Virus record (IMG/VR): IMGVR_UViG_3300044530_001128
Location: 1 to 64,000 of that record
Strand: one strand, 5' to 3'
Source: a virus
Length of the DNA stretch: 64,000 nucleotides
Shown here: in pieces, positions 1 through 64,000 of the stretch
Layout: every line of letters starts with the position of its first letter
Numbering within the stretch: the first letter of the stretch is position 1
Notes under the pieces: generated by a model
The model's database searches: none
What the model saw: only the letters and a program-made list of their open reading frames with translations
What the model was told of the DNA's origin: nothing
Position numbers and translations under genes: made by a program

Positions 1-2
1 TG

Positions 3-3000
3 CAAGATACCAACTTAGCGCGCAATAGGGTTATCCTCGCGCAGGAGGCTCAAAAGCGTAGGCCCGGATATGACGGCAGTAGACAGGCTGTGGACCTTAA
101 CAACGCCTCCAAGAAACTAATGGAGGATGCCAACTTCACGTATGTCAATCATGACACGTTGCGGGAATTCCAGCGTGCCCGTCGTCAGCAAGAGAACATC
201 GTCAACCAGATGCGCGCTCAATTGGCGAGCAATCCGTTCGACACGTTCCTTGCGGAGCTTGACGATCAGCGCATGTCGCAGTTCAACAAGCTCGATCAAT
301 GGGCGAAGAAATTCGAGGACAGCGTCGGTACCAACTTCGGCGGCAAGATCGCGGGAGCCAACTTCCTGCCCAAAATGATGACGGGGCAGGACTGGATGGA
401 GCATCTGGTCGTACCGGAGCAAACCGAAACCGGCGAAATGGTCAAGGTGATCAAGCCTCAAAGGGACAAGATGCGCATGGGCGCATTGCGTATGATCGAA
501 GAGGGCGGGTACAGCCCCGAACAGATCATGGCCGTTCTGGAAGAGGCCCTTGCGCATGCCCGCGCTACGCTGGCCGCCAGCAACAATCAGGCGGCCATCA
601 CCAAGGAATTTTTGGCGCTGGAAGACCAGACCCGCGTTATGGTGCAGAAGGGCATTGAGGAAATGCAACTGCAGGCGTCGCGGTCCAGCATCAACAAGAT
701 CAAGGACCTGACTCAGGTCAACGCCTACAAGGACAACCTCACCTCCGCTCTCATGGCGGACCGTCAAAATCTTTTGCAAACGATTGCAAGCTCGGGCGAC
801 CAGTTCCAGCCCGCTCAGCTTGCGGCAGAGCTTGACCGGGCCAGAGCCCAGCAGCGTTCGGCTATCCTACAGCTTGCCAACGAGGCCCCGGCGTTCTTCG
901 CCAGCTTCAACGATCCGGAAATGAAAAACCCGGAAGTGCAGGGGCAGTGGAAGCAATACGTCGATAACCGCATGCGGCTTATGGACGAGGACTACAAGGA
1001 AGCCGAGAAAAACATCATACAGGGGGCGCGTAAGCGCAGAGAGGATTTCCTCGGGGCGCTGGACTCCGAAATCCGGGACCTCAAGGTTGACGCGCTGGAA
1101 GCTCGCCGTAAGATCGGCTTGCTGACGCTCAATCCCGAAGAGGTATTCTCGACCACGGGGCTTGAGTCCTTGCAGGGTTACAGCAAGGCCATGGATAAGT
1201 TTGCGGCGTCGCAGCGCAGGCTTTCGGATTTGCGCGCCCAGCTTAACCGCACCCCGGGCGGTGTCGCCGCCCCCAAGGAAGGCCCCACCCCTCTGTCCAT
1301 GAGCGGACCCGGGGGCAGTGGCGTGTTCAGCCCGTTCTACAATATGACGGGCCTCGCGGATAAGCCGTGGACTACCAATAACAATCCCGGCAATATCATG
1401 CGGGACAAGAAATACGTCGTGTACGACACTCCCCTGTCGGGCACCATCGCGGCGATGAACAACCTTCGCCAGTACGGGCGCAACGGGCCGCAGACGCTCA
1501 ACGAGATCGGGGAAAAGTGGGCTCCGTGGGACGACGGCAAGACGCCCGCGCTCAAGGGCAATAATCCGCGCAATTGGGCTACGAACGTTGGCCGTTCGAT
1601 GGGCGTCGGCACGGATGCCAAGCTTGACCTCAACGATGCCAATACGCTCGCGGCATTGCTGGCGGGTATCAAGGTTGCGGAGGGCAGCAAGGTTCCGCTG
1701 AGCCCGCAAGTTCTTGCGGCCGCAGTTGCGTTTATCCGGGGCCATTCGTATGGCGGCGGGTCGGTGGCCCAAGTTACCAGTGCTACGAGCAGCCCCGGGG
1801 TTGGGGTATCCCCTGTCACTACCACCGGGCAGGCTCCTCCCTCTGCGCAAATCGCAAGCTCGCCTCCGGGGTACACCGTTGGACCGGGTGGCGCACCCAT
1901 TCCCCCGGGCTACGTGATGGACGTGAACGGGCAGCTTATCGAAGCACCCCGTGCTGTCTCTCCCGGCATGAACACCCTTAACCCGGTGTCTAACGATCTG
2001 TACGGCAGGGCTCAAGCCATGGTGCAGACGGCCCCCGACGTGTCGCGTATTAGCGACCCGGAAGCCCGCGCTAAGATGGAAGCCCTAATCCCGTTGCTGG
2101 AGAAACAGACCGAGCTTTACGGGAAGCTGGCCGAGTCCATCATCGCGCAGGGCGAGACGGAGGGTATCGTACTGGCCCAGCGTCGCGACCAGATCGGCAT
2201 GCTTCTGGATGCCTATCAGGAAATGAACGTCGAAGTCGGGAGCATGTGGGAAGGTATGCAGTTCGGTCTTGCCAAGATGATCAATCAGCAAGACACGATG
2301 TTCACCACTGCAACCAAGGCTACTGAATTCTTCGTGGATAGCAGCTTGGATATCATGGCCGGGTTCGCTGTAGGCACCGAGAAGGACTTCGGTGCCTCCA
2401 TGGCTCGCATGCTGCAGCAGTTGGCGCTTACTCTCGCTAAGGCCGCTCTGATGAAGATGGCGATGGGCATTGCCACCAGCTTCCTTGGCGGCACTCAGAT
2501 TGGATCACTTCTGGGCCTCGCGGGTCCGGGGGTATTCAAAGGCACCGAACAATTCGGCCCGCCTGCCCCGGCCACTAGCGCTAAGGGCAATATCTTCCTC
2601 AATGGTGCCGTCGTTCAAAGCGCCAAGGGCAACGTTTTCATGGATGGCATACTATCGGGTCGGGTTGAGCAAGGCGTCCGTCGCCACTCCATCGGCGGCA
2701 TGGTCAACTCCAACCAGTATTTCCCCATGGCAGGCGGAGGGCAGGTCGGCAGTATCGGAGAGAAGGGCTCTTCCGAAGTCATCATGCCCATCGTGCGTGG
2801 TTCGGGTGGACGCATGGGCGTACTGGCTGCGGGACAAGGCCCGAGCCTGAGCTACTCCCCAACCTACAACTTCAATGGAGGCGGTGGACAGGGCGGGGAT
2901 CAGCCCAGCTTTAGCGCCCGGGACATGGAACGTCTCAAGAAGGAAATGGATCGGGAAACCACCGCTACCGTGGAGGCCGTCATGCAGCGTCACAGGGCAC

Positions 3001-3050
3001 CGGGCGGCATGCTCAATGCCAGTTCTCTCAAGTATGGGCAGGTCGTATGA
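3..3050 (+). CDS. tail tape measure protein, C-terminal part, with embedded peptidoglycan-hydrolase-like domain (5' partial)
   Basis: The reading frame is open from the first bases of the window, so the gene begins upstream; the GTG at 90 is not its true start. The first ~400 residues are helical and coiled-coil-like. Around bases 1350-1760 lies a domain with the NNPGNI signature and a WAPWDDGK stretch, seen in phage structural muramidase/transglycosylase-like domains. The C-terminal part has an Ala/Met-rich hydrophobic segment (about 2400-2530) and ends with a Gly-rich region containing SSEVIMPI, like the GPEAIMPL-type tail of lambda-like tape measures. By family knowledge it sets tail length and may help penetrate the cell wall. 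It overlaps the next gene by 4 bases (ATGA). One copy of the 18-bp palindrome lies at 773. Confidence 0.88.
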   Translation, partial: QDTNLARNRVILAQEAQKRRPGYDGSRQAVDLNNASKKLMEDANFTYVNHDTLREFQRARRQQENIVNQMRAQLASNPFDTFLAELDDQRMSQFNKLDQWAKKFEDSVGTNFGGKIAGANFLPKMMTGQDWMEHLVVPEQTETGEMVKVIKPQRDKMRMGALRMIEEGGYSPEQIMAVLEEALAHARATLAASNNQAAITKEFLALEDQTRVMVQKGIEEMQLQASRSSINKIKDLTQVNAYKDNLTSALMADRQNLLQTIASSGDQFQPAQLAAELDRARAQQRSAILQLANEAPAFFASFNDPEMKNPEVQGQWKQYVDNRMRLMDEDYKEAEKNIIQGARKRREDFLGALDSEIRDLKVDALEARRKIGLLTLNPEEVFSTTGLESLQGYSKAMDKFAASQRRLSDLRAQLNRTPGGVAAPKEGPTPLSMSGPGGSGVFSPFYNMTGLADKPWTTNNNPGNIMRDKKYVVYDTPLSGTIAAMNNLRQYGRNGPQTLNEIGEKWAPWDDGKTPALKGNNPRNWATNVGRSMGVGTDAKLDLNDANTLAALLAGIKVAEGSKVPLSPQVLAAAVAFIRGHSYGGGSVAQVTSATSSPGVGVSPVTTTGQAPPSAQIASSPPGYTVGPGGAPIPPGYVMDVNGQLIEAPRAVSPGMNTLNPVSNDLYGRAQAMVQTAPDVSRISDPEARAKMEALIPLLEKQTELYGKLAESIIAQGETEGIVLAQRRDQIGMLLDAYQEMNVEVGSMWEGMQFGLAKMINQQDTMFTTATKATEFFVDSSLDIMAGFAVGTEKDFGASMARMLQQLALTLAKAALMKMAMGIATSFLGGTQIGSLLGLAGPGVFKGTEQFGPPAPATSAKGNIFLNGAVVQSAKGNVFMDGILSGRVEQGVRRHSIGGMVNSNQYFPMAGGGQVGSIGEKGSSEVIMPIVRGSGGRMGVLAAGQGPSLSYSPTYNFNGGGGQGGDQPSFSARDMERLKKEMDRETTATVEAVMQRHRAPGGMLNASSLKYGQVV
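773..790. repeat. 18-bp palindrome copy 1
   Basis: TTTGCAAACGATTGCAAG inside the tape measure gene, read as L-Q-T-I-A-S. Member of the genome-wide family with consensus TTTGCAANCGNTTGCAAA. Confidence 0.85.
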
Positions 3051-3412
3051 GTACGCTTCTCACGTTCCCTGAAGGCATTCAATTGCCCGAGTTTCAGGGC
3101 ATCCAGAGCAAGGTATCCTTCCGTATTCTGGAAACCGAGTTCGGGGACAACTACAGCCAACGTGCCGTGGATGGTATCAACCCACGGCGCGAAGAATGGG
3201 CGCTCACATGGAACATGCTGCCCACGGTCGAAAAGGAAGTCATCGTGGACTTTCTGGATGAACGTGCCGGATGGCAGGCGTTCTACTGGACCCCACCCAG
3301 CAAAAGCACAGCACGTATTTTTACGTGCAAGGAATACACCGAAGTGCCGATGTGGGTAGGCTTCTGGAAGCTGACGGCCACCTTCCGTCAGCAATTCGAC
3401 CTTCCCACCTGA
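3047..3412 (+). CDS. minor tail protein, lambda gpM-like
   Basis: 121 residues, close to lambda gpM in length, with family-like features: FRILETEFGDNYSQRA near the N-terminus and FWKLTATFRQ near the C-terminus. It sits directly after the tape measure gene and before the gpL-like gene, the conserved M-L-K-I-J order of siphoviral tail tips. Its ATG overlaps the tape measure stop (ATGA), implying translational coupling. Known role of the family: part of the tail-tip initiator complex. The call rests on residue pattern plus synteny. Confidence 0.85.
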   Translation: MSTLLTFPEGIQLPEFQGIQSKVSFRILETEFGDNYSQRAVDGINPRREEWALTWNMLPTVEKEVIVDFLDERAGWQAFYWTPPSKSTARIFTCKEYTEVPMWVGFWKLTATFRQQFDLPT

Positions 3413-3430
3413 TTTGCAAACGGTTGCAAA
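3413..3430. repeat. 18-bp palindrome copy 2
   Basis: TTTGCAAACGGTTGCAAA fills the gap between the gpM-like stop and the gpL-like start; the next base begins the ATG, so it occupies the ribosome-binding position. Confidence 0.9.
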
Positions 3431-4159
3431 ATGCCCTTAGAAACCGACGAGCAAAACCTAGCCATAGGCCCCAGCGTCCATCTGTTTCAGTTGGACGCAA
3501 CCAGCCTTGGCGGGACCATCGAACATTTCACCAACACCACGGATTTGGAGGGGCCTAACAACGGCCTTGTCAGCTTCGGCGGACAGGTGTACACCCCCAT
3601 CGATATCCAAGTCGATGGCTTCGAAGTATCCGGTCGCGGGCAGTTGCCCACCCCTGTCGTGAGGTTCGCCAACACGCAGCGTACCCTGACGGCGGCCACC
3701 ACGCAGTACAAAGATTTCGTCGGAGCCAAGATCACGCGTATTCGCACTCTGGCGAAGTATCTGGATGGATGGCCCGATGCGGACCCCACCGCTTTCTGGC
3801 CGCCAGACGTTTACCGGGTGGCCCAGAAATCGGGGCAGAACCGGCTATTCATCGAATTCAAATTGGAGGCGTGGACGGACCTAGAGGGCGAAAGCCTTCC
3901 GGGCCGTAAGATCACCCGTAATTACTGTCGTCGGGTATATCGAATGTTCGACCCCGAGACGCAGAATTTGGTTTACTCCAAAGGGGATTTCGTGGCAGAC
4001 TGTCCCTATGTAGGAGATACCTACTATACGATCCTCGGGGCGGTTACCGGGGACATGTCTAAAGACGTTTGCGGGAAGCAGTATTCGGATTGCAAGAAGC
4101 GGTTCGGCACTGAGCCCATTCCGGGCTACCACTTCCCCGGCGCTGGAAGGATGCGGTAA
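3431..4159 (+). CDS. minor tail protein, lambda gpL-like
   Basis: 242 residues, matching the gpL family (lambda gpL is 232). Four cysteines in the C-terminal half (NYCRR, VADCP, DVCG, SDCK) fit the gpL C-terminal domain, which in lambda binds an iron-sulfur cluster. The N-terminal half holds the family-like pattern LFQLDATSLGG and YTPIDIQVDGFE. It lies between the gpM-like and gpK-like genes. Its ATG at 3431 directly follows an 18-bp palindrome with no Shine-Dalgarno sequence, so translation may be coupled to the gene upstream. Expected role: tail-tip assembly. Confidence 0.85.
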   Translation: MPLETDEQNLAIGPSVHLFQLDATSLGGTIEHFTNTTDLEGPNNGLVSFGGQVYTPIDIQVDGFEVSGRGQLPTPVVRFANTQRTLTAATTQYKDFVGAKITRIRTLAKYLDGWPDADPTAFWPPDVYRVAQKSGQNRLFIEFKLEAWTDLEGESLPGRKITRNYCRRVYRMFDPETQNLVYSKGDFVADCPYVGDTYYTILGAVTGDMSKDVCGKQYSDCKKRFGTEPIPGYHFPGAGRMR

Positions 4160-4890
4160 TGTTCAGCGTTGCACCCAATCTACTTGAAGACATGAAGCGC
4201 CACGCCATGGAGCAATTCCCCGAAGAGAGTTGCGGGGTGCTTACTGAGGATGCGTACATCCCCATCCCAAACGTGGCCGAGCAGCCTCATGTGGATTTCC
4301 TCATGGCGGCGGCCCCGTGGCATGAGTTGTATCTTTCCGGCGTAGTCCGTGCCGTCGTGCACAGTCACTCCTCTGGTACGGCGCACCCCAGCAAGAGCGA
4401 CATGATCAGCCAGCGGGACGTAGCCCTCCCCTTCGGCATTGTCGTCATGAACAACAAGACTTCCGTCCGGGAAGTTTTTTGGTTTGGGGATCAAGCCCGG
4501 GACATGACCCGTCCCTACGAAGGGCGAGTGTTCCGGCACGGGGTGGATGACTGTTACGAACTTGCCCGGGAATGGTACAAGCGCGAGCGAAACGTGTCGC
4601 TGCCGTACTTCCCCCGCAACGCCAACTGGTGGAACACCGGCGACGAAGTGCTGCGCGATAACTTCGCGGACATGGGGTTCAAGGAAATCGACTTCCGGCA
4701 GCTTAAGCCGGGTGACGCCCTTCTCATGCACATCATGTCGCAGAAAATCAATCACTGCGGCGTGTACTCGGGGAACGACATTCTCCTACACCATCTGTGG
4801 GGCTCCGAGAACCGTGTCCGCTATTCCCGACGCGACAACATCCATGCGTGGCGCAGCAGCATTTCCAAGTGCCTGCGTTACGCTCCGTAA
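4159..4890 (+). CDS. tail assembly protein, lambda gpK-like (JAMM + NlpC/P60)
   Basis: 243 residues with the two domains typical of gpK. The N-terminal Mov34/JAMM metalloprotease-like domain carries HSHSSGTAHPSKSD (about residues 68-81), matching the HxH-x7-S-x2-D zinc motif. The C-terminal NlpC/P60 domain has its candidate catalytic Cys in VDDCYELA (about residue 132) and His in INHCGVY (about 198). The family is needed for tail-tip assembly and may cut peptidoglycan. The start overlaps the previous stop (TAATG). Confidence 0.9.
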   Translation: MFSVAPNLLEDMKRHAMEQFPEESCGVLTEDAYIPIPNVAEQPHVDFLMAAAPWHELYLSGVVRAVVHSHSSGTAHPSKSDMISQRDVALPFGIVVMNNKTSVREVFWFGDQARDMTRPYEGRVFRHGVDDCYELAREWYKRERNVSLPYFPRNANWWNTGDEVLRDNFADMGFKEIDFRQLKPGDALLMHIMSQKINHCGVYSGNDILLHHLWGSENRVRYSRRDNIHAWRSSISKCLRYAP

Positions 4891-4892
4891 CT

Positions 4893-4910
4893 TTTGCAAA
4901 CGGTTGCAAA
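4893..4910. repeat. 18-bp palindrome copy 3
   Basis: TTTGCAAACGGTTGCAAA between the gpK-like and gpI-like genes, ending one base before the ATG at 4912; the same placement as copy 2. Confidence 0.9.
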
Positions 4911-4911
4911 C

Positions 4912-5637
4912 ATGGTCGTCAAGCGCAAAGTACACTTCCACGGGCATCTAGCCGAAGAGCTTGGTCGCCAGACCTTTACGCTCGCCGCTAACAGCCCCGC
5001 GCATGCCTTGCGCATCGTTGACGCCAACTACCCGGGAGCGGTGTCCCGGGCCTTTCGCGAAGGCAGTTACCGGATCATTCTCGGGGACCTTGCCAACGAC
5101 AACGCCCTGCACCCGGACATGGTGGATTTCAACTGTCCGCAAGGACAGGACATTCATTTCGTTCCGGTACCCTTCGGCTCGGGCGGCGGTAACAAGGGCG
5201 GAGTGTTCGGCATCATTCTCGGAGTGTTGCTTATCGCCGTCGCTATCGCCGCAACTCCGTTTACTGGAGGTATGTCTCTGGCCGCTGCGGGCAGCTTGAT
5301 GGCTAGCACGACTTTTCTGGGCATATCCATGTCCAGTATAGCGTTGTTCGGCGCGGCCCTTGTGTTGGGCGGCGTAGCGCAGTTGCTAACGCCCACACCA
5401 TCGCAAGAGGATGGGCTTATACCTGACGCTGACGTGACCAGCGACAATTCCGACAAGCGCTCCAGCTTCCTGTTCAACGGGGTTATCAATTCCGAGGAAG
5501 AGGGAATGTGCGTGCCTGTGTGCTACGGCTTCTTTCGCTGCGGCAGCATCGTGGTATCGGGTGGCGTCTTCCATGAGCGCATCGATCCGAATGCTACCGA
5601 CATCACTTCCCCCGCTGTTGTAGACGTGGACATCTAA
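4912..5637 (+). CDS. tail assembly protein, lambda gpI-like
   Basis: About 241 residues. The N-terminal half has a small beta-grasp-like region (VKRKVHFHGHLAEELG, AFREGSYRIILGD) typical of gpI, followed by a Gly-rich hydrophobic segment (VFGIILGVLLIAVAIA) and Ala/Gly-rich helices. It lies between K- and J-like genes as in lambda. I chose ATG 4912; the TTG at 4894 is in frame but lies inside an 18-bp palindrome. There is no Shine-Dalgarno sequence, so coupling to the gpK-like gene is likely. Role: tail-tip assembly. Confidence 0.85.
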   Translation: MVVKRKVHFHGHLAEELGRQTFTLAANSPAHALRIVDANYPGAVSRAFREGSYRIILGDLANDNALHPDMVDFNCPQGQDIHFVPVPFGSGGGNKGGVFGIILGVLLIAVAIAATPFTGGMSLAAAGSLMASTTFLGISMSSIALFGAALVLGGVAQLLTPTPSQEDGLIPDADVTSDNSDKRSSFLFNGVINSEEEGMCVPVCYGFFRCGSIVVSGGVFHERIDPNATDITSPAVVDVDI

Positions 5638-5639
5638 TC

Positions 5640-8600
5640 ATGCCCGACGGAATTCTGCCTAACCGAGGCGTAGCGGTACCTCAAGGCGCTGGTGGTAAGT
5701 CCGGTAGTCCGGCTCCGCAACAGCAGCAAGTCTATCGCCCTGTCCAAACCCCGGACAGTATTCGGTCAAAGGCTATTGCCCGGTTCACCGAGGTTCTGTC
5801 AGAAGGCCCCGTGAAAGGGCCGAAGAACGCCGGGCAGTCATTCACATTCGGGGGCACGCCGCTCCAGAATGGCGACGGCACGTACAACTACAAGGGCGTG
5901 TTCACGGATTTTCGCTACGGCTATCCCACGCAGGACCCGTTCGTCGGGCTGACTGACGTTGAGACGGAAGTAAACGTCGATCAGCAGGCCAAGGCATCGT
6001 TGAACATCGCGGAAAAGGCGGTGGTTACGAACGGCGGCAGCGGGTACAGTTCCGAACCGGACGTGACCTTTCCGAATAATCCCGGCATGACCGGGTACGC
6101 CACCGTATCTGGTGGCAAGGTCGTGAGCGTAACCTTGACCGGTTTCGGCGCTAACATTGTAACGGCTACGGTGCCTGTTACATTCACTGGCGGCGGTGGT
6201 ACGGGCGCTGCGGCTTATTGCACTGTAGGCGGCGGGGTAATCCGCACCATCGCCAATGAGGACCTAGACGCTCTGCGCGTGACCATGCGCGTTGACGCGT
6301 TGTATGCCCAGACCGACAAGGGCGACCTATACGGTAACTCCATCCAATTCCGCTGGCAGATTAAGCCAAACGGGGAAGATTGGCAGCTTCCCGATTGGCC
6401 GGGGCTTTTTAGCCCTCTTGCGACCGGATCGCTCACCACGCCGGTAGCGTCTGGCATCGCCGCTACTGTTTCGACAACTCTCACCAAGACAGGCCCGTGG
6501 GAACTCAAGGTTGAGTACACTCAGGCGGGGCTGGAAGGGTCGGGTCCGTGGTACGAGCTAGGCTCCGATAGCGGGCAGTTCACCGCTGACAAGGACCTCA
6601 CCGGACAGGTCAAGACGGCCTACATCGAACGGACGTTCTACACCAAGACGCCCGCTTTCGGCACGACGGCCTATACCTTTAGGATCGTGAAAGGCACCCG
6701 GGTAAACGTCGGCTACTACTCCAATGACGGGGTTATCTCGATCAGCGAGAAGAACATGTCCCCGGTCGATATGCAGTATCGTATCGCGCTGCCTGCGGGC
6801 AAGGCCCCGTGGCAAGTGCGGCTGCAGCGGTTCAAGAAGGATGCTACCGACACCAAGATACAGGATACCTTTAGCTGGCGGTCGTACACCGAAATAACCG
6901 AAGCTCGGATGATGTATGCCGACACCGCGTGTGTTAACTACACGGTGGACTCGCAGTATTTCGGCAACCAGATATCGACCCGGGGCGTCGATATGTACGG
7001 GCGGATTATCTCTGTCCCGAGCAACTACTACCCGGTCGATCCGAATGTCCGGCACGTCATCGGCTACAACACTAATTTCACGTCGAACCTCAGTTCGGCT
7101 CTGTGGAATTGGGACCGCTCCAATGTGAACATGACTAGCCGTACTGCTGTGCCAGCGAGCCCCACCGGCTACGATAGCATCATGACCAGCACGGCGGGCA
7201 ACACTCTCATTGTGCAAAGCAATCCCTATACTGGCAGCGAGCGCCAGTGGACGGCCGTAGCAATCGTAAATCCGAATAAAGGCACGACCCCTCTGAGCAG
7301 GGCTCTACGGCTGGGCTTCGGGTACACAGGTCCCGGTGCGTCGTATGTTCAATGGACGCCCTCGACTAACGCTGTAACAGCCGCCGCTGGCGCGTCGTGG
7401 GTTGTGGACGATTACGACGTGACGCCGCTGAATGACGGGTACTATCGTCTACGCATCACCGTAACCGCTACGGTGGACATAGTTTTTACGCGGGCATATT
7501 TGCAGGTGTTAGCCACGTTGACCGGCGAGACTTACTGTGTATCCGGTATAACGGCGGTGGCTGGGCCAAATCTGCTCACCTTTACGGAGACTGGCGATGT
7601 CAATCCGGCCACGTCCAACGGGCCGGTCCTCGGCGCAAGGTACGGGCAGGATCGCTATTACGATGGCCTTTGGGATGGTTCGTTCAAGCAAGAGTGGACG
7701 GACAATCCGGCGTGGTGTTTCCACGACATGGTCACGCATCGTCGCTATGGGTGCGGCCGGTATATCAACGCAAATGCGGTTGACGCCGCCGCCCTTTACC
7801 AGATCGGCAAATACTGCGATGAGCTTGTCCCCGATGGTTTCGGGGGCGTCGAGCCGAGGTTTACGCTTAACGTACAGATCAAGAACGACGAACAGGCATA
7901 CACCGTACTCAATACGATGGTGTCGGCCTTTCGTGGCATTCTGTTCTGGGCGGCGGGCTACGTCGGCGCTGCCGCTGATATGCCCCGGGCTACGCAACGC
8001 CTTGTCTCCCGGGCTAACGTGGTCGGCGGCGATTTCAACTATGTAGGCACAGCGCGTAAAGCGCGCCATTCCGTTGCCTCCGTGAAATGGGTCAATCCCG
8101 AGGATCGCTGGCAGAACAACTACGAAATCGTGGAAGACCCGGAGCTAGTCTCTCGTTTCGGGTACAACGCCACCAGCGTAGTCGGCTTCGGTGTCACCAG
8201 CCGGGGGCTAGCGCGCCGTCTCGGCCTATGGATTTTGGACACCGAAAAGTACGCCAGCGAAATGGTCACGTACAAGGCGGGCATCGATCACATCGATGCT
8301 GCTCCGGGCGAGATCATCAGCATTGCTGATCCGGCCTATGCGGGCATTCGTCAAGGTGGTCGTCTCAAGGGCGGGGCCACCACCACTACGGCCACCATGG
8401 ATGCGCCGTACACGTTCAATGCCGACGAAGAATATAGCGCAACGGTCCAAATCCCCTCTTGGGGTAAAGTAACTTCGACGGCCAATGTCGCCAACATCAC
8501 GGGCGTTGGTACCAAGTTTACCTATAACATCCAAGTCGGCGACATGTTCATGTTCAAGGACGTGCCGCAGCAGTTCAAAGTCACGGCCGTGCCCGGGGTC

Positions 8601-10643
8601 ACCACGCTAACACTGGACCCGGCACCGACCACCAGCTACACAAAGCGTGAATGGTCCGTGTGGCGTAACGGCTCGCTGGTCGTGCATTCTGAAATGACCG
8701 TCGTGGACATGGACCTCGTCAATCCCGCGTCCGGGATTACCGAAACGGTCGAGACGGATTTGCTAACGTTTGCAAATCCTCTGCCGTTCGCCCCGCAGTC
8801 GGAAGCGATGTTCAATCTGCTATCGAACAACGTGGAGCCCCGCCAGTTTCGTATCTTGGTTAACAAGGAATTGGATAATCTCCAGTTCGAGATCACGGCT
8901 ATTGAGCATGATCCGACCAAGTACGCCCGCATCGAGAACAACATCCTTGTAACCCCGATCAAGAAACAGATCGACGTTAACACCCCGCTTACTCCTATTC
9001 CGTCGCTGACTGCCGTCGAACAGCTTTACAAGGCTAGCGGCGTGACTAAGAGCCGTATTACCGTAAGCTGGGAGGGCGACACCGATGCCCGGGTGACCCA
9101 CTACAAGCTACAGGTTCGGTTCAACGGGGCAGAGTGGCAAGACCTAGCCGTTACTCCGGGCACGTCCTTCACCATGGACAATACCGGTGTTGGCGAGTAC
9201 ATCTTCGGGGTCAAGAAGTACGGCACGTTCGTCCCTGCGACGGATTGGAAGTACGTCACAATCAATGCACTCGGCAAGTCGGCTCCCCCGGCGGATGTGG
9301 CTAACTTGACCGCAGTGCGTACAGTAAATGGCGTACAGTTGTCGTGGGACAAAGTAGTTGACCTCGATGTCGTCGGCTACGAAATCCGCGAAGGAGTTTC
9401 GTGGGATACCTACACGAAGGTGATCACTGCGGACCTCCGTGGCACGTCTTTCTATGTCCAGATTGACGACAAGCTAGACCATACGTTTCATGTCAAGGCT
9501 ATTGACGAGGTCCCGCAATACAGCACCAGCCCCGCTACCATTGTCACGTCGGTAAGTGCACCCGGCGATGTGACAGGGTTCGCGTCTATCCCTGACGACG
9601 ACCGCGTACAGTTTCGTTGGGACAAGGTACTTGGTGAAAACGTACGGTACGAAATCCGGGAAGGGGCTAGTTTTGGTTCGGGCGTACCGGTAGGCGTGTT
9701 CGGCGGCACCACCGCCAACGTCCTGTATCCTAATTCGGGCGACCGGATATTTTGGATTAAGGCGCTGTCGTCTGTCGGCCTGTACAGCGTCAATGCAGCC
9801 ACGACCTCCGTGCTTGTGCAATACGTTGTGAGCCGTAACGAGATATTCGAGGCGGTGCAGTCCGTACTTGGATGGCCCGGGGTACCCCACGAACTGGAAG
9901 TCAGCGCTGGGCAACTTAAATTCCCTAGCGCCAGTACCCAAATGGTGGGAACCTATTACTACGAATTTGACACGGGCCTTTACGCGAAGGTTCGTACGTG
10001 GCACGACTACAGCATCGCAGTCGATCTAGCCACTCCGACTTGGGCGGCGGCTACTTTCACTTGGAGTAGCCCGGACGCGCAAAACTTGGTATGGACACCG
10101 CGAGGGGACCTTGAAGGCTCCAGAGCGGAGAGCCGTATCTCTACCAAGTTGGCGACGATCCCCTCCCCCATTGTCGAAGCCTTTAGGCTCGATAATTCAA
10201 CCACTGGCATTAGGGGCACGACCATCGGGGCAAGCGCAGGTATCGCCTACGCCCCGGCTAGGTTCGCGGACGGTCTTGTGCTTGAACAGACGATGTCTGC
10301 GACATGGGCTATCGCTATCCCATCCACCTTCAACTACACCTTCACTATCAGGTTCACACCGCTGCCCTCAGAAGCCTGCCGTTACTGGAGAATATACAAC
10401 GGTGGGGGCGGTTGGCTGGAGCTTTGGTACTACGAAGACACGGCGGAAGTCGGCCTGCTCGGGAGCGACGGTAACGAAATAAAGTTGTCGCTTTCTCTTT
10501 TGGTCGATGATATAGTCACCTTCGGTGTCGCGCAGTCCAGCACACAACGCGGGTTCTATATCTCCAATCTCCGAAGCGGAGTATCTTTGCAAACGGTTGC
10601 AAATCATTCCGCCATCGGGGCGTTCACTCATATGGCAATCTAG
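5640..10643 (+). CDS. tail tip / host specificity protein, lambda gpJ-like
   Basis: 1667 residues, longer than lambda gpJ (1132). The N-terminal half has J-family features (SIRSKAIARFTEVLSEGPVKG, a TALYAQTDKGDL-like stretch, and a DMVTHRRYGCGRYI-like segment). Residues ~1180-1400 look like fibronectin type III-type repeats (LSWDKVVDLDVVGYEIREG, then RFRWDKVLGENVRYEIREG). The C-terminal ~150 residues look like an added beta-sandwich. Known role: central tip fibre that contacts the receptor. A partial copy (8759) and a full copy (10586) of the 18-bp palindrome lie inside, both in the shared frame. Confidence 0.88.
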   Translation: MPDGILPNRGVAVPQGAGGKSGSPAPQQQQVYRPVQTPDSIRSKAIARFTEVLSEGPVKGPKNAGQSFTFGGTPLQNGDGTYNYKGVFTDFRYGYPTQDPFVGLTDVETEVNVDQQAKASLNIAEKAVVTNGGSGYSSEPDVTFPNNPGMTGYATVSGGKVVSVTLTGFGANIVTATVPVTFTGGGGTGAAAYCTVGGGVIRTIANEDLDALRVTMRVDALYAQTDKGDLYGNSIQFRWQIKPNGEDWQLPDWPGLFSPLATGSLTTPVASGIAATVSTTLTKTGPWELKVEYTQAGLEGSGPWYELGSDSGQFTADKDLTGQVKTAYIERTFYTKTPAFGTTAYTFRIVKGTRVNVGYYSNDGVISISEKNMSPVDMQYRIALPAGKAPWQVRLQRFKKDATDTKIQDTFSWRSYTEITEARMMYADTACVNYTVDSQYFGNQISTRGVDMYGRIISVPSNYYPVDPNVRHVIGYNTNFTSNLSSALWNWDRSNVNMTSRTAVPASPTGYDSIMTSTAGNTLIVQSNPYTGSERQWTAVAIVNPNKGTTPLSRALRLGFGYTGPGASYVQWTPSTNAVTAAAGASWVVDDYDVTPLNDGYYRLRITVTATVDIVFTRAYLQVLATLTGETYCVSGITAVAGPNLLTFTETGDVNPATSNGPVLGARYGQDRYYDGLWDGSFKQEWTDNPAWCFHDMVTHRRYGCGRYINANAVDAAALYQIGKYCDELVPDGFGGVEPRFTLNVQIKNDEQAYTVLNTMVSAFRGILFWAAGYVGAAADMPRATQRLVSRANVVGGDFNYVGTARKARHSVASVKWVNPEDRWQNNYEIVEDPELVSRFGYNATSVVGFGVTSRGLARRLGLWILDTEKYASEMVTYKAGIDHIDAAPGEIISIADPAYAGIRQGGRLKGGATTTTATMDAPYTFNADEEYSATVQIPSWGKVTSTANVANITGVGTKFTYNIQVGDMFMFKDVPQQFKVTAVPGVTTLTLDPAPTTSYTKREWSVWRNGSLVVHSEMTVVDMDLVNPASGITETVETDLLTFANPLPFAPQSEAMFNLLSNNVEPRQFRILVNKELDNLQFEITAIEHDPTKYARIENNILVTPIKKQIDVNTPLTPIPSLTAVEQLYKASGVTKSRITVSWEGDTDARVTHYKLQVRFNGAEWQDLAVTPGTSFTMDNTGVGEYIFGVKKYGTFVPATDWKYVTINALGKSAPPADVANLTAVRTVNGVQLSWDKVVDLDVVGYEIREGVSWDTYTKVITADLRGTSFYVQIDDKLDHTFHVKAIDEVPQYSTSPATIVTSVSAPGDVTGFASIPDDDRVQFRWDKVLGENVRYEIREGASFGSGVPVGVFGGTTANVLYPNSGDRIFWIKALSSVGLYSVNAATTSVLVQYVVSRNEIFEAVQSVLGWPGVPHELEVSAGQLKFPSASTQMVGTYYYEFDTGLYAKVRTWHDYSIAVDLATPTWAAATFTWSSPDAQNLVWTPRGDLEGSRAESRISTKLATIPSPIVEAFRLDNSTTGIRGTTIGASAGIAYAPARFADGLVLEQTMSATWAIAIPSTFNYTFTIRFTPLPSEACRYWRIYNGGGGWLELWYYEDTAEVGLLGSDGNEIKLSLSLLVDDIVTFGVAQSSTQRGFYISNLRSGVSLQTVANHSAIGAFTHMAI
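8759..8776. repeat. 18-bp palindrome copy 4 (one mismatch)
   Basis: TTTGCTAACGTTTGCAAA in the J-like gene, read as L-L-T-F-A-N; differs from consensus at one half-site base. Confidence 0.7.
10586..10603. repeat. 18-bp palindrome copy 5
   Basis: TTTGCAAACGGTTGCAAA near the 3' end of the J-like gene, read as L-Q-T-V-A-N. Confidence 0.88.
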
Positions 10644-10655
10644 GAGGGACTAAAC

Positions 10656-11165
10656 GTGAATAGCATTCGGCAAGTTAGCGCAGCGGCACTGTCCGCACTG
10701 GCGAACAGGATCGGCGGACACGGGTTCGGGGAGCGACTGCCTCTCAAGGGCTCGTGGGAATTCATTCTCACCGACCGAGACGGTAAGGTTCAGGATTACC
10801 GCAAGAAGGACAACCTGATCACCGACGTGGGCTTCCAGTTCCTCGCTGACACGTCCTTCATCGCTTCCGGTCGCCCGGCCATCGGCAACTATACGGCCAT
10901 TGGCGCGACGGCAACGGCTCCCGCTGCTGGCAACACGGCGCTGGGATCGCAGCTTGCCCGTCAGACGAACACGTACAGCTACGCGGCCAAGGTTGCTACG
11001 CTGTCCACCACGTTCGCCGCTGGCACCGGCACCGGGGCGGTCGTGGAGGCTGGCATCCTCAATGCCTCTACTGCGGGCGTCCTGCTCAACCGTGTCACCT
11101 TCACGGTCATCAACAAGGGCGCGCTCGACACCCTCGCCGTGAACTTCACGCTCACGCTGTCGTAA
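10656..11165 (+). CDS. small virion/tail-associated protein
   Basis: 169 residues from a GTG start preceded by a strong AGGAGGG ribosome-binding site. The N-terminus has a KDNLITDVGFQFLADT stretch, a pattern I associate with phage tail proteins; the rest is Ala/Thr/Gly-rich beta structure ending in VNFTLTLS, as in virion surface domains. It lies between the J-like gene and the fibre genes and overlaps the next start by one base (TAATG). The exact position in the virion is unknown; a fibre-attachment or decoration role is inferred from context. Confidence 0.7.
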   Translation: MNSIRQVSAAALSALANRIGGHGFGERLPLKGSWEFILTDRDGKVQDYRKKDNLITDVGFQFLADTSFIASGRPAIGNYTAIGATATAPAAGNTALGSQLARQTNTYSYAAKVATLSTTFAAGTGTGAVVEAGILNASTAGVLLNRVTFTVINKGALDTLAVNFTLTLS

Positions 11166-13369
11166 TGACTACCACCAGCATTAGCGTAACCCCGGGCGCA
11201 GACTGGACTTGGGCCACGGCTACATGGCCGTGGGACGATGCGTACGCAGGGGCCTTTTGGTCCGCTGCGTACCCCGGGGACTACACGCTCGATGCTGGAG
11301 AATTTGTTGCGTCGCAGGGCAATTACCTGCAACTCAGCGGCGCGGCCGTAGGGACTTATCCCACAGATTTCCCTGCGGGTACTTATACCGCTATGACTTT
11401 CGAGGGGTGGTTTCGCACCAACGCAGCGCAGACAGGCGGCCCCACTGTTATGGTTATCGGGGCCATCAACAATTTCCTGTCGTTCAGTAACGATGTCCCC
11501 AATCGTCTACGCGTCAAGGTAGGCTCAGCCAATACCTTGGCGTACCTAGCGATCACCACTGGTGCGTGGTACCACGTTGCAGTGACGTATGATGCTAACG
11601 CTTTAGACGGTAACATTTTCAAAGTATATCTTAACGGGGCGTTAGCCTCGTCCAGCACTCTTGCATGGGCGTCTTACACCCCGGCGGCCGGGGCTAAGGT
11701 ATTGTTGCCCGCCTCCGCTACTTATACAGGGGCTCTACGAGGTGTGCGGATATGGAACTACGCCCGTTCGCAGAAAGAGATCAATGACTGGCGGTTCCGT
11801 AACGCCAATAGTCTTGACCCGCGCCTGCTGTTCCATGTTCCCGTCATTCAGGATGACCATCAGAACGAGAAACAGGCGGCTACGGCTAATCAATTAAAAG
11901 TAACGGACACTATGGCTTCTCCGTGGAGCCTCGTGCGTTCCACTAAAACTAATAACGCCGCCACTGATCCGCTAGGCGGCAACACTGCTATTAAACTTGC
12001 GGTGGATGCGTCGGGCACTACCTCCCATTATGTGCGCTATCAGGCAACAGCCGACGTAGATTTGTGGACTTTTGAAGTCTTTGTTAAGGCCGCAGAAATG
12101 CGATACGTGTGGCTTGCCATCGACCTCGGCTTTATCGGCGGCGGCAATCAGTATCTATTCTTTGACATGTTGACAGGAGTATTCACCACTGCCCCGGACT
12201 CCCGGTATCCCTATTACTCTTCGTTGGATGTCGGGAATGGGTGGTATGTGCTTACCCTGACTGGAAATATCGTGAATGCCGTTGCAGATTATCTCTACAT
12301 CGGCGCGGCCGACACGCCCACAAGTACGGTCACTACCGCAGCGGTCGGCTCTGGCATCTACGTGTGGGGTCCCCAATGGGAGAAGGGTTTCCCCACGCCG
12401 TATGCCGCAAACCCTACCAGTACGGCTGGCGGCACTCCGCGCACCGCAGATCGGCCCGCTATTGGAACTAACACGTTTGGGCAGGACGGCGGGGGTATCG
12501 ATGCCGTCTACAAGGATACCGTGAAAGGTAACTTTGCCGAGACACTAACTCTTGCCGAAGTAGGATGGCGCGGACCCGAGGGTAACTACCCCGAGACGCT
12601 GGCCGTTGCCGAAGTGTACAGCGATTTGTTCAACGCGATCATGAATATCGGAGAGACGGTCAATTTTGCAGACGTTTGCAAAAAAGACGCCAGTATTATC
12701 AAGGCCGAGGTAATGGCTCTCGCGGAAGTTATTCGTAAAGGACCGGGATTGAATGTAGGCGAAACACTCGCCCTTGCGGAGAGTTATACCGCAGCCGCAG
12801 GCTTCATACGCGTTATCGCGGAAACGCTGAACATAGTTGACGCGGTTCGTAAAAATCCCACCAAGAATGTTCCAGAACTTCTACGAGCGATTGACTACAT
12901 TCTACGCAAAGGGGATGGCGTACTAGCCGACGCGTCCTTCGAGAATGTATTCCTTACCCCGGAAGCGTTCATTGCTAGGTTTGTTGATCCAGTGCCGCCG
13001 GGATACACTGGCTGGACGCAATTTCTGCCGGGTGATTACGAGTACAAAACCGCCCTAGTTGAAACTAAGCTCATTAGGGAGCATTTGACGCAGGACACCC
13101 GACTTACCCGCTCAGAGATACGAGCCGATATGCCCGACTTGCTGGAGAGCGGGGAATACACGGTGGCGTTGACTTCTGGCACCGAGACGGTATCGCTTAC
13201 CAAACCGTTTACTGCGGTAAACGATGTGCAGATCACAGGTGTATCGGGGGCGGTGGTTACTACCCCTCGGGTGCCCAGCTACACGACTACAGGCTTCAAC
13301 ATCGAACTTAGAGACTCGGCTAATGTACGCCAAGTCGGCGTTATCCGTTATACTGTGAGGGGGTACTAG
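11165..13369 (+). CDS. tail fibre / adhesin with LamG-like lectin fold
   Basis: 734 residues. Residues ~70-220 resemble a concanavalin A/LamG-like jelly roll (FEGWFRTNAA, WYHVAVTYDANALDGNIFKV, LRGVRIWNYARSQKEI), a carbohydrate-binding fold common in receptor-binding phage proteins. A second beta-rich region follows (~235-420). Residues ~455-585 hold an imperfect repeat of roughly 20-27 residues with the core ETLxLAEV (FAETLTLAEV, YPETLAVAEV, VGETLALAES, IAETLNIVDA), perhaps a fibrous stalk. The C-terminal ~120 residues resemble a phage-baseplate-type beta domain. It overlaps the previous stop by one base. A diverged 18-bp palindrome lies at 12665. Confidence 0.75.
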   Translation: MTTTSISVTPGADWTWATATWPWDDAYAGAFWSAAYPGDYTLDAGEFVASQGNYLQLSGAAVGTYPTDFPAGTYTAMTFEGWFRTNAAQTGGPTVMVIGAINNFLSFSNDVPNRLRVKVGSANTLAYLAITTGAWYHVAVTYDANALDGNIFKVYLNGALASSSTLAWASYTPAAGAKVLLPASATYTGALRGVRIWNYARSQKEINDWRFRNANSLDPRLLFHVPVIQDDHQNEKQAATANQLKVTDTMASPWSLVRSTKTNNAATDPLGGNTAIKLAVDASGTTSHYVRYQATADVDLWTFEVFVKAAEMRYVWLAIDLGFIGGGNQYLFFDMLTGVFTTAPDSRYPYYSSLDVGNGWYVLTLTGNIVNAVADYLYIGAADTPTSTVTTAAVGSGIYVWGPQWEKGFPTPYAANPTSTAGGTPRTADRPAIGTNTFGQDGGGIDAVYKDTVKGNFAETLTLAEVGWRGPEGNYPETLAVAEVYSDLFNAIMNIGETVNFADVCKKDASIIKAEVMALAEVIRKGPGLNVGETLALAESYTAAAGFIRVIAETLNIVDAVRKNPTKNVPELLRAIDYILRKGDGVLADASFENVFLTPEAFIARFVDPVPPGYTGWTQFLPGDYEYKTALVETKLIREHLTQDTRLTRSEIRADMPDLLESGEYTVALTSGTETVSLTKPFTAVNDVQITGVSGAVVTTPRVPSYTTTGFNIELRDSANVRQVGVIRYTVRGY
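12665..12682. repeat. 18-bp palindrome copy 6 (out-of-pattern frame)
   Basis: TTTGCAGACGTTTGCAAA in the LamG-like fibre gene. The only intragenic copy not read in the usual frame; here it encodes F-A-D-V-C-K. Confidence 0.7.
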
Positions 13370-13372
13370 GCA

Positions 13373-14407
13373 ATGCAAAGCTTCACTGTTCTGGCGACGA
13401 GCGACACGCTTTCCACCAGTCGCACGTACCTGAATGACAACTTCACGACGCTGAATTCGAACAACTCAGGCACGTCGTTCCCCGCTACCAATCTCGTCGT
13501 CGGTATGTTCTGTTACCGCACCGATTTGGGGGCCACGTACCAACTCAAGTCCACCGGCCCCTCCGTATGGGTGCTGATGTTCGACAACGACGAGACGTAC
13601 CTGTCCCAGCAGGGTGGCGATGCTCGCTACGCCTACGATTACGCAAGTACGGTTGCTAAGTTGGGGTTCGCTCCCGCCAACAAGACCGGCGATACGTTCA
13701 CCGGCCCTGTGGTGGTGCAGGCCCCGGTGGCTGCTGACGCAGCGTCCTATGTGCTTGCTGACGGCGGCTACAACGCGTTTGTGCTGTTCGGTACCCGTGC
13801 GTCGCTCATGCGTTGGGGCATATTCAAGAATGCCATCGCGGAAGGCGGCAGCAACGCCGGTTCCAATCTGCAGATCGCCCGGTACAATGACGCCGGGTCC
13901 TATCTGGGCCTGCCATTCGAAATCACTCGCTCGACTGGTAGGGTGACATTCGAAACCGCGCCCTACGTCGGCGCAGACAAAATCTGGCATCAAGGCAATG
14001 ACGGTGCCGCCTCGGGGCTGGACGCCGACACCATCGACGGGGTGGACAGCGCTACCCTTCTGATGACGGGCACCGAGAAACAGACCACCGCCCGTATCTA
14101 CCCGGCCGTGACCGCGCTGACTGACGGCGCGACCATCACATGGAACCTGTCGCTTGGGCCTATGGCTACTGTGACGCTCGGCGGCAACCGCACGCTGGCG
14201 TTCTCCGGTACGATCCGCGCCGGTACCTATGTCCTCAAGGTGAAACAGGACGCCACGGGTAGCCGTACGCTGGCCTACCCCGCCACGGTCAAGACTGCTG
14301 GCGCGGCGGGTATCACGCTATCCACCGGGGTCAACAAAGAGGACATCATCACGTTCGTGTCGGACGGCACGAACATGTATGCCGTCTGCGTTAACGACTT
14401 GAGGTAG
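13373..14407 (+). CDS. tail fibre protein
   Basis: 344 residues. The segment GLDADTIDGVDSATLL (about residue 215) matches the short repeat found in many trimeric phage tail fibres, and LGFAPANKTGDTFTGPVVV resembles T4 gp37/lambda Stf-type fibre motifs. The C-terminal ~110 residues look like a beta-rich tip. It starts three bases after the previous stop and is followed by the Gly-rich adhesin gene, so these two may form one receptor-binding unit (inference). No chaperone gene was recognised. Confidence 0.8.
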   Translation: MQSFTVLATSDTLSTSRTYLNDNFTTLNSNNSGTSFPATNLVVGMFCYRTDLGATYQLKSTGPSVWVLMFDNDETYLSQQGGDARYAYDYASTVAKLGFAPANKTGDTFTGPVVVQAPVAADAASYVLADGGYNAFVLFGTRASLMRWGIFKNAIAEGGSNAGSNLQIARYNDAGSYLGLPFEITRSTGRVTFETAPYVGADKIWHQGNDGAASGLDADTIDGVDSATLLMTGTEKQTTARIYPAVTALTDGATITWNLSLGPMATVTLGGNRTLAFSGTIRAGTYVLKVKQDATGSRTLAYPATVKTAGAAGITLSTGVNKEDIITFVSDGTNMYAVCVNDLR

Positions 14408-14413
14408 GCCGCT

Positions 14414-15190
14414 ATGCTCATGCAAACCCCGATGGGATTTTTCGGAAAGACGGAATTCAAGGTTTCCGTCACCACGGCCATCAGCCAGACCAGTTTGCGT
14501 ACGCTTGCAAATAATGCAGGGTACGGCGGCGGCGGACCCTGCACGATCACGATCACTGGTACGGGCTCGATAAAGTCGAACTCTACCGCCACTCCTTCGC
14601 TCACGCGAGGTACGTGGCCCGCAGGTGTCGTACCGACGTTGATCATACTGTCAGGCGGCAAAATCGAAGGCTGCGACGGAGCCCACGGCAACGGCGGCGC
14701 TGGTGGAATATTCGGTGTTGCAGACGCGTCTAATGGCGGTGCTGGCGGCGCTGGCGGCCTTGCCCTGTCTGTCGACAGTGATGTCACCATCGACAATGCT
14801 GGCCTTATAAACGGAGGCAAGGGAGGCGGTGGCGGTGGCGGCGGCGGGAACTGGACAGGGACCAGCACACCCGACCCCTTGAGTGTCTACGCTCAAGGCG
14901 GGGCGGGAGGCAACGCGCCGGGCGGGACTGGCGTAGCAGGTTCCGTAAACACCAATGGCCCTCTTACCTCCACAGGAGGCACCGGAGGCAACGCTGGTGC
15001 GCAAGGCGCAGCGGGAGGCGCTGGCGGCGCTGGAAGTAACGGTGGCACGGGCTCCTCCTCCGGTGGCGGCACGGATACTTGGGGCACCATCGGCCTTGGG
15101 GGCTCGGGCGGGGCCGGGGGCGGGGCCGTAGTCGGCAACGCTTTTATCACATGGCTCGCCACCGGTACGCGCAATGGCAGCATCACGTAA
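14414..15190 (+). CDS. glycine-rich receptor-binding (adhesin-like) protein
   Basis: 258 residues with several runs of Gly-Gly-X (GNGGAGG, GGAGGAGGLAL, a nine-Gly run near residue 140, GGTGGNAGAQGAAGGAGGAG). Runs like this form the polyglycine type II sandwich of T-even/S16 gp38 adhesins, where variable loops between the Gly stretches contact the receptor. The first ~85 residues (TISQTSLRTLANN..GPCTITITGTGSI) look like a fibre-attachment part. Position after a fibre gene supports an adhesin role, but I cannot separate gp38-like from other Gly-rich virion proteins by eye. A weak 18-bp palindrome lies at 14494. Confidence 0.7.
   Translation: MLMQTPMGFFGKTEFKVSVTTAISQTSLRTLANNAGYGGGGPCTITITGTGSIKSNSTATPSLTRGTWPAGVVPTLIILSGGKIEGCDGAHGNGGAGGIFGVADASNGGAGGAGGLALSVDSDVTIDNAGLINGGKGGGGGGGGGNWTGTSTPDPLSVYAQGGAGGNAPGGTGVAGSVNTNGPLTSTGGTGGNAGAQGAAGGAGGAGSNGGTGSSSGGGTDTWGTIGLGGSGGAGGGAVVGNAFITWLATGTRNGSIT
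14494..14511. repeat. 18-bp palindrome copy 7 (diverged)
   Basis: TTTGCGTACGCTTGCAAA in the Gly-rich gene, read as L-R-T-L-A-N. Left half degenerate but same frame as other copies. Confidence 0.6.
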
Positions 15191-15230
15191 AGTACGCTAC
15201 AATCTCTAACCCTAACAGGAGTGACCTATC

Positions 15231-16118
15231 ATGTCTCCACTGGACGATCTTAACAAGCCTGTATCGGCCGACGAGTTCTTCAACACCGATCTGGCCGCGA
15301 GGAAGATTTCCGATTTCGACTACGCCGCCGCCGCGCAGCTTGTGCCCTGCGACGAGCCCACGATCCGGACGGTTGTGCAGGTCGAAGCGGGCAGCGAAGG
15401 CTACCTGTCCGATGGCCGCCCCAAGATTTTGTACGAAGCTCACTACTTCGGACATCTGACGCAGCACCGTTTCGCGCAGTATAGCAATATCTCAGCGTAC
15501 TCGTGGGATCGCAGCCTGTACGGCGCTGCCGGGGCGAACCAGTACCGTCGCCTAGAAGCTGCGATGGCGCTGGACGCCGACGCGGCGCTACGCTCCTGTT
15601 CTTGGGGCCTGCCCCAAATCATGGGCGACAACTACAAGATGCTCGGCTACGACACGGTCAACGCCATGGTCCGGTCGGCCGTGCGCTCGGCTCGCGATCA
15701 ATTGCTGCAGTTCGTGCGGTTCATCAAGGCCAACGGCCTCGCTGACGAGTTGCAGGAACAGCGCTGGGCAGACTTCGCCCGGGTGTACAACGGCCCCGGC
15801 TACGCGCAGAACGCGTATGACACGAAGCTGGAACAGGCTCACCGCACGATGGTCGCCCGGTTCTCGGGCAACATGATGATCGCCAACGACAAGGTTGCGA
15901 CCGGCGCGAGCGGAGCCGACGTACACCGCATGCAGGTCATGCAGGCACAGACCGTCCTCAACGCCGAGGCGTACGCCTACCCGGCCCTCACCGTGGACGG
16001 CTATCTCGGGGCGAAGACCGCCGCCGCGCTGCGCCAGTTCCAACTGCATTCGGGCCTCCCGGGCACCGGCCAACTGGATTGGTATACCCAGAAAGCGCTC
16101 GGTATCGTGCAGGGATAA
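15231..16118 (+). CDS. endolysin: N-acetylmuramidase with C-terminal peptidoglycan-binding domain
   Basis: 295 residues. Residues ~20-205 match the phage N-acetylmuramidase (DUF3380) pattern: VVQVEAGSEGYL with the candidate catalytic Glu, KILYEAHYFG, SWGLPQIMGDNY, and FARVYNGPGYA. Residues ~225-295 form a PG_binding_1-like domain (TVDGYLGAKTAAALRQFQ). There is no signal peptide, so export would rely on the holin. An AACAGGAG ribosome-binding site lies upstream. It is the first gene of the lysis cassette and is followed by a terminator/promoter element. Confidence 0.92.
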   Translation: MSPLDDLNKPVSADEFFNTDLAARKISDFDYAAAAQLVPCDEPTIRTVVQVEAGSEGYLSDGRPKILYEAHYFGHLTQHRFAQYSNISAYSWDRSLYGAAGANQYRRLEAAMALDADAALRSCSWGLPQIMGDNYKMLGYDTVNAMVRSAVRSARDQLLQFVRFIKANGLADELQEQRWADFARVYNGPGYAQNAYDTKLEQAHRTMVARFSGNMMIANDKVATGASGADVHRMQVMQAQTVLNAEAYAYPALTVDGYLGAKTAAALRQFQLHSGLPGTGQLDWYTQKALGIVQG

Positions 16119-16144
16119 TTCCCTCGCTGGTCCCACAATAAATG

Positions 16145-16172
16145 TTGACAAACCGAAGGCTACCACTACTAT
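16145..16172 (+). promoter_or_regulatory. sigma70-like promoter overlapping a terminator
   Basis: TTGACA (16145-16150), 16-bp spacer, TACTAT (16167-16172). The -10 lies at the loop edge of the terminator hairpin at 16156-16185. Probably starts the holin/spanin operon. Confidence 0.6.
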
Positions 16173-16192
16173 GAGTGGTAGCCTTTAATGTT
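16156..16192 (+). terminator. intrinsic terminator after endolysin
   Basis: AAGGCTACCACT pairs with AGTGGTAGCCTT around a 6-nt loop; TTTAATGTTT follows. Shares bases with the promoter at 16145. Confidence 0.75.
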
Positions 16193-16216
16193 TCTAACAC
16201 GGACACATAAGTCCTA

Positions 16217-16234
16217 TTTGCAAACGAATGCAAA
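16217..16234. repeat. 18-bp palindrome copy 8
   Basis: TTTGCAAACGAATGCAAA, intergenic, about 35 bp downstream of the predicted start point of the 16145 promoter. Confidence 0.85.
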
Positions 16235-16246
16235 CGCAGGCCGCCC

Positions 16247-16522
16247 GTGACTATCTTCGACATACCCATTAAAGAGTGGATCGCGTTATATGGTCCTCTA
16301 GGAGCGCTAGCTATTTCTGGCTGGGCGGTCGCTATCATTGGCATTCGCACCCTGTGGGCCGCGTGGCAGAAGGACAACGCCCACAATAACACTATCATAG
16401 CGAAGCAGACAGAGAGTCTGCAGCGTCTTTCCGACACTGTTGAGAGGTTCGGTAACGATCAGCGGGAACTGATCATTATCGTACGCAGCATGTCGTTGAA
16501 TAGAGGCCATGGGGGCCGATAA
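16247..16522 (+). CDS. membrane protein with coiled coil (holin/antiholin-like)
   Basis: 91 residues from a GTG start. One hydrophobic segment (residues ~12-36, LYGPLGALAISGWAVAIIGI) followed by a polar, heptad-like region (IIAKQTESLQRLSDTVERF). It lies directly after the endolysin and before two further membrane proteins, so a holin-related or accessory lysis role is inferred from place and topology. Overlaps the next start by one base. Confidence 0.65.
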   Translation: MTIFDIPIKEWIALYGPLGALAISGWAVAIIGIRTLWAAWQKDNAHNNTIIAKQTESLQRLSDTVERFGNDQRELIIIVRSMSLNRGHGGR

Positions 16523-16773
16523 TGCCAAAGGTAGGCTTCTGGAAAATAGTCGGCGCGTCTCTCTTGGGGGAAAAACACGCTGTCGATCTTATGCGCAAGA
16601 TGCCAGAGGAGCGGGAGTACAAGGACCGCAAACTTGCGGCAGCTAACGCGTTGGTCCGAAGCGATGGTGTGGTGGCGCAGGCCCGACAAATGAGACAAGA
16701 GCGTGGGCAGATCGACCGCGTATTGGTCGATGCGGGGTGGGTATTCCGACCCAAGAGTAATGAGGGCGACTGA
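16522..16773 (+). CDS. small charged protein in lysis cassette
   Basis: 83 residues, not recognised. It is basic and mainly helical (LMRKMPEEREYKDRKLAAANALV, shown in part), with no convincing membrane segment beyond a weak amphipathic N-terminus. Its start overlaps the upstream stop (TAATG), and the holin-like gene follows four bases after its stop, so it is translated with the lysis genes. Confidence 0.6.
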   Translation: MPKVGFWKIVGASLLGEKHAVDLMRKMPEEREYKDRKLAAANALVRSDGVVAQARQMRQERGQIDRVLVDAGWVFRPKSNEGD

Positions 16774-16777
16774 TCCA

Positions 16778-17188
16778 ATGGACACCATATTCTCTCTTAA
16801 AGACCTGATAGGCGTATCACAAGTCTGGACCGCCGTCTTCGGTGTGGTCATTGCGGTATTTGCTACCTGCCGACTACTGTGGGTGCGCTACGCGGAACGC
16901 CGGGAGGTTGATCCCGACGCCCGCAACTTCCTGTACGGCGTGATCCTGACGTGGATACTCATAGCGGCCCTGTACATCCGCATGACGCTACTGCGGGCTT
17001 ACCCGGAAGAGGCGGACTACCTGTACACTCACTGGAGTGTCGCTGTATTCATCTTCACGGGTACCGTCGCAGGGATCATCCATTTCCGCTTGTTCACTCG
17101 CAGCTTCGCTCGCGAGTGGGGATGGATCGGGCTACTCGTTAGCACGCTCCTCCTCTGCTACGCCGTGTACCCCACGGTGCCGGTATGA
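16778..17188 (+). CDS. four-pass membrane protein, holin candidate
   Basis: 136 residues from ATG 16778; the frame is open further upstream but that part overlaps the preceding gene. Four hydrophobic segments are visible (VWTAVFGVVIAVFATCRLLW; FLYGVILTWILIAALYI; VAVFIFTGTVAGIIHF; WIGLLVSTLLLCYAVY), separated by short charged loops. Membrane topology and position between endolysin and spanins suggest a holin, but no named holin family was recognised. Overlaps the next gene by 4 bases (ATGA). Confidence 0.65.
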   Translation: MDTIFSLKDLIGVSQVWTAVFGVVIAVFATCRLLWVRYAERREVDPDARNFLYGVILTWILIAALYIRMTLLRAYPEEADYLYTHWSVAVFIFTGTVAGIIHFRLFTRSFAREWGWIGLLVSTLLLCYAVYPTVPV

Positions 17189-17631
17189 AGCGCGCGTTCG
17201 GGATATGGGTACAGAATTTTTTCGCCGTAGGCGACCCGGAATGGGCGTGGCGGCGTAGGTGCGCTCTATCCGCCATGATGCTGGCATTCTTTATGATGAT
17301 CTATGGCACGCTGTACGAGCCCCATTTCGACCGGTTCTCCAAACTGCTGGACATCGGGTGGATGATGGTTAGCTCCGTTATGACGATCTACGTCGGCGGG
17401 GCGGTCGTGGACACCATCAATAAGCGCAACACTGCGGCGGCCCCGCTCATTGCAGCGGCTACCGTCCCCACGACTATCAGCGGCGGGCTGGTCAACTCCA
17501 GCGGCCCCACGAATGTCGCCCAGCAGGGTGGCGTGGTAAGCCCCGCTCTTCCCCCTAACGCCGTGGGCATCGGAGGTCCCGGCCTTCCTCCAGTTCCTCG
17601 TGGCAGCACACCTGTGGGAGTATCCGCATAA
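17185..17631 (+). CDS. membrane protein, holin-like
   Basis: 148 residues with two hydrophobic segments (CALSAMMLAFFMMIYGTLY; IGWMMVSSVMTIYVGGAVV) followed by a ~75-residue Ala/Pro/Gly-rich tail that ends in polar sequence. The two-segment layout with a long flexible tail resembles some phage holins. It starts by ATGA overlap with the gene before and ends by TAATG overlap with the Rz-like gene. With the gene at 16778 it may form a holin/antiholin pair (inference). Confidence 0.65.
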   Translation: MKRAFGIWVQNFFAVGDPEWAWRRRCALSAMMLAFFMMIYGTLYEPHFDRFSKLLDIGWMMVSSVMTIYVGGAVVDTINKRNTAAAPLIAAATVPTTISGGLVNSSGPTNVAQQGGVVSPALPPNAVGIGGPGLPPVPRGSTPVGVSA

Positions 17632-18281
17632 TGCCGTTCAAGTACATCGCCATAGGAGTCGGCGTCATCGTCCTCCTGTTCGGCATCTATCAGTCCCGGG
17701 TTGCCATCCAAGGATGGGTGGACGACTATATCTCCAAGGTGTCCGAAGCTGCAGTGAAAGAGGAAGCCCTCAAGGTTTCCTCTGCGGCCAACCAAGACCT
17801 GATCGACCGCATGAATGCGGTGACCAAGGGCTTAAAGGAAACCGAGGAGAAGGTTGCCACGCTGCAGACGAAGTACGCCAACAGTCAGGCCGTCATCGTC
17901 CGCCTTCAAGGTCGCCTGCAACAGTTGGACGTGAAAGGACTGGCGAATGCGAACCCTAGCAATCTGGGTGACAAGCTTACTGCTGATACCAATGGGACTA
18001 TCGGGCTGCTCCGGCAAGAAGGACGCATTTCAGACGTTCTACGCCCCGGCAAAGACAGACCCGGTTCCGATCCAGCACCCGCCCCTGCCAGCGGACCTCC
18101 GACTGCAGTCAATGCCGGGCAAGTGGGTCGTCCTTACTCCCGACGCCGTCGTGGAAATGGTACGCCCGCTGGATGCCAACCTCGCAGAAAGCATCCGCCT
18201 CTTCTTCGTCAAGCATCCCGACAAGACCTTCCTCCTGTTGGCTATTACCGAGGAGCAATACAAGGCACTCGGGGCCAATAA
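17631..18281 (+). CDS. Rz: i-spanin, Rz-like
   Basis: 216 residues with an N-terminal signal-anchor (YIAIGVGVIVLLFGIY, residues ~4-20) and a long coiled coil (residues ~45-105, GLKETEEKVATLQTKYANSQ), the layout of inner-membrane spanins. The part after residue ~105 overlaps the Rz1-like gene in another frame and is Pro/Arg-rich, so its true function is uncertain although the frame is open. Expected role: link to the o-spanin across the periplasm and fuse inner and outer membranes at lysis. Confidence 0.8.
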   Translation: MPFKYIAIGVGVIVLLFGIYQSRVAIQGWVDDYISKVSEAAVKEEALKVSSAANQDLIDRMNAVTKGLKETEEKVATLQTKYANSQAVIVRLQGRLQQLDVKGLANANPSNLGDKLTADTNGTIGLLRQEGRISDVLRPGKDRPGSDPAPAPASGPPTAVNAGQVGRPYSRRRRGNGTPAGCQPRRKHPPLLRQASRQDLPPVGYYRGAIQGTRGQ

Positions 18282-18345
18282 CCTAGAGATCGCCCGATAC
18301 CTGCGGGACCTCAATACGCTGATCGCGTACTACAGGAAGCTCTAA
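17947..18345 (+). CDS. Rz1: o-spanin, Rz1-like lipoprotein
   Basis: 132 residues. The N-terminal signal sequence ends in a lipobox, GLSGC (Cys about residue 21), predicting outer-membrane lipidation. It begins inside the Rz-like gene in a different frame and runs past its end, the classic overlapping spanin arrangement. It is longer than lambda Rz1 (60 residues); the extra C-terminal region (FFVKHPDKTFLLLAITEEQY) looks folded rather than simply Pro-rich. Its presence implies a host with an outer membrane. Confidence 0.8.
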   Translation: MRTLAIWVTSLLLIPMGLSGCSGKKDAFQTFYAPAKTDPVPIQHPPLPADLRLQSMPGKWVVLTPDAVVEMVRPLDANLAESIRLFFVKHPDKTFLLLAITEEQYKALGANNLEIARYLRDLNTLIAYYRKL

Positions 18346-18352
18346 GAAACTC

Positions 18353-18370
18353 TTTGCATTCGTTTGCAAA
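18353..18370. repeat. 18-bp palindrome copy 9
   Basis: TTTGCATTCGTTTGCAAA; its left half supplies the -35 of the promoter at 18354. Confidence 0.88.
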
Positions 18371-18382
18371 CGGGTGTAAAGT
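18354..18382 (+). promoter_or_regulatory. promoter for the duplicated protein gene
   Basis: TTGCAT, 17-bp spacer, TAAAGT. The -35 is the left arm of an 18-bp palindrome, so a protein bound there could block RNA polymerase. Confidence 0.6.
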
Positions 18383-18446
18383 CCAAAGGTCGGGATGAGC
18401 CGACGTGAATTGTAGCCAAAACCTTCAACGTTAAAGGATGATCACC

Positions 18447-19799
18447 ATGCCTCCCGCCGCAATCCTCCAAGAAGCCGATGTCCAGAACCATCCCGGGCCG
18501 CTCTTCAATACGTTGAAGGCGAATGCCATCGCGGACGGCCGTATGGCCCTGACGTTTGGCTTGGCCGAGAAGCCCGTCGTTACGGACATCACGGACAGCA
18601 CCACCGGCACCAGCGATGGCACGATCAAGGCCGTCACGATCCCGGCGGCCTACACCACCGCTGGCACCGACTGCGCGCCGAAAGCGGCCTTCGACACGGC
18701 GACGGGCAAGATCGACGACGCGATGGAAGCCCTCGCGACCGAGATCAACAAGGCCCGCGCCAAGCTGCTGCTCCCGCTGATCGTGTTCACGGGCACCCCG
18801 GCCACCTCGGCGACCATGCCTGCGCTGGACAAGGCGCTGGCCGCCGTCACCGGCACCACCGTCTGTATCGACCAGACCACCGGCCGCGCGGTCCTGACGG
18901 GCCTGCGGAACAACCTCGCCACCTTCGGCGTGGCGCTCAACGAGGTCATGGCCGCCTGCGGGCGTGCGGCCATCGTAGACAACTCCGGGGGCACGGCCAG
19001 CGCCACCCTCACGCTGTACGAACCCGTCGCCACGGCTGCGGGCAATGACGGCACCGCGCTGCAAACCCTGTCCGACACCGCAGTCGATGCCGCCCTCACG
19101 GCCATCGCTGACAGCCTCGCCGGCCTCGCGGTCAAGTTCAACGCGGCTGGCGGCACCGACGTTATGATCCGCGCCTCGCTGACGGACAGCAGCACTGGCA
19201 CGGTTCGGACGGCTCTCCCGTCCATGCCGGTCGTGGGCAAGTTCACGGTCACGGCTACCGACGCGGCGCAGAAAACGTCGTTCGACACCATGACGGCGGC
19301 TGCGTGGAATGGGGCCAAGGCCCTTGCCGAACACGTCAACATGGCGAGGCGAGTGCTGGACCTGCCGCTGGTCGTCTACTCCGGGGCACCCGCCACGTAT
19401 GGCACCATCCCCTCGCAGACCAAGGCGGTGACGGCCAGCGACGGCTCGGGCAACGCCGCAGTCGAGGGCGTGACGGCGCGCACCCAGATCGATGTCATGC
19501 GCAACAACATGGCGACGCTCGCTCGCGCGACCTACGAAGTCCTGTCGGCGGTCGGTGCCAGTGTGCGGCCCATCGACAACAGCGGCGGCAACAAGGCCAC
19601 CGGCTTCGCCCTCACGGCCAACGTCGCCACCGGCACGGGTGTCGATGGCCTCGCGTCCACCACCGTCTCCAAGGCCGCCGTCGATGTGGTGGCTACGGCC
19701 TACGCGGATGGACTCGCTACCCTTGCGTCGGCGCTCAACAGCGCCTTCGGCAAGAGCGTGTCCGCCGAGAACTACGCCAAGGTCGTCTACGTCGGCTAA
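18447..19799 (+). CDS. internally duplicated, probably abundant virion protein
   Basis: 450 residues from ATG 18447, chosen because AAAGGAT lies 8 bases upstream; ATG 18438 is too close to it. Two tandem ~205-residue copies are visible: copy 1 has LLLPLIVFTGTPATSATMP, a TGLRNNLATFGVALNEVMA stretch and VDNSGG; copy 2 has DLPLVVYSGAPATYGTIP, MRNNMATLARATYEVLSA and IDNSGG. Codons are strongly GC-biased, the gene has its own promoter, and a strong terminator follows. This suggests high expression, for example a structural or decoration protein. I do not recognise the family. Its place after the lysis genes is unusual for a capsid gene. Confidence 0.75.
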   Translation: MPPAAILQEADVQNHPGPLFNTLKANAIADGRMALTFGLAEKPVVTDITDSTTGTSDGTIKAVTIPAAYTTAGTDCAPKAAFDTATGKIDDAMEALATEINKARAKLLLPLIVFTGTPATSATMPALDKALAAVTGTTVCIDQTTGRAVLTGLRNNLATFGVALNEVMAACGRAAIVDNSGGTASATLTLYEPVATAAGNDGTALQTLSDTAVDAALTAIADSLAGLAVKFNAAGGTDVMIRASLTDSSTGTVRTALPSMPVVGKFTVTATDAAQKTSFDTMTAAAWNGAKALAEHVNMARRVLDLPLVVYSGAPATYGTIPSQTKAVTASDGSGNAAVEGVTARTQIDVMRNNMATLARATYEVLSAVGASVRPIDNSGGNKATGFALTANVATGTGVDGLASTTVSKAAVDVVATAYADGLATLASALNSAFGKSVSAENYAKVVYVG

Positions 19800-19906
19800 G
19801 GCGCACGAGACAGCTAGGACTAGGAAAAAGTCCACGCCCAAAAACGTGAACCGAACGGCCTAACCTGCTGTATGCCCGTCTTGGGCGTTTCCTCCCTAAC
19901 CTAAAC

Positions 19907-19944
19907 ACCCCCGGACCTGAGACATGGTCCGGGGGTTTTCTTTT
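19907..19944 (+). terminator. strong intrinsic terminator
   Basis: CCCCCGGACC pairs with GGTCCGGGGG around an 8-nt loop, followed by TTTTCTTTT. Ends the transcript of the duplicated protein gene. Confidence 0.92.
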
Positions 19945-19959
19945 GCAACCACTTGCAAT
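19942..19959. repeat. 18-bp palindrome copy 10 (diverged centre)
   Basis: TTTGCAACCACTTGCAAT overlaps the T-tract of the terminator; its right half is the -35 of the next promoter. Confidence 0.75.
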
Positions 19960-19982
19960 CCCCTAGATACCGTGCTTATAAT
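19953..19982 (+). promoter_or_regulatory. promoter with perfect -10
   Basis: TTGCAA (right arm of an 18-bp palindrome), 18-bp spacer, TATAAT at 19977-19982. Drives the non-coding hub and the 7-codon ORF at 20051. Confidence 0.7.
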
Positions 19983-20050
19983 TATCTCGTTCGCGGGGAT
20001 TAGCGGTACTTAGTAAAACCTACCGAACGCCAACTGATCGGAGGAACGTT

Positions 20051-20074
20051 ATGAAGTTCATCGACACCTACTAG
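20051..20074 (+). CDS. 7-codon leader peptide candidate (MKFIDTY)
   Basis: GGAGGA lies 6 bases before ATG AAG TTC ATC GAC ACC TAC TAG, downstream of the 19953 promoter. A good initiation signal for so short an ORF suggests a leader peptide. Past the TAG the same frame stays open for 38 codons to a second TAG at 20189, so amber readthrough is formally possible. Other genes in the window end normally in TAG, which argues against general recoding. Confidence 0.4.
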   Translation: MKFIDTY

Positions 20075-20182
20075 GTTTTCCTGGCGCCGTCACAGTTCGA
20101 TCGCATAATCAGACCCGTTAGGCGGATTGATCACCGCCACGAACCGCCGCCCATGGAGGGCACCTCCCCGATGATCTGGCGT

Positions 20183-20188
20183 TATACT
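20183..20188 (+). promoter_or_regulatory. possible -10 (TATACT) before structured RNA
   Basis: TATACT with no clear -35. About 7 bases downstream begins GGGGC, which pairs with GCCCC at 20222-20226 around two small hairpins (GTAC-GC-GTAC and CCGG-GAAA-CCGG). Confidence 0.35.
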
Positions 20189-20194
20189 TAGGGG

Positions 20195-20318
20195 CGTACG
20201 CGTACCGGGAAACCGGACAGAGCCCCCCTTTCAAATCTCCTCATCCGACGAATAGGCTGGCGTGTAGCTCCGGCCCGAAGCCCCCGCAGGAGCGTACCTT
20301 GCGGGGGCTTCGTTAGTT
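20195..20318 (+). ncRNA. candidate small RNA A
   Basis: From the possible start after TATACT to the terminator at 20277. Contains a GGGGC/GCCCC-closed element with two inner hairpins, one with a GAAA loop, then GGCTGG/CCGGCC, then the terminator. It could instead be part of a longer leader from the 19953 promoter. Confidence 0.4.
20277..20318 (+). terminator. intrinsic terminator
   Basis: GAAGCCCCCGCA pairs with TGCGGGGGCTTC; GTTAGTTCT follows, so the U-tract is weak but the stem is very stable. Confidence 0.8.
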
Positions 20319-20362
20319 CTAGGGCTACCCCGGACCCCCGTGAAAGCATGGAGACAAACCCC

Positions 20363-20391
20363 TTGTAATTCACATGGACGGCTGCTATATT
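20363..20391 (+). promoter_or_regulatory. strong promoter before small RNA B
   Basis: TTGTAA, 17-bp spacer, TATATT. Confidence 0.65.
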
Positions 20392-20397
20392 ATATTT

Positions 20398-20516
20398 CTG
20401 CCGCCGGGGAGCGTTACTCGCATTCCGTACCCGGGTGGCCTTGCGGGCGACGAGGGGATTGCAGTCCTGCCCGCACGGGGGCGGTACCTTAAGAGGGCCG
20501 CCCCCGTCTCTTTATT
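20398..20516 (+). ncRNA. candidate small RNA B
   Basis: About 118 nt between the promoter at 20363 and the terminator at 20475, with no plausible ORF. Internal pairings include CGGGC/GCCCG around 20446-20474. The complete promoter-RNA-terminator unit in a gene-free stretch is the main evidence. No known RNA family recognised. Confidence 0.5.
20475..20516 (+). terminator. strong intrinsic terminator
   Basis: ACGGGGGCGG pairs with CCGCCCCCGT, followed by CTCTTTATTA. Confidence 0.88.
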
Positions 20517-20525
20517 ACCCCCCAT

Positions 20526-20554
20526 TTGCTAACCTGATGGCGAGCCCTTATACT
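20526..20554 (+). promoter_or_regulatory. promoter of the first replication-region operon
   Basis: TTGCTA, 17-bp spacer, TATACT. The predicted start point falls inside the palindrome at 20555, so a bound protein would occlude it. Confidence 0.65.
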
Positions 20555-20572
20555 TTTGCAATCGTCTGCAAA
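20555..20572. repeat. 18-bp palindrome copy 11 at a transcription start
   Basis: TTTGCAATCGTCTGCAAA immediately after the -10 at 20549-20554; operator-like position. Confidence 0.85.
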
Positions 20573-20582
20573 CGAGCGAGCC

Positions 20583-21767
20583 ATGGCCCTTCATCCCCGA
20601 GAATTACGAGCCCTAGAGAAACAACGCCGCTTCATCGATATGTATTCGGCGGGGACCACCAGTTTTCGTCAAAGGCTCCAAGCAATAGCGGACGGACCCG
20701 CCAGAGTACCGGAGCAACCCAACGCAGCGATAGTGGAAGAGGCAGCGGCTAGCAGCGCTGCCGCAGCGTTTCTGCGTCGAGATAGGGAGCCGCGCAGCAT
20801 AGCCGCTGCGGTAAGCAACGTGGTGACTCCTACGCCCGCACCATCCACTACTTTCCAAGGCATCATCGATAGCCTACGAGAGGCAGCGCCGCGTGCCATG
20901 GCTTGGGCGGACTCCCTGCGCGCACTCCGTAGAAGTCAAACAGTAAATCTACAAAGGCCGATGGTCCGCCGTGATGGAGGCAACGACTTCGTCTTCACGC
21001 GCCATGGGCTCAGACGTGGAGACATGTCCATGGGGTTCGAAGTCGTGAACGTGGTACATGACAGTGGAGAAATGCGTCTTGTTGATCTGCAACAGGCTGG
21101 CGTGTATGACCACGGAGACGCCCTAGCAGAAGCCCGGGTGCGCTTAAACCGTCAGATGGCGGATGCCGAGGAAGAAATCTTTAGAGCGTCCACCACCCCT
21201 TCGGGGGCACGTCGGCAGGCAGAGTTACACGCCGCAGTCATGCGAGATACGATGACCGAGGGCATCGTGGAGGAGCGCACCATCGCGCGTCTATATACAA
21301 CGTCATTCATTGCCGATATAGCCGATTTGCGCGAAGTGTCGTACGACACGCTAACGCGGGCTAAGCATGAACTGCCGGGGATCAAAAGCTTGAGCCCGCT
21401 GATAAGGAATGTCGAGGCATGTTACCTAGCGGAAGACCATTCCGTGGCGTTCGGCGTCGGTATAAACCATCCGGTCACTGACAGTTGGCGAGAGGATATT
21501 CGCCAGTACAAGGCGGCTCTGCTCTCGGTGTGCATCTACTTCGCTAAGCGCGGGGTGCCGTGCAAGGTCACCGACCCCGCCACCGGATCGAGCAAGGTAT
21601 CTTTGCAATCGTTTGCAAACGATCTGCAGGGACTCACGCCTGTGCAGCCGCGTGTTATCGCGGGGGCCAAGCAAAAGACGACCACTCCGCGCTTGTCATC
21701 CACTAGCCGTCGTCGTACACTTCTCTTGCTTAAATCTAACCGGAGCAACCGTAATGGCACTGATTAA
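20583..21767 (+). CDS. unrecognised protein, first gene of the replication region
   Basis: 394 residues from ATG 20583; a TTG at 20556 is in frame but inside the palindrome and ahead of the likely transcript start. No family recognised. The first ~120 residues are Ala/Arg-rich and helical; the middle has VFTRHGLRRGDMSMGFEVVN and a helical DALAEARVRLNRQMADAEEE stretch. The C-terminal ~25 residues are Ser/Thr/Arg/Lys-rich (RLSSTSRRRTLLLL), resembling the basic tails of other proteins here. The end overlaps the AAA ATPase start by 14 bases. An in-frame palindrome lies at 21601. Confidence 0.75.
   Translation: MALHPRELRALEKQRRFIDMYSAGTTSFRQRLQAIADGPARVPEQPNAAIVEEAAASSAAAAFLRRDREPRSIAAAVSNVVTPTPAPSTTFQGIIDSLREAAPRAMAWADSLRALRRSQTVNLQRPMVRRDGGNDFVFTRHGLRRGDMSMGFEVVNVVHDSGEMRLVDLQQAGVYDHGDALAEARVRLNRQMADAEEEIFRASTTPSGARRQAELHAAVMRDTMTEGIVEERTIARLYTTSFIADIADLREVSYDTLTRAKHELPGIKSLSPLIRNVEACYLAEDHSVAFGVGINHPVTDSWREDIRQYKAALLSVCIYFAKRGVPCKVTDPATGSSKVSLQSFANDLQGLTPVQPRVIAGAKQKTTTPRLSSTSRRRTLLLLKSNRSNRNGTD
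21601..21618. repeat. 18-bp palindrome copy 12
   Basis: TTTGCAATCGTTTGCAAA near the 3' end of the preceding gene, read as L-Q-S-F-A-N. Confidence 0.9.
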
Positions 21768-23637
21768 ACCACCCAATGCTATGGTCAAGGGCGGACTACC
21801 CGCCCTGACCAAACCCACGACGACGCCCCCGGAAGGGGGCATTGCCGTTTCTTCGGACATGAGCGCGTCCAATACGGACAGGTTCAAGCTCGACTTCCTG
21901 ACGGCGATTTCGGCCAGCGTCGGCGTCTATGCCATCCGCACCCGGGAGCCGTTGCGAGCGGCGGCGGTAATGCAGGAGATCATCACCGAGTATGCGGAAT
22001 TCGATCTGGAATTCCGCATGTGGGACCCGATCAAGGGCATCGGCGTATATCCCTCGCCGTTCACCTTCGATGACAAGGGCGTCATCACCGGCCGGGACGG
22101 ACAGGTGGAACTCGACGTGTACAAGCCGACTTCGCACGTCGATAACACGGTCGATCCGATCAAGGCGCTCAACTACGCCGAGGCGGACCAGAAGCAAGCC
22201 CTGTACGTCTTCCAAGGCTGGGTCGGCGGGGGCACCAACAAGTTCCTCTCGGACAAGGTGCAGCACTACATCCGGTTGTTCAACATCAAGGCGTTGGACA
22301 AGCCCTTCCGCTTCGTGTTCGTTCTGCCCGAGGGCGCTTCCCTCCCGGCGGAAATCGAGACGGAAATCCGCGTGATCGACTTCCTTGTGCCTTCGCACGG
22401 GGAACTCGTGAAGCTGTTCCCCGAAGCTATGGCGGCGGCACCCGAAGGAAGCTGGGTGCCCAACTATAGCCCCGGGGATATCAATCGCATCGTGTCCGCG
22501 TCCAAGGGCATGTCCGAAATGGAATTCCTCAACGGGGCGGCGGTCGCCATGATCGCCCTCACGTCCAACTTCGAACATGACGATCTGCGGCCCCTCAAGG
22601 ACCCTGCGGATATCGACGTGGACGACTTCGTCAAGATCATGTCGGACCAGAAAACCGAAATGATCAAGCGGACGGACGTGCTGGAAATCCTGCCCACCGG
22701 CCACATGGCCGATGTCGGCGGCTTCGATCTTCTCAAGAAATGGATCGCTCGCAGGCGGGCTCATTTCGGGGATGCGGCCCGCGCCTATGGTATCCGCATG
22801 CCCAAGGGCATCATCGCGGTCGGACCTCCCGGCACCGGCAAGTCCGAGCTTGCCAAGGCGGTCGCCAGCGAGCTTGGCGTCCCTCTGGTGCTGATGAACA
22901 TCGCTCGCATCTTCGGCAAGTACGTCGGCGAGAGCGAGGGCAAAATGGGTGCTGCCCTCAAGATGATCGAAGCCCAAGCCCCGTGCGTCCTTATGATCGA
23001 TGAAATCGACAAGGCGTTCGGCGGCATCGGTGGTCCCGGCGGGGACGGAGGCACCACGCAGCGCACCTTCGGCCAGTTTCTCACATGGCTGCAGGAGCGT
23101 TATCGCAAGCCCGGGGCATCCCCCGTGTTCGTGATCGCTACCGCCAACAACGTCGAGGGCCTGCCCCCTGAATTGCTGCGCCCGGGGCGCTTCGACGGCA
23201 TCTTTGCCTGCCTGTTCCCCAGCGGCAAGGATCGCGTCGAGATCATGCGGATCAAGTTGCGTGCGGCGGGCCATGCTGCCGCCTTCTCCGACGATCAACT
23301 GGAAAACATAGCGAAGGCGTGCGACAAGTACACCGGAGCCGAGATCGAGCAGGCTTTGGCCGAGGCGTTGACCGACGCCTTCGACGCGGGCCTTTCCCAC
23401 CCCACACAGGAAATGTTCCTGACGCAGATCGCCGCACAGGTACCTTTCTCGCAGTCCTTCCCCGACAAGATCGAGCGCATGTATAGCTGGGCGAAGAAAT
23501 TCGCCAAGCCGTCATCGAGCGACGCCGACTTCAAGATCGAGGCACCGGCACCCGCAGGTATGGCGGGGACCATCCCCCAACGCCGCATGACCCTCGCGAG
23601 CAAGAAGCGCGTCGGTACCCGGCTAGACGACAAATAG
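21754..23637 (+). CDS. AAA+ ATPase, Ycf46-like
   Basis: 627 residues from ATG 21754, preceded by CGGAGCAA. The C-terminal half is an AAA+ module: Walker A GPPGTGKSE (about residue 356), Walker B VLMIDEID (about 412) and the second region of homology with ATANN and RPGRFDG (about 475). The N-terminal ~270 residues (LTAISASVGVYAIRTREP, YVFQGW, FRFVFVLPEGASLP, EIRVIDFLVPS) follow the domain that precedes the ATPase in the plastid/cyanobacterial Ycf46 family. The DUF1257 (Ycf35-like) and DUF2997 genes downstream support this. Starts with the MAL-type tag (MALIKPPNAM). Function of the family is not established. Confidence 0.85.
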   Translation: MALIKPPNAMVKGGLPALTKPTTTPPEGGIAVSSDMSASNTDRFKLDFLTAISASVGVYAIRTREPLRAAAVMQEIITEYAEFDLEFRMWDPIKGIGVYPSPFTFDDKGVITGRDGQVELDVYKPTSHVDNTVDPIKALNYAEADQKQALYVFQGWVGGGTNKFLSDKVQHYIRLFNIKALDKPFRFVFVLPEGASLPAEIETEIRVIDFLVPSHGELVKLFPEAMAAAPEGSWVPNYSPGDINRIVSASKGMSEMEFLNGAAVAMIALTSNFEHDDLRPLKDPADIDVDDFVKIMSDQKTEMIKRTDVLEILPTGHMADVGGFDLLKKWIARRRAHFGDAARAYGIRMPKGIIAVGPPGTGKSELAKAVASELGVPLVLMNIARIFGKYVGESEGKMGAALKMIEAQAPCVLMIDEIDKAFGGIGGPGGDGGTTQRTFGQFLTWLQERYRKPGASPVFVIATANNVEGLPPELLRPGRFDGIFACLFPSGKDRVEIMRIKLRAAGHAAAFSDDQLENIAKACDKYTGAEIEQALAEALTDAFDAGLSHPTQEMFLTQIAAQVPFSQSFPDKIERMYSWAKKFAKPSSSDADFKIEAPAPAGMAGTIPQRRMTLASKKRVGTRLDDK

Positions 23638-23649
23638 GAGCCGCCTTCC

Positions 23650-24039
23650 ATGGCACTACTCAAAAAGACCACTCGCCCCGTCGCGTCCAATGTGCGCGTG
23701 ACGGGGGCTCCCGGCCCCACGAAGCTGGTACGCAAGGCCACGCCCGAGTGCCCTCCTCCGTCCCCGCCGTTCGGTGGCCCCGACAAACTGCAACCGGTTG
23801 CAAAACTGGACGATGAGCCCAAGGGCAGCAAGCAGATCGCCTTCAAGGCGGGGCCGCACGACCAGCGCGTCGTTGACTTGATCGCGGCTCAGCATGACGG
23901 TGACAAAGCTGCTGCGCTAAGGGCTGCGGTGCGCCATTATGCTTTCGCTATCGGCGGTCACGACGCGACCCTCACCATCAAGTTCCCCGATGGACACGAG
24001 GAGCGTCACAGCATCAAGCGAGGCGGACTTCTATGTTGA
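23650..24039 (+). CDS. small protein with MALLKK tag and possible ribbon-helix-helix
   Basis: 129 residues, preceded by AGGAG. The first ~60 are Pro/Lys-rich and probably disordered, beginning MALLKKTTRPVA, a tag shared with several replication proteins. Residues ~66-100 (KQIAFKAGPHDQRVVDLIAA, then AAALRAAVRHYAF) have the strand-helix-helix spacing of small DNA-binding RHH proteins, but this is only a pattern guess. An in-frame palindrome at 23787 encodes LQPVAK in the linker. Confidence 0.65.
   Translation: MALLKKTTRPVASNVRVTGAPGPTKLVRKATPECPPPSPPFGGPDKLQPVAKLDDEPKGSKQIAFKAGPHDQRVVDLIAAQHDGDKAAALRAAVRHYAFAIGGHDATLTIKFPDGHEERHSIKRGGLLC
23787..23804. repeat. 18-bp palindrome copy 13
   Basis: ACTGCAACCGGTTGCAAA inside the previous gene, read as L-Q-P-V-A-K. 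Confidence 0.85.
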
Positions 24040-24671
24040 TCCAAGCGGTAACCGGTTCGGAGACATTCAGCGCTAGCGGAAGCATGCGCGTCATGTGCTT
24101 CTGGCGCAAACGGTTCACAGAGCCCGAGGAGCCCTTGCTCCGGGCTATCAAGGACAGTCGTTCCGGCATCCGGGAGGCGGGTCGTAGCGAGAACCTCCCG
24201 GCCGGGGCGGTCGAGGCTCACGGGCGCTGGACCCTTGGCCGGTACGAAGCCGAGCCCGAAGGCGTGCTGCACGTCTGCGTTATGAGTTCGCGGGCGCGCT
24301 TCGGCATGGCCGAGTACCACTTCTACATGTACATCCGGGAGCAGGGCGGGCTAGTCAACGTCCGCATCCCGTTCACGGGTGACCCGCAAGCCACGCAGTC
24401 GGTCGGCTACGTCGAGGCCCGGGGCGACATGATCCCGCCCGGGTGGTTTCAGGCTACGGGCATGATCGATATTCGCGATCCCGGTGCGTCCAAGTATTCG
24501 GACGGCAACCGAGAAACCCTGCGCATTACTGCGACAGTGGTTGAGAAAGCTGAGCGCCCCTACATGCCTCCGTCCATCGCCAAGCTTCTTGTCGGGGACG
24601 ATGGCACCGTTCAACGCGTCATCACCAAGGCGGCTCCGCGCCGTCGTCTTCTCATCCGCAGGCCCACTTGA
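24033..24671 (+). CDS. unrecognised protein with basic C-terminal tail
   Basis: 212 residues; ATG 24033 overlaps the previous gene by 7 bases. A beta-rich central region (WTLGRYEAEPEGVLHVCVM, YHFYMYIREQGGLVNVRIPF) is followed by a helix and a basic end (TKAAPRRRLLIRRPT). No family recognised. It lies between the Ycf46-like ATPase and the DUF1257 gene, so it may belong to that module. Confidence 0.65.
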   Translation: MLIQAVTGSETFSASGSMRVMCFWRKRFTEPEEPLLRAIKDSRSGIREAGRSENLPAGAVEAHGRWTLGRYEAEPEGVLHVCVMSSRARFGMAEYHFYMYIREQGGLVNVRIPFTGDPQATQSVGYVEARGDMIPPGWFQATGMIDIRDPGASKYSDGNRETLRITATVVEKAERPYMPPSIAKLLVGDDGTVQRVITKAAPRRRLLIRRPT

Positions 24672-24697
24672 AACGGCGGTGACCTGTACGCTATCCT
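24668..24697 (+). promoter_or_regulatory. promoter upstream of DUF1257 gene
   Basis: TTGAAA, 18-bp spacer, TATCCT; AGGAGCAA and ATG 24724 follow. Confidence 0.5.
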
Positions 24698-24723
24698 AGC
24701 CGTTCACTCTCAGGAGCAATAGC

Positions 24724-25191
24724 ATGAGCCACAATGTCACGGTAAAGGGGGTCGCCATCCGGTCGATCCCGGCACTCACGAAGGCGGTGAGCAATCTCCG
24801 CGCCCGGGGTGTTCCCATCAGCATCGAGAAGCGGGAGCGGTTCAAGACCTATGCTCGCCAGCCGGACAGGTGCGACTACGCCATCCACATCGATGGCGCG
24901 AACCACGAGATCGGCGTGCTGAAATCGGCTGACAAGCCGGGCGAATACGAGTTCGTGTTCGACCCGTACTCGGACAGCCGCACCAGCAGTATCGCCCACT
25001 TCCTCGGCATGAAGGGCGTGATCGACGATCCCAACCACACTGTCTCGCATGCCCAGCGGGCCATCGGGCAGTTGACGCAGGAGCATGCGCTCTGCGCCGC
25101 CGAAGAGAAGTTTGAAAACGAGGGCTGGTCGTTCGAACGCCAGATCGACGCCAAGACCGGCGTCATCCAGTCCATCGCCACGTTGAACTAG
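24724..25191 (+). CDS. DUF1257 (Ycf35-like) protein
   Basis: 155 residues. The N-terminus (MSHNVTVKGVAIRSIPALTK), the central YAIHIDGANHEIGVLKSADK and the FVFDPYSDSR stretch fit the DUF1257/Ycf35 family found in plastids, cyanobacteria and phages. It is preceded by its own promoter and AGGAGCAA. The DUF2997 gene follows 10 bases after its stop and a Ycf46-like ATPase lies upstream, the association expected for this family. The biochemical role is not known. Confidence 0.75.
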   Translation: MSHNVTVKGVAIRSIPALTKAVSNLRARGVPISIEKRERFKTYARQPDRCDYAIHIDGANHEIGVLKSADKPGEYEFVFDPYSDSRTSSIAHFLGMKGVIDDPNHTVSHAQRAIGQLTQEHALCAAEEKFENEGWSFERQIDAKTGVIQSIATLN

Positions 25192-25201
25192 GGAGGCTGC
25201 A

Positions 25202-25420
25202 TTGTCGTTCGAAAAGCCCAAGGTTATCGTCTCCGTGGACCCGGTCGGCGGGGTCCATATCGAAACCGTTGGTTTCGCCGGTGACTCCTGCGCGGTCGCC
25301 ACGAAGGACTTGGAGCGCGTGCTTATCTCCAAGGACGGCACGATGACCGAAGAGAAAAAGGACGAATACTACCAGCAGGGGGAGAGCCTCGGCCAGATGG
25401 TCGACAACCTCCGCCTGTAG
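25202..25420 (+). CDS. DUF2997 protein
   Basis: 72 residues from a TTG start with GGGAGG upstream; no ATG is available nearby. KVIVSVDPVGGVHIETVGFAGDSC followed by ATKDLERVL fits the DUF2997 family (IxDPdGxVxxExxGFxGxxCxxAT..LE). It forms an apparent pair with the DUF1257 gene and ends before a strong terminator, closing this transcription unit. Confidence 0.75.
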   Translation: MSFEKPKVIVSVDPVGGVHIETVGFAGDSCAVATKDLERVLISKDGTMTEEKKDEYYQQGESLGQMVDNLRL

Positions 25421-25489
25421 GAACCCCGGTCCGCGTTCGCGCTGTTGGACGTGCTAAAACCGACCAAGGGGCAGCGCCAGCGGACCATC

Positions 25490-25530
25490 CCGGGGGAGGG
25501 CGTCATTAACCCTCCCCCGGTTCTTACTTT
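25490..25530 (+). terminator. strong intrinsic terminator
   Basis: CCGGGGGAGGG pairs with CCCTCCCCCGG around a 9-nt loop, followed by TTCTTACTTT. Confidence 0.88.
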
Positions 25531-25545
25531 GCAATCGATTGCAAT
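25528..25545. repeat. 18-bp palindrome copy 14
   Basis: TTTGCAATCGATTGCAAT, intergenic, directly after the terminator U-tract. Confidence 0.88.
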
Positions 25546-25599
25546 ACGCGAACCGCCCGGCTCAGGGGAACGCTACGAGACGTGCGCCCTAGCATCTTT

Positions 25600-25626
25600 C
25601 ATAGTGTCTGCGGGTAGTCCGCAGTG
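25600..25626 (+). promoter_or_regulatory. possible -10 with 5' hairpin
   Basis: CATAGT (25600-25605) then CTGCGG-GTAGT-CCGCAG; weak relative of the hairpin-leader promoters seen after 51 kb. No clear -35. Confidence 0.3.
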
Positions 25627-25664
25627 GGTGCGGGCGGTTCACCTATTTCAATCGGAGGAGCAAC

Positions 25665-25907
25665 ATGCAGCTTTTGTCGCGAGAGCAAATCACGGGACAT
25701 GTGGACCGGTTCATCGAAGGCTACCTGAGCAGCGGCAAGAACCGATTGCGGCCTGCCACACGCAACCGCATCCTGTTCGCCGTCCAATCCATCCAGTGGC
25801 GTAGCCAGATCGACTTGGCGTACCGGATCGCGGACCTTGTCAAGGTCGACACGGAATGGATGAGCAACCCCGACCACTGGTACGCTTTCCGTCCGAGGGT
25901 AGCATGA
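25665..25907 (+). CDS. unrecognised small protein
   Basis: 80 residues preceded by GGAGGAGCAAC. Helical and basic (REQITGHVDRFIEGYLSS, RNRILFAVQSIQWRSQIDLA), possibly a small helical domain. First of four short genes joined by ATGA overlaps (25665-26615), so the four are probably translated together. Function unknown. Confidence 0.7.
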   Translation: MQLLSREQITGHVDRFIEGYLSSGKNRLRPATRNRILFAVQSIQWRSQIDLAYRIADLVKVDTEWMSNPDHWYAFRPRVA

Positions 25908-26080
25908 GCGCGCCTGCCCGATACTTGCTGCAGGACGGCAACAAGTTTATGGACCTTAAGCTCCGGGTGTCCAAGCGCGCCGAGCGCTCTATCGAGAAAG
26001 CGATTACGGACGCGCGTACGTGGGGCAAACGCGTTACCATTACGATCAACGGAACCGAACACGAGGTCGTATTCAAATGA
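25904..26080 (+). CDS. unrecognised small basic protein
   Basis: 58 residues from ATG 25904, which overlaps the previous stop (ATGA). The frame is open upstream, but the start in the overlap fits the pattern of this operon. Contains a basic helix (VSKRAERSIEKAITDAR) and a short beta end (RVTITINGTEHEVVF). No family recognised. Confidence 0.65.
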   Translation: MSAPARYLLQDGNKFMDLKLRVSKRAERSIEKAITDARTWGKRVTITINGTEHEVVFK

Positions 26081-26406
26081 AGCAGATAGTGATCAGCGCC
26101 GCCCCGGACGGCACGCTCCAAACCCTTCGGGACAAGGACATGGACCTTTCTACTCTCGGGGGTACCCGCACGGTTGTGCGTATCACCGACATTCTCTTTG
26201 ACGAGGAAGAGCAGCACTTCTACATCAAGTGGCTCAAGGGTCCGTACAAGAACCTCGTGGAAAGCCGTCACTCCACGCTAGCCCCGGAGAGTTTGGCCGC
26301 TTACGTGCACCGGGGCGTCCTGTACTTCAAAACGTACGAGATCGCCGTGCAGCACGAGATCGCACGCGTGAACGAACTGCGGCTTTCCGGGGCGACTTTC
26401 ACATGA
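26077..26406 (+). CDS. unrecognised small protein
   Basis: 109 residues from ATG 26077 (ATGA overlap with the gene before). An alternating beta pattern (RTVVRITDILFDEEEQHFYI) is followed by a helical end (YEIAVQHEIARVNELRLSG). Not recognised. Overlaps the next gene by 4 bases. Confidence 0.65.
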   Translation: MKQIVISAAPDGTLQTLRDKDMDLSTLGGTRTVVRITDILFDEEEQHFYIKWLKGPYKNLVESRHSTLAPESLAAYVHRGVLYFKTYEIAVQHEIARVNELRLSGATFT

Positions 26407-26615
26407 CGCTCCGGGAGCGTCTCGTCATGTTGCTGGACCTCCACAACATCGAGGACCCTGTGCTATTGGGCAACCTTTTGCACACGATTGCAGAGCCGAG
26501 CGACGAGGATTTAACGGTCGCCATTGCCCCCTACAGGCATGAAAACACACCAGAATTTAACGCCCTCTATAAGGACGTGGTAGCTGGTTACTTCAAGCGT
26601 GTAGCTGCACAATAA
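26403..26615 (+). CDS. unrecognised small protein
   Basis: 70 residues from ATG 26403 (ATGA overlap). Begins MTLRERLVMLLDLHNIEDP; helical throughout. An 18-bp palindrome at 26477 is read in the shared frame as L-H-T-I-A-E. Not recognised. Confidence 0.65.
   Translation: MTLRERLVMLLDLHNIEDPVLLGNLLHTIAEPSDEDLTVAIAPYRHENTPEFNALYKDVVAGYFKRVAAQ
26477..26494. repeat. 18-bp palindrome copy 15
   Basis: TTTGCACACGATTGCAGA in the previous gene, read as L-H-T-I-A-E. Confidence 0.75.
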
Positions 26616-26625
26616 GGAGCGGATA

Positions 26626-26979
26626 ATGCGCGATATCTTTGTGTTCGGTAGCAATCTCGCGGGTCGTCACGGGGCGGGCTCTGCCCTAGAAGCCGTGCGT
26701 AGCTACGGGGCCAAGTACGGGCAGGGCTTCGGATTTCAGGGTAGCTCCTACGCTATTCCGACCAAGGATCGTAACCTCAAGGTGCTGCCCCTACGGGAGA
26801 TCGAGCGATTTGTCTACGAGTTCCGGACGTTCGCCCGCGCTACCCGTGGCATCTACCGTTTCAATGTGGTCGCCATCGGCTGCGGCCTCGCGGGGTATGA
26901 GCCCAAGGATATCGCCCCGTTCTTTCGGGCCGTGTCCGATAACGTGAACCTGCCCGAAGAATTCAAGCCGTTCGTGTGA
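26626..26979 (+). CDS. A1S_2505-type phage protein, possibly macro-domain-like
   Basis: 117 residues, preceded by AAGGAG. IFVFGSNLAGRHGAGSALEA, YAIPTKDRNLKVLPL and VVAIGCGLAGYEPKDIAPFF match a widespread phage/bacterial family of non-structural proteins (A1S_2505 type). The GxNxxGxHGxG loop and the final GCGxAGY loop are reminiscent of ADP-ribose-binding macro domains; that link is inference. Overlaps the next gene's GTG. Confidence 0.75.
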   Translation: MRDIFVFGSNLAGRHGAGSALEAVRSYGAKYGQGFGFQGSSYAIPTKDRNLKVLPLREIERFVYEFRTFARATRGIYRFNVVAIGCGLAGYEPKDIAPFFRAVSDNVNLPEEFKPFV

Positions 26980-26981
26980 CC

Positions 26982-28223
26982 ATGAAGCCATTGCTTGGGC
27001 GGGTAGAGATGCTCGCCGTAGTGAATACGCAGTATGCTTCGCTGCTGTCCCCCAGCGAGTACCGCGTCCTTATGTTCATATACCAGCGGACCTACGGGTT
27101 CAACAAGGCGTCAGAAGTGATACCCATTCGGCATTTCGAGAATGGGGTTACCGCTAAGAACGGGGATATAGTCACGCACGGGGTGGGCCTAAAGCGCCGT
27201 CGCATCTTGCAGGTTTTGCAATCGCTTGCAGAAAAGCAGGTCGTGACCGTCAGCGAAGACAACCGGCGAGGCAACGTCTACGCCATAAACCCCATGCTAG
27301 CCATGATGGAAGCGCCTATGAAACGCTCGAAAAAGCCGGGTAACTATCGTAACCCTAGTGCACAAAACTGCACCGCAGCAGTGCACAAAAATGCACCCCC
27401 AAGTATAACAAGTATATATAATAGAACATTTCCTTCGTTAACTTCGTTAACTCGGAAAAGCGCGGGCGCGGGCGCGACCTCGGCCGGGGTACCGGTTCCC
27501 TTCGGAGCCACCCCCTTGCCCGAAAAACCGGGGCTAGCGGCGGCTATAGCGGGAGCCACTGCGAAGCACCACGCCGCCCGGGAAGCCCGCAAAGCGAAGC
27601 TCGGGGCGAGTGGGATCATTTCGCTTTGGTACGACAACGTAAAGAAATACCGACCCGACCTCGTCGGCAAGGCGGATGCCATCGAGTTCCCGAAATACAC
27701 GATGACGAATATCCGGCAAGTGATCAGCCGGGGCGTCGAGCTTGAAAAGCTTCCGGAGTTTTTCGAATTCGTGTGTAGCGGGTGGGATCAAGTATGCCGC
27801 CTCGTTTTCGGGAATAGGTCTACGCTCGTCGGCAAGGCCCCGGACATCCGCGTCGTGATCAAGTACGTCAACGAGTTCTATGCACTGTTCTTGAAGCACG
27901 CCGACGACAAGTCTTTCCTATCGGCCAGAGCGGCTACCCCGGAGCAAGTCGAGCGGCTTAAGGGCACGACGCTGCAACTCACTTCGCTGGTGAAAGCCGA
28001 GCGGCAACGGGCAGAGCTTGCTACTCGGCAGGCGGGGCTGCTTGTCCAAGAGAACGCCAGACTTAAGGCGCAGCTTCGTACCGCAAGTGTCACGGCAGCG
28101 CCGACGCCTAAGCCATTGAAAAGTCCCGTATTTACCCGCCTCAAGGGGGTTGCATCCGCAAAGGAACCGGGGCAGAATTTGCAAACGATTGCAGCACGGC
28201 TTGGACTTAAGCCATACGAGTAA
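26982..28223 (+). CDS. replication initiator-like protein (winged helix, phage O-like)
   Basis: 413 residues from ATG 26982; GTG 26976 in the same frame would overlap the previous stop. The N-terminal ~110 residues (YASLLSPSEYRVLMFIYQRTYGFNK, shown in part; LKRRRILQVLQSLAEKQVV) look like the winged helix of phage replication protein O-type initiators. A low-complexity linker follows, then a helical domain and a coiled coil (~320-365). It precedes a possible helicase loader and DnaB, the classic initiator-loader-helicase order. Two in-frame palindromes lie at 27215 and 28178. A/T-rich codons around 27400-27440 are unlike the surroundings. Confidence 0.7.
   Translation: MKPLLGRVEMLAVVNTQYASLLSPSEYRVLMFIYQRTYGFNKASEVIPIRHFENGVTAKNGDIVTHGVGLKRRRILQVLQSLAEKQVVTVSEDNRRGNVYAINPMLAMMEAPMKRSKKPGNYRNPSAQNCTAAVHKNAPPSITSIYNRTFPSLTSLTRKSAGAGATSAGVPVPFGATPLPEKPGLAAAIAGATAKHHAAREARKAKLGASGIISLWYDNVKKYRPDLVGKADAIEFPKYTMTNIRQVISRGVELEKLPEFFEFVCSGWDQVCRLVFGNRSTLVGKAPDIRVVIKYVNEFYALFLKHADDKSFLSARAATPEQVERLKGTTLQLTSLVKAERQRAELATRQAGLLVQENARLKAQLRTASVTAAPTPKPLKSPVFTRLKGVASAKEPGQNLQTIAARLGLKPYE
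27215..27232. repeat. 18-bp palindrome copy 16
   Basis: TTTGCAATCGCTTGCAGA in the initiator-like gene, read as L-Q-S-L-A-E. Confidence 0.78.
28178..28195. repeat. 18-bp palindrome copy 17
   Basis: TTTGCAAACGATTGCAGC near the end of the initiator-like gene, read as L-Q-T-I-A-A. Confidence 0.82.
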
Positions 28224-28238
28224 TGCGGGGGGACGGCG

Positions 28239-28820
28239 GTGGTCGAAGCGAGCAACACCAAGAGCGTACAACAAACGCAGAACGAGCTACGGGCTCTGTA
28301 TGCCCAGAGCAATCTTCCCCGGCCCTATTGGAACACTCGGCTTATCGATCTTGGCGCTATCGGCACTCTACTCCGCGAGTACGTTCTTAGCGCGCAGCGG
28401 GTCGATGACATTCTCGACGGCAGAGGCTACTGGATTTCCGGCGGGGCAAATGAGCGTGTCCCGCTGTTCGCCTCTTTCGCCCGGGACCTGATCATCCACA
28501 AGGACGGCGTCTACTTCTGCAGTCTTGTCCGCATCCACGACGCCCTGCAAAAGCCGGAGAACAACCCGGACCTTGGGAACATCTTGGCGAAATGCAAGGC
28601 GCTCTTCATCACCCACTTTCAGCAGGAAGGCCCGTTCCCGTACAACGGGTATATGCGGGCTCGCATCGAGACTATGTTGCAAGCCCGCATGGACGATGGC
28701 CTTCGCAACTACTACTCTTCGGAGTACGGCATCCAAGATGCTCGCCAGCCGGGGGAGCATTGGTGGACTAGCGATTTCTTGGTTACGGCGGCACAGACCT
28801 CGCGCGAGTTTGCCGTATAA
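28239..28820 (+). CDS. unrecognised protein between initiator and DnaB (loader candidate)
   Basis: 193 residues from a GTG start after GGGGGACGG. Mostly helical (LIDLGAIGTLLREYVLSAQR, DGVYFCSLVRIHDALQKPEN). No P-loop is visible, so it is not a DnaC-type ATPase. Its place directly before dnaB suggests a helicase-loading or accessory role, inferred from gene order only. Overlaps the helicase start by one base. Confidence 0.6.
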   Translation: MVEASNTKSVQQTQNELRALYAQSNLPRPYWNTRLIDLGAIGTLLREYVLSAQRVDDILDGRGYWISGGANERVPLFASFARDLIIHKDGVYFCSLVRIHDALQKPENNPDLGNILAKCKALFITHFQQEGPFPYNGYMRARIETMLQARMDDGLRNYYSSEYGIQDARQPGEHWWTSDFLVTAAQTSREFAV

Positions 28821-30148
28821 TGGCGACCCGCGTCGGTACGGCCCTCCTGTCCGCTCTGCGGCGCACGGGATCGGCCACCTCTCTTGGAGAGATTACGCCC
28901 GAGTTGCTCCCTGACACCGACGAGCGCAATGCGCTGTTGTGGCTCAAAGAACACGTATCCACGCATGGCTCTTTTCCCACCCCGGGGCTGTTCCGTGAAC
29001 ACACGGGCTTGGCTACCGTAGCCACCACACAGTCCCTTACGTTCTACATAGCCGAGGCCGTTAAACAGGCTCAGTACAACGCCAGCATGCCGTTGTTCGG
29101 GGACCTGCAAGATGCCATGCGTTCGCAGAACGTCGGGCTTGTCCTTGAGCGTGCCAAGCAAATCAGCCGACTTGAGCAGGCATACAATCCCCGCTCCACC
29201 GGACACGTAACCCTTGACGCCGCCCTTGGACTTGTCGAGGCGGACTACATAGAAAGCCGCCAGCTAGGGGACACTCTGCGGGGCGTCCCTTCTGGATGGG
29301 ATTACGTTGACCAGCAAACCGGCGGATGGATGAACGGCGAGCTTGTCTCGTTTGTCGGTCGCCCGGGGCGGGGCAAGACGTACATCCTACTGTACCAAGC
29401 CTACAACGCATGGCTTTCCGGCAAGAAGGTGCTGTTCGTCAGCATGGAGCTTGCCGCCCTCCAGCTTGCCCGTCGTATCGTTGGTATCCACACCCGCATC
29501 AATCCTGACTTCATCCGCAAGGGCCGTATCTCCAATAGCGCCCATGATGGATTTATCGATAGCATGCACACGATGCGGGGTGGCATCGGGTTTGACATCA
29601 TCGTAGGCGGCTTCAACAAGTCCGTCGAAGCGGTGCAGGCATTCGCCCAAGAAACTCAGCCTGACATCATCTTCATTGACGCGTCGTACTTGCTGCATTC
29701 CGAAAAGCGTAAGAGCGGCAACCAGCGTCGGGAGAATGCCGCCGACACCATCGAGGGCTTGAAGCAAACCTCGCTTGACTTGAACCGGCCTATCATTCAA
29801 TCGGTGCAGTTCAACCGCCATGCGACCAAGCCCAAGCGGGACGAGGATCAGGACGAGCGCCAGAACCCTCTATCCCACCTCTCCCTTGAGAAGATTGGCG
29901 AGACGGATACCATCGGGCAGGCGTCGTCCTACGTGTTCGGCATCGACTTGTACGATCCGCCGTTTCAGGACAGTCGTCGCTGGATGGGCTTTCTGAAAGG
30001 CCGCGAAGGCGAGAACGGGGTGTTTGCGATCAACTACGCATTCACCCCCGTTGACTTTAGTCTGCTGCACACAGGCTATGGACGGCAGGCGGACGCCCAG
30101 CAAGCGGCAGGCGTTGACGTTTCCCATATGCTCGATCAGGAAGTATAA
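28820..30148 (+). CDS. dnaB: replicative DNA helicase, DnaB-like
   Basis: 442 residues. The N-terminal ~150 residues are helical, as in DnaB. The C-terminal RecA-fold has Walker A VGRPGRGKT (about residue 178), a conserved KVLFVSMELAALQLARR stretch, Walker B PDIIFIDASYLL, and QSVQFNR. By family it unwinds DNA at the phage fork as a hexamer. Gene order (initiator, unknown, helicase, polymerase) supports this. Ends one base before the polymerase GTG. Confidence 0.9.
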   Translation: MATRVGTALLSALRRTGSATSLGEITPELLPDTDERNALLWLKEHVSTHGSFPTPGLFREHTGLATVATTQSLTFYIAEAVKQAQYNASMPLFGDLQDAMRSQNVGLVLERAKQISRLEQAYNPRSTGHVTLDAALGLVEADYIESRQLGDTLRGVPSGWDYVDQQTGGWMNGELVSFVGRPGRGKTYILLYQAYNAWLSGKKVLFVSMELAALQLARRIVGIHTRINPDFIRKGRISNSAHDGFIDSMHTMRGGIGFDIIVGGFNKSVEAVQAFAQETQPDIIFIDASYLLHSEKRKSGNQRRENAADTIEGLKQTSLDLNRPIIQSVQFNRHATKPKRDEDQDERQNPLSHLSLEKIGETDTIGQASSYVFGIDLYDPPFQDSRRWMGFLKGREGENGVFAINYAFTPVDFSLLHTGYGRQADAQQAAGVDVSHMLDQEV

Positions 30149-30149
30149 C

Positions 30150-33104
30150 GTGGCCCTCAAACTCAAGCTGCGCATGCCTCTGCGGCCAGCGGTGCCGGTC
30201 GTCACGTCGCATCTTCCGTTGCGGCGGTTGCGCATGCCCGCATTGCAAACGGTTGCAAAATCCAAGCTTCCGACCGTCGCCAAAGGCACTCGCCCGTCTA
30301 TTATGATCGTCCTCGATCCGATCATTACGGACAATCCCGAGGGCGTCACCGGCCCCGCGACGGGCCTGACATTCTCCAAGCTAAAGCCCTTCATGGAAGC
30401 GGCGGGGCTCAAGGGCGAGGACATCGTCTTCGTGTCGGCCTGCATGCCTGTAGACGAGGCCACCAACAAAAGCGAAAAGAAACTCGGCGCGGCTATCAAG
30501 GCCGACCGGGAGGAATTTGTTAAGGCCGTCTCCTACTGGCGTCCCAAGGTCATCGTCGCCATGGGCAAGTCTGCCGCCAGACAGGTCATGGACAAGGCCG
30601 TCAAGATTACCAAAATCCGGGGCATCGCAGTCACGGATGAAATGTTCAAAATCCCGGTGTTGCCCACGCTAGGCATTCACCATGTCTCCCGGGTACCGGA
30701 ACACGCCGACGTACTTAGTGCCGATCTGCGCACCGTCGTGTCACTCATTCGGGACAAGTACACGGTTAAGACAAACGACATTCGCTCCAAGGCGGACCAC
30801 AAGTGGTGCACCGATTTGTCACCTTACTTGGGGGCCAACAAGCCCAAGATCATAGGGCTCGACATAGAAGGATCGTCGTTCGGTCATGGCTTTCCGCACT
30901 GGTACAATCCGCACGCTAAAATCCTGACGGTCCAGATTGCTACGGCTCCGGGCAAATCCGTCATTGTGCCTATCGACTACCCCAAGTATCCGATTGTCCC
31001 GCTTGTCAGGCAGCGCCTTGTGCGCCAGCTACGGCAATTGCTGCAAGACCCCGAAGTGGAATGCGTCGGGCACAATCTCAAGTTCGACATTATGCAACTG
31101 CGTGCAAAACTTGGCATCCGGGTAGCCAACTACAAGCACGACACGATCCTACTTGTGCACGCCCTCAACGAGAACCTTTTGACCAAGGGCCTCGATGACG
31201 TGACGCGCATCTATCTACCGGAATGGGCGGGGTACAAGGACGACCTTATCCGCAAGTACGGCGACGACATCTATGAGCGTATGCACGAAGTCGAGCCGGA
31301 TGACATGCTGGGTTACGGGTGCCCGGATAGCGATGTTGCGCTGCAGCTTGCCCTAATTCTTGACGCCAAGCTCAAGGCCGATCCCCGGGCGTACAACTGC
31401 TATACCCGCGTCACCATGCCCGCCCAGCGGGCGTTCTGCGACGTGGAGGAGCCGGGCCTAGTCATCAATCGCCCTGCTCTGTCTGCGCTGTACAACACCA
31501 TCGCGGCGCATCAAGCTACCGAGGAGCGGCGTATCAAGGCGTTGGTACCGCCCCGTATTGCGGAAGGGTGCGAGACTACCGGCGTAGGCTTCAAGCTCAC
31601 GAGGCCCAAGCTGTTGCTTGAGTGGCTGTTCACGCATCCTGACGGCTTGAAGCTCAAGCCCATGGCGTGGACTAAGAGCGGGGAAATCTCCGTATCCACC
31701 AAGACCCATCTGACGTACTACAAGGACGAGTACCCCATTGTCTCGGACCTGATCGACTACGTTAAGAACGAGAAGCTCAAAGACACCTTCATCGGCTTGG
31801 ACGAACATGTCGATGACAAGGGCCGCACGGTCCCCAAGTCCGGGTTCTGGCAGTACATCACCCGTGACGGGCGCATCCACCCTTCGTATCTGCTGTTCGT
31901 AACTGTTACGGGGCGCTCGGCCAGCCGCGATCCCAACGGCCAGAATTTCCCCAAGCGCGCAGCCCCGGGCTCCATCACCGAGAAATTTGTCAAGGCGTAT
32001 CGATCCATCTTCGAAGCCCCTCCGGGCTACTGCCTTATCGAGTGCGATCTATCGCAGATCGAGCTACGTGTAGCGGGGATGCTCGCCAATGAGCCGACCT
32101 TCCTGAACATCTATCGGAGTGGGGGCGATATCCATTGCGCCACTGCCGCCGTCGTCATGGGCATTACCCTTGCCCAATTCATGGCCCTTAAAAAGGGCAC
32201 GGCCGCAGAGCAAGCCATCTTCAAGATGCAGCGGTTCCGGGCCAAGGCGGTAAACTTCGGCTTCATCTATGGCATGGGGTGGAAGAAATTCCGGGCCTAC
32301 GCCAAGACAGATTACAACATCAACCTCACCGAGGAAGAAGCCAAGGATATCCGCCGCAAGTTCTTCTCGGGCTATAGCAATCTGCCCGAGTGGCATCAGC
32401 AAATTAAGGACTTCGTCAAGAAGCATAAGTTTGTACGAGCCCTTGACGGTCGCGTTCGCCACCTTCCGGCCGTCATGTCTGACGACGACTCGGCTAGCAG
32501 TATGGCGGAACGGCAGGCTATCAATTCTCCGGTGCAGGGCTTTGCGTCGGACTTGGGGCTAATGGCTATCGCCCGCATGAACGCCGAAGTACCCTACAGC
32601 CTGTTGCGGGTTATCGGGTTTGTACACGATGCTATCGTGTGCATCGCCCCTCTCGACAAAGCCGCCGAGGCTTGTCGGACAGTAAAGAGGTATATGGAAA
32701 CCAACCCACTCAAGGAGTGGTTCAACATCACCATGAGCGTGCCCATTGTCGCAGAAGCGTCGGTTGGCTTGAATTTGAATGCCATGCACGAGCTTGACGA
32801 CAAAGTCCTTAACGACCAAGGTAACGAAACGTACTCCGATCTTGAGCAAGCGGCGCAGGGGCTACCCCGTCTGCCCCGGCCCACCCGCCGTAAACTGTTC
32901 ATGCCCACTGCCCGTCCTGTCCAGCAAAGGAAGCCTCTATGCCGCCCCGTGTTAAAACCGTCGCCCCTGTCGCCGCCGTCAAAGTCCTTGAGGCCATTGA
33001 AGCCTTTGCAGCGGCCAATGACATCGCCCGCGAAGCCACCAGTGCTTCCAACCGCGCTAAGACTGCGGTCCGGAATGCGCTTAAGGGCTACGCCGCAGGG
33101 ATAA
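30150..33104 (+). CDS. polA: DNA polymerase I family A with N-terminal uracil-DNA-glycosylase-like domain
   Basis: 984 residues from GTG 30150 (tag MALKLKLRMPLRP). Residues ~48-205 look like a uracil-DNA glycosylase superfamily domain (IMIVLDPIITDNPEG, TGLTFSKLKPFMEAAGL, VIVAMGKSAARQV), a fusion known from SPO1-type phage polymerases. A 3'-5' exonuclease follows with intact motifs (LDIEG, GHNLKFD, YGCPD). The polymerase has motif A CDLSQIELR (about 630), motif B RFRAKAVNFGFIYG (about 700) and motif C FVHDAI (about 823), where Ala replaces the usual Glu of HDE. The Pro/Arg/Lys-rich last ~90 residues partly overlap the next gene. An in-frame palindrome lies at 30242. Confidence 0.92.
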   Translation: MALKLKLRMPLRPAVPVVTSHLPLRRLRMPALQTVAKSKLPTVAKGTRPSIMIVLDPIITDNPEGVTGPATGLTFSKLKPFMEAAGLKGEDIVFVSACMPVDEATNKSEKKLGAAIKADREEFVKAVSYWRPKVIVAMGKSAARQVMDKAVKITKIRGIAVTDEMFKIPVLPTLGIHHVSRVPEHADVLSADLRTVVSLIRDKYTVKTNDIRSKADHKWCTDLSPYLGANKPKIIGLDIEGSSFGHGFPHWYNPHAKILTVQIATAPGKSVIVPIDYPKYPIVPLVRQRLVRQLRQLLQDPEVECVGHNLKFDIMQLRAKLGIRVANYKHDTILLVHALNENLLTKGLDDVTRIYLPEWAGYKDDLIRKYGDDIYERMHEVEPDDMLGYGCPDSDVALQLALILDAKLKADPRAYNCYTRVTMPAQRAFCDVEEPGLVINRPALSALYNTIAAHQATEERRIKALVPPRIAEGCETTGVGFKLTRPKLLLEWLFTHPDGLKLKPMAWTKSGEISVSTKTHLTYYKDEYPIVSDLIDYVKNEKLKDTFIGLDEHVDDKGRTVPKSGFWQYITRDGRIHPSYLLFVTVTGRSASRDPNGQNFPKRAAPGSITEKFVKAYRSIFEAPPGYCLIECDLSQIELRVAGMLANEPTFLNIYRSGGDIHCATAAVVMGITLAQFMALKKGTAAEQAIFKMQRFRAKAVNFGFIYGMGWKKFRAYAKTDYNINLTEEEAKDIRRKFFSGYSNLPEWHQQIKDFVKKHKFVRALDGRVRHLPAVMSDDDSASSMAERQAINSPVQGFASDLGLMAIARMNAEVPYSLLRVIGFVHDAIVCIAPLDKAAEACRTVKRYMETNPLKEWFNITMSVPIVAEASVGLNLNAMHELDDKVLNDQGNETYSDLEQAAQGLPRLPRPTRRKLFMPTARPVQQRKPLCRPVLKPSPLSPPSKSLRPLKPLQRPMTSPAKPPVLPTALRLRSGMRLRATPQG
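30242..30259. repeat. 18-bp palindrome copy 18
   Basis: ATTGCAAACGGTTGCAAA in the N-terminal linker of the polymerase, read as L-Q-T-V-A-K. Confidence 0.85.
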
Positions 33105-33526
33105 AGGCGACCGAGCCTCCGCGTATGCTGTATCAGGGGAGCCTGTATATGGTGGACGTTACGGAGAGCGAGGAAATCGATGCAGCCAAGTGGCTCGAAA
33201 TGCTGGAGGCTGGGGACATTTCCCGGGAACAGTATCTCGAAGCCATCAGCGTCGGCAAGGAAGCCGCCAAGGCCATTATCGGGGAGGATCAGGTCAACAC
33301 GATCTGCCAAACCATCTATGGCAAGAAAGCCGACGTGCGCGTCGTCAAGTACGATGGAGCGGAAAAACCGGATGGTTCGGTACTTGCTACGGAAAGGAAA
33401 ACGGGGTTAAATCGTATCTCTTCCCTAGCGGTCGGTTCGGTCCGCCCTTTGCAACCGGTTGCAAATCAGCCGCCCAAGCTCAAGGTGCCGGTACGCCGAC
33501 TGATCATGCCGTTGCGCAAACCATAG
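32939..33526 (+). CDS. unrecognised protein overlapping the polymerase gene
   Basis: 195 residues from ATG 32939, with a good AAAGGAAG ribosome-binding site 6 bases upstream, so the 166-base overlap with the polymerase 3' end looks real. The N-terminal ~55 residues are an Ala/Lys-rich helix (VLEAIEAFAAANDIAREATS); the middle is alpha/beta. The C-terminus is basic and Pro-rich (PPKLKVPVRRLIMPLRKP), like tails on other replication proteins. A perfect palindrome at 33448 encodes LQPVAN. Function unknown. Confidence 0.7.
   Translation: MPPRVKTVAPVAAVKVLEAIEAFAAANDIAREATSASNRAKTAVRNALKGYAAGIKATEPPRMLYQGSLYMVDVTESEEIDAAKWLEMLEAGDISREQYLEAISVGKEAAKAIIGEDQVNTICQTIYGKKADVRVVKYDGAEKPDGSVLATERKTGLNRISSLAVGSVRPLQPVANQPPKLKVPVRRLIMPLRKP
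33448..33465. repeat. 18-bp palindrome copy 19 (perfectly symmetric)
   Basis: TTTGCAACCGGTTGCAAA, fully palindromic, inside the preceding gene; read as L-Q-P-V-A-N. Confidence 0.92.
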
Positions 33527-33535
33527 GATACCAGC

Positions 33536-34003
33536 ATGTCCGCCACCATTGCCAAGCTAGACGAAAGCCTGCGCTCCGAATTGCTCCAGAAGCGCGCCAA
33601 ACAGGCCCGGGACGACGAAGTCGAACTGCCGATCATCGGCATGTCGGAAACCTTGCTCGGGCCGATGACCGACGACGAGCGTGAACTGTTTCTCGACCTC
33701 GCCTACTACAGCGGCGAATTCGATGAAGCCCGCAAGACCATGATCGCGGACTTCTATGTCCGGGCCGGTAATGAGCTTCGCGCCATCGACCATATGGACA
33801 AGTTCGATCCCTCCAAATCGAACGTGTTCCATTCGGCCGAAGATGCGCGGGGCTTCTTCGAATTGCAGGCCATGGTGGAATGCCTGCACGGCCTGCTCGC
33901 CGTCAGGCTGGGCCAGCGTTTCGGCTTCGGTCAGAAGTTCGGTTATCGCAAGGGCTTCAACATCGTCCGTACCGGTTACAAGTACGACAACAAGTTCAAG
34001 TGA
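33536..34003 (+). CDS. unrecognised, probably well-expressed protein
   Basis: 155 residues with strongly GC-biased codons, suggesting high expression. Acidic and helical in the first 120 residues (DDERELFLDLAYYSGEFDEA, VFHSAEDARGFFELQAMVE) with a basic aromatic C-terminus (GQKFGYRKGFNIVRTGYKY). Its stop overlaps the primase GTG (GTGA). No family recognised; replication context. Confidence 0.7.
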   Translation: MSATIAKLDESLRSELLQKRAKQARDDEVELPIIGMSETLLGPMTDDERELFLDLAYYSGEFDEARKTMIADFYVRAGNELRAIDHMDKFDPSKSNVFHSAEDARGFFELQAMVECLHGLLAVRLGQRFGFGQKFGYRKGFNIVRTGYKYDNKFK

Positions 34004-35112
34004 ACCGCGCAGCTATCCTTGAGGTAGCCACGTATCTAGGGTTTGGGGCACCTGCCCGCATCCAAGCCTCGCCTAAGTGGATTACCTACCCCTGCCCCTT
34101 TGCCAAGTGGACGCACGGCAATGGGTCGGATCGCCAGCCGTCATTCGGCATCCATGTAAACAAGAACGGCGAGAGTTTCTATTCTTGCTTCGCGTGCAAG
34201 GAAAAGGGTCCACTTGCGGGCATACCCTACAAACTTGGCCGTCTGCGGCAAACGGGTACGGATGGCTGGGCGCTCATCCAAGCCCAAGCCGATAAGATCA
34301 AAGAAATTGAAATTCTCGGGGAACAAGTAATCCCCCGGCCCTATGGGGAAAAGTATGAGGACGAAGAGGGTAAGGAAGTTTCTTGGGTTCCACCGGACCG
34401 ATGGACAGAATTCCGGTACCCCCGAAGTATCTGGCACCCCTACACCGCCGGTCGAGGGATTGACATGCTCACCTCGGTCCGTCTTCGTCTCAGATACGAT
34501 GCTTTTCAACGACGCATCCTCTTTCCTCTTTATGCGCCATGGGGCCAATTCGCAGGTTTTTCGGGTCGTAGAATTGACCCTCCCGCCGGATACGACATCG
34601 ATGGACTTCCAATCGAACAGAACGGGGACAAGTACATTAAGGTGCGAGATTACTTTGGACTCCCAAAGCGAAAGTTTTTTCTTGGGGGAGAGCAGGCACA
34701 GCGTCGAATACGACCACCTAATCATGGAGACTATCGACGGACAACTCCGACAAGTCCGTACAGGGAGAGAGCCGATTGTGTCCTTATCTGTGAAGGTTCA
34801 TTCGACTACGCAGCGCTTGAGAGACTGGCTCTCGGATATCCTCTTGCGAATTTAGGATCGGCTATGACCGATGAAAAGGTACAATTCCTAAAGAACCTCA
34901 ATCTGCCCGTCGTTAATTTCTTCGACAATGACGACGGCGGAAAGGCGGCATGGCGGGACCTCTGCAAGCAAATGTGGGGCTTTGTGCCGCTGCTACGAAC
35001 CAAGTATCCTGCCGGATACGAGGATGCCGACCCCTCGCAGCTTCCGGATAACGTGATCCGCCATATGTTTGACAATCGCGAATTGGTGCTAAAGCCCCCG
35101 GTTGACTTCTAA
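34000..35112 (+). CDS. dnaG: DNA primase, DnaG-like (CHC2 zinc finger + TOPRIM)
   Basis: 370 residues from GTG 34000, which overlaps the previous stop. Residues ~31-68 hold a CHC2-type zinc finger (YPCPFAKWTH, FYSCFACKEKG). The TOPRIM domain lies at ~260-320 (VLICEGSFDYAALE, NFFDNDDGGKAAW), with the conserved Glu and Asp residues. It makes RNA primers for the phage fork. Codons in 34300-34850 are less GC-biased and use more AGA/CGA than flanking genes, perhaps a mosaic join. A nested out-of-frame ORF at 34343 is treated as a shadow. Confidence 0.88.
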   Translation: MNRAAILEVATYLGFGAPARIQASPKWITYPCPFAKWTHGNGSDRQPSFGIHVNKNGESFYSCFACKEKGPLAGIPYKLGRLRQTGTDGWALIQAQADKIKEIEILGEQVIPRPYGEKYEDEEGKEVSWVPPDRWTEFRYPRSIWHPYTAGRGIDMLTSVRLRLRYDAFQRRILFPLYAPWGQFAGFSGRRIDPPAGYDIDGLPIEQNGDKYIKVRDYFGLPKRKFFLGGEQAQRRIRPPNHGDYRRTTPTSPYRERADCVLICEGSFDYAALERLALGYPLANLGSAMTDEKVQFLKNLNLPVVNFFDNDDGGKAAWRDLCKQMWGFVPLLRTKYPAGYEDADPSQLPDNVIRHMFDNRELVLKPPVDF

Positions 35113-35145
35113 AATCCGATCCTATAGATTAGGGGCATCCTTGGT

Positions 35146-35163
35146 TCTGCAATCGTTTGCAAA
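35146..35163. repeat. 18-bp palindrome copy 20
   Basis: TCTGCAATCGTTTGCAAA, intergenic before the SSB gene; its right arm is the -35 of the promoter at 35157. Confidence 0.85.
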
Positions 35164-35185
35164 GCCAGCGAGACAAACCCATAGT
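35157..35185 (+). promoter_or_regulatory. promoter upstream of SSB gene
   Basis: TTGCAA (right arm of the palindrome), 17-bp spacer, CATAGT. Confidence 0.5.
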
Positions 35186-35205
35186 ACCCATAGGACCAAC
35201 CGATC

Positions 35206-36135
35206 ATGGCTCTCCTCAAGAAACCCGTCACTGGCACGCTCCTCTCCCGTCCCGCAGGCACCGCGCTCGCCAAGCCCGGGGTAAATCCCGGAGGCTTCAA
35301 GCCCCTTGCCACGCGTCCCATCGCGCGCCCGTCCAGTGACCCGTTCGGCGGTCCCTCCGTCGATCCGACCCTCGTCCAGCCCGAGGGTTTTGTGCGCAGC
35401 GATCAGATCAACGCCGAGAACGCACGCAACCGCGAAGTCCGCATGGCTACCCCGTACCCGTTCCGCATGAGCGTCGGCGAAAAGGGCAGCGACATGCAGG
35501 ACGGCGTGCGCATCGTGATCACCGACACGGCCCGTGCCGCCAAGCAAGGCATGCCGTACGACAAGATCAAGAACTCGCCGTTCTTCTGCTACATGCACCA
35601 TTGGGGCTACGAGGAGAAGAAATACCAATCGGAAGTGTGCATCCGGGACGGCTCCGAGGGATGCCCGCTCTGCGCCCGTCTCGGCAAGGAAGGTAGCTGG
35701 GAAATGATGCTGACATGCATCGACTCCCGGCCGTACACTCCGAAGTCGGGGCCGAACGCAGGCAAGACGGTTCCCATTTCCCGCAAGCTCTATCAGGTCA
35801 AGACCGGCGTCCAGCCGCAGTTCCAACGCCTGTGGATGCAGCACCACACCTATCGTGGCATGGTGCTGCGGTGCTTCCGGGATAACTCCCGTTCGCCGTC
35901 TGCTGGCTCCACGGTCCAGTTCGAACGTATGATGTCGGAGGCGGAATTGACCGCCCTCGCCAACAAGTTCAAGAGCAAGGAATTGATCACCCCGACCAAT
36001 TACGAGGTGGCCTTCCGTCGTCCGACCCATGCGGACCTCGTGAAGCGCTTCGGCGGGACCGGGGCAGGTGCGATGCTCGGCGCGGCTGACAGCCAGACCG
36101 ATGCAGGTGTGTCCGGGGACGACATTCCGTTCTAG
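35206..36135 (+). CDS. ssb: single-stranded DNA-binding protein with zinc motif and DDIPF tip
   Basis: 309 residues, strongly GC-biased codons and its own promoter, fitting an abundant protein. It starts with the tag MALLKKPVTGTLLSRP and a Pro/Gly/Lys-rich linker (~60 residues). A CxnCxxC cluster (VCIRDGSEGCPLCARLG, about residues 144-158) suggests a zinc site, as in T4 gp32-type proteins. The C-terminus is GDDIPF, the acidic tip by which bacterial SSBs recruit partner proteins. It lies between primase and helicase/recombinase genes. The SSB call rests on the tip, zinc motif, expression signs and context; the fold is not proven by eye. Confidence 0.75.
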   Translation: MALLKKPVTGTLLSRPAGTALAKPGVNPGGFKPLATRPIARPSSDPFGGPSVDPTLVQPEGFVRSDQINAENARNREVRMATPYPFRMSVGEKGSDMQDGVRIVITDTARAAKQGMPYDKIKNSPFFCYMHHWGYEEKKYQSEVCIRDGSEGCPLCARLGKEGSWEMMLTCIDSRPYTPKSGPNAGKTVPISRKLYQVKTGVQPQFQRLWMQHHTYRGMVLRCFRDNSRSPSAGSTVQFERMMSEAELTALANKFKSKELITPTNYEVAFRRPTHADLVKRFGGTGAGAMLGAADSQTDAGVSGDDIPF

Positions 36136-36149
36136 TGGCTTACCCGAAC

Positions 36150-36234
36150 AAGGCCACGGTTCTAGCGTTCCAGTGGCCTTGCTTAGACGGTCACCGAGGG
36201 GGCGGCGGGGAGGATAGACCCCGCCGCTTCCCCC
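36150..36234 (+). terminator. double hairpin after SSB gene
   Basis: AAGGCCAC/GTGGCCTT at 36150-36180, then GCGGCGGGG/CCCCGCCGC at 36202-36227. No U-tract, so attenuation or mRNA end protection is also possible. Confidence 0.5.
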
Positions 36235-36249
36235 TTCCCGGGGTACATT

Positions 36250-37788
36250 ATGCGAAGAATTCCAGTCATTACCGGTATGGCCTACGTGCCAACTACGATG
36301 GTCCCTGTACAGCGGATCATTAACGAGTTGCAGGTAGAATACTGGCGTCCTGCCCAAGACAGCCCCGATATCGAAGCGGACGATATGACGGACGGGCAAG
36401 TGCAGCCGACCGACGAGCGTATGTTGCTCGCTGCCTATGACCTCTCCATACCCGGCTTCATTGGCCTGCCCCGCTGGTATGCCGCAAACAAGTATGCCCA
36501 TATCAAGTTTCTTGACAGGACTGTCCGCGCGGCGCGCGACCCTGCCATGTTCGACGCCTGCACGCTAAAGCCGCGTAATCAGGACCAGAAAGATTTCTTT
36601 GACGACATGATTGCGGCTTGCCGGATGCCGGGGCCAGTGGACAACGTCGCCAATGCCCGTACTGGCGCGGGTAAGACCGCTGCCGTTTTGCACACGATTG
36701 CAAAAGAGATACAGGCCCCTTCGCTTATCATAGTGCCGAAGCACAAGCTCCTGCGCCAATGGTATATGGCTATCGAAAAGTATTTCAATCCGGAGTGGGC
36801 CTACCATAACGTAGGGTGGGTGTACTCCAAGCAAATAGGCTGGGAGAACAAGCCCATAGTCCTTGGCATGCTGCCTAGCATCGCAATGCGCGACTATGGC
36901 CTAGCCTTCTACCGCAACTTCTCTTTCGTCGGCATTGACGAATACCACAATGCGGGGACGCCACGCGGCCAGAACATCCTCTCCAAGTTTCATGCCCGTA
37001 TCCGTATCGGGGTAACTGCCACCAATCGTACCGATGTCGGGTACCGTCTGCAGCGCTGGCATATGGGGCCTCCCCGTATCAAGTCCAAGCAACAGGTCAT
37101 GGCTCCCCGGGCATACGTCGTGGACTACCAGACCGAGGTTAACCAGCGAGATATCAATCCCCGGTATATGACCAGCATCTTGGCTTTCCAGCGCCATGAC
37201 CGGGATGAACTGCTCGCCCGTATCATCAAGACCGGGTATCTGCGGGACCGTCAAATGGTCGTGCTGTCCGACCGCATCGAACACCTTGAGAAATTGCAAC
37301 GGATTGCAAATTCGACCCATGGCATTCCCTACAGCGCCATGGGACTTGTCACCGGCCAGCGATCCGGCAAACCCAAGAAAATGCCAAACGGGCAGTGGAA
37401 AACTCCCCGCATCAAACAGAGCGAGGACGAGCAAGCGGAGTACGCTCTGCGCCAAATCCGGTTTGCTACCTATGGCATCTTCGGGGAAGGCACGGACATC
37501 GAGGAGCTTGATTGGGGGTTAGAAGCCACTCCCCGGGGCAAGATCGTACAGGCTCTCGGCCGTATCGTCCGTCTCGCGGAAGGCAAGGAAACCCCGGAAT
37601 GGTACTCGATCCGGGACATCGTAATTCAGCCAGAACTTATGTCGGGGATATTCGTTGACCCGAACGCCGACCGCGTGTACCCTGATCTGATCAAAACTCA
37701 CCGGGGGCGCATGGCGTCCTTCAAAGAGCAGAATGCTACGGTTGTTTCGGCCAAGATCGAGGACATAGAGGCGCTTATCAATGTTTAA
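36250..37788 (+). CDS. superfamily 2 DNA helicase
   Basis: 512 residues. Motif I ARTGAGKTAA (about residue 136), motif II IDEYHN (about 232), motif III GVTATN, and motif VI QALGRIVR (about 435) mark an SF2 helicase of the XPB/UvsW type. The first ~115 residues are unassigned. Two palindromes inside (36687, 37293) are read as LHTIAK and LQRIAN. UvsW-type helicases act in branch migration and replication fork processing; that role here is inferred from the recombination genes downstream. Overlaps the next gene by 8 bases. Confidence 0.85.
   Translation: MRRIPVITGMAYVPTTMVPVQRIINELQVEYWRPAQDSPDIEADDMTDGQVQPTDERMLLAAYDLSIPGFIGLPRWYAANKYAHIKFLDRTVRAARDPAMFDACTLKPRNQDQKDFFDDMIAACRMPGPVDNVANARTGAGKTAAVLHTIAKEIQAPSLIIVPKHKLLRQWYMAIEKYFNPEWAYHNVGWVYSKQIGWENKPIVLGMLPSIAMRDYGLAFYRNFSFVGIDEYHNAGTPRGQNILSKFHARIRIGVTATNRTDVGYRLQRWHMGPPRIKSKQQVMAPRAYVVDYQTEVNQRDINPRYMTSILAFQRHDRDELLARIIKTGYLRDRQMVVLSDRIEHLEKLQRIANSTHGIPYSAMGLVTGQRSGKPKKMPNGQWKTPRIKQSEDEQAEYALRQIRFATYGIFGEGTDIEELDWGLEATPRGKIVQALGRIVRLAEGKETPEWYSIRDIVIQPELMSGIFVDPNADRVYPDLIKTHRGRMASFKEQNATVVSAKIEDIEALINV
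36687..36704. repeat. 18-bp palindrome copy 21
   Basis: TTTGCACACGATTGCAAA just after the Walker A codons of the helicase, read as L-H-T-I-A-K. Confidence 0.85.
37293..37310. repeat. 18-bp palindrome copy 22 (diverged)
   Basis: ATTGCAACGGATTGCAAA in the helicase, read as L-Q-R-I-A-N; the centre is GG instead of CG. Confidence 0.65.
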
Positions 37789-38356
37789 GGCTAAGCCACC
37801 CCCTCCGCACCTTCGTAAGACTATCGTAACCCCTGTAAGGGAGCCGGTGGTTATTGTCGAAGAGCGTGATCTGGCGGCACAACGCCGGGCTCGCTACCAG
37901 CAAGACGAGGAGCATCGGCAGCGAGTGCTTATCGCTAACCGGCGCAATCGCAGGGCCAAGAACCCCGATGTCTACCAGATGGACGGAAAGGAAGCGGAAA
38001 GACGGCTGGATATCCACGCATCCATCATCAATGTGCGAAAGCCGACCGGGATGCTTGTTGACGCACCGATACTATCTATCCGGGGGTTGTCAATAGTTCT
38101 CGGCCGGGACTACAATACGATCATTAACTGGATTAAGCGGGAGCTTTTACCGGCCCCCGTTTTAACGGTCACGTCCGGCCTCCATTCGGGGATCAACGTG
38201 TACCATCGTGAGGAAATCGCCGTTGTTATCGGAGAGTTAACACGGCATTTTCGGGGTGTGGCTCGCTACAACCAAACTCACGTAACGACGATTGACCGCA
38301 TCAAGGCGGCAGTCGGTAGTGTAAGGGCTTCACTCAAGTACGAGGATAAAGGATAA
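37781..38356 (+). CDS. MerR-like HTH protein 1
   Basis: 191 residues. The N-terminal ~95 residues are basic and helical (QRRARYQQDEEHRQRVLIAN), perhaps a coiled coil. Residues ~105-165 (ILSIRGLSIVLGRDYNTIIN, WIKRELLPAP, NVYHREEIAVVI) look like a MerR/excisionase-type winged helix. A similar domain occurs in the gene at 44366. Possible transcription regulator or DNA-structure protein. Overlaps the next gene by one base. Confidence 0.65.
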   Translation: MFKAKPPPPHLRKTIVTPVREPVVIVEERDLAAQRRARYQQDEEHRQRVLIANRRNRRAKNPDVYQMDGKEAERRLDIHASIINVRKPTGMLVDAPILSIRGLSIVLGRDYNTIINWIKRELLPAPVLTVTSGLHSGINVYHREEIAVVIGELTRHFRGVARYNQTHVTTIDRIKAAVGSVRASLKYEDKG

Positions 38357-39255
38357 TGGCTATGGCACTCAAAAAAGTCGGCGCTGCCGCTGCTACCCCC
38401 GCCACTGCGAAGGTCGCGGCGGTCGTCGCCAAGACCGCTCCGAAGACGGTCGCCAAGGTCGAGGAGCCCGCCGTGGAAGACACGACGGAAGTCCGCGAGT
38501 CCAAGGTCGTCGTCACACGTACCGCCATCGCGGGCGGCGTCGAGGCCGATCCGTCGAACGAGGAACACGTCATCGCGGTGAACAAATTCATCACGACGCC
38601 GCAGATGACGACGGTGACGGTCGGCTCCACCCGCAATGTCGGGGACAGCAACTTCATCAAGTGTTCGGTCGCCGTCTCGATCCCGTCGTATCGCGAGGAA
38701 AGCGATCAGGCGTTCGAAGTCGCGGGCGAGAAGGCCATGGCCTATCTCGGCGCGATTATGACCGAGGCCAGCGTCGAGACGATCTTCCAGAACGCCGGTG
38801 CCACGGCTGACGACGGCGTCGGCGACGCCTTGGCCGAGGGTGCTGGTGAGGACGCCGGGGCCGAAGGCGCGGTCGAAGAGACGGCCGAGGCCGACGACGG
38901 CGAGATCACGCCCGAGAAGATCAGGGCGATGTCCGAAGAGGAACTGACGGCCCTGTGCGCCGCCAACCAGATCGAAATCTCGATGGACGGCATCGAGACG
39001 GTCGATCAGCTTGCCGAGGCGGTCATCGCCGCCGCGTTCGAAGCCGAGGATGGCGGCGAAGCCCAAGGCGCGGATGACGCCGCTGCGGCCGACTTCGTGC
39101 CGTACACGGACGCCGACCTCACGGCCATGAGCATCGCTCAGTTGAAGGAGGTCGTCGTAAGCTGGGGCCTCGACTCGGCTTCCATCTTCAAGGGTCCGCC
39201 CCCGGCCCAGAAGAACGCCGCCAAGAAGGCGATCCTCGCCGCGCAGGAGGGATAG
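38356..39255 (+). CDS. acidic protein with MALKK tag and SAP/HeH-like repeats
   Basis: 299 residues; AAAGGAT precedes ATG 38356 (ATG 38362 is an alternative giving MALKK). The N-terminal tag MAMALKKVGAAAATPATAK is followed by a folded region (~60-150) and a very acidic linker. Two short helical segments (ITPEKIRAMSEEELTALCAA; YTDADLTAMSIAQLKEVVVS) resemble SAP/HeH-type DNA-binding modules. Codons are strongly GC-biased, implying high expression, and a strong terminator follows. Function unknown; may be a DNA- or partner-binding scaffold. Confidence 0.7.
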   Translation: MAMALKKVGAAAATPATAKVAAVVAKTAPKTVAKVEEPAVEDTTEVRESKVVVTRTAIAGGVEADPSNEEHVIAVNKFITTPQMTTVTVGSTRNVGDSNFIKCSVAVSIPSYREESDQAFEVAGEKAMAYLGAIMTEASVETIFQNAGATADDGVGDALAEGAGEDAGAEGAVEETAEADDGEITPEKIRAMSEEELTALCAANQIEISMDGIETVDQLAEAVIAAAFEAEDGGEAQGADDAAAADFVPYTDADLTAMSIAQLKEVVVSWGLDSASIFKGPPPAQKNAAKKAILAAQEG

Positions 39256-39284
39256 CCAGCGACTTGTCTCCCGCTGGTTAGCTA

Positions 39285-39320
39285 AAGGGGGTGGGCTTCG
39301 GCCTACCCCCTTCTTTTTCC
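39285..39320 (+). terminator. strong intrinsic terminator
   Basis: AAGGGGGTGGGC-TTCG-GCCTACCCCCTT (one G-U pair), followed by CTTTTTCC. A small CCAGCG/CGCTGG hairpin precedes it. Confidence 0.9.
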
Positions 39321-39339
39321 TCTTGTCGATAGGTAGTCC

Positions 39340-40644
39340 ATGGCGCTCAAACTTATCGTCCCGGAAGGCGTAACCCTCGCCCCGGCTGCAGGCACCGTTA
39401 CTTTGCAACCGATTGCAAAAACGGGCCTAGTGCTACCTCCCAAGTATTCGGCCGCTACGGCTCCCCCGCCTGTCACCACCAAGTCGGGGTTGAAGCGCAG
39501 GCCCATGTCGTCCGTAACCCTTACGGAGCATGCAATCAGTGGCGAGCTAGGCGCGGTCATCGCGCAGGTTAAGGCCAATTCCCCCGGAGTTATGCGCCTC
39601 GCCAGCGCCCCGGCCTTCAACGTAGGGCGACTGCGTTCCGGTATCCTCGCCGTCGATATGGCATTGGCCGGGGGCTTCCTTATCAGCCGTGGGCACATGC
39701 TGTACGGACACAAGTCCGCTGGTAAATCCACCTTGTCGCTGATCTACGCCAAGTGCATGCAGCGCATGTTCCCGGACATGACGGTCGTGTACCTAGACGT
39801 GGAAGGTACCTTCGATCCGGCATGGGCTATCAAGCTCGGCGTGGACATCACCCGCCTGCTAGTTGTCGAGCCCGAGAGCGGGGAACACGCGGTCGATCTT
39901 GCCGACGCCGTGATCCGCGCCGCCGAGACTTCCATGCTTATCGTGGATAGCATCGCCATGCTTACCCCGATGAAGGAAATCACCGATAGCGCGGAACAGT
40001 CGCTACCCGGCATCCATGCCCGTCTCATGGGCAACATGCTGCGGCGGGCTACCAATGCCCTACTGCAGGAGCGTCACCGTGGGCATACGCCTACGATCAT
40101 GTACCTCAACCAGTTCCGTATGAGCATCGGCGTCACCTTCGGTGACCCTCGCGTCATCCCGGGCGGGCAGGCCCTTGGCTTTGCCGTCACGCAGCAGATG
40201 GAGCTAAGCAACAAGGAACAGTACGCCAACAAGAAGGAACGCTTCGAACAAAAGACCAAGAAGGGGCTCGGGGCGCAGGAAAAGGTCGAAGCCCTATCCG
40301 CCGACGACGCCCCCAAGCTGCAGTCGGTCATCGCCAACGAACACACCTTCAAGGTCACGAAGGACAAGACGGGCGGACGTATCAAGGAAGGTATGTTCCG
40401 CATCATCCGGGACGAAAGCACCGGCAAGCCGGTCGGCTTCGTGGATCAGGCGAACACCATCATTCAGGTCGGCCTGATGACGGGGCAGTTCACCGGGTCC
40501 AAACAGTCCTTCGACATCCCTGACTTCGGCAACTTCCGGGGAGCGCCCGCTCTCACCGAGAAGTTCATCAGCGATCCCGAGGTACAGGATATCATCGTGG
40601 ATCGTCTCGTCGGGTTCTATCGTGAGAAGTGGAACGTGACATGA
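39340..40644 (+). CDS. recA: RecA-like recombinase
   Basis: 434 residues. Walker A GHKSAGKSTLS (about residue 124), Walker B-type SMLIVDSIAML, and the DPRVIPGGQALGFAVTQQMEL stretch (shown in part) match the RecA/UvsX/Rad51 family. The first ~80 residues are an extension beginning MALKLIVPEGVTLAPAAG, the tag seen on other replication proteins, with palindrome 39402 read as LQPIAK. It promotes strand exchange in phage recombination-dependent replication and repair. An ATGA overlap leads into the nuclease-like gene. Confidence 0.9.
   Translation: MALKLIVPEGVTLAPAAGTVTLQPIAKTGLVLPPKYSAATAPPPVTTKSGLKRRPMSSVTLTEHAISGELGAVIAQVKANSPGVMRLASAPAFNVGRLRSGILAVDMALAGGFLISRGHMLYGHKSAGKSTLSLIYAKCMQRMFPDMTVVYLDVEGTFDPAWAIKLGVDITRLLVVEPESGEHAVDLADAVIRAAETSMLIVDSIAMLTPMKEITDSAEQSLPGIHARLMGNMLRRATNALLQERHRGHTPTIMYLNQFRMSIGVTFGDPRVIPGGQALGFAVTQQMELSNKEQYANKKERFEQKTKKGLGAQEKVEALSADDAPKLQSVIANEHTFKVTKDKTGGRIKEGMFRIIRDESTGKPVGFVDQANTIIQVGLMTGQFTGSKQSFDIPDFGNFRGAPALTEKFISDPEVQDIIVDRLVGFYREKWNVT
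39402..39419. repeat. 18-bp palindrome copy 23
   Basis: TTTGCAACCGATTGCAAA in the N-terminal extension of the RecA-like gene, read as L-Q-P-I-A-K. Confidence 0.9.
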
Positions 40645-41039
40645 GCAACCCATTCCTCGACCGGGCCAATCGTCAGAAGACACAGTCCCGGGCGTATTGG
40701 GGCTCGAAGAAACAAGAGAAAGGCATCACCAAACAACTGGCCGGTGCCCGGGAGGTCGCTAGGTCCGGGGCGGGGACTACGAAGGGCGATGTACGGGTGC
40801 ACAAGATTGCCCGTATCGAGGCAAAGCTTACCTCTGCTGACAGTTTCCGCGTCACCAAGGAAATGCTTGAGAAGATCAACAACGCTGCCTTGTGCAGCGA
40901 TGAAATCCCCGTCATCATCGTCGGGTTCCTAAAGCCGGGGGCGACCCAGCCGTCCCCGCAGGACCAAGTGATCATCCTGCCTCTCTCGGCCCTACAGCTT
41001 TTGCAATCGGTTGCAATCGATGCCCCTGATAAGCCCTAG
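40641..41039 (+). CDS. PD-(D/E)XK-like small nuclease candidate
   Basis: 132 residues from ATG 40641 (ATGA overlap with recA). GDVRVHKIARIEAKLTSADS (about residues 48-67) supplies a D...E-x-K arrangement like the PD-(D/E)XK core of small phage nucleases and Holliday resolvases, followed by FRVTKEMLEKINNAALCSDE and IPVIIVGFL. Position after recA and before a Cas4-like nuclease supports a DNA-repair role. The call is from motif and context only. The 3' end carries palindrome 40998 (LQSVAI). Confidence 0.55.
   Translation: MSNPFLDRANRQKTQSRAYWGSKKQEKGITKQLAGAREVARSGAGTTKGDVRVHKIARIEAKLTSADSFRVTKEMLEKINNAALCSDEIPVIIVGFLKPGATQPSPQDQVIILPLSALQLLQSVAIDAPDKP
40998..41015. repeat. 18-bp palindrome copy 24
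   Basis: TTTGCAATCGGTTGCAAT, inside the end of the preceding gene (L-Q-S-V-A-I) and 4 bases before the ATG at 41020. Confidence 0.88.
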
Positions 41040-42096
41040 TGTTCCTGCCCCGCCTAGCGAAGACCGGGGCCTGCCTGCGAAGTTCACCGACGAAATCCTC
41101 AATAGACAGGGGTTTCGTCGGCAGAGGCTACTGACGGGCATCAACAAGGATTTCAAGATACACGTCTCCGACCTTATCAAGGTCGAGAGGTCGCGCATGT
41201 TCTGTTCGCGGGAACATGCTATCTCCTACCTACTGCAGTCCCCGGAGTACGTCGGGTATCTCACCCCCGGGCTAGAAATGCTGTTCGCTGCGGGGCACGC
41301 CATCAACGATCTGGTGGTTGCCAAGGTCATGGGCGATGCGCAGTACGGCAAGTACATTTGGGGGACGTGGGCCTGCGTATGCGACAAGTACGACGGCAAG
41401 GGCTTACGGGTTAACGGCTACAAGCCGGGACCGGACGGACCTCGCTGTAAGCGGTGCGGCCTGCCCGCCGTTGTGCACTACGAGCTTGACCTTGTCATAC
41501 CGGAATACAGGATCGTCGGCCACGCCGATTTGCTGATGAACTACAACAACGTGATCCGCATTCACGAGGTTAAGTCCATCGACAGGGCCAGCGTCGATTT
41601 CGATACCATGAAGGCCCCGCTCGGGGACCACACGCTGCAGGCATCGTTCTACTACTGGATACTCGTCAAGATGGGGCTCACCCCTCACAACGTAATCCGG
41701 TACGTGTACGCGGATCGTGGCACCGGCAAACTGTTCCGGGGAAATCCCTACAAGACTTTCCATGTGCGGGTATCGCCTGCCGAGCGCATTACCCCGTTCA
41801 TTGACAAAGCCAAAACCCTCTTGCATAGTATCGAGACGGGACAGTTAGCGAATAGATTGCCTCAGTGCACCGATGCAAAGTGCGGCCGGGCTAGTAACTG
41901 CCGAGTAGCTTCCACCTGTTTTTCGTTGAAGGGCAATGCGCTTACCCCTAAACCCCTCGTACTTCATAGGGATCGACCCGTCACTGACGGGGACGGGAGT
42001 GGTAGTTCTGTCCAGCGACTTATCCGTCCTGTTCCAAGAATGCTACGAAAGCCCCTCACACCTGTCCGACCTCAAACGGGTAAAGTGGCTGGCTAA
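41020..42096 (+). CDS. Cas4/RecB-like PD-(D/E)XK exonuclease
   Basis: 358 residues from ATG 41020; a TTG at 41011 is in frame but inside the palindrome. GHADLLMNY (about residue 167) and IHEVKSID (about 183) give the D...E-x-K nuclease core. Cysteines at CVCDKY and CKRCG and a C-terminal cluster (CTDAKCGRASNCRVASTC) resemble metal- or iron-sulfur-binding sites of Cas4/AddB-type nucleases. The last ~50 residues are basic and Pro-rich (RLIRPVPRMLRKPLTPVRP) and overlap the RuvC-like gene by 161 bases. Likely role: end processing in recombination. Confidence 0.78.
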   Translation: MPLISPSVPAPPSEDRGLPAKFTDEILNRQGFRRQRLLTGINKDFKIHVSDLIKVERSRMFCSREHAISYLLQSPEYVGYLTPGLEMLFAAGHAINDLVVAKVMGDAQYGKYIWGTWACVCDKYDGKGLRVNGYKPGPDGPRCKRCGLPAVVHYELDLVIPEYRIVGHADLLMNYNNVIRIHEVKSIDRASVDFDTMKAPLGDHTLQASFYYWILVKMGLTPHNVIRYVYADRGTGKLFRGNPYKTFHVRVSPAERITPFIDKAKTLLHSIETGQLANRLPQCTDAKCGRASNCRVASTCFSLKGNALTPKPLVLHRDRPVTDGDGSGSSVQRLIRPVPRMLRKPLTPVRPQTGKVAG

Positions 42097-42523
42097 CGCC
42101 ATCCTGCGGGACCTTGAACCGTACTACACCCATTTCGATACGCTGGCCGCCGTTGAGGGCTACAGCATGGGGAGCGCCAATCAAGGTAAGATGTATGCCC
42201 GTGCTGAATTGTCGGGCATCATTCGATGGAACCTTATCGAGTGCTACCACGTTCCTTACCTGTTGATATCTCCAGCCGCAGTTAAGTCGCTGGTCGGGGT
42301 TGCATCCTCCAAGAAATCTAGGGTACATAAGGACGCTAAGCTAGAGACAGCGCGTTGTGCCCTAGAGCGATGGGATATTTCATTTAATGACGACAACGTA
42401 CTTGACGGGTACATTCTAGCGCGCTATGCCGTCACTTGCTGCCAGCCCAACGACATAAAGCACAAGGTGCAGCTTGAACTACCGGATAACTACTTGACTC
42501 GTCTGCGGGCCGCTGGCAGGTAA
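41936..42523 (+). CDS. ruvC: RuvC-like Holliday junction resolvase
   Basis: 195 residues. YFIGIDPSLTGTGVVVL (Asp about residue 14), LAAVEGYSMGS (Glu about 73) and DDNVLDGYILA (Asp about 157) give the acidic catalytic set of the RuvC/RNase H fold. It overlaps the upstream nuclease gene in another frame. It would resolve recombination intermediates before packaging. No Shine-Dalgarno sequence is obvious at ATG 41936, so a later start is possible, but it would lose the first catalytic Asp. Confidence 0.85.
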   Translation: MRLPLNPSYFIGIDPSLTGTGVVVLSSDLSVLFQECYESPSHLSDLKRVKWLANAILRDLEPYYTHFDTLAAVEGYSMGSANQGKMYARAELSGIIRWNLIECYHVPYLLISPAAVKSLVGVASSKKSRVHKDAKLETARCALERWDISFNDDNVLDGYILARYAVTCCQPNDIKHKVQLELPDNYLTRLRAAGR

Positions 42524-42525
42524 GC

Positions 42526-42543
42526 TTTGCAACCGTTTGCAAA
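42526..42543. repeat. 18-bp palindrome copy 25
   Basis: TTTGCAACCGTTTGCAAA, 7 bp upstream of the -35 of the 42551 promoter. Confidence 0.9.
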
Positions 42544-42550
42544 TACCCGC

Positions 42551-42580
42551 TTGACACTCGTAGAACCCGGCCTTTACTAT
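42551..42580 (+). promoter_or_regulatory. strong sigma70-like promoter
   Basis: Consensus TTGACA, 18-bp spacer, TACTAT, with an 18-bp palindrome just upstream. Drives the highly codon-biased gene at 42647. Confidence 0.75.
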
Positions 42581-42646
42581 CTTCTCACGTTCTAAGCGTA
42601 CTGCGTCTCAACCGTCGTAAACCTAAACCCGAAAGGATAAGCCATT

Positions 42647-44047
42647 ATGGCTGCTCTCAAGAAAACGGCTCCCGCCGCCAAGCCCGCCGCTGCCGTCAAG
42701 GCTCCGGCCAAGCCGATCACGAAGATCGGTGGCACCGCCAAGACGACCGCTTCCAAGCCCGTCAAGGAAAAGCCCGCCCCGGCCGCTCTGCCGCCGCTGG
42801 TCGTCGGCAACATCGCGACGTTCAAGGGCTACACGACCGAACGCGCCCCGGGCGACATCGTCTTCGCCAAGGACGAAGCGACCGGCAAGATGCCCCGCAT
42901 CGCCATCTGTGAGATCAACGAGGGCGCCGAAGGCGTCGGCAACGTCTACACGGTCACCGCCGTCGAAGACTACCACCAGTTCGTCAAGGAGCGCGCCGAA
43001 GGCGTCGAGGACGATGCGCTCTCGATGAAGGCCGACATGCTCACCGAGGGCGAGATCAAGCGCGGCGTCTACGACAAGGACAAGGGCTCCTACCCGGTCG
43101 TCCCCGATGCGCCGGCTCCGATCGAAGTCCTCTCCATCGGCACGATGGACGAAATGCTCGCCAAGTACGAGGGCGACAGCCTCCGCATGGCGCAGAGCCT
43201 CTTCGATGACTCCGAGAAGTCGCTCTTCTACGTCGGCGGCGCGCTCGCCCGGCTCAAGCTGCTCAAGGAATACACCGGGTTCGCGGACCCGTCGGTTCCG
43301 GGCGGCGAGACGCCGTACACGTCGGACGGCAAGGGCTGGGAGAAGTTCGTCACCGACAACTTCCCCCCGAACTTCGGCCTCCGCAAGGCCGAGGGCTACG
43401 TCTCGCTCTACACCAAGATCAGCGCGCTCCCCGAGCCGAACAAAATCGTGGACCGTCTGAACGAGATCGGCTATGCCAAGGCTCAGCTCATCGCCGGGCA
43501 CATCACCGCCGAGAACGTCGAGGAGATCGTCAACGACGCCGCCTCGCAGACCGTGGTCGAACTCAAGAACACGGTCGCCACCAAGTACGTCACCGAGTCC
43601 GGCACGAATGCGCAGGGCAAGGCGGCGACGCGCCAGACCATCAAGGTCCTCAAAATGGAATTCAAGTTCCACGAGGACACGGCGGTCGGCCTCAACTTCC
43701 TCTTCGAGGAAGCCAAGAAGTCGCTCGGCCTCGATGCCAACGGCACGTTCGAAACGATCCTCCAGCAGTGGGCCATGGATCACCTCTCGGGCGACATCGT
43801 CAGCAAGGCCGAGTCCCGCCGGGCGCAGAAGCTCGCGGCGCTGGAAAAGAGCGGCGCGAAGCTGCCGAAGGATCACCCCGTCGCCGTGGCTCGCGCCAAG
43901 GCCGATGCGTCGGTCCTGCACACCCCGGCCGTCGCCGCTGCTCCGGCCGCTGGCGCTGTCAAGCCCGCGCTCAAGCCCGCGTCGGCTGCCAAGGCGGCGG
44001 TCGCTGGCCTCGCCAAGGGCGGCGCGAAGCTCAAGGCTGCCGCGTAA
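42647..44047 (+). CDS. abundant DUF3102-like protein with Ala/Lys/Pro-rich tails
   Basis: 466 residues with extreme GC3 bias, a consensus promoter and a terminator, so probably among the most expressed early proteins. The first ~50 residues are MAALKKTAPAAKPAAAVKAP-type and the last ~45 are Ala/Lys/Pro-rich, like histone H1 tails. Residues ~185-290 (SLFYVGGALARLKLLKEYTG, FVTDNFPPNFGLRKAEGYVS, KAQLIAGHITAENVEEIV) resemble the DUF3102/ParB-type HTH region. A DNA-binding role is inferred. It is a candidate, among others, for the protein that binds the 18-bp palindromes; no direct evidence for that. Confidence 0.72.
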   Translation: MAALKKTAPAAKPAAAVKAPAKPITKIGGTAKTTASKPVKEKPAPAALPPLVVGNIATFKGYTTERAPGDIVFAKDEATGKMPRIAICEINEGAEGVGNVYTVTAVEDYHQFVKERAEGVEDDALSMKADMLTEGEIKRGVYDKDKGSYPVVPDAPAPIEVLSIGTMDEMLAKYEGDSLRMAQSLFDDSEKSLFYVGGALARLKLLKEYTGFADPSVPGGETPYTSDGKGWEKFVTDNFPPNFGLRKAEGYVSLYTKISALPEPNKIVDRLNEIGYAKAQLIAGHITAENVEEIVNDAASQTVVELKNTVATKYVTESGTNAQGKAATRQTIKVLKMEFKFHEDTAVGLNFLFEEAKKSLGLDANGTFETILQQWAMDHLSGDIVSKAESRRAQKLAALEKSGAKLPKDHPVAVARAKADASVLHTPAVAAAPAAGAVKPALKPASAAKAAVAGLAKGGAKLKAAA

Positions 44048-44091
44048 GCGTTGCCTTAGAGCCCAGCGCTAGCGCCGGGTAGACTAAGGAC

Positions 44092-44130
44092 TAGGGCCAC
44101 TCGGGGAAACTCGGGTGGCCCTAATGCTTT
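44092..44130 (+). terminator. intrinsic terminator
   Basis: TAGGGCCACTC pairs with GGGTGGCCCTA (one G-U), followed by ATGCTTTGC; short U-tract. Confidence 0.65.
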
Positions 44131-44142
44131 GCGGGGGCCTGT

Positions 44143-44589
44143 ATGCGCACAATGAAATGCCTATTCTGCAATGGGCACACCAAGATTTACCATGCAAAGG
44201 GACCCACACCTTGCGGTCATTGCACTGATGGCACATGGGACAGGCGGACCTACGTCCTGTTCGGTATCTGGCCCCGTTCGCGAGCCGCAGAATTAGCGGC
44301 ATCGCCCTTGTTTAATGAGGGCATCAAGCGAGCGGATCAATTAGACCTCCCATTCGTGTATTATCATGCCTATAAAGACCTCCCTCCACTTAAGCCTAAC
44401 GCCATACCAGCAGCGGAAAGGAAAGCCGCGAACGCGAATGTTGGCGAAGCGCGCACACGACCCGGCCTCTATAGACCTCTCCACCTTGGACCTAAAAATG
44501 ATGGCAAAGCGGTCACCCAAGGTGCCAGCGGCGGACAGCTACATCGACCAATTGGGAGAGCCCTTCAACTACCACGGAAAGCCGACTAG
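44143..44589 (+). CDS. small zinc-ribbon protein
   Basis: 148 residues. N-terminal CLFCNGHTKIYHAKG and CGHC give a CxxC...CxxC zinc ribbon of the DnaJ-zinc-finger type. The rest is unrecognised. The last ~75 residues overlap the next gene in another frame, so the true length or the next gene's start is uncertain. GGGGGCCTGT before the ATG is a weak ribosome-binding site. Confidence 0.55.
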   Translation: MRTMKCLFCNGHTKIYHAKGPTPCGHCTDGTWDRRTYVLFGIWPRSRAAELAASPLFNEGIKRADQLDLPFVYYHAYKDLPPLKPNAIPAAERKAANANVGEARTRPGLYRPLHLGPKNDGKAVTQGASGGQLHRPIGRALQLPRKAD

Positions 44590-44950
44590 GGCTTACGATC
44601 TGCAAACGATTGCAAAGCTCGTGCGGCGGGACTATTTCAAGCTGTACAATCTGCACAAGCGGGGGATGCTTCCGCCGCCTGCGGTGCTGTACGTCCCGCA
44701 CGGTAAAACTCGACAAATCCCTTTCTGGATTGCGCCGCAGGTGCGCGCCGTCGTTCGTATGTTCAACCGCATCCACCATGAGCTTATAAGCAAGGGCTTC
44801 CGGGACGTGTTCAATACGGCTATCCGGGACGAACTGCTACGAGACGCAGACGAGGGTATCGGCCGCTTGCTTGGTACGGACCGCCAAGCGGAGCGAGACG
44901 AATTCTTAAAGATCGCCGGTCCGTTCGGAGTGATCTGGCTCGAAAGGTGA
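44366..44950 (+). CDS. MerR-like HTH protein 2
   Basis: Up to 194 residues; ATG 44438 (170 residues) is a plausible alternative start. Residues ~78-140 (AYDLQTIAKLVRRDYFKLYN, HKRGMLPPPAVLY, FWIAPQVRAVVRMF) look like a MerR-type winged helix and resemble the domain in the gene at 37781. The first HTH helix is encoded across palindrome 44599 (LQTIAK). The stop overlaps the GTG of the next frame. Possible regulator. Confidence 0.65.
   Translation: MPIKTSLHLSLTPYQQRKGKPRTRMLAKRAHDPASIDLSTLDLKMMAKRSPKVPAADSYIDQLGEPFNYHGKPTRAYDLQTIAKLVRRDYFKLYNLHKRGMLPPPAVLYVPHGKTRQIPFWIAPQVRAVVRMFNRIHHELISKGFRDVFNTAIRDELLRDADEGIGRLLGTDRQAERDEFLKIAGPFGVIWLER
44599..44616. repeat. 18-bp palindrome copy 26
   Basis: TCTGCAAACGATTGCAAA inside the HTH protein gene, read as L-Q-T-I-A-K. 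Confidence 0.85.
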
Positions 44951-45051
44951 CAGCGATATCCCCAGCCAAGAAAGACGGTTCGGGATATCATTGCGAAGTT
45001 AGCTCGTTCTACAATACGGCGGTATTACTACCACTCGGGGAACGTTCAAAA

Positions 45052-46428
45052 ATGAAACGCAAGCTTCCAGCAGAGCAGCCTACCCTCCCGCTTGACGACA
45101 CGCCAAATCCGCCACCCTACGCCCCTCTACACCCGGCTTTCGTCGGGGTATCTAGGGTGCTACACGTAGGGGCCGTGGACGCCCGGAACCTAGACGGGCC
45201 GGGGTTCACCGTGAACCTCAATCTCGGGACCTGTACGTGTAACCATGGCGAGCCCTATCAATGGGATGCCACCACGCAGCCCGGCAAATGGATCGCCAAC
45301 AAGCACTGCATCCACAAGATCAGGGCGGTTGCCGATCTGATCCGTCGCCACCCGGACGAACACACCAAGGGCCACGACCGCCATCTGATGATGGCGGGGT
45401 ACATCAAAATGGTCGGCGGTCGGTACAACAAGTACGAGGCCGTCAGCGCGTTCCACAAGGAACTACGGCGCGGGGACGTGCCAGCCGCCTACTATTGGGG
45501 ATGCGTGCTTTCCCACTACCGAGGCATCAAGGGCGTTATCAAGTATCTCTTCAATATCGTTTTCGAGGAGGGCCGGGACTTCACGTTAGCCGAGTGGCTC
45601 ATGGGTCGTCTCAACGCGGCAGACTTCACGCCCACTACCTGTCACAACGCTATCCGCTTGTTCTGCCTCTCCAAAAAGAAATGGGAGCTTCCTCACCGGA
45701 TGCCCATCCTTGAAGCAGAAATGCGGGCGTACGGTCGGCTGGTAGCTCGCTATGGGCAAGCGGTCGCCAAGGCGTCGCATATCATCGACGCCGCAGAGCA
45801 GCCGACGCTTGTAAAGGTCCTTCTGCAATCGCTTGCAAAAAAGGACCTAGTCGGCTTTCAATTCGGGCTCAAGGGCCTGCAGAAAATGAACGACGAGCGG
45901 GGACCCAAGAAGCTAGACCTCTGGCGCGCGGACATCGCCAACATTCTGCTAACGGAAGCGGAACGCCTGCGGTTGCCGGTGCTACAAGCCCCCTATTTCG
46001 AGCAATACAACGCGTTTCTTGCCACCCGTGCCAGCACCGGCCACGGTATCGGCTACCACGAATTAAACGCCCTCGCGGACATGCTAATCGGGGAGCCCTA
46101 TGGCGCGGGCAACACTTCGGCCGACATGCTGGAATGGGCGAATACCAGCAGGACCCTGCCCGACATACAGCTAGGCATCTTGAAGCATATCCCTCTGTAT
46201 GCGCAGGATAACCATACCTATGTCGGCAAGACGTTCATCCGGTCCTATCCGCATGAGCTTAAAGCCGGGGCCGAGCAAAAGAACATGGACCTTCGTGGCT
46301 GCGGGGCGTACATGGGCGTTACATGGCGACACCTAGCAGTAGCCCAGCATGGGTCCACCAACTGCGCATGGGGCGAAGTTGACTGGCCCAAGTGGCTGTA
46401 CGATACTGTTATCAATCTTTTTTACTAG
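45052..46428 (+). CDS. SWIM zinc-finger protein with RarA/MgsA C-terminal-like domain
   Basis: 458 residues from ATG 45052 (MKRKLPAEQP); a GTG at 44947 overlapping the previous stop is an alternative. A SWIM-type zinc finger CxC...CxH (GTCTCNHGEP, NKHCIHKI; about residues 60-88) is followed by YEAVSAFHKELRRGDVPAAY, close to the ISAFHKSxRGSDxxAA motif of the RarA/MgsA clamp-loader-like C-terminal domain. No Walker motifs are present, so the ATPase part is absent. A role at stalled forks is inferred. Palindrome 45822 is read as LQSLAK. Confidence 0.7.
   Translation: MKRKLPAEQPTLPLDDTPNPPPYAPLHPAFVGVSRVLHVGAVDARNLDGPGFTVNLNLGTCTCNHGEPYQWDATTQPGKWIANKHCIHKIRAVADLIRRHPDEHTKGHDRHLMMAGYIKMVGGRYNKYEAVSAFHKELRRGDVPAAYYWGCVLSHYRGIKGVIKYLFNIVFEEGRDFTLAEWLMGRLNAADFTPTTCHNAIRLFCLSKKKWELPHRMPILEAEMRAYGRLVARYGQAVAKASHIIDAAEQPTLVKVLLQSLAKKDLVGFQFGLKGLQKMNDERGPKKLDLWRADIANILLTEAERLRLPVLQAPYFEQYNAFLATRASTGHGIGYHELNALADMLIGEPYGAGNTSADMLEWANTSRTLPDIQLGILKHIPLYAQDNHTYVGKTFIRSYPHELKAGAEQKNMDLRGCGAYMGVTWRHLAVAQHGSTNCAWGEVDWPKWLYDTVINLFY
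45822..45839. repeat. 18-bp palindrome copy 27
   Basis: TCTGCAATCGCTTGCAAA in the SWIM protein gene, read as L-Q-S-L-A-K. Confidence 0.82.
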
Positions 46429-46440
46429 GGTACCGCCGCC

Positions 46441-46902
46441 ATGCACACCACTTTTGCCACTGAGGCTACCTCTGTCCGAGAGCTTGAACACCTGTTCGAA
46501 TTCGTGGACACCCGTCGCACGGATGCGCAGTACGTCTCGCTTATCCCGAGTCTCCTGACGGCCAATCTGCGGGCCGTCTACCCGTGGCTTCACAACGTGA
46601 ATATCCCGGCGAACATTCTGGACGATCCAGCGGCAGCGCTGGAGGTTGCCGAGCATATGGGCGTCGTGTCCATCTATCGGTTCCAGCAGAAGGACTACGA
46701 CGAAGACCCGGACCTCGTACACATGGGGGCGGTGTACTGCGCCCATATCGGGGGCTTCGAAGAGCATGAGGACGGCAACCGTCAGTGGATGCCTTCGGAT
46801 AGCCGGGCGCGGGCTATCGTTCTCGCCATCATCCAGCTATTGCGTGCCCTCGCGCGGGCCGCTTGCGGCATCCCTGCGGCCAATCCCGCACAACTGCACT
46901 AG
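46441..46902 (+). CDS. unrecognised protein
   Basis: 153 residues, 12 bases after the SWIM gene. Acidic; contains LIPSLLTANLRAVYPWLHNV and a C-terminal helix AIVLAIIQLLRALARAAC, moderately hydrophobic. No family recognised. Begins the region of short genes. Confidence 0.65.
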   Translation: MHTTFATEATSVRELEHLFEFVDTRRTDAQYVSLIPSLLTANLRAVYPWLHNVNIPANILDDPAAALEVAEHMGVVSIYRFQQKDYDEDPDLVHMGAVYCAHIGGFEEHEDGNRQWMPSDSRARAIVLAIIQLLRALARAACGIPAANPAQLH

Positions 46903-46942
46903 CCCCCTACCGGCCTGCTCGCCCGCGTCCCCGGAGCCCCCT

Positions 46943-47335
46943 ATGCCCTTAATTCGACGCTACGATGTAAACGTCCACAAAACCCTCAACCTACCCGCCA
47001 CCCTAGTCCCCATCTTCTCCGCTCTGCCCGATATCGGGGAAGTCGTGGGGCGCGTCCAGCTAGCGCGACAGTATATGTATCCGCTCGAAAGCAAGACGTT
47101 CCCCTACAGCATCGGGGTAGGCAAAAGCACCAGCACCTTTGAGTTATGGGCGAGGCCCACATGGAAGCGTCTGCCGTCCGACCCGGGTAACCGTGTCGTT
47201 GTAACGGCGCATATCGTCGGGTTCTGGAAGGACTACGACAGTAAATGGGAGGATCAACCGTTCATACGGTTGACAGACACCCTCGCCCGCAACCGCATCG
47301 AGTCCATAGAACGACTGTTGCATCGAGGTTGTTAG
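46943..47335 (+). CDS. unrecognised protein
   Basis: 130 residues from ATG 46943 with CCGGAG upstream. The frame is open earlier but overlaps the preceding gene. Basic and beta-rich (STFELWARPTWKRLPSDP, RVVVTAHIVGFWKDYD). Not recognised. Confidence 0.62.
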   Translation: MPLIRRYDVNVHKTLNLPATLVPIFSALPDIGEVVGRVQLARQYMYPLESKTFPYSIGVGKSTSTFELWARPTWKRLPSDPGNRVVVTAHIVGFWKDYDSKWEDQPFIRLTDTLARNRIESIERLLHRGC

Positions 47336-47383
47336 ATAGTAAACGGGTTTCGGCTCAAGGCTTCACCTAGTAGGAGAAATATC

Positions 47384-47623
47384 ATGTGGTTTGTACTTTG
47401 GACGTTGGCTCTGATTGTCATCCTGATCATGTCGTGGGTGTGCGGTCGCAAGGCCAGTAACCCTGACAGTATGCCGATGGCAGGCATGGGCCAAGTGTGC
47501 CTGTCCTTCTCGTGGAGTTCCTACGAGGCGTACTACCTCCTGTTCGTCCATGCATGGCTCGCGTGGGTGTACGCCGGGGCCATTGCCGTCGTGGTCCTCA
47601 TTCCGTGGGTAGGACTGATCTAG
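47384..47623 (+). CDS. small two-pass membrane protein
   Basis: 79 residues preceded by TAGGAGAA. Two hydrophobic stretches (FVLWTLALIVILIMSWVC; WLAWVYAGAIAVVVLIPW) with a short polar loop. Inner-membrane location predicted; function unknown, possibly acting on the host envelope. Confidence 0.65.
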   Translation: MWFVLWTLALIVILIMSWVCGRKASNPDSMPMAGMGQVCLSFSWSSYEAYYLLFVHAWLAWVYAGAIAVVVLIPWVGLI

Positions 47624-47627
47624 GCCG

Positions 47628-47645
47628 TTTGCATTCGATTGCAAA
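47628..47645. repeat. 18-bp palindrome copy 28
   Basis: TTTGCATTCGATTGCAAA, intergenic; its right arm may be the -35 of the next promoter. Confidence 0.87.
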
Positions 47646-47668
47646 CCGGCTGATTGCCGGGGTACCAT
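47639..47668 (+). promoter_or_regulatory. possible promoter from palindrome arm
   Basis: TTGCAA, 18-bp spacer, TACCAT; GGAG and ATG 47693 follow. Confidence 0.4.
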
Positions 47669-47692
47669 ACGCATACCAGCCACGGAGCGCAT

Positions 47693-47890
47693 ATGGATAC
47701 CGTCAAAGCATTAGGGGTAGCCCTACGGGTGATGCAGCAGCAGCATGACAAGCTCGTAGCATCCGAGGGCTACCTTACGAGCGGGGGCGCATGGCGACCG
47801 TTAGCAGGGAAGCCACGCCACAAGCAACTGGAGGACATTCATCGTGCAATTCCGGTCCTTAAGGAACTCCAACGTAGGGCTAGCGTTTAA
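47693..47890 (+). CDS. unrecognised small protein
   Basis: 65 residues from ATG 47693 (CGGAGC upstream). Helical, with HRAIPVLKELQRRAS at the C-terminus. Overlaps the next gene by 47 bases. Confidence 0.6.
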   Translation: MDTVKALGVALRVMQQQHDKLVASEGYLTSGGAWRPLAGKPRHKQLEDIHRAIPVLKELQRRASV

Positions 47891-48110
47891 TCGCGCCGAT
47901 CCCCACGTTGTTATTGTCGACAGCGCCCTGCGCCCAGACGTTGTCTGGGTGCATTTCCACGAGATCGAGTATCGCGCCTTGTCCATCTTGCTACATGATG
48001 GCAACGGCCGGGGCATCTTCGAAGGCCCCCGCCATGATGCCAGCGAATGGCTAAAGTCCAACGGCTACACCGTAGCCTTGAACGGAGGATGGATACGTGC
48101 AAGAGCGTGA
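47844..48110 (+). CDS. unrecognised small protein
   Basis: 88 residues from GTG 47844, supported by GGAGGA 9 bases upstream. Contains HVVIVDSALRPDVVWVHFHE. Its end overlaps the next GTG gene, which also has GGAGGA. Function unknown. Confidence 0.6.
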   Translation: MQFRSLRNSNVGLAFNRADPHVVIVDSALRPDVVWVHFHEIEYRALSILLHDGNGRGIFEGPRHDASEWLKSNGYTVALNGGWIRARA

Positions 48111-48600
48111 CGTAGTCGCGTACATTTCCGCTCTCCTGTTGCTGGACAACGCAATGGGGGAACACTTCAAACGTCCCGAGGAGGTAGCGTACATAGGGCG
48201 TTATCGCGGGGCGCAGGGGGTCGCCGTTGGGCATATCGTGATGAAGCATGCCCACGGTCGAAAAGCCCAGCACCGGCTAACCCGCATGGCCGTTGACCTC
48301 ATGCACCGAGTGAAGGCTATTCCCGAGGCGCAGGAGTATTCGACGGGCGACCGTTGGATGGGCATCGTGCACTTTCTCACCGTGCTGGAGCATGACAAGT
48401 ACCGCGTCAACGTGGACAGCCCACCGCTGTTGGCACTGCAGGACTACATTCGCGCCGCGCAGGCGATGATGCGCGACAGCGTCACGAAGAAGATCAACCC
48501 GGAGCATGTTCCGGTGTGCGGCCTGTCCATGTCCTACCTCCGATACTACCATTCGGAGAAATGTTTTCGGGCTATTGACACGGAGGCTTTAGCCCCTTAA
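48097..48600 (+). CDS. unrecognised protein
   Basis: 167 residues from GTG 48097 with GGAGGA upstream. Helical; MKHAHGRKAQHRLTRMAVDL and a VNVDSPPLLALQDYIRAAQA stretch. The last codons contain the TTGACA -35 of the promoter for the structured RNA downstream. Confidence 0.65.
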   Translation: MQERDVVAYISALLLLDNAMGEHFKRPEEVAYIGRYRGAQGVAVGHIVMKHAHGRKAQHRLTRMAVDLMHRVKAIPEAQEYSTGDRWMGIVHFLTVLEHDKYRVNVDSPPLLALQDYIRAAQAMMRDSVTKKINPEHVPVCGLSMSYLRYYHSEKCFRAIDTEALAP

Positions 48601-48603
48601 TAT
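48575..48603 (+). promoter_or_regulatory. strong promoter of structured RNA
   Basis: Consensus TTGACA, 17-bp spacer, TAATAT. Predicted start near 48610. Confidence 0.7.
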
Positions 48604-48609
48604 CATCAA

Positions 48610-48762
48610 TTCGATTTCGGGATCACGCTTGGTTGCTCCGGCAGTGATCCCGGCCGGGAGGGGAGCGCACTCCGATGGATGCTGGTCCTGACTTGTAAGC
48701 ATTGATCCTCCCGGCGACCTTGAAAGCCCCGCATCATTAGCTTGGTGCGGGGCTTTCTTTAT
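48610..48762 (+). ncRNA. candidate structured small RNA with its own promoter and terminator
   Basis: About 150 nt with no ORF. Helix 1: CGGGATCAC (48618) with GTGATCCCG (48644). Helix 2: GCCGGGAGG (48653) with CCTCCCGGC (48707), enclosing GGAG-CGCA-CTCC and an ATGCT/AGCAT arm, so a multibranch element. A 15-bp terminator stem closes the unit. The nine-base perfect helices and the clean promoter-terminator pair support a real RNA. Not a standard tRNA: no T-loop GTTCRA and no 7-base anticodon loop. No known family recognised. Confidence 0.68.
48722..48761 (+). terminator. intrinsic terminator of the structured RNA
   Basis: GAAAGCCCCGC pairs with GCGGGGCTTTC, extended inward by four more pairs; TTTAT follows. 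Confidence 0.9.
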
Positions 48763-48796
48763 GCAATTATTAGCACAGCGTTAGCGGGGTAACTGC

Positions 48797-48988
48797 ATGA
48801 TCTACTTTGTAGTAGCGTTCTTCTTGGTTATGCTATGGACTACCTTCAAGGCGGGGCTACAAGCCGCGTTGCTGTTGATATTCGGCGTAGGAATGATATA
48901 CTTGGCTATCACCATCAGGTATCCTCATGCCTTCGGTAAGGACCTACGTGGAGCAGTGTCATCTGTCAGCTATTCCTATAAAGCCTGA
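48797..48988 (+). CDS. small membrane protein
   Basis: 63 residues, two adjoining hydrophobic segments (MIYFVVAFFLVMLWTTF; LLLIFGVGMIYLAITI). Overlaps the prim-pol-like gene by 62 bases in another frame. Function unknown. Confidence 0.55.
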   Translation: MIYFVVAFFLVMLWTTFKAGLQAALLLIFGVGMIYLAITIRYPHAFGKDLRGAVSSVSYSYKA

Positions 48989-49448
48989 TGGACTGCCGCC
49001 ACCTAATTGGTATAAGTTCACCCGCCATAAGCCGGGCTCGCAGGATATTGCGCATTGGGAACGAGTATATCCCGGGGCTGGCGTTGCTATCGTTACCGGA
49101 CGAGTATCCGGGTTAGTCGCTCTTCTAGTGGACGGCTGGAAGTTTGGCGTGCAGTTCGACCGCTTATTGCGCGTGATGAACAACATGCACAATCCGTTCT
49201 ATTTCACCCCCACCATCGAGACACCCCACGGTTGGACTATCTTGTTCAAGCATCCGGGGCACGAAGTCCCCAAACTCCTCTACCGGGGAGGAGCTATGAC
49301 CTTGCTCGGGGACGGTCATTACGTGGTTGCACCGTCAAGTAATCCTGCCCATACTGTAGCGTATCGGTGGATGCATGGGCGCACGGTGGAAAGCACTATT
49401 CCCCAAGCTATCCCCGATTGGATCATCGATCACTTTCCGGGGTACTGA
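48927..49448 (+). CDS. minimal prim-pol-like protein with degenerate active site
   Basis: 173 residues resembling the bifunctional DNA primase/polymerase (prim-pol) domain alone: WERVYPGAGVAIVTGRVSGL, then ALLVDGW where the catalytic DxD would be expected, TPTIETPHGWTILFKHPGH, and LLGDGHYVVAPSSNP. In active members the first motif is usually (L)DVD and the second ends GGxHxYF; here one Asp is replaced and the His is displaced. It may be an inactive or DNA-binding relic. Family membership is a pattern judgement. Confidence 0.62.
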   Translation: MPSVRTYVEQCHLSAIPIKPDGLPPPNWYKFTRHKPGSQDIAHWERVYPGAGVAIVTGRVSGLVALLVDGWKFGVQFDRLLRVMNNMHNPFYFTPTIETPHGWTILFKHPGHEVPKLLYRGGAMTLLGDGHYVVAPSSNPAHTVAYRWMHGRTVESTIPQAIPDWIIDHFPGY

Positions 49449-49449
49449 C

Positions 49450-49722
49450 ATGGATATCAGGCAGCGTTATTTGTTCTCTGGCCGTTTCGGCAATACCAAC
49501 AACTCCACCATGCTGGACTATCAGGTAGTGGTGGACACCGACGATCAGGCTGGCAAGGACATTGCCGAAGCCAAGGCAAAGGCTCTGTTCGACGCGAACC
49601 CGGCTGGTTTCGTCCTCCTCACGCAGGAGCAGATCGAGAGGCGGGAAATCCCGACCGGCAAGTCGCCGAGCGAATGCTTCCTCTTCGGTGGCGTGCATTT
49701 TTCGGCCGCCGTGTTCGACTGA
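49450..49722 (+). CDS. unrecognised small protein
   Basis: 90 residues from ATG 49450. Begins MDIRQRYLFSGRFGNTNNST; contains DYQVVVDTDDQAGKDIAEAK. Followed by a terminator-like hairpin. Not recognised. Confidence 0.62.
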   Translation: MDIRQRYLFSGRFGNTNNSTMLDYQVVVDTDDQAGKDIAEAKAKALFDANPAGFVLLTQEQIERREIPTGKSPSECFLFGGVHFSAAVFD

Positions 49723-49727
49723 CGAGT

Positions 49728-49768
49728 AAGCGCGGCTTTCCTTTGCGAGGGAGCCGCGCTTAACTTTG
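49728..49768 (+). terminator. terminator-like hairpin
   Basis: AAGCGCGGCT pairs with AGCCGCGCTT; AACTTT follows and runs into palindrome 49765. Confidence 0.65.
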
Positions 49769-49782
49769 CACTCGATTGCAAA
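49765..49782. repeat. 18-bp palindrome copy 29
   Basis: TTTGCACTCGATTGCAAA, intergenic, 12 bases before the ATG at 49795. Confidence 0.87.
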
Positions 49783-49794
49783 CCGGGGACCCCG

Positions 49795-50187
49795 ATGCGG
49801 GACATTGTACTCATTTATGCGGGCTCTTTGTGCGGCCACGCGCTTACCACGGTAGCTACGCCCGAAGAGGCTGGCCGGGTATTCGTGCTAGGCCCCGAGC
49901 CGCTCGACATGATCGTCATTGACGAGGTCGGGGACACCCGGGATATCGTTGAGGTTCTCAACCGTCTCCCCAAGGTTCCTGAATTGTCCCGCATGCCCGA
50001 GATCGATGATTACCCGGCATGCATCGAGGACCCCGACCAGCACGAGCGCATCGCGGCTAAGAAGGAGCGAATGCACCATGACGCTCGACCTTACCACCAC
50101 AGTCTTCGTATTCGCGGGCATGGCGGCATTAGTGCTGTACGTTTCCGCAACTCTCAAATCTCACAGAAGAGACGTAAAGGGCGTTAA
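49795..50187 (+). CDS. unrecognised protein
   Basis: 130 residues. The first ~85 are alpha/beta and acidic (RDIVLIYAGSLCGHALTTVA, PLDMIVIDEVGDTRDIVEVL); the last ~35 overlap the next gene in another frame and are basic. The upstream spacer CCGGGGACCCCG can form a tiny hairpin before the ATG. Function unknown. Confidence 0.6.
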   Translation: MRDIVLIYAGSLCGHALTTVATPEEAGRVFVLGPEPLDMIVIDEVGDTRDIVEVLNRLPKVPELSRMPEIDDYPACIEDPDQHERIAAKKERMHHDARPYHHSLRIRGHGGISAVRFRNSQISQKRRKGR

Positions 50188-50527
50188 GGACGACGTAGAC
50201 GAACTGTCGCACAATTATCTGATGATGGTGCATACAGTCAACGACATTGCCAACAGGAGGACAAGGAATGCGCAACGCACGGAAGAGACGGGTGGCACGA
50301 GCCCAGCGCAAGGTGAGGGCTTCGGCAGCGAGTACCGCGAAACAAGCGCGGATCGCAGAGCGCGTCAAGCGCGCGAACGGCGCAAGAAAAAGCGCGATCA
50401 AGAAGTCGCCAGCGATCCGCAAGCCCCGAGCCAAGAAGGTCGAGGTACAGTAAAGGTAAAGCGTTACCGGCGCGCTATGCGTGTAGTAACGACCAAAACC
50501 AATAGGAGGGTGCCCGATGTCCCTTGA
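50078..50527 (+). CDS. single-pass membrane protein with charged tail
   Basis: 149 residues from ATG 50078 with AAGGAGCG upstream. One N-terminal hydrophobic segment (VFVFAGMAALVLYVSATL) then a coiled-coil-like polar region (VKGVKDDVDELSHNYLMMVH). The second half is highly charged because it overlaps the basic ORF at 50268; the true C-terminus may therefore be under dual constraint. Function unknown. Confidence 0.5.
   Translation: MTLDLTTTVFVFAGMAALVLYVSATLKSHRRDVKGVKDDVDELSHNYLMMVHTVNDIANRRTRNAQRTEETGGTSPAQGEGFGSEYRETSADRRARQARERRKKKRDQEVASDPQAPSQEGRGTVKVKRYRRAMRVVTTKTNRRVPDVP
50268..50453 (+). CDS. small highly basic protein nested out of frame
   Basis: 61 residues, about 40% Lys/Arg plus Ala (RKRRVARAQRKVRASAASTA, KSAIKKSPAIRKPRAKK), like short histone H1/protamine-type DNA-binding proteins. 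AGGAGGACAAGGA directly upstream of ATG 50268 is a very good ribosome-binding site, which supports translation despite lying wholly inside the 50078 frame. Confidence 0.5.
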   Translation: MRNARKRRVARAQRKVRASAASTAKQARIAERVKRANGARKSAIKKSPAIRKPRAKKVEVQ

Positions 50528-50750
50528 GGATATTGACTACGGTGGTATCGACATCACTGTCCCGCCTCGGGCACCCTACCACATGGTTGAGCGAGAGGAC
50601 GGTCGCGTTCTCTTGCTTGACCGCAACAACAACAATTGCGTGAATGGACGCAAGGGCGGGGACCAAAGCTTCCCCGACAAGGACCTCTGTCTCCGCTGGT
50701 GCGAGATACGTCGTCTCAAAGTCGAGACACGGTCGGTTTACTCCGACTAG
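50517..50750 (+). CDS. unrecognised small protein
   Basis: 77 residues preceded by AGGAGGG. Contains PYHMVEREDGRVLLLDRNNN and CLRWCEIRRLKV. Not recognised. Confidence 0.62.
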   Translation: MSLEDIDYGGIDITVPPRAPYHMVEREDGRVLLLDRNNNNCVNGRKGGDQSFPDKDLCLRWCEIRRLKVETRSVYSD

Positions 50751-50754
50751 ACAA

Positions 50755-50772
50755 TCTGCATACGATTGCAAA
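50755..50772. repeat. 18-bp palindrome copy 30
   Basis: TCTGCATACGATTGCAAA, intergenic upstream of the lipoprotein gene. Confidence 0.83.
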
Positions 50773-50802
50773 TCGAAACTCTAGCCATTCGGGAGCATCC
50801 CT

Positions 50803-51048
50803 ATGAGACGCCTTGTTATGCTTGCCATCGCCGCCACCCTTGGGGCCTGCGCTGCACCCCAGCAGTATTTCACCAAGCCCGGCTTCGATGAGGCTGCGTT
50901 CCAGCGCGACAAGTACGAGTGCAACAAGGACGGTTTCGCCGCTGGCGGGGCGGTCACCATGTACGGGGTGACCCAGCGCACCTTCAATCGGGAGCTTGCC
51001 CTGCAGTGCATGGGCTCGAAGGGCTACAGTCTGGTTACCCGGCCGTGA
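50803..51048 (+). CDS. small lipoprotein
   Basis: 81 residues with an N-terminal signal and lipobox (MLAIAATLGACAAP; Cys about residue 16), predicting a lipid-anchored envelope protein. The mature part has two more Cys (YECNKDGFAAGG, LQCMGSKGY) and resembles small glycine-zipper-like lipoproteins. It may alter the host surface, for example against superinfection; that is inference. CGGGAGC precedes the ATG. Confidence 0.68.
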   Translation: MRRLVMLAIAATLGACAAPQQYFTKPGFDEAAFQRDKYECNKDGFAAGGAVTMYGVTQRTFNRELALQCMGSKGYSLVTRP

Positions 51049-51242
51049 CCGACCCGGAAATCACCATCGAGTACGAGGCCACCCATCTGCGCGACCGTCG
51101 CTACAGTGTCGCGCCCAAGGGTAAGCTCGGCACCATGGGGTGGACGCCGAAGCCGTGGACGGCTGTATTCGTCACGGCCAGCAGCCCGGTAGACGCACTC
51201 AAGCGCGCCGCCAAAGTCAGGGCGAATACCGGGAGGGACTGA
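51045..51242 (+). CDS. unrecognised small protein
   Basis: 65 residues from GTG 51045, overlapping the lipoprotein stop (GTGA). Basic; VTDPEITIEYEATHLRDRRY at the N-terminus. Function unknown. Confidence 0.5.
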   Translation: MTDPEITIEYEATHLRDRRYSVAPKGKLGTMGWTPKPWTAVFVTASSPVDALKRAAKVRANTGRD

Positions 51243-51243
51243 C

Positions 51244-51462
51244 ATGGCTCTGGCTGTCCCTGTCCCGCTATATCGGGAATTGTTTCGTCGGACGTACGAG
51301 TACCACTTCCCCCTCTCCGACGAAACAATTGTTGACATAGTAAAGACAAAACCGATTTCCCTCCAAGGGGAGGAGGAGGTCCAACAGTATATCCTTAATG
51401 AAATGGTCACCCGGGCCAAGATGTTCGGCCGTGGCGTGTACGCAGGGCGTGGCCTGTTGTAA
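51244..51462 (+). CDS. unrecognised small protein
   Basis: 72 residues, starting one base after the previous stop and ending by TAATG overlap with the next. Helical; PLYRELFRRTYEYHFPLSDE. Not recognised. Confidence 0.58.
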   Translation: MALAVPVPLYRELFRRTYEYHFPLSDETIVDIVKTKPISLQGEEEVQQYILNEMVTRAKMFGRGVYAGRGLL

Positions 51463-51626
51463 TGGGGAAGGTCCCTCCGCTAAAGAAGTACGTGGCCTTG
51501 TACGGAGAGCTTGAAATCAAGGTCGAGGCCACGTCTAAGGAGAATGCCCGGGTGAAAGCGGGCATACGGTGGCAGAAGCCCGAACGGTCTTGGCCGAAGA
51601 TCGAGATAATCGAATTGCCCCACTGA
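51462..51626 (+). CDS. very small basic protein
   Basis: 54 residues, MGKVPPLKKYVALYGELEIK onward, ending IIELPH. The start overlaps the previous stop (TAATG), consistent with coupling in this operon. Contains alternating charged helices. Its 3' part holds the -35 of the next promoter. Not recognised. Confidence 0.55.
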   Translation: MGKVPPLKKYVALYGELEIKVEATSKENARVKAGIRWQKPERSWPKIEIIELPH

Positions 51627-51680
51627 TCGTTTTGCAATACATTGCAAATCGCCGGGCCAGCAAACCCCCGGGTAGGAGCA
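51615..51680 (+). promoter_or_regulatory. promoter with 5' hairpin leader
   Basis: TTGCCC, 17-bp spacer, TACATT (51638-51643, inside palindrome copy 31), then after 8 nt a CCGGG/CCCGG hairpin with a CCAGCA-containing loop, then TAGGAGCAA. Confidence 0.6.
51631..51648. repeat. 18-bp palindrome copy 31 overlapping a -10
   Basis: TTTGCAATACATTGCAAA; the usual CG centre is changed so that TACATT serves as -10. Confidence 0.78.
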
Positions 51681-51684
51681 ATCA

Positions 51685-51936
51685 ATGACCAAGCATATCA
51701 TCCGTGAGGGCCTCGCCCTCGTGACCAAAGCGGGCGCGCATGTGTGCGTCGGTGACGAGGTCACCGACTTCCGGGGCGAAAAGGCCGTGGTGCGGGACGC
51801 CACCGCGCCGAAGTCCCCCGCATCCACGGGACGCGTGTACGTCACGGTGCCCGGGGTTACGTCGCAGCAGGGGTACTTCCCCAGCGTGTACGGCCTCATG
51901 TGGGTCAACGGCCCGCGCGCGAAGAGGGCCAAGTAA
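51685..51936 (+). CDS. unrecognised small beta-rich protein
   Basis: 83 residues after a TAGGAGCAA leader. VTKAGAHVCVGDEVTDFRGE and TGRVYVTVPG suggest an SH3-like barrel. Ends with TAATG overlap. Function unknown. Confidence 0.65.
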   Translation: MTKHIIREGLALVTKAGAHVCVGDEVTDFRGEKAVVRDATAPKSPASTGRVYVTVPGVTSQQGYFPSVYGLMWVNGPRAKRAK

Positions 51937-52331
51937 TGGCTACCGTATCGCACCAGATCGCTGTCGCCGCCGTCGCGCTTCGCTCCTGTCAGCAGCGCGA
52001 TATCGCCAACCCCGAATGGGAGGACCGTTGGGACGAACGACTGACGGCCATCGCCAAGAACGCGCTCCCCCGCGGCTCGGGCTTTGACTCGGGCACGAAG
52101 ATCGTGGCGGAGAAATGCACCGAAGAGAAACTGGTGCTGACCACGGCCTTTCATCACATGGATACGAACGGGTTCTACGATGGCTGGACCGAACACACGG
52201 TGACGGTGACGCCGTCCTTCATCGGGGGCTTCAACATCAAGGTGTCGGGCCGGGACCGGAACAACATCAAGGACTACATCGCGGAGACGCTGCGTCATGC
52301 GCTTGACCAGCCCTACGAGTGGCCCGTCTGA
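51936..52331 (+). CDS. unrecognised protein
   Basis: 131 residues from ATG 51936 (TAATG). HQIAVAAVALRSCQQRDIAN at the N-terminus, then beta-rich (KLVLTTAFHHMDTNGFYDGW). Ends by TGATG overlap. Not recognised. Confidence 0.65.
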   Translation: MATVSHQIAVAAVALRSCQQRDIANPEWEDRWDERLTAIAKNALPRGSGFDSGTKIVAEKCTEEKLVLTTAFHHMDTNGFYDGWTEHTVTVTPSFIGGFNIKVSGRDRNNIKDYIAETLRHALDQPYEWPV

Positions 52332-52564
52332 TGGCCGCTAACAGCTACGACGACATCCGTGTCCGCGACCGGGTGACGTACAGAACTCCGCATGGGCAGA
52401 CCAACACCGGTACTGCCATGATGTACGGCACCCACGGATGGGTGTTGGATCGGGGCAACGGCCAGCCGGTTGTTGTCAGCGAGGAGAACTTCATCAGCAT
52501 GCGCCGCGCTCGCGCTCGCAAGAAGGACAACATCGGACAGTTCCTCTTCGGTAAGCCGAAGTAA
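52331..52564 (+). CDS. unrecognised small beta-rich protein
   Basis: 77 residues from ATG 52331 (TGATG). DIRVRDRVTYRTPHGQTNTG and GWVLDRGNGQPVVVSEENFI suggest a small beta barrel, similar in style to the protein at 51685. Followed by a terminator. Function unknown. Confidence 0.62.
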   Translation: MAANSYDDIRVRDRVTYRTPHGQTNTGTAMMYGTHGWVLDRGNGQPVVVSEENFISMRRARARKKDNIGQFLFGKPK

Positions 52565-52575
52565 GTAAACCACCT

Positions 52576-52611
52576 ATTGCCCGGGGCAGTCGTCCCGGGC
52601 AATATGCTTTT
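52576..52611 (+). terminator. intrinsic terminator overlapping a promoter
   Basis: ATTGCCCGGG pairs with CCCGGGCAAT, followed by ATGCTTTT. Confidence 0.8.
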
Positions 52612-52640
52612 GCCGGTCCAGCAACCGGTGTAACGGAGCA
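52601..52640 (+). promoter_or_regulatory. possible -10 with 5' hairpin leader
   Basis: AATATG or TATGCT at the terminator 3' side, then CCGGT-CCAGCA-ACCGG and CGGAGCAA. Confidence 0.45.
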
Positions 52641-52643
52641 AAC

Positions 52644-53057
52644 ATGCAAGTCCTGAAACAAGCGACGAGGTGGGCGGTCGCACGCCTGCACAAGAGCCAG
52701 CAAGAGCAGTTCTACACCGGCCGGGCCGGGGAGAATTGGCTGTCCCCTTCGCGAGGCGATGCGTTCGTCTACACGTTGGAGGGTGCGGGCAACAAGGTAA
52801 TCGCCTTTACGGCGATGTACCCGGAGGAGACTTTCATCGCTCTGCCGCTGCCGCCGGTAGTGTCGCTGGCGTTCGACCAGCGCGAGTTGCGGATCATCCA
52901 GTCTGCGCTGCGCGCCGTCGCCCCCACTGGTGGCGGGTCGGCACCCCACTCGCTTGAGCGCGCGATTGCGGATGCAACTCAGGTGTCAGCCGACGATAAT
53001 CTCGTTGCGACGTACTGCAATACGGTCGTTGACGAATACAAGGAGAGCCTGACATGA
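52644..53057 (+). CDS. unrecognised protein
   Basis: 137 residues after a hairpin/GGAGCAA leader. QEQFYTGRAGENWLSPSRGD and VSLAFDQRELRIIQSALRAV visible. First of a run of short genes joined by 4- to 11-base overlaps. Not recognised. Confidence 0.65.
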   Translation: MQVLKQATRWAVARLHKSQQEQFYTGRAGENWLSPSRGDAFVYTLEGAGNKVIAFTAMYPEETFIALPLPPVVSLAFDQRELRIIQSALRAVAPTGGGSAPHSLERAIADATQVSADDNLVATYCNTVVDEYKESLT

Positions 53058-53269
53058 CGATCATCACCGGAGAAGAGAACACCCGGATTGTCCAGATGAT
53101 GGCCGCACGCGGTGCCATCAAGCTGGAGGCCCTCGGCATGAAGCGCCGGGGCAAGTCGGCTACTTCCCTCTGGAAGAAGCACCTCGGGGTCACGGGCAAC
53201 CGCGACGCCGTGTTGAAGGAACTCGACGCGCGCATCGAAGCGGCGAAGGAGGCACGCAATGCCCGCTGA
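53054..53269 (+). CDS. unrecognised small basic protein
   Basis: 71 residues, ATGA overlap. Basic and helical (KLEALGMKRRGKSATSLWKK, RIEAAKEARNAR). Not recognised. Confidence 0.62.
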   Translation: MTIITGEENTRIVQMMAARGAIKLEALGMKRRGKSATSLWKKHLGVTGNRDAVLKELDARIEAAKEARNAR

Positions 53270-53633
53270 TCCGAAAGTCGTACTCAACATGTACGGCGTC
53301 TCCCGCGAAGCCCTCAAGACGGCCGTCGAGGAGAACCTCGAAGCCATGATCTCCCGGGAGCCAGCCAAGATGCTGGCTCTCTCCATGCTCTCCGACGCGC
53401 AGGAGTTAATGCAGCAGCAGATGGTGCCGGGGGACCACATCGACAAGGCCCGGCAGATGATCAACCGGGCCAAGTACGTCCTCGACACCCACACGATGGA
53501 GAAGCACAACCCCGCCCACTCGCTCTTGAAGCAGTTGGTCGAAGCGCTTCCCGATCCTGACGGCCAGAGCGCGCTGTACCGCTCCCTCTGGGAGTCGGTG
53601 CAAGACTACAAAGCCACCCACATCGAGGAGTAG
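53259..53633 (+). CDS. unrecognised helical protein
   Basis: 124 residues; overlaps the previous gene by 11 bases. Almost wholly helical (LALSMLSDAQELMQQQMVPG, HIDKARQMINRAKYVLD). Not recognised. Confidence 0.65.
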   Translation: MPADPKVVLNMYGVSREALKTAVEENLEAMISREPAKMLALSMLSDAQELMQQQMVPGDHIDKARQMINRAKYVLDTHTMEKHNPAHSLLKQLVEALPDPDGQSALYRSLWESVQDYKATHIEE

Positions 53634-53635
53634 CA

Positions 53636-53872
53636 ATGCGTACCAAGTCATCGTTCGTCACGGCTTACGAACAGGCGCTCAAGGAAATGTATCCTTGGGC
53701 GCGGGAGGACCCAGAAAAGTTAGCCCGGTTTATGATGTCGGTCCGGGCGACCGTGTTCCAGAACCACAGTACGTGGAACACGTCGGGGTCCGCCGTCGAG
53801 AACGCGTGGAAGGCCATCGGCGGGCCGGGCAAGTTCAGCCTCAAGAAGTTGCGATCCCTTCCCCACGACTAA
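53636..53872 (+). CDS. unrecognised small protein
   Basis: 78 residues, two bases after the previous stop. Helical, with EQALKEMYPWAREDPEKLAR and AVENAWKAIGGPGKFSLKKL. Not recognised. Confidence 0.62.
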   Translation: MRTKSSFVTAYEQALKEMYPWAREDPEKLARFMMSVRATVFQNHSTWNTSGSAVENAWKAIGGPGKFSLKKLRSLPHD

Positions 53873-53884
53873 GGAATTCGTGCC

Positions 53885-54076
53885 ATGCTCACTCGTGCGC
53901 GGGTTTCCGCCATATATGAAATAGCTGTCATCCCCTCACCTAGCGGGGATGACATGCTGGATGGCCTCATATACGCGTGTCGCGAGTACCTTCGCAATGA
54001 AGGTATCCGCGTAGCCGTACAAGACAAGGAGCAACCGAATGATAAGTCCGTTCGACCCACGACACCGGCCGGATGA
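53885..54076 (+). CDS. unrecognised small protein
   Basis: 63 residues. MLTRARVSAIYEIAVIPSPS at the N-terminus; the last 13 residues overlap the next gene in another frame. Not recognised. Confidence 0.5.
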   Translation: MLTRARVSAIYEIAVIPSPSGDDMLDGLIYACREYLRNEGIRVAVQDKEQPNDKSVRPTTPAG

Positions 54077-54482
54077 CCAGACCTTCACGTTCATAGCCCC
54101 GGACTTCGCCGGGGTGTTCTGCGTCAGCCTTATGGCGCGTGAATTGTTGGAACGCTTCCCGGTGGAAATGGAAGGCATCCTCTGCGAAGCGCCGCTGGAG
54201 GAAAGCCTCGTCCAGCACATCGTGGATCACAACGGGGTGGAGGAGCCCCGGGTAGCCCGGCTCATCCCGGAGTACCGGGACAAGCCCTGCCTTGTTGCCG
54301 ACTTCGAAGGTAAGCATGTACTTATCGATGGCAACCATCGAATGGTGCGCCTGTGGCGTGACGGCATCCGCGTCGTCAAGTTCTACTACCTGCCCCGCGC
54401 GATATGGCAGGACTACCTGATGGACGTGCATCCCGACACTGTGCGGCGTGCGGGGTTGCTGGGGCACTCTGGGGTGAAATGA
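54039..54482 (+). CDS. ParB/sulfiredoxin-like fold protein
   Basis: 147 residues with AAGGAGCAA upstream. HVLIDGNHRMVRLWRDGIRV (about residues 88-107) matches the DGNHR signature of the ParB/sulfiredoxin nuclease-like superfamily. Related phage proteins vary from DNA-binding to kinase or nuclease activities, so the exact role is open. Overlaps the upstream gene by 38 bases. Confidence 0.65.
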   Translation: MISPFDPRHRPDDQTFTFIAPDFAGVFCVSLMARELLERFPVEMEGILCEAPLEESLVQHIVDHNGVEEPRVARLIPEYRDKPCLVADFEGKHVLIDGNHRMVRLWRDGIRVVKFYYLPRAIWQDYLMDVHPDTVRRAGLLGHSGVK

Positions 54483-54491
54483 ACTCCCCGG

Positions 54492-54509
54492 TTTGCAACC
54501 GAGTGCAAA
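54492..54509. repeat. 18-bp palindrome copy 32
   Basis: TTTGCAACCGAGTGCAAA; its left arm is the -35 of the 54493 promoter. Confidence 0.85.
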
Positions 54510-54556
54510 CCGGGTACCTTACTCGTGCCGGGGCTTTTCCCGGGAATAGGAGCAAT
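54493..54556 (+). promoter_or_regulatory. palindrome-borne promoter with 5' hairpin leader
   Basis: TTGCAA, 16-bp spacer, TACCTT, 7 nt, CCGGG-GCTTTT-CCCGG hairpin, AATAGGAGCAA. Near-identical in layout to 58630. Confidence 0.65.
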
Positions 54557-54559
54557 GCG

Positions 54560-54952
54560 ATGTCAAGTCTCGAAAGCATGGGCAGCACGGAGTTCTCTGG
54601 CGAGGACGATGAGGGCCTTCGTCCCGACCCCGTCCCGACGTGGTGGTCGGTCGCCGTCTTCATGGTGGATCGCGCCTACGGCGGACCCGAAGAGGGCGGC
54701 TGGTGGTACGACTACGGCTACCCGGTCAATGACGCGGAAATGGCCCCGCTCCTGCGCGTGTTCGGAGCAGCGAACGGCGGCGAGGAAGCCGCCCGCACCT
54801 ACCGCAACGAGTTGCAGGCCAAGCTCGACGCCGAAATGAATGTGGGCCGGGTCGACATAGGCAGCGTCCTTAGCGACGGTGTCTATCGGGCGGTAGTCAC
54901 CGACGACGACTACCCCAAGGCGTACCCCTCCGAACGCCCGCGTTTCGAGTAG
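54560..54952 (+). CDS. unrecognised acidic protein
   Basis: 130 residues from ATG 54560 after a hairpin leader. Very acidic; Trp/Tyr-rich motif VPTWWSVAVFMVDRAYGGPE and GWWYDYGYPVNDAEMA. Acidic early proteins like this often bind host factors, but nothing specific is recognised. Confidence 0.65.
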   Translation: MSSLESMGSTEFSGEDDEGLRPDPVPTWWSVAVFMVDRAYGGPEEGGWWYDYGYPVNDAEMAPLLRVFGAANGGEEAARTYRNELQAKLDAEMNVGRVDIGSVLSDGVYRAVVTDDDYPKAYPSERPRFE

Positions 54953-54961
54953 GGGCCGAGC

Positions 54962-55345
54962 ATGAACACGCGATACAAGCTCGACCGCGCCATCGAGAAC
55001 CTGCGAGACGTGTACTCGTCCGCCAAGCACTTTGGCCCGACGCACGCTAAGTTGCTTGATGACGTTGCCGCCATCCGCACCAAGTACCTCGCCCAAGCCC
55101 CCCGCTGGGCTTGGGGGGAATTCCGGGGCTACGAGCGGGCACTGTCCGACGGCCTGTACCAGTACAGCCTCGTGTTCGGGGGCTTCTTCGAGGACAGGAC
55201 GTTCTACTCGACACACAGTAGCCGCCCGGACTATTACGGGACACACGGCATCGAACCCAGCGAATGGGCCGACGACGGACGAGTTACGAAGAAAGGGCAC
55301 TACTGGATCATCCGGGGAGAGCCCAAGCCCTTCTTCGTCAAGTAG
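54962..55345 (+). CDS. unrecognised protein
   Basis: 127 residues, 9 bases downstream. RYKLDRAIENLRDVYSSAKH helix, then aromatic-rich beta segment (RALSDGLYQYSLVFGGFFED). Followed by a terminator. Not recognised. Confidence 0.65.
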   Translation: MNTRYKLDRAIENLRDVYSSAKHFGPTHAKLLDDVAAIRTKYLAQAPRWAWGEFRGYERALSDGLYQYSLVFGGFFEDRTFYSTHSSRPDYYGTHGIEPSEWADDGRVTKKGHYWIIRGEPKPFFVK

Positions 55346-55352
55346 TTACTGC

Positions 55353-55389
55353 CCCCGACTGCGTAGCACAGGCCGCAGTCGGGGTTTCC
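55353..55389 (+). terminator. intrinsic terminator
   Basis: CCCCGACTGCG pairs with CGCAGTCGGGG, followed by TTTCCC. Confidence 0.72.
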
Positions 55390-55415
55390 CTCAACGCCTG
55401 ATGCAGGAGGTCGAT

Positions 55416-55649
55416 ATGGCATTGAAGTCAACCGGGGCCAAGCCCGCTGCTACCAAGGCTGGCGCAGCCGGGTTCGAAGCGGAGTACACGCTCTCTCGCG
55501 AAACCAAGGGCACGTTCGTGTTCGAACGCGATGGCCTCACGAAGGAGACTCGGTTCTCCGGATCGAACAGCATCTATCTCCAGAAGGCCGACTATCCGGA
55601 CGGCCCGCCGAAGAACCGGATGCGCGTGATCCACGAATTCATCGACTGA
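55416..55649 (+). CDS. small protein with MALK tag
   Basis: 77 residues from ATG 55416 with CAGGAGG upstream. Begins MALKSTGAKPAATKAGAAG, the same style of N-terminal tag as the replication proteins; the remainder is beta-rich (EYTLSRETKGTFVFERDG). Not recognised. Confidence 0.65.
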   Translation: MALKSTGAKPAATKAGAAGFEAEYTLSRETKGTFVFERDGLTKETRFSGSNSIYLQKADYPDGPPKNRMRVIHEFID

Positions 55650-55664
55650 TCGTCGATCACCGGC

Positions 55665-55694
55665 TAGCCCCGCTATCGAAAGGTAGCGGGGCTA
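55665..55694 (+). terminator. hairpin between genes
   Basis: TAGCCCCGCTA pairs with TAGCGGGGCTA; no U-tract, so termination is uncertain. Confidence 0.5.
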
Positions 55695-55717
55695 CAGCCA
55701 GTAAGGAGGGACAGTAT

Positions 55718-55909
55718 ATGCGCTACAGGGTGGAAGTTCTCGTGAAGGTGTACGACATCAAGCGAGGCGAGACGGAAGTTTGGCAGGCCCTGCACCCCAC
55801 AGGAGGTGAGCCCTATTCGTGGGGCACCCGGCGCGAAGCCGAGACTATGATGAACATGTGCTACCCGAGCCACAAGGACAAGGCCCGGGTCGTGGAGATA
55901 GCGCAATAG
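55718..55909 (+). CDS. unrecognised small protein
   Basis: 63 residues with AAGGAGGGA upstream. RYRVEVLVKVYDIKRGETEV then a short helix; small alpha/beta. Not recognised. Confidence 0.6.
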   Translation: MRYRVEVLVKVYDIKRGETEVWQALHPTGGEPYSWGTRREAETMMNMCYPSHKDKARVVEIAQ

Positions 55910-55913
55910 GCAT

Positions 55914-55931
55914 TTTGCAATCGCGTGCAAA
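55914..55931. repeat. 18-bp palindrome copy 33
   Basis: TTTGCAATCGCGTGCAAA, intergenic, 50 bp upstream of the TATAAT at 55982. Confidence 0.83.
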
Positions 55932-55981
55932 ACAGCCCCGAGACAAGTAACCCGACCTCGCGGCGCTGATGGGGATCGGGC

Positions 55982-56022
55982 TATAATGCCCCTGCCGGGA
56001 ACGTCCCCGGGATAGGAGCAAC
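55982..56022 (+). promoter_or_regulatory. perfect -10 with 5' hairpin leader
   Basis: TATAAT (flanked by GGGC/GCCC), 7 nt, CCGGG-AACGTC-CCCGG hairpin, GATAGGAGCAA. No clear -35. Confidence 0.6.
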
Positions 56023-56028
56023 CAGTTA

Positions 56029-56259
56029 ATGATCGATGACGAACTGCGGCACGACCTCACCGACAAGTTGGACGACGAGCAAATTGCTCTGATGAATGAC
56101 GCCCTTGCGCGTCCGTGCATCGTTGCCATCTTGGAGGCGCTGGTAGGTGCCGCCCTGCATCCCCACCAAGGGCAGTCCGGGGGCGAAGGGCAGATCAGCT
56201 TCAATCTCCAAATCGGGGACGACGTGGTGTCCGTCACGCTCGACCATATCTCGACCTAA
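56029..56259 (+). CDS. unrecognised small acidic protein
   Basis: 76 residues. Acidic helical N-terminus (DDELRHDLTDKLDDEQIALM) and a beta C-terminus (ISFNLQIGDDVVSVTLDHI). Not recognised. Confidence 0.62.
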   Translation: MIDDELRHDLTDKLDDEQIALMNDALARPCIVAILEALVGAALHPHQGQSGGEGQISFNLQIGDDVVSVTLDHIST

Positions 56260-56273
56260 GAAGGAGCAACCCA

Positions 56274-56552
56274 ATGTCAACGCCAACCAGCCCCGAGAAC
56301 CTGCAGCGCATCAACGCGTATTTCGAGGCGCAGTCAGAGTTCTTCGGCATGCTCGCCGGACGATGGGCCGATGAGCGCGAGTACGAGGACATCGCGGACT
56401 ACCAGAAGGTACTCCAGCGGGACGCGCCCGAGGGCTTCACGATCACCGGCATGGTGAAGCGCCCGTTCGGGTTCCAGTTCACCATCGGCACGGATGCCGT
56501 GTACGCGATCAAGTGCACGTCGCGCACCGTCTCGTGGTCGCGGGTGCGCTAG
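56274..56552 (+). CDS. unrecognised small protein
   Basis: 92 residues from ATG 56274 (AAGGAGCAA upstream). NLQRINAYFEAQSEFFGMLA helix then beta strands (GFQFTIGTDAVYAIKCTSR). Not recognised. Confidence 0.62.
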   Translation: MSTPTSPENLQRINAYFEAQSEFFGMLAGRWADEREYEDIADYQKVLQRDAPEGFTITGMVKRPFGFQFTIGTDAVYAIKCTSRTVSWSRVR

Positions 56553-56560
56553 ACAGTATC

Positions 56561-56634
56561 GCGGCCCTTTTCCCGATGGAGGGGGCCGCGCTATACTCCA
56601 AGCCCGGGGCCAGCACCCCGCACACAACGGAGCA
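56561..56634 (+). promoter_or_regulatory. hairpin, -10 and 5' hairpin leader
   Basis: GCGGCCC/GGGCCGC hairpin (56561-56589), then TATACT (56592), 7 nt, CGGGG-CCAGCA-CCCCG hairpin, and CGGAGCAA. Confidence 0.55.
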
Positions 56635-56639
56635 ATGTC

Positions 56640-56888
56640 ATGTCTTTCCCGGTCGTCTACCTGCACCATGAAACCCTCGATAAGCACGAGGGCGGGGCCA
56701 TCCATGTCTACAAGTGCATGAGCCCCCTCACCGACTACCAGACGGTATGGAGTTACCGGATCACCTGCATCGGCTCCCACGGCGAGACGTACTCGATGAA
56801 CGAGTTCTGCGCGCATATGTACGGGTCGGTGACGGAAGCCGAAGCGGCTGCGATGAAGTACGCCCGCAACCACGCAACCTCGATATAG
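56640..56888 (+). CDS. unrecognised small protein
   Basis: 82 residues. SFPVVYLHHETLDKHEGGAI, then Cys residues at YKCMSP, RITCIG and NEFCAH; could bind metal. Not recognised. Confidence 0.62.
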   Translation: MSFPVVYLHHETLDKHEGGAIHVYKCMSPLTDYQTVWSYRITCIGSHGETYSMNEFCAHMYGSVTEAEAAAMKYARNHATSI

Positions 56889-56898
56889 GGGCGATGCG

Positions 56899-57204
56899 AT
56901 GGTAACGATCAAGAAGGAACTCGTCTCCTACGCCGAGTTCCCCGAGTTCGCGCTCAGCGCGTGCAACGGGCAGACGGTGTTGAATCACATCAACAACGGA
57001 AGTCTCTCCAAGTTGTACTGGTCGGACTGCGCCGTGATGGGCCTCGGCGGCTCGACCTTCACGGACGAGAACGAGTTCAACGGGTGGCTTGGGGCCACCC
57101 TGCGGGCGCATGTCGAAGAGCCCGACGCCGGGGCGTCCGAGTTCGTCATCCTCGACCCTGCCAAGCAGATGGTCACCATTCTCACCATCGACAACGAGGA
57201 GTAA
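56899..57204 (+). CDS. unrecognised acidic protein
   Basis: 101 residues, 10 bases after the previous stop. Acidic alpha/beta (VTIKKELVSYAEFPEFALSA, ASEFVILDPAKQMVTILTID). Not recognised. Confidence 0.62.
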   Translation: MVTIKKELVSYAEFPEFALSACNGQTVLNHINNGSLSKLYWSDCAVMGLGGSTFTDENEFNGWLGATLRAHVEEPDAGASEFVILDPAKQMVTILTIDNEE

Positions 57205-57211
57205 TCCGGGG

Positions 57212-57248
57212 TAAACTCTTCCTGCGGGCCAGCACCCGCTTATAGGAG
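57212..57248 (+). promoter_or_regulatory. -10 with 5' hairpin leader
   Basis: TAAACT, 6 nt, GCGGG-CCAGCA-CCCGC hairpin, TATAGGAGCAA. No clear -35. Confidence 0.5.
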
Positions 57249-57255
57249 CAATGCA

Positions 57256-57618
57256 ATGGCACAAGGTATCGAGTTCACGTTCACGAACGCCGACGACGAG
57301 GAAGAGGTCGTCACCCTCCCCTCCAAGTGGTGCATCTGCGGCGGGTGCAATGGAGACGGTACGTCTTCCGCGTACCTCGGGGCGATCACCATGTCTGATC
57401 GCGAGCCCGGGGGCTCGTGGGAAGACCCGGACGAATTTCGGGACTACATGTCCGGGGCCTACGACCGCGAGTGCGAGCGCTGCATCGGCACCGGCAAAGT
57501 CCGCGTCGTTGACGAGGAGTGCTGCAATCCGGTACACCTCAAGGCGTACAACGACCACCTCGAAGAAGAGCGCGACTACGAGCGCATGTGCGAAGCCGAG
57601 CGGAGGGCCGGGGCATGA
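57256..57618 (+). CDS. acidic protein with DnaJ-like zinc motifs
   Basis: 120 residues. CICGGCNGDG (about residue 26) and CERCIGTGKV (about 73) are paired CxxCxGxG-type motifs like half of a DnaJ zinc finger; a further Cys pair (EECCNP) follows. The rest is acidic. A metal-binding, protein-interaction role is inferred. ATGA overlap with the next gene. Confidence 0.65.
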   Translation: MAQGIEFTFTNADDEEEVVTLPSKWCICGGCNGDGTSSAYLGAITMSDREPGGSWEDPDEFRDYMSGAYDRECERCIGTGKVRVVDEECCNPVHLKAYNDHLEEERDYERMCEAERRAGA

Positions 57619-57845
57619 GCATCGACCTCAAGCCCGCGCAGGGCTCTCCCGGATGGGAGGTACTTAAGGATAAGTGCCGCGCCGCCGTCGAGCGCAACGG
57701 CGTGGAGGGGGACGCGGAGGATGCGGACAACCTCTACGATGAAGTCTACACGTCGGGCTTCGACGCGCTCCACGACTTGGGCGTTGACGACTGGACTGCC
57801 GGGGAGGTGGCCGCCGAGCTAGCGCGGGACATGGCCCAGCCCTAG
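57615..57845 (+). CDS. unrecognised small acidic protein
   Basis: 76 residues from ATG 57615 (ATGA overlap). Helical and acidic (GDAEDADNLYDEVYTSGFDA, AGEVAAELARDM). Followed by a strong terminator. Confidence 0.6.
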   Translation: MSIDLKPAQGSPGWEVLKDKCRAAVERNGVEGDAEDADNLYDEVYTSGFDALHDLGVDDWTAGEVAAELARDMAQP

Positions 57846-57856
57846 AATAGACACGC

Positions 57857-57900
57857 AATACCCCGTATGTCCGGAATGGCATACGGGGTATTATTCTTTT
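57857..57900 (+). terminator. strong intrinsic terminator (module copy 1)
   Basis: AATACCCCGTATG pairs with CATACGGGGTATT, then ATTCTTTT. Related in sequence to the terminator at 59397. Confidence 0.9.
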
Positions 57901-57926
57901 GCGGGAACGGTCCCGCGAGCAGGAGC
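57889..57926 (+). promoter_or_regulatory. possible -10 in terminator tail with 5' hairpin leader
   Basis: TATTAT at the terminator's 3' edge, 6 nt, GCGGGA-ACGG-TCCCGC hairpin, CAGGAGCAA. No clear -35. Confidence 0.4.
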
Positions 57927-57932
57927 AATGTA

Positions 57933-58202
57933 ATGATCCTCTACCGCGATTACTTTGAAATGAAGCGCATCCTTGCGCCCCTCTTCAACACCGTCGAAGA
58001 AGACCTCTATCTCGATGGGACTGATGTGGTGCGCACGTCCGACGAAGAGGGCAAGACCATCGCGCGTCTCGACGTTGTCGGCACGGGCAAGGTTCGTGTC
58101 TCGTTCATCCTCAACTACAATGAAGACCCCAACCGTCCGGCCGTGGTGATCGACGTGCCGGGGGCCGACTACGAAGCGCACGAAGGACCCAGGAGGCACT
58201 GA
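57933..58202 (+). CDS. unrecognised small protein
   Basis: 89 residues from ATG 57933. ILYRDYFEMKRILAPLFNTV helix, then beta (RLDVVGTGKVRVSFILNYNE). Ends by TGATG overlap. Not recognised. Confidence 0.62.
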   Translation: MILYRDYFEMKRILAPLFNTVEEDLYLDGTDVVRTSDEEGKTIARLDVVGTGKVRVSFILNYNEDPNRPAVVIDVPGADYEAHEGPRRH

Positions 58203-58591
58203 TGGCCGAGCCCACGTTCGCTGCGACGTTCAACAACACAGTGGACTGTCGCAGGTCCCCGATGCGTGTCTGGTCGCAACTCTACGCGGTCAATGCAGAT
58301 GGAGGATTTCGTATCCCGCAGTACATCAACCTGCCGAACAATGTGCAGGTCCATCGCGACAAGGCGGGGCTCGATGATCCCATGACTGCGTTGCGGGGAG
58401 CAGCCCGCAACATCCTTTTGTGGAACCCCGCCGTACGCGAGTACATAGACTACACCCACGAGGTTGAAGCTATGTTTCACCTCATGCTCTGCCAACAAGA
58501 GGGCGAGTACAAGAACCAGCATATGCTGGAGGTGATCGGCCGCTCTTACGGTCGCCATCTGCAGCAGGTGTTCCTGCGCGTCTACTACTGA
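58202..58591 (+). CDS. unrecognised protein
   Basis: 129 residues (TGATG start). RRSPMRVWSQLYAVNADGGF, then a helical C-terminus with HEVEAMFHLMLCQQEGEYKN. Not recognised. Confidence 0.62.
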   Translation: MAEPTFAATFNNTVDCRRSPMRVWSQLYAVNADGGFRIPQYINLPNNVQVHRDKAGLDDPMTALRGAARNILLWNPAVREYIDYTHEVEAMFHLMLCQQEGEYKNQHMLEVIGRSYGRHLQQVFLRVYY

Positions 58592-58628
58592 AAAACCCAA
58601 TGAAATCAAGGAGTTAGCAACTCTCCGT

Positions 58629-58646
58629 TTTGCAACCGTGTGCAAA
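58629..58646. repeat. 18-bp palindrome copy 34
   Basis: TTTGCAACCGTGTGCAAA; its left arm is the -35 of the 58630 promoter. Confidence 0.85.
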
Positions 58647-58690
58647 CGTCGTACATTACTCGTGCCGGGACCGTCCCCGGGAATAGGAGC
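58630..58690 (+). promoter_or_regulatory. palindrome-borne promoter with 5' hairpin leader
   Basis: TTGCAA, 16-bp spacer, TACATT, 7 nt, CCGGG-ACCGTC-CCCGG hairpin, GAATAGGAGCAAAG. Confidence 0.68.
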
Positions 58691-58695
58691 AAAGC

Positions 58696-58932
58696 ATGTT
58701 TAATCAGGAGTTCGGTACCCACAAGACGCTGTGCCTCACGCCCAGCGGGAAGTTGGGCATCCGGTTCGACCACCTCGCTGCGGCTGTCGAGTATGTGCAC
58801 GCCCGCAACGCCGCCAATCAGTGGAACGTGGTCCGCTGGTTCTCCCCGTCCAAAGCCAGCATGTCGGCCACGCCGATGCTGGAGTTCACCGCTCGCGCGC
58901 CCGAAGACATCGCACTCGTTGCACGGAGGTAG
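58696..58932 (+). CDS. unrecognised small protein
   Basis: 78 residues after the hairpin leader. GIRFDHLAAAVEYVHARNAA helix; basic. Not recognised. Confidence 0.62.
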   Translation: MFNQEFGTHKTLCLTPSGKLGIRFDHLAAAVEYVHARNAANQWNVVRWFSPSKASMSATPMLEFTARAPEDIALVARR

Positions 58933-58934
58933 CC

Positions 58935-59159
58935 ATGGCCGACTACTACTCAACCCGTAAGGATGGCGTCGAGTTCTTGAAGAACGGACGCTCCCACGAA
59001 CGCGTGTGGCGTAAGCAAGGCATGTCCTGCCGCGTCTACGAAGCGCACTGTCGCGCCGTCCGGGACGTGCAGTTCCGCCGTGTCAGGGAGAACCCCTATC
59101 CTCCCGGCCGTCGCCATGACACCTACGCGGCTACCATCGCCGCCAGCAAGGAGGGCTAG
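58935..59159 (+). CDS. unrecognised small basic protein
   Basis: 74 residues from ATG 58935 (CGGAGG upstream). Basic (GRSHERVWRKQGMSCRVYEA, RAVRDVQFRRVRENPY), possibly nucleic acid binding. Not recognised. Confidence 0.6.
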   Translation: MADYYSTRKDGVEFLKNGRSHERVWRKQGMSCRVYEAHCRAVRDVQFRRVRENPYPPGRRHDTYAATIAASKEG

Positions 59160-59162
59160 GCC

Positions 59163-59390
59163 ATGCAGTTCCGTGTCTCCCTCGTAAAAACCAAAGATGG
59201 CCGGGGCACCTTCGCCCTTGTCGATGTAGCATCGTCGGGGGGCTCCTACCGAGGCGCAGGAGTTACCCGGACCTACCACACCGCGAGCCAGATGGAACGC
59301 GCCCGGCGCGAGGCCCGCACCGTTGCCAAGAGGTACTACGACAAGCACAAGACTGCTGTCACCGGCCCGATGCGTATCTGCGACGTGTAG
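59163..59390 (+). CDS. unrecognised small basic protein
   Basis: 75 residues, three bases after the previous stop. FRVSLVKTKDGRGTFALVDV strands then a basic helix (MERARREARTVAKRYYDKH). Followed by a strong terminator. Confidence 0.6.
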   Translation: MQFRVSLVKTKDGRGTFALVDVASSGGSYRGAGVTRTYHTASQMERARREARTVAKRYYDKHKTAVTGPMRICDV

Positions 59391-59396
59391 ACTGAT

Positions 59397-59440
59397 AATA
59401 CCCCGTATGTCCGAAAGGGCTTCCGGGGTATTATTTTTTT
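59397..59440 (+). terminator. strong intrinsic terminator (module copy 2)
   Basis: AATACCCCG pairs with CGGGGTATT, then ATTTTTTT. Same module as 57857 with changes in the loop. Confidence 0.9.
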
Positions 59441-59467
59441 GCCGGGACCAATCCCGGGAATAGGAGC
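59429..59467 (+). promoter_or_regulatory. possible -10 in terminator tail with 5' hairpin leader
   Basis: TATTAT, 7 nt, CCGGGA-CCAA-TCCCGG hairpin, AATAGGAGCA. Confidence 0.4.
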
Positions 59468-59472
59468 ATCAA

Positions 59473-59829
59473 ATGGCACAAGATGACACCACTCTCGCTA
59501 TCCTCGACGACCTGAGCAAGTCGGCGTTCGGGTTCCGCGCCCGCAAGTACGACGTGTGGAAGAACATGTCGAACGAGGAAATCGACGCCGAGTTCGCGTA
59601 CTACCAGCGCGAGAGCGACGAGAGCGAGGCCCGGGAAGCCCGCGCGGAGGAGCTTGCCCGCGCCCGCCTCAAGGAACACCTCAACGACCTGATGTCCAGC
59701 CACGGCATCGACCGCCAGACGGCGATCCGGTGGGCGATGCAGGCAGCAGACTGCGAGAATGACTTCGAACACTTCTGCTGGACGTGGGGCTTCCTCACCA
59801 AGAACACCGACACCAAGGAGACGATCTAA
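59473..59829 (+). CDS. unrecognised helical protein
   Basis: 118 residues, very helical and charged (EEIDAEFAYYQRESDESEAR, ARAEELARARLKEHLNDLM), probable coiled coil in the middle. One-base overlap with the next gene. Not recognised. Confidence 0.65.
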   Translation: MAQDDTTLAILDDLSKSAFGFRARKYDVWKNMSNEEIDAEFAYYQRESDESEAREARAEELARARLKEHLNDLMSSHGIDRQTAIRWAMQAADCENDFEHFCWTWGFLTKNTDTKETI

Positions 59830-60041
59830 TGCGTATCGGGACCTCTAACTTCGTGAACCTCACCAAGGCGTGCGACTACTACCGCACGCAGGACGCTGGC
59901 TCCTTCACCCCGGCGGGGTTGGAGAGCTACGTCAAGCATTTGGTCGAGCGTGGTGATATCCACCTCGGCAAGCCGGATGTCCCGGTCGGGGGCAAGTTGC
60001 TCCTGATCGACAACAACTGCCGTTACGCAATCGAGGAGTAA
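59829..60041 (+). CDS. unrecognised small protein
   Basis: 70 residues (TAATG start at 59829). NFVNLTKACDYYRTQDAGSF then LVERGDIHLGKPDVPVGGKL. Not recognised. Confidence 0.6.
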   Translation: MRIGTSNFVNLTKACDYYRTQDAGSFTPAGLESYVKHLVERGDIHLGKPDVPVGGKLLLIDNNCRYAIEE

Positions 60042-60044
60042 GCC

Positions 60045-60467
60045 ATGTCTGTCAAGTTCAAGTGGTACGAGATCACCGAGGCGATGTACTCGGATGCGCT
60101 CAACGTCCTGCCCCCGATGTTGTGGACGCCATCGCGGGGCTTTCTGGTGATGGAGCCCGTCACCGACCGCAAGTGCACGTTGTCGGGCAAGTATGTGTGC
60201 ACCTTCTCCGCGTTCCTGCTGGTCAACGGCAAGTATTACGGCGGTCCCGACCTTACCCGGCAGGAGTTCATCATGCTCAACCCGCCGGAAGCCGTGAAGG
60301 ACGCCGTACCGCTGCCGAGTCTGCACGACGCGTTCGACGTGGTGTGTTCGCTCGCGGTGGGGAACCTCGCCCCGCGCGAAATGCTCGATGAGCGCATGAA
60401 GCAGCGGGTGTCGTTGTCCATGATCGACAACCACTACCAGCACGAACTCAAGGCCGGGGGCAAGTAA
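60045..60467 (+). CDS. unrecognised protein
   Basis: 140 residues. FKWYEITEAMYSDALNVLPP at the N-terminus and SAFLLVNGKYYGGPDLTRQE centrally; alpha/beta. Ends by TAATG overlap. Not recognised. Confidence 0.62.
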   Translation: MSVKFKWYEITEAMYSDALNVLPPMLWTPSRGFLVMEPVTDRKCTLSGKYVCTFSAFLLVNGKYYGGPDLTRQEFIMLNPPEAVKDAVPLPSLHDAFDVVCSLAVGNLAPREMLDERMKQRVSLSMIDNHYQHELKAGGK

Positions 60468-60790
60468 TGGCTCGCTTCGATCCCCCTCCCGTGAGCGGCA
60501 AGCACGGGGCACCCATGGGCAGGCGCGACAACTTCACCTTTGTCGATAAGAAAGGTAGGTTGTTCGAACTCACCGTGACTGACAACGCCCCACCCATGCG
60601 CCTCTCCCGTGTTCGCATGAGCGCGGACGGCTGCTATGACAGTGGCGGGGCGTATTGGGGTCAAGGTGACCCGCTCTACTACTACGAGAACAGCACCGGC
60701 GACATCAACGGCTATGTCCGGGGTAAAACCCGGGAAGCGGCCAAGACCAACGTGAAGGTACTCTACCCCCACGCACGTTTCTATAGGTGA
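60467..60790 (+). CDS. unrecognised protein
   Basis: 107 residues (TAATG). RRDNFTFVDKKGRLFELTVT and GYVRGKTREAAKTNVKVLYP. Not recognised. Confidence 0.62.
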   Translation: MARFDPPPVSGKHGAPMGRRDNFTFVDKKGRLFELTVTDNAPPMRLSRVRMSADGCYDSGGAYWGQGDPLYYYENSTGDINGYVRGKTREAAKTNVKVLYPHARFYR

Positions 60791-60795
60791 TTGCC

Positions 60796-61323
60796 ATGAG
60801 CAGCTACAACGTCTTCGAGAAGATGCGCGCCAAGAACGAGACGGTGCGCGAATACGCCAAGGCCAACGGCATTCCGCTGGAGTCGTTGCCCCTCAAGTAC
60901 AAGCCCGGGGACCGTGTCATCTTCCTCAATGACTACGGCATGCATTGGGGCGAGCGCATCATCAAGGAGTTCGACCCCGGGCGCGTCGGCGAGTGCTACT
61001 TCACCGAACGCACTGACACACCCGGGGAAGCGTGGTGGTGCGCCCATCAAGTCCATACGCTCTACCCGCTCGACCACATGCCCATGTTGTTGTGGGCCAT
61101 CGTCTTCAACAGCGGGTACCGTGACTGGCCTGCCTTCAAGGGCCGGGAGCTTCCCCGCGTTATGATCGATGACTTCCACCAATGGTGTTGGGAGCGGGGC
61201 ATCGCAGCACGACGGGTTGCCGAGGAGTACGGCATCGCGCTACAGTTCGACATCAGCACACGCGCCATCTATGGAGAACCCCTATGCGATACTTCCTCGC
61301 CCATGTATGGGCTAACGTCCTAG
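60796..61323 (+). CDS. unrecognised protein
   Basis: 175 residues from ATG 60796 (AGGTGA 7 bases upstream); GTG 60787 overlapping the previous stop is an alternative. YKPGDRVIFLNDYGMHWGER suggests an SH3-like beta part; Cys/Trp residues are frequent. Overlaps the next gene by 40 bases. Not recognised. Confidence 0.62.
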   Translation: MSSYNVFEKMRAKNETVREYAKANGIPLESLPLKYKPGDRVIFLNDYGMHWGERIIKEFDPGRVGECYFTERTDTPGEAWWCAHQVHTLYPLDHMPMLLWAIVFNSGYRDWPAFKGRELPRVMIDDFHQWCWERGIAARRVAEEYGIALQFDISTRAIYGEPLCDTSSPMYGLTS

Positions 61324-61877
61324 CCCTCCGGTATATGTGGCGTGGCTTTCAGATCACCACGTACCGGGGTTACGATGGTAGGTGGCTTGTCCTCCTAACG
61401 AAGGAGACAGGCAGCCACTACCACTACAGGTACGTGGGCGGGGACCGTAACCTGATCCCCGAGCTATATGAATTTCTGCACACGATTGCAAATCCTAGAC
61501 AGGAGCCGCTCACGCCTGTAGTCCTCGTCCCGGGGTTCCGTATCGCATGGGACGATCCTACCAAATCGGGGACTTATAGCCTGTCCGCTAACCCCCCAAA
61601 TTTGGCCGTAGCACCCCTTCGACCGGGGGCGGGGGCTCCACCCCCTTGCCAGCCCCGCGCCCCTCTAGCGCCCCCCAGCCGTACCATCGCAACCACGGTA
61701 TGGCGTTGCCTATCCGAGCGAGCGGGGTACCTTGACTACTCCCAATCTTGGGGAGTACCCATCCACCATCTGGGGTGTATCCTATTCTCTGTACCCCGGG
61801 GCCAACCCCCAAATGTGGTCAAGTGGGTATGGATCATAGAGCAGCCCAAGCCTGTCCGCCCAACCCGAAAAGACTGA
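61284..61877 (+). CDS. unrecognised protein
   Basis: 197 residues from ATG 61284 (ATGGAGAA upstream). The N-terminal ~75 residues are basic and aromatic (LALRYMWRGFQITTYRGYDG); the centre is Pro/Ala-rich and the end is Trp/Pro-rich. Palindrome 61475 is read as LHTIAN. Codon use after ~61600 (CCC-rich) is unusual, so the 3' half could be degenerate. Not recognised. Confidence 0.5.
   Translation: MRYFLAHVWANVLALRYMWRGFQITTYRGYDGRWLVLLTKETGSHYHYRYVGGDRNLIPELYEFLHTIANPRQEPLTPVVLVPGFRIAWDDPTKSGTYSLSANPPNLAVAPLRPGAGAPPPCQPRAPLAPPSRTIATTVWRCLSERAGYLDYSQSWGVPIHHLGCILFSVPRGQPPNVVKWVWIIEQPKPVRPTRKD
61475..61492. repeat. 18-bp palindrome copy 35
   Basis: TCTGCACACGATTGCAAA in the preceding gene, read as L-H-T-I-A-N. 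Confidence 0.82.
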
Positions 61878-61888
61878 GGGCGGGGACC

Positions 61889-61984
61889 ATGATACTGTAC
61901 ATAGCCTTCCTATTCTCTCTAGTAGATGGCAACTACTATGTAGCTGTATTGCTCTGTCTACACTACCTGACTAAGGACCTATGA
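61889..61984 (+). CDS. very small membrane peptide
   Basis: 31 residues, MILYIAFLFSLVDGNYYVAV onward; hydrophobic throughout. GCGGGGACC precedes the ATG. Weakly supported. Confidence 0.35.
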   Translation: MILYIAFLFSLVDGNYYVAVLLCLHYLTKDL

Positions 61985-62543
61985 CTAGAACTACCCCATT
62001 TCGCCTACTTACATAGTTCCATTGCCGTAGCGTTTGACAAGATTTCCCCATCGTAACCCCCACACAGGAAACCCAATAAAATCAATGGTTTTGGGGACCT
62101 CTACGAACAGAAAAAATGCTTAGGGCGGGGAACATCCTACTACCCTAAACCTATCCCTTATAAGACCTATAGTATATCCATTAGTATCTCCTACTCATCC
62201 TGTAGACAGTAAACGGGTAGGGCTAGTTCTGCCATCTAGATGTAGATCGGCTACGTGCAGGGGTCTTGTCTGTTCTATGCACTTGTATTCAGGTCTTCTG
62301 TCCGTTCCCAACGCCTGACGTGAGCAAGAAGTAGGTGATGGCGAATTTTTCACAACTATGGAAGTTGATAGTAAATAGTTATGGCCGAAGGCTCTGTAGA
62401 AGATGATGACGCGCGAGTATGGCTGAATGGGTGAATGTGAAGATGAATGTAGAAGGAGTAGGAGAAGAATGATGGAGGAGAAGAAGAGCAGATGATTGTA
62501 GGAGAAGATGGCGTGTAGAATGGGGCGGAGAAGGTGGCCTGTC

Positions 62544-62561
62544 TTTGCACTCGTTTGCAAA
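62544..62561. repeat. 18-bp palindrome copy 36
   Basis: TTTGCACTCGTTTGCAAA, intergenic, 26 bp upstream of the 62587 promoter. Confidence 0.88.
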
Positions 62562-62571
62562 TATCCGTGAT

Positions 62572-62585
62572 GATAGTTAACTATC
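62572..62585. repeat. 14-bp perfect palindrome
   Basis: GATAGTTAACTATC, directly upstream of the -35 at 62587; operator-like. Confidence 0.7.
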
Positions 62586-62586
62586 G

Positions 62587-62615
62587 TTTGCCATATACGG
62601 GGGTTACGATACACT
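62587..62615 (+). promoter_or_regulatory. promoter of basic protein gene
   Basis: TTTGCC, 17-bp spacer, TACACT. Confidence 0.55.
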
Positions 62616-62674
62616 ACGAATAGCAACAGCCATTCCGGCTGGGGCAGTAGAAACAGGAAAGCGAGAACTACATC

Positions 62675-63151
62675 ATGGCTATCAAGCTCAAGACGGCCCC
62701 GGCCGTGTCCACCCCCGCCCGCAAGCTGGTGATCGCGGCGAAGCCCTCGAAGGCCAAGGCTGCGGCCCCCGTGGTGGCTGCGCCCGTGCCCGAGGTCAAG
62801 GCGACCGGCGGCAAGTCGGCCAGCGTGCCGCGCTTCATCCACCCGGTGAAGGACCTCTACGATGGGGCCTCCCCCACCACGAATTCGGGCAAGTCCCGCA
62901 CGCCGTGGAAGAACGACCAGTTCGGCACCCAGCCCGACCGCTCGCTGACGCCGCGCACCGAGGCGGGGGCCAAGGCCCTGCGCGACGTGTACGGGGCCAA
63001 TCCGTTCAAGCGCGGCAACGTGGACAGCGGTGTCGCCAACGTCCTGATCCAGAAGGGCTACCTGCAGCCCCTCACCGGCGCGGGCACCTCGGAGGAGGAC
63101 ACCTACAAGTTCACTCCCCCGGCACTGGCGATCAAGCTCGCCGGGGCCTAG
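62675..63151 (+). CDS. abundant basic protein with MAIKLK tag
   Basis: 158 residues, strongly GC-biased codons, own promoter and terminator: probably highly expressed. The first ~50 residues (MAIKLKTAPAVSTPARKLVI, then Lys/Ala/Pro-rich) match the tag style of the replication proteins and resemble histone tails. The remainder (TEAGAKALRDVYGANPFKRG, VANVLIQKGYLQPL) looks like a small helical domain. Candidate DNA-binding protein; no family recognised. Confidence 0.7.
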   Translation: MAIKLKTAPAVSTPARKLVIAAKPSKAKAAAPVVAAPVPEVKATGGKSASVPRFIHPVKDLYDGASPTTNSGKSRTPWKNDQFGTQPDRSLTPRTEAGAKALRDVYGANPFKRGNVDSGVANVLIQKGYLQPLTGAGTSEEDTYKFTPPALAIKLAGA

Positions 63152-63165
63152 TAGGCCCACACCAG

Positions 63166-63200
63166 AAGGCCCCGGGGTAATTCCTCGGGGCCTTTTTTTG
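63166..63200 (+). terminator. strong intrinsic terminator
   Basis: AAGGCCCCG pairs with CGGGGCCTT, continuing into TTTTT. Confidence 0.9.
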
Positions 63201-63308
63201 TCCATAGTAAATGCAAGGGGAAGTCGACAGTATATAGGAGTAGACGCGCACGCTAGAAAGATGATGAAGGAGAAGGAGTTGTGCGTTGTCCGAGAGGATG
63301 AACTAAGT

Positions 63309-63372
63309 CCTAGTACGTTGTGCAATGAAATGTACTAAGGTCTAGTACGTTGAATAAAGAAATGTACTAGGA
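63309..63372. repeat. tandem 32-bp repeat with inverted arms
   Basis: Two adjacent copies sharing CTAGTACGTTG and GAAATGTACTA; within each, TAGTAC and GTACTA are inverted arms. The middle seven or so bases differ. Iteron- or operator-like. Confidence 0.75.
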
Positions 63373-63414
63373 GTCGTGGAGTTGGGGCTTGTATGATGAA
63401 GAAGGAGTTGTCCG

Positions 63415-63432
63415 TTTGCAATCGAATGCAAA
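63415..63432. repeat. 18-bp palindrome copy 37
   Basis: TTTGCAATCGAATGCAAA; its right arm may be the -35 of the 63426 promoter. Confidence 0.86.
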
Positions 63433-63487
63433 TATGATGACTGCCCCCCATACTCGGGGCGGGCAACCACGCCCATACAGCGGAGCA
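63426..63487 (+). promoter_or_regulatory. palindrome-borne promoter with 5' hairpin leader
   Basis: ATGCAA, 17-bp spacer, CATACT, 6 nt, GGGC-AACCAC-GCCC hairpin, CGGAGCAA. Confidence 0.5.
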
Positions 63488-63492
63488 ACGCT

Positions 63493-63831
63493 ATGAAGGA
63501 ATACTTTATCGTCCGTCCCCACGCGACCGATCCGGGGCGACTCGACCGAGTTGTCTGCCTCATCGTCTACCGGTTCAGCCACGAGGTGTTGTACTTCGCG
63601 TTCACCCCGGACGCGACCATCGAGGTGTTCACCGAGCGCCACCCCAAGGACTTCGGTGCCGCTGATGTCGCCGAGCGGATCATCAACTACATGCATGCCG
63701 CCTATGTGGCCCTGCGCCCCAGCGGCATCGCCCCGGCCGGGACGGCCGACATGATCGACGACTTCGTGAAGTGCATCGTGCACTACGATCACGCCAAGCC
63801 TCCGGGCGACTACATCGAGTTGCCCCGCTAA
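63493..63831 (+). CDS. unrecognised protein
   Basis: 112 residues after the GGAGCAA leader. MKEYFIVRPHATDPGRLDRV, then alpha/beta (EVLYFAFTPDATIEVFTERH). Not recognised. Confidence 0.65.
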   Translation: MKEYFIVRPHATDPGRLDRVVCLIVYRFSHEVLYFAFTPDATIEVFTERHPKDFGAADVAERIINYMHAAYVALRPSGIAPAGTADMIDDFVKCIVHYDHAKPPGDYIELPR

Positions 63832-63839
63832 CCGTGTAG

Positions 63840-63864
63840 TGCCCGCCTCATATCGGGGCGGGCA
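63840..63864 (+). promoter_or_regulatory. GC-rich hairpin before the last gene
   Basis: TGCCCGCC pairs with GGCGGGCA; AAGGAGCC and ATG 63888 follow. Leader hairpin or weak terminator. Confidence 0.45.
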
Positions 63865-63887
63865 TCACCCTTCCCAAGGAGCCAGTT

Positions 63888-64000
63888 ATGATGAACGTAA
63901 AAGCCATGGACCGTCGCATGGAGGAATATGACCGGATCGTAGACGCAGTGGGCAAGCCCATCCGCAAGTTCTTCGCCTGCCGGGCTCGTGATGAGCGCAT
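63888..64000 (+). CDS. unrecognised protein, 3' partial
   Basis: Opens with ATG 63888 (AAGGAGCC upstream; a second ATG follows directly) and runs off the window. MMNVKAMDRRMEEYDRIVDA is helical. Not recognised. Confidence 0.5.
   Translation, partial: MMNVKAMDRRMEEYDRIVDAVGKPIRKFFACRARDER

What the first reader, a model, noticed from the sequence alone, without database searches (positions are those of the whole stretch)
48575..48762. Free-standing structured RNA gene at 48.6 kb
TTGACA-17-TAATAT is followed by about 150 nt with no ORF, two perfect 9-bp helices, an inner branched region and a 15-bp terminator. The unit is complete and isolated between two genes. The outer helix GCCGGGAGG/CCTCCCGGC looks acceptor-like, but the inside does not fold as a tRNA. 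It could be a regulatory sRNA, a tRNA mimic or a host-RNase decoy.
Basis: partly seen in the sequence, partly recalled or inferred. Interest (0 to 1): 0.78.

Follow-up and report, generated by a model that had tools for sequence, protein, structure and literature searches.

The report
Phage small RNA with anti-ribosome-site loop
A bacterial virus carries a compact, self-contained small-RNA gene whose exposed loop is complementary to the ribosome-binding signal found in front of many of the virus's own genes, so it probably turns sets of viral genes down by blocking their translation; no experiment or relative has yet confirmed this.

Summary
Window 48575-48762 has a sigma-70-like promoter (TTGACA-17-TAATAT), a 35-nt hairpin (SL1), an adjoining three-way junction closed by a perfect 9-bp helix, and a 15-bp intrinsic terminator. 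Predicted folding is far better than shuffled sequence (z -5.2; -6.9 for the transcript). It is the only strict promoter-terminator unit of this kind in the window, and 10 shuffles gave none. ARAGORN finds no tRNA and Rfam no family here. No homologue was found, including in the nearest phages (Agrobacterium JP1, Rhodobacter RcTiptonus), so helix conservation could not be tested. New here: the SL1 loop GGUUGCUCC is complementary to GGAGCAA(CC), the most enriched 7-mer of this phage's own translation starts (14 of 90), and is the best such loop among about 200 + strand hairpin-loop entries. I propose a trans-acting small RNA that blocks translation of phage mRNAs, working like P1/P7 c4 RNA or alpha-r8 anti-Shine-Dalgarno RNAs but a member of neither family. 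Weak points: the statistics are post hoc, one antisense loop scores as high, the GGAGCAA motif also occurs in relatives without a detectable counterpart RNA, and there are no expression data. Another sRNA target or a cis attenuator remain the main rivals.

The parts
48575..48603 (+). sigma-70-like promoter TTGACA-17-TAATAT (10/12); overlaps the last codons and stop of the upstream ORF
48610..48762 (+). inferred ~150-nt transcript (start inferred as about 7 nt after the -10)
   Evidence: inferred from promoter and terminator positions; fold z -6.9
48618..48652 (+). stem-loop SL1, perfect 9-bp lower stem, abutting the next helix with no spacer
48631..48639 (+). proposed seed GGUUGCUCC at the top of SL1: UUGCU unpaired with probability 0.97-1.0, GG/CC closing pairs opened for 3.6 kcal/mol; complementary to GGAGCAA(CC)
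48653..48715 (+). three-way junction closed by the 9-bp helix GCCGGGAGG/CCUCCCGGC, with inner hairpins 48662-48673 (4 bp, CGCA loop) and 48675-48706 (14-nt loop)
48675..48698 (+). 7-codon ORF ATG..TAA (MDAGPDL) behind GGGAGGGGAG; possible leader peptide or chance
48722..48757 (+). intrinsic terminator, 15-bp stem, 6-nt loop, then TTTAT (-28.3 kcal/mol)
48097..48600 (+). upstream ORF, 167 aa, no PHROG match, no relative in viral contigs
48797..48988 (+). downstream ORF, 63 aa, hydrophobic, no PHROG match; 40 nt after the terminator
21742..21750 (+). proposed target site GGAGCAACC (9-nt match), 12 nt before ORF 21754 (627 aa; in the position of the JP1 AAA-ATPase gene)
54028..54036 (+). proposed target site GGAGCAACC before ORF 54039; best net pairing energy -13.1 kcal/mol
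56015..56023 (+). proposed target site GGAGCAACC before ORF 56029
56263..56271 (+). proposed target site GGAGCAACC before ORF 56274
51675..51681 (+). proposed target site GGAGCAA before ORF 51685; net -10.6 kcal/mol

Best explanation
The element is a free-standing small-RNA gene of a phage related to Agrobacterium phage JP1 and Rhodobacter phage RcTiptonus. A sigma-70-type promoter drives a ~150-nt RNA ending at a strong intrinsic terminator (parts shown as sequence, transcription inferred). The three-way junction and the abutting SL1 stem make a rigid body that presents the SL1 loop (predicted). The loop GGUUGCUCC pairs with GGAGCAA(CC), the extended Shine-Dalgarno sequence before a set of the phage's own genes, ten of the fourteen between 51.6 and 58.7 kb, and so blocks ribosome binding and lowers their translation in trans (inferred). 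It would be an anti-Shine-Dalgarno regulator tuned to the phage's own start-site consensus, for example to switch off one set of phage genes.
For: Complete unit with folding far beyond chance. GGAGCAA is the most frequent 7-mer in 91 predicted start regions: 14 there of 19 on the + strand, 5 on the other strand. Its complement UUGCUCC occurs only 5 times on the + strand of the 64-kb window, one of them this loop. On the + strand the SL1 loop matches 15 start regions, the next best hairpin loop 6. Of 5000 permutations of the 9-mer 12 reach 14; of all window 9-mers 0.056% do. With CUCC fixed, GGUUG gives the best mean pairing energy of 320 five-mers of equal GC (12th of 1024 overall). Net energy including opening of both RNAs is <= -8 kcal/mol for 6 of 90 start regions (1.3% of random segments) and <= -5 for 19 of 90 (7% of random segments). 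At 7-mer level SL1 matches more phage start regions (14) than a typical 16S anti-SD sequence (8).
Against: No transcript data. No homologue, so no covariation. The seed was found after looking (post hoc); one other loop, on the antisense strand inside a gene near 37.9 kb, also matches 15 start regions. The median pairing energy of start regions equals that of random segments; only the strong tail differs. GGAGCAA is also common at starts in JP1 and RcTiptonus, where no UUGCUCC hairpin loop in a non-coding stretch was seen, so the motif exists for another reason. The loop is only 5 nt unless its GG/CC pairs open. GCUCC also has a possible partner, GGAGC, inside the same RNA.
Confidence: 0.42

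Rival explanations
1. Structured small-RNA gene whose partner is something else: a host mRNA or host sRNA (sponge), or a protein (Hfq or RNase decoy). The match of the SL1 loop to phage start sites is chance, helped by the general anti-Shine-Dalgarno letters CUCC.
For: The unit is complete and highly structured. The most accessible stretch is the 14-nt loop 48684-48697 (a 9-nt piece opens for 0.5 kcal/mol), which shows no enrichment at phage starts. Known phage sRNAs often act on host RNAs or Hfq (review PMC12197685).
Against: Chance gives a stretch this complementary in about 0.06% of window 9-mers and in only one distinct hairpin loop on each strand.
Confidence: 0.27
2. Cis-acting leader: promoter, structured sensor and terminator control read-through into the downstream ORFs (63-aa hydrophobic protein at 48797, primase-like protein at 48927), as in an attenuator or riboswitch, perhaps with the 7-codon ORF MDAGPDL as leader peptide.
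For: Order promoter-structure-terminator-gene; ORF 48797 begins 40 nt after the terminator and no promoter-like site lies between them. The 7-codon ORF has a good SD.
Against: No convincing antiterminator: best pairing of the upstream part with the terminator 5' arm is -10.3 kcal/mol against -28.3 for the terminator. No Rfam riboswitch or leader match beyond the terminator hairpin region at gathering level. A separate promoter-like site at 48875 could serve ORF 48927.
Confidence: 0.2
3. Ordinary 3' end of the upstream transcription unit: a transcript ending in a stable structure and terminator, with a chance promoter-like site.
For: Strong terminator directly after ORF 48097-48600; at the looser threshold promoter-like sites are no more frequent than chance (7 against 6.0).
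Against: A terminator needs no 100-nt structured body; a 10/12 promoter with 17-nt spacer sits just where needed, and no such unit arises in shuffles.
Confidence: 0.1
4. tRNA-like RNA or tRNA mimic.
Against: No tRNA by ARAGORN, no tRNA-like Rfam family at E <= 10, only two inner arms, no T-arm, no CCA.
Confidence: 0.01

Closest known systems
c4 antisense RNA of phages P1 and P7
   Same: Phage-encoded structured RNA; complementary sequences held in loops; blocks translation around a ribosome-binding site of a phage mRNA (reviewed in PMC12197685).
   Different: c4 targets ant; here one loop matches the start-site consensus of many phage genes. No c4 family match appears in Rfam at E <= 10.
alpha-r8 family sRNAs (MmgR of Sinorhizobium, SisA-D of Caulobacter; Rfam RF00519)
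   Same: Alphaproteobacterial anti-Shine-Dalgarno sRNAs: SisA-D share a 10-mer with an anti-SD signature through which SisA probably represses many targets (PMC12559287).
   Different: The 48.6-kb RNA does not match RF00519. Its seed is UUGCUCC, matching phage SDs, not the UUUCCUCCC of alpha-r8. A true alpha-r8 match lies elsewhere in this window, at 19867-19950.
Trans-acting phage sRNAs PreS (lambda) and VpdS (VP882)
   Same: Phage-encoded trans-acting sRNAs that act during phage development (PMC12197685).
   Different: They depend on Hfq; PreS acts on host dnaN and VpdS on phage and host mRNAs. Hfq use is untested here and the predicted targets are phage start sites.

Membership tests
Independent sRNA gene (general kind) | own promoter, intrinsic terminator, no long ORF, stable structure | tested here: met
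Independent sRNA gene (general kind) | discrete transcript with a primary 5' end | not testable with these tools
   no RNA data
Independent sRNA gene (general kind) | structure conserved by compensatory changes | tested here: inconclusive
   no homologue found
Antisense RNA acting on ribosome-binding sites (works like c4) | accessible loop complementary to target start sites beyond chance | tested here: met
   post hoc
c4 antisense RNA family (P1/P7) | match to its Rfam family | tested here: not met
   no such match among all 4227 families at E <= 10
alpha-r8 / suhB (RF00519) | covariance-model match above the gathering score | tested here: not met
   only 19867-19950 matches, not 48575-48762
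tRNA or tRNA-like RNA | cloverleaf with T-arm, or detection by ARAGORN or Rfam | tested here: not met
Riboswitch or attenuator leader | alternative antiterminator pairing | tested here: not met
   best competing duplex -10.3 against terminator -28.3 kcal/mol
Riboswitch or attenuator leader | condition-dependent read-through into the downstream gene | not testable with these tools
   needs Term-seq or a reporter

The most novel reading that the evidence does not exclude
The phage's genes share a distinctive extended Shine-Dalgarno (GGAGCAA), and the phage encodes one RNA whose loop is its complement: a single-RNA switch for a whole regulon of phage start sites. The same phage also carries an alpha-r8-type RNA with the host-type anti-SD motif UUUCCUCCC, which matches almost none of its own starts (1 of 90 at 7-mer level), so that one RNA could press on host-type start sites while the other times the phage's own.
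Probability: 0.15. Interest if true: 0.8.

Novelty: new variant of a known kind. Interest (0 to 1): 0.5.

Why it matters
Most described phage sRNAs act on one or a few mRNAs or on host regulators. An RNA whose loop is the complement of the phage's own start-site consensus would be a simple way to throttle many phage genes at once, and would give a reason to look for RNA counterparts wherever a phage group shares an unusual extended Shine-Dalgarno. It can be tested with two plasmids in a laboratory strain.

Tried and rejected
Homology: blastn in phage and plasmid collections, exact core pattern, degenerate outer-helix pattern (80 stretches, none supported by the covariance model), conserved-loop pattern (13 hits, none with the flanking helix of SL1; two of them look like other terminators), and a covariance model from the single sequence on the window, 100 loci and 20 whole records: nothing convincing. 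No relatives were found in IMG/VR for the upstream ORF, ORF 44947 or the RecA-like protein used alone; genes between 46.4 and 55 kb have no meaningful counterpart in the nearest records. SL1 as a DNA operator: rejected, since its half-sites GGGATCAC and GTGATCCC occur nowhere else in the window. Antitermination: no strong competitor. tRNA mimic: rejected. Counterpart RNA in JP1 and RcTiptonus: UUGCUCC there was not seen in a non-coding hairpin loop. A search for an exact copy of the alpha-r8-like stretch in 84,980 genomes gave nothing, so the host was not pinned down that way.

Full report
What is there. The window is 64 kb of a 65,185-base IMG/VR virus record. Its replication genes are syntenic with Agrobacterium phage JP1 and Rhodobacter phage RcTiptonus (RecA-like protein 45-46% identical; DNA polymerase about 41%; order DnaB, Pol, RecA, resolvases). 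Those genomes are 94-97 kb. The record starts with tail genes and I recognised no head or packaging genes in it, so it is probably a fragment, and possible targets in the missing part were not seen.

The observation. RNAfold gives -88.9 kcal/mol for the stretch (z -5.2, no shuffle of 200 as good) and z -6.9 for the transcript from 48610. In the predicted structure SL1 (48618-48652) abuts the outer helix of a three-way junction (48653-48715), which is followed by a 6-nt linker and a 15-bp terminator (48722-48757). A strict promoter followed by a strong terminator occurs at one place in the window and not in ten one-strand shuffles, although the promoter alone would not be significant. The promoter overlaps the end of the upstream ORF, and a 7-codon ORF with a good SD lies inside the junction.

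Identity. ARAGORN finds no tRNA. Rfam finds nothing at gathering thresholds here, and at E <= 10 only sub-threshold matches that lie on or run through the terminator hairpin. Sequence, pattern and covariance-model searches found no homologue. The whole region 46.4-55 kb is specific to this record among its nearest relatives.

Mechanism. I asked whether any part of the RNA is complementary to start regions of the phage's own genes. Gene starts came from a simple codon-usage and SD caller that I trained on the long ORFs of the window, so individual starts are provisional. The one outstanding stretch is the SL1 loop: UUGCUCC is the complement of GGAGCAA, which is the most frequent 7-mer in these start regions, 14 of 91, or 14 of the 90 used later. 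Four starts carry the full 9-nt complement GGAGCAACC (21754, 54039, 56029, 56274). Ten of the 14 sites lie between 51.6 and 58.7 kb, in the block of small genes 3 kb downstream of the RNA.

How strong is it. Opening the loop costs 3.6-6.2 kcal/mol. Net pairing energies, including the opening of the target, reach -13.1 kcal/mol; 6 of 90 start regions are at or below -8 against 1.3% of random segments, and 19 of 90 at or below -5 against 7%. The loop scores 15 start regions; the next + strand hairpin loop scores 6; one antisense loop near 37.9 kb inside a gene also scores 15. Of all window 9-mers 0.056% reach 14. With the general anti-SD letters CUCC held fixed, the natural five letters before them rank first of 320 with equal GC and 12th of all 1024. 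Against this, median pairing energies do not differ from random segments, and the test was devised after seeing the sequence.

Relatives. GGAGCAA is also the leading GGAG-type start motif in the JP1 stretch L119 (9 of 50) and the RcTiptonus stretch L120 (6 of 37), but not in more distant loci. In those two phages UUGCUCC was not seen in a non-coding hairpin loop. So the start-site motif belongs to the group, and the RNA, if it acts as proposed, exploits a motif that exists for another reason.

Comparison. The proposed mode of action resembles c4 RNA of P1/P7, where complementary sequences in loops block the RBS of ant (PMC12197685), and the alpha-r8 anti-SD RNAs of alphaproteobacteria (PMC12559287). 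It is not a member of either by Rfam. The same window has a real alpha-r8 match at 19867-19950 (47.4 bits against a gathering score of 41, E 1.5e-8), absent from 20 related records, whose conserved anti-SD stretch matches only 1 of the phage's own 90 starts at 7-mer level.

Verdict. A real, well-formed RNA gene candidate. Trans-acting anti-Shine-Dalgarno control of the phage's own genes is the most likely single mechanism (about 0.4). A different sRNA target (0.27) and a cis attenuator (0.2) remain open.

Noticed in passing
window 19867-19950: Rfam RF00519 (suhB/MmgR, alpha-r8 sRNA family) match in a phage, 47.4 bits with the conserved anti-SD stretch GGGCGUUUCCUCCCUA intact and its own terminator; absent from 20 related records and no full-length match in 50,697 phage records.
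   Followed up: partly
window 19950-20550: Non-coding stretch with further promoter-like sites and structured units ending in strong G+C hairpins (about 20190-20322, z -3.3; 20393-20514, z -2.6): possibly a small cluster of RNA genes next to the alpha-r8 match.
   Followed up: partly
whole window, e.g. 3415, 25530, 42528, 49767, 54494: Dispersed palindrome TTTGCAANCGNTTGCAAA, 32 sites matching TGCANNCGNNTGCA, many just upstream of genes; JP1 (TTGCAAACGTTTGCAA) and RcTiptonus (TTGCAATCGATTGCAA) have their own versions. Looks like an operator or stoperator-like repeat of this phage group.
   Followed up: partly
window 54526-59468: Five copies of a leader hairpin plus SD, TGCCGGGACCNNCCCCGGGAATAGGAGCA, before small genes (family D9).
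   Followed up: no
L119 18442-18840 (JP1 76441-76839): About 350-nt non-coding stretch of Agrobacterium phage JP1 predicted to be closed by a ~19-bp helix with many inner hairpins (z -2.8), no Rfam match; an undescribed large structured RNA candidate.
   Followed up: partly
L084 6120-6430 (RcTiptonus 50071-50381): Non-coding stretch of RcTiptonus predicted to fold with a ~20-bp closing helix, a further hairpin and a terminator-like stem (z -4.0), no Rfam match; another phage RNA gene candidate.
   Followed up: partly
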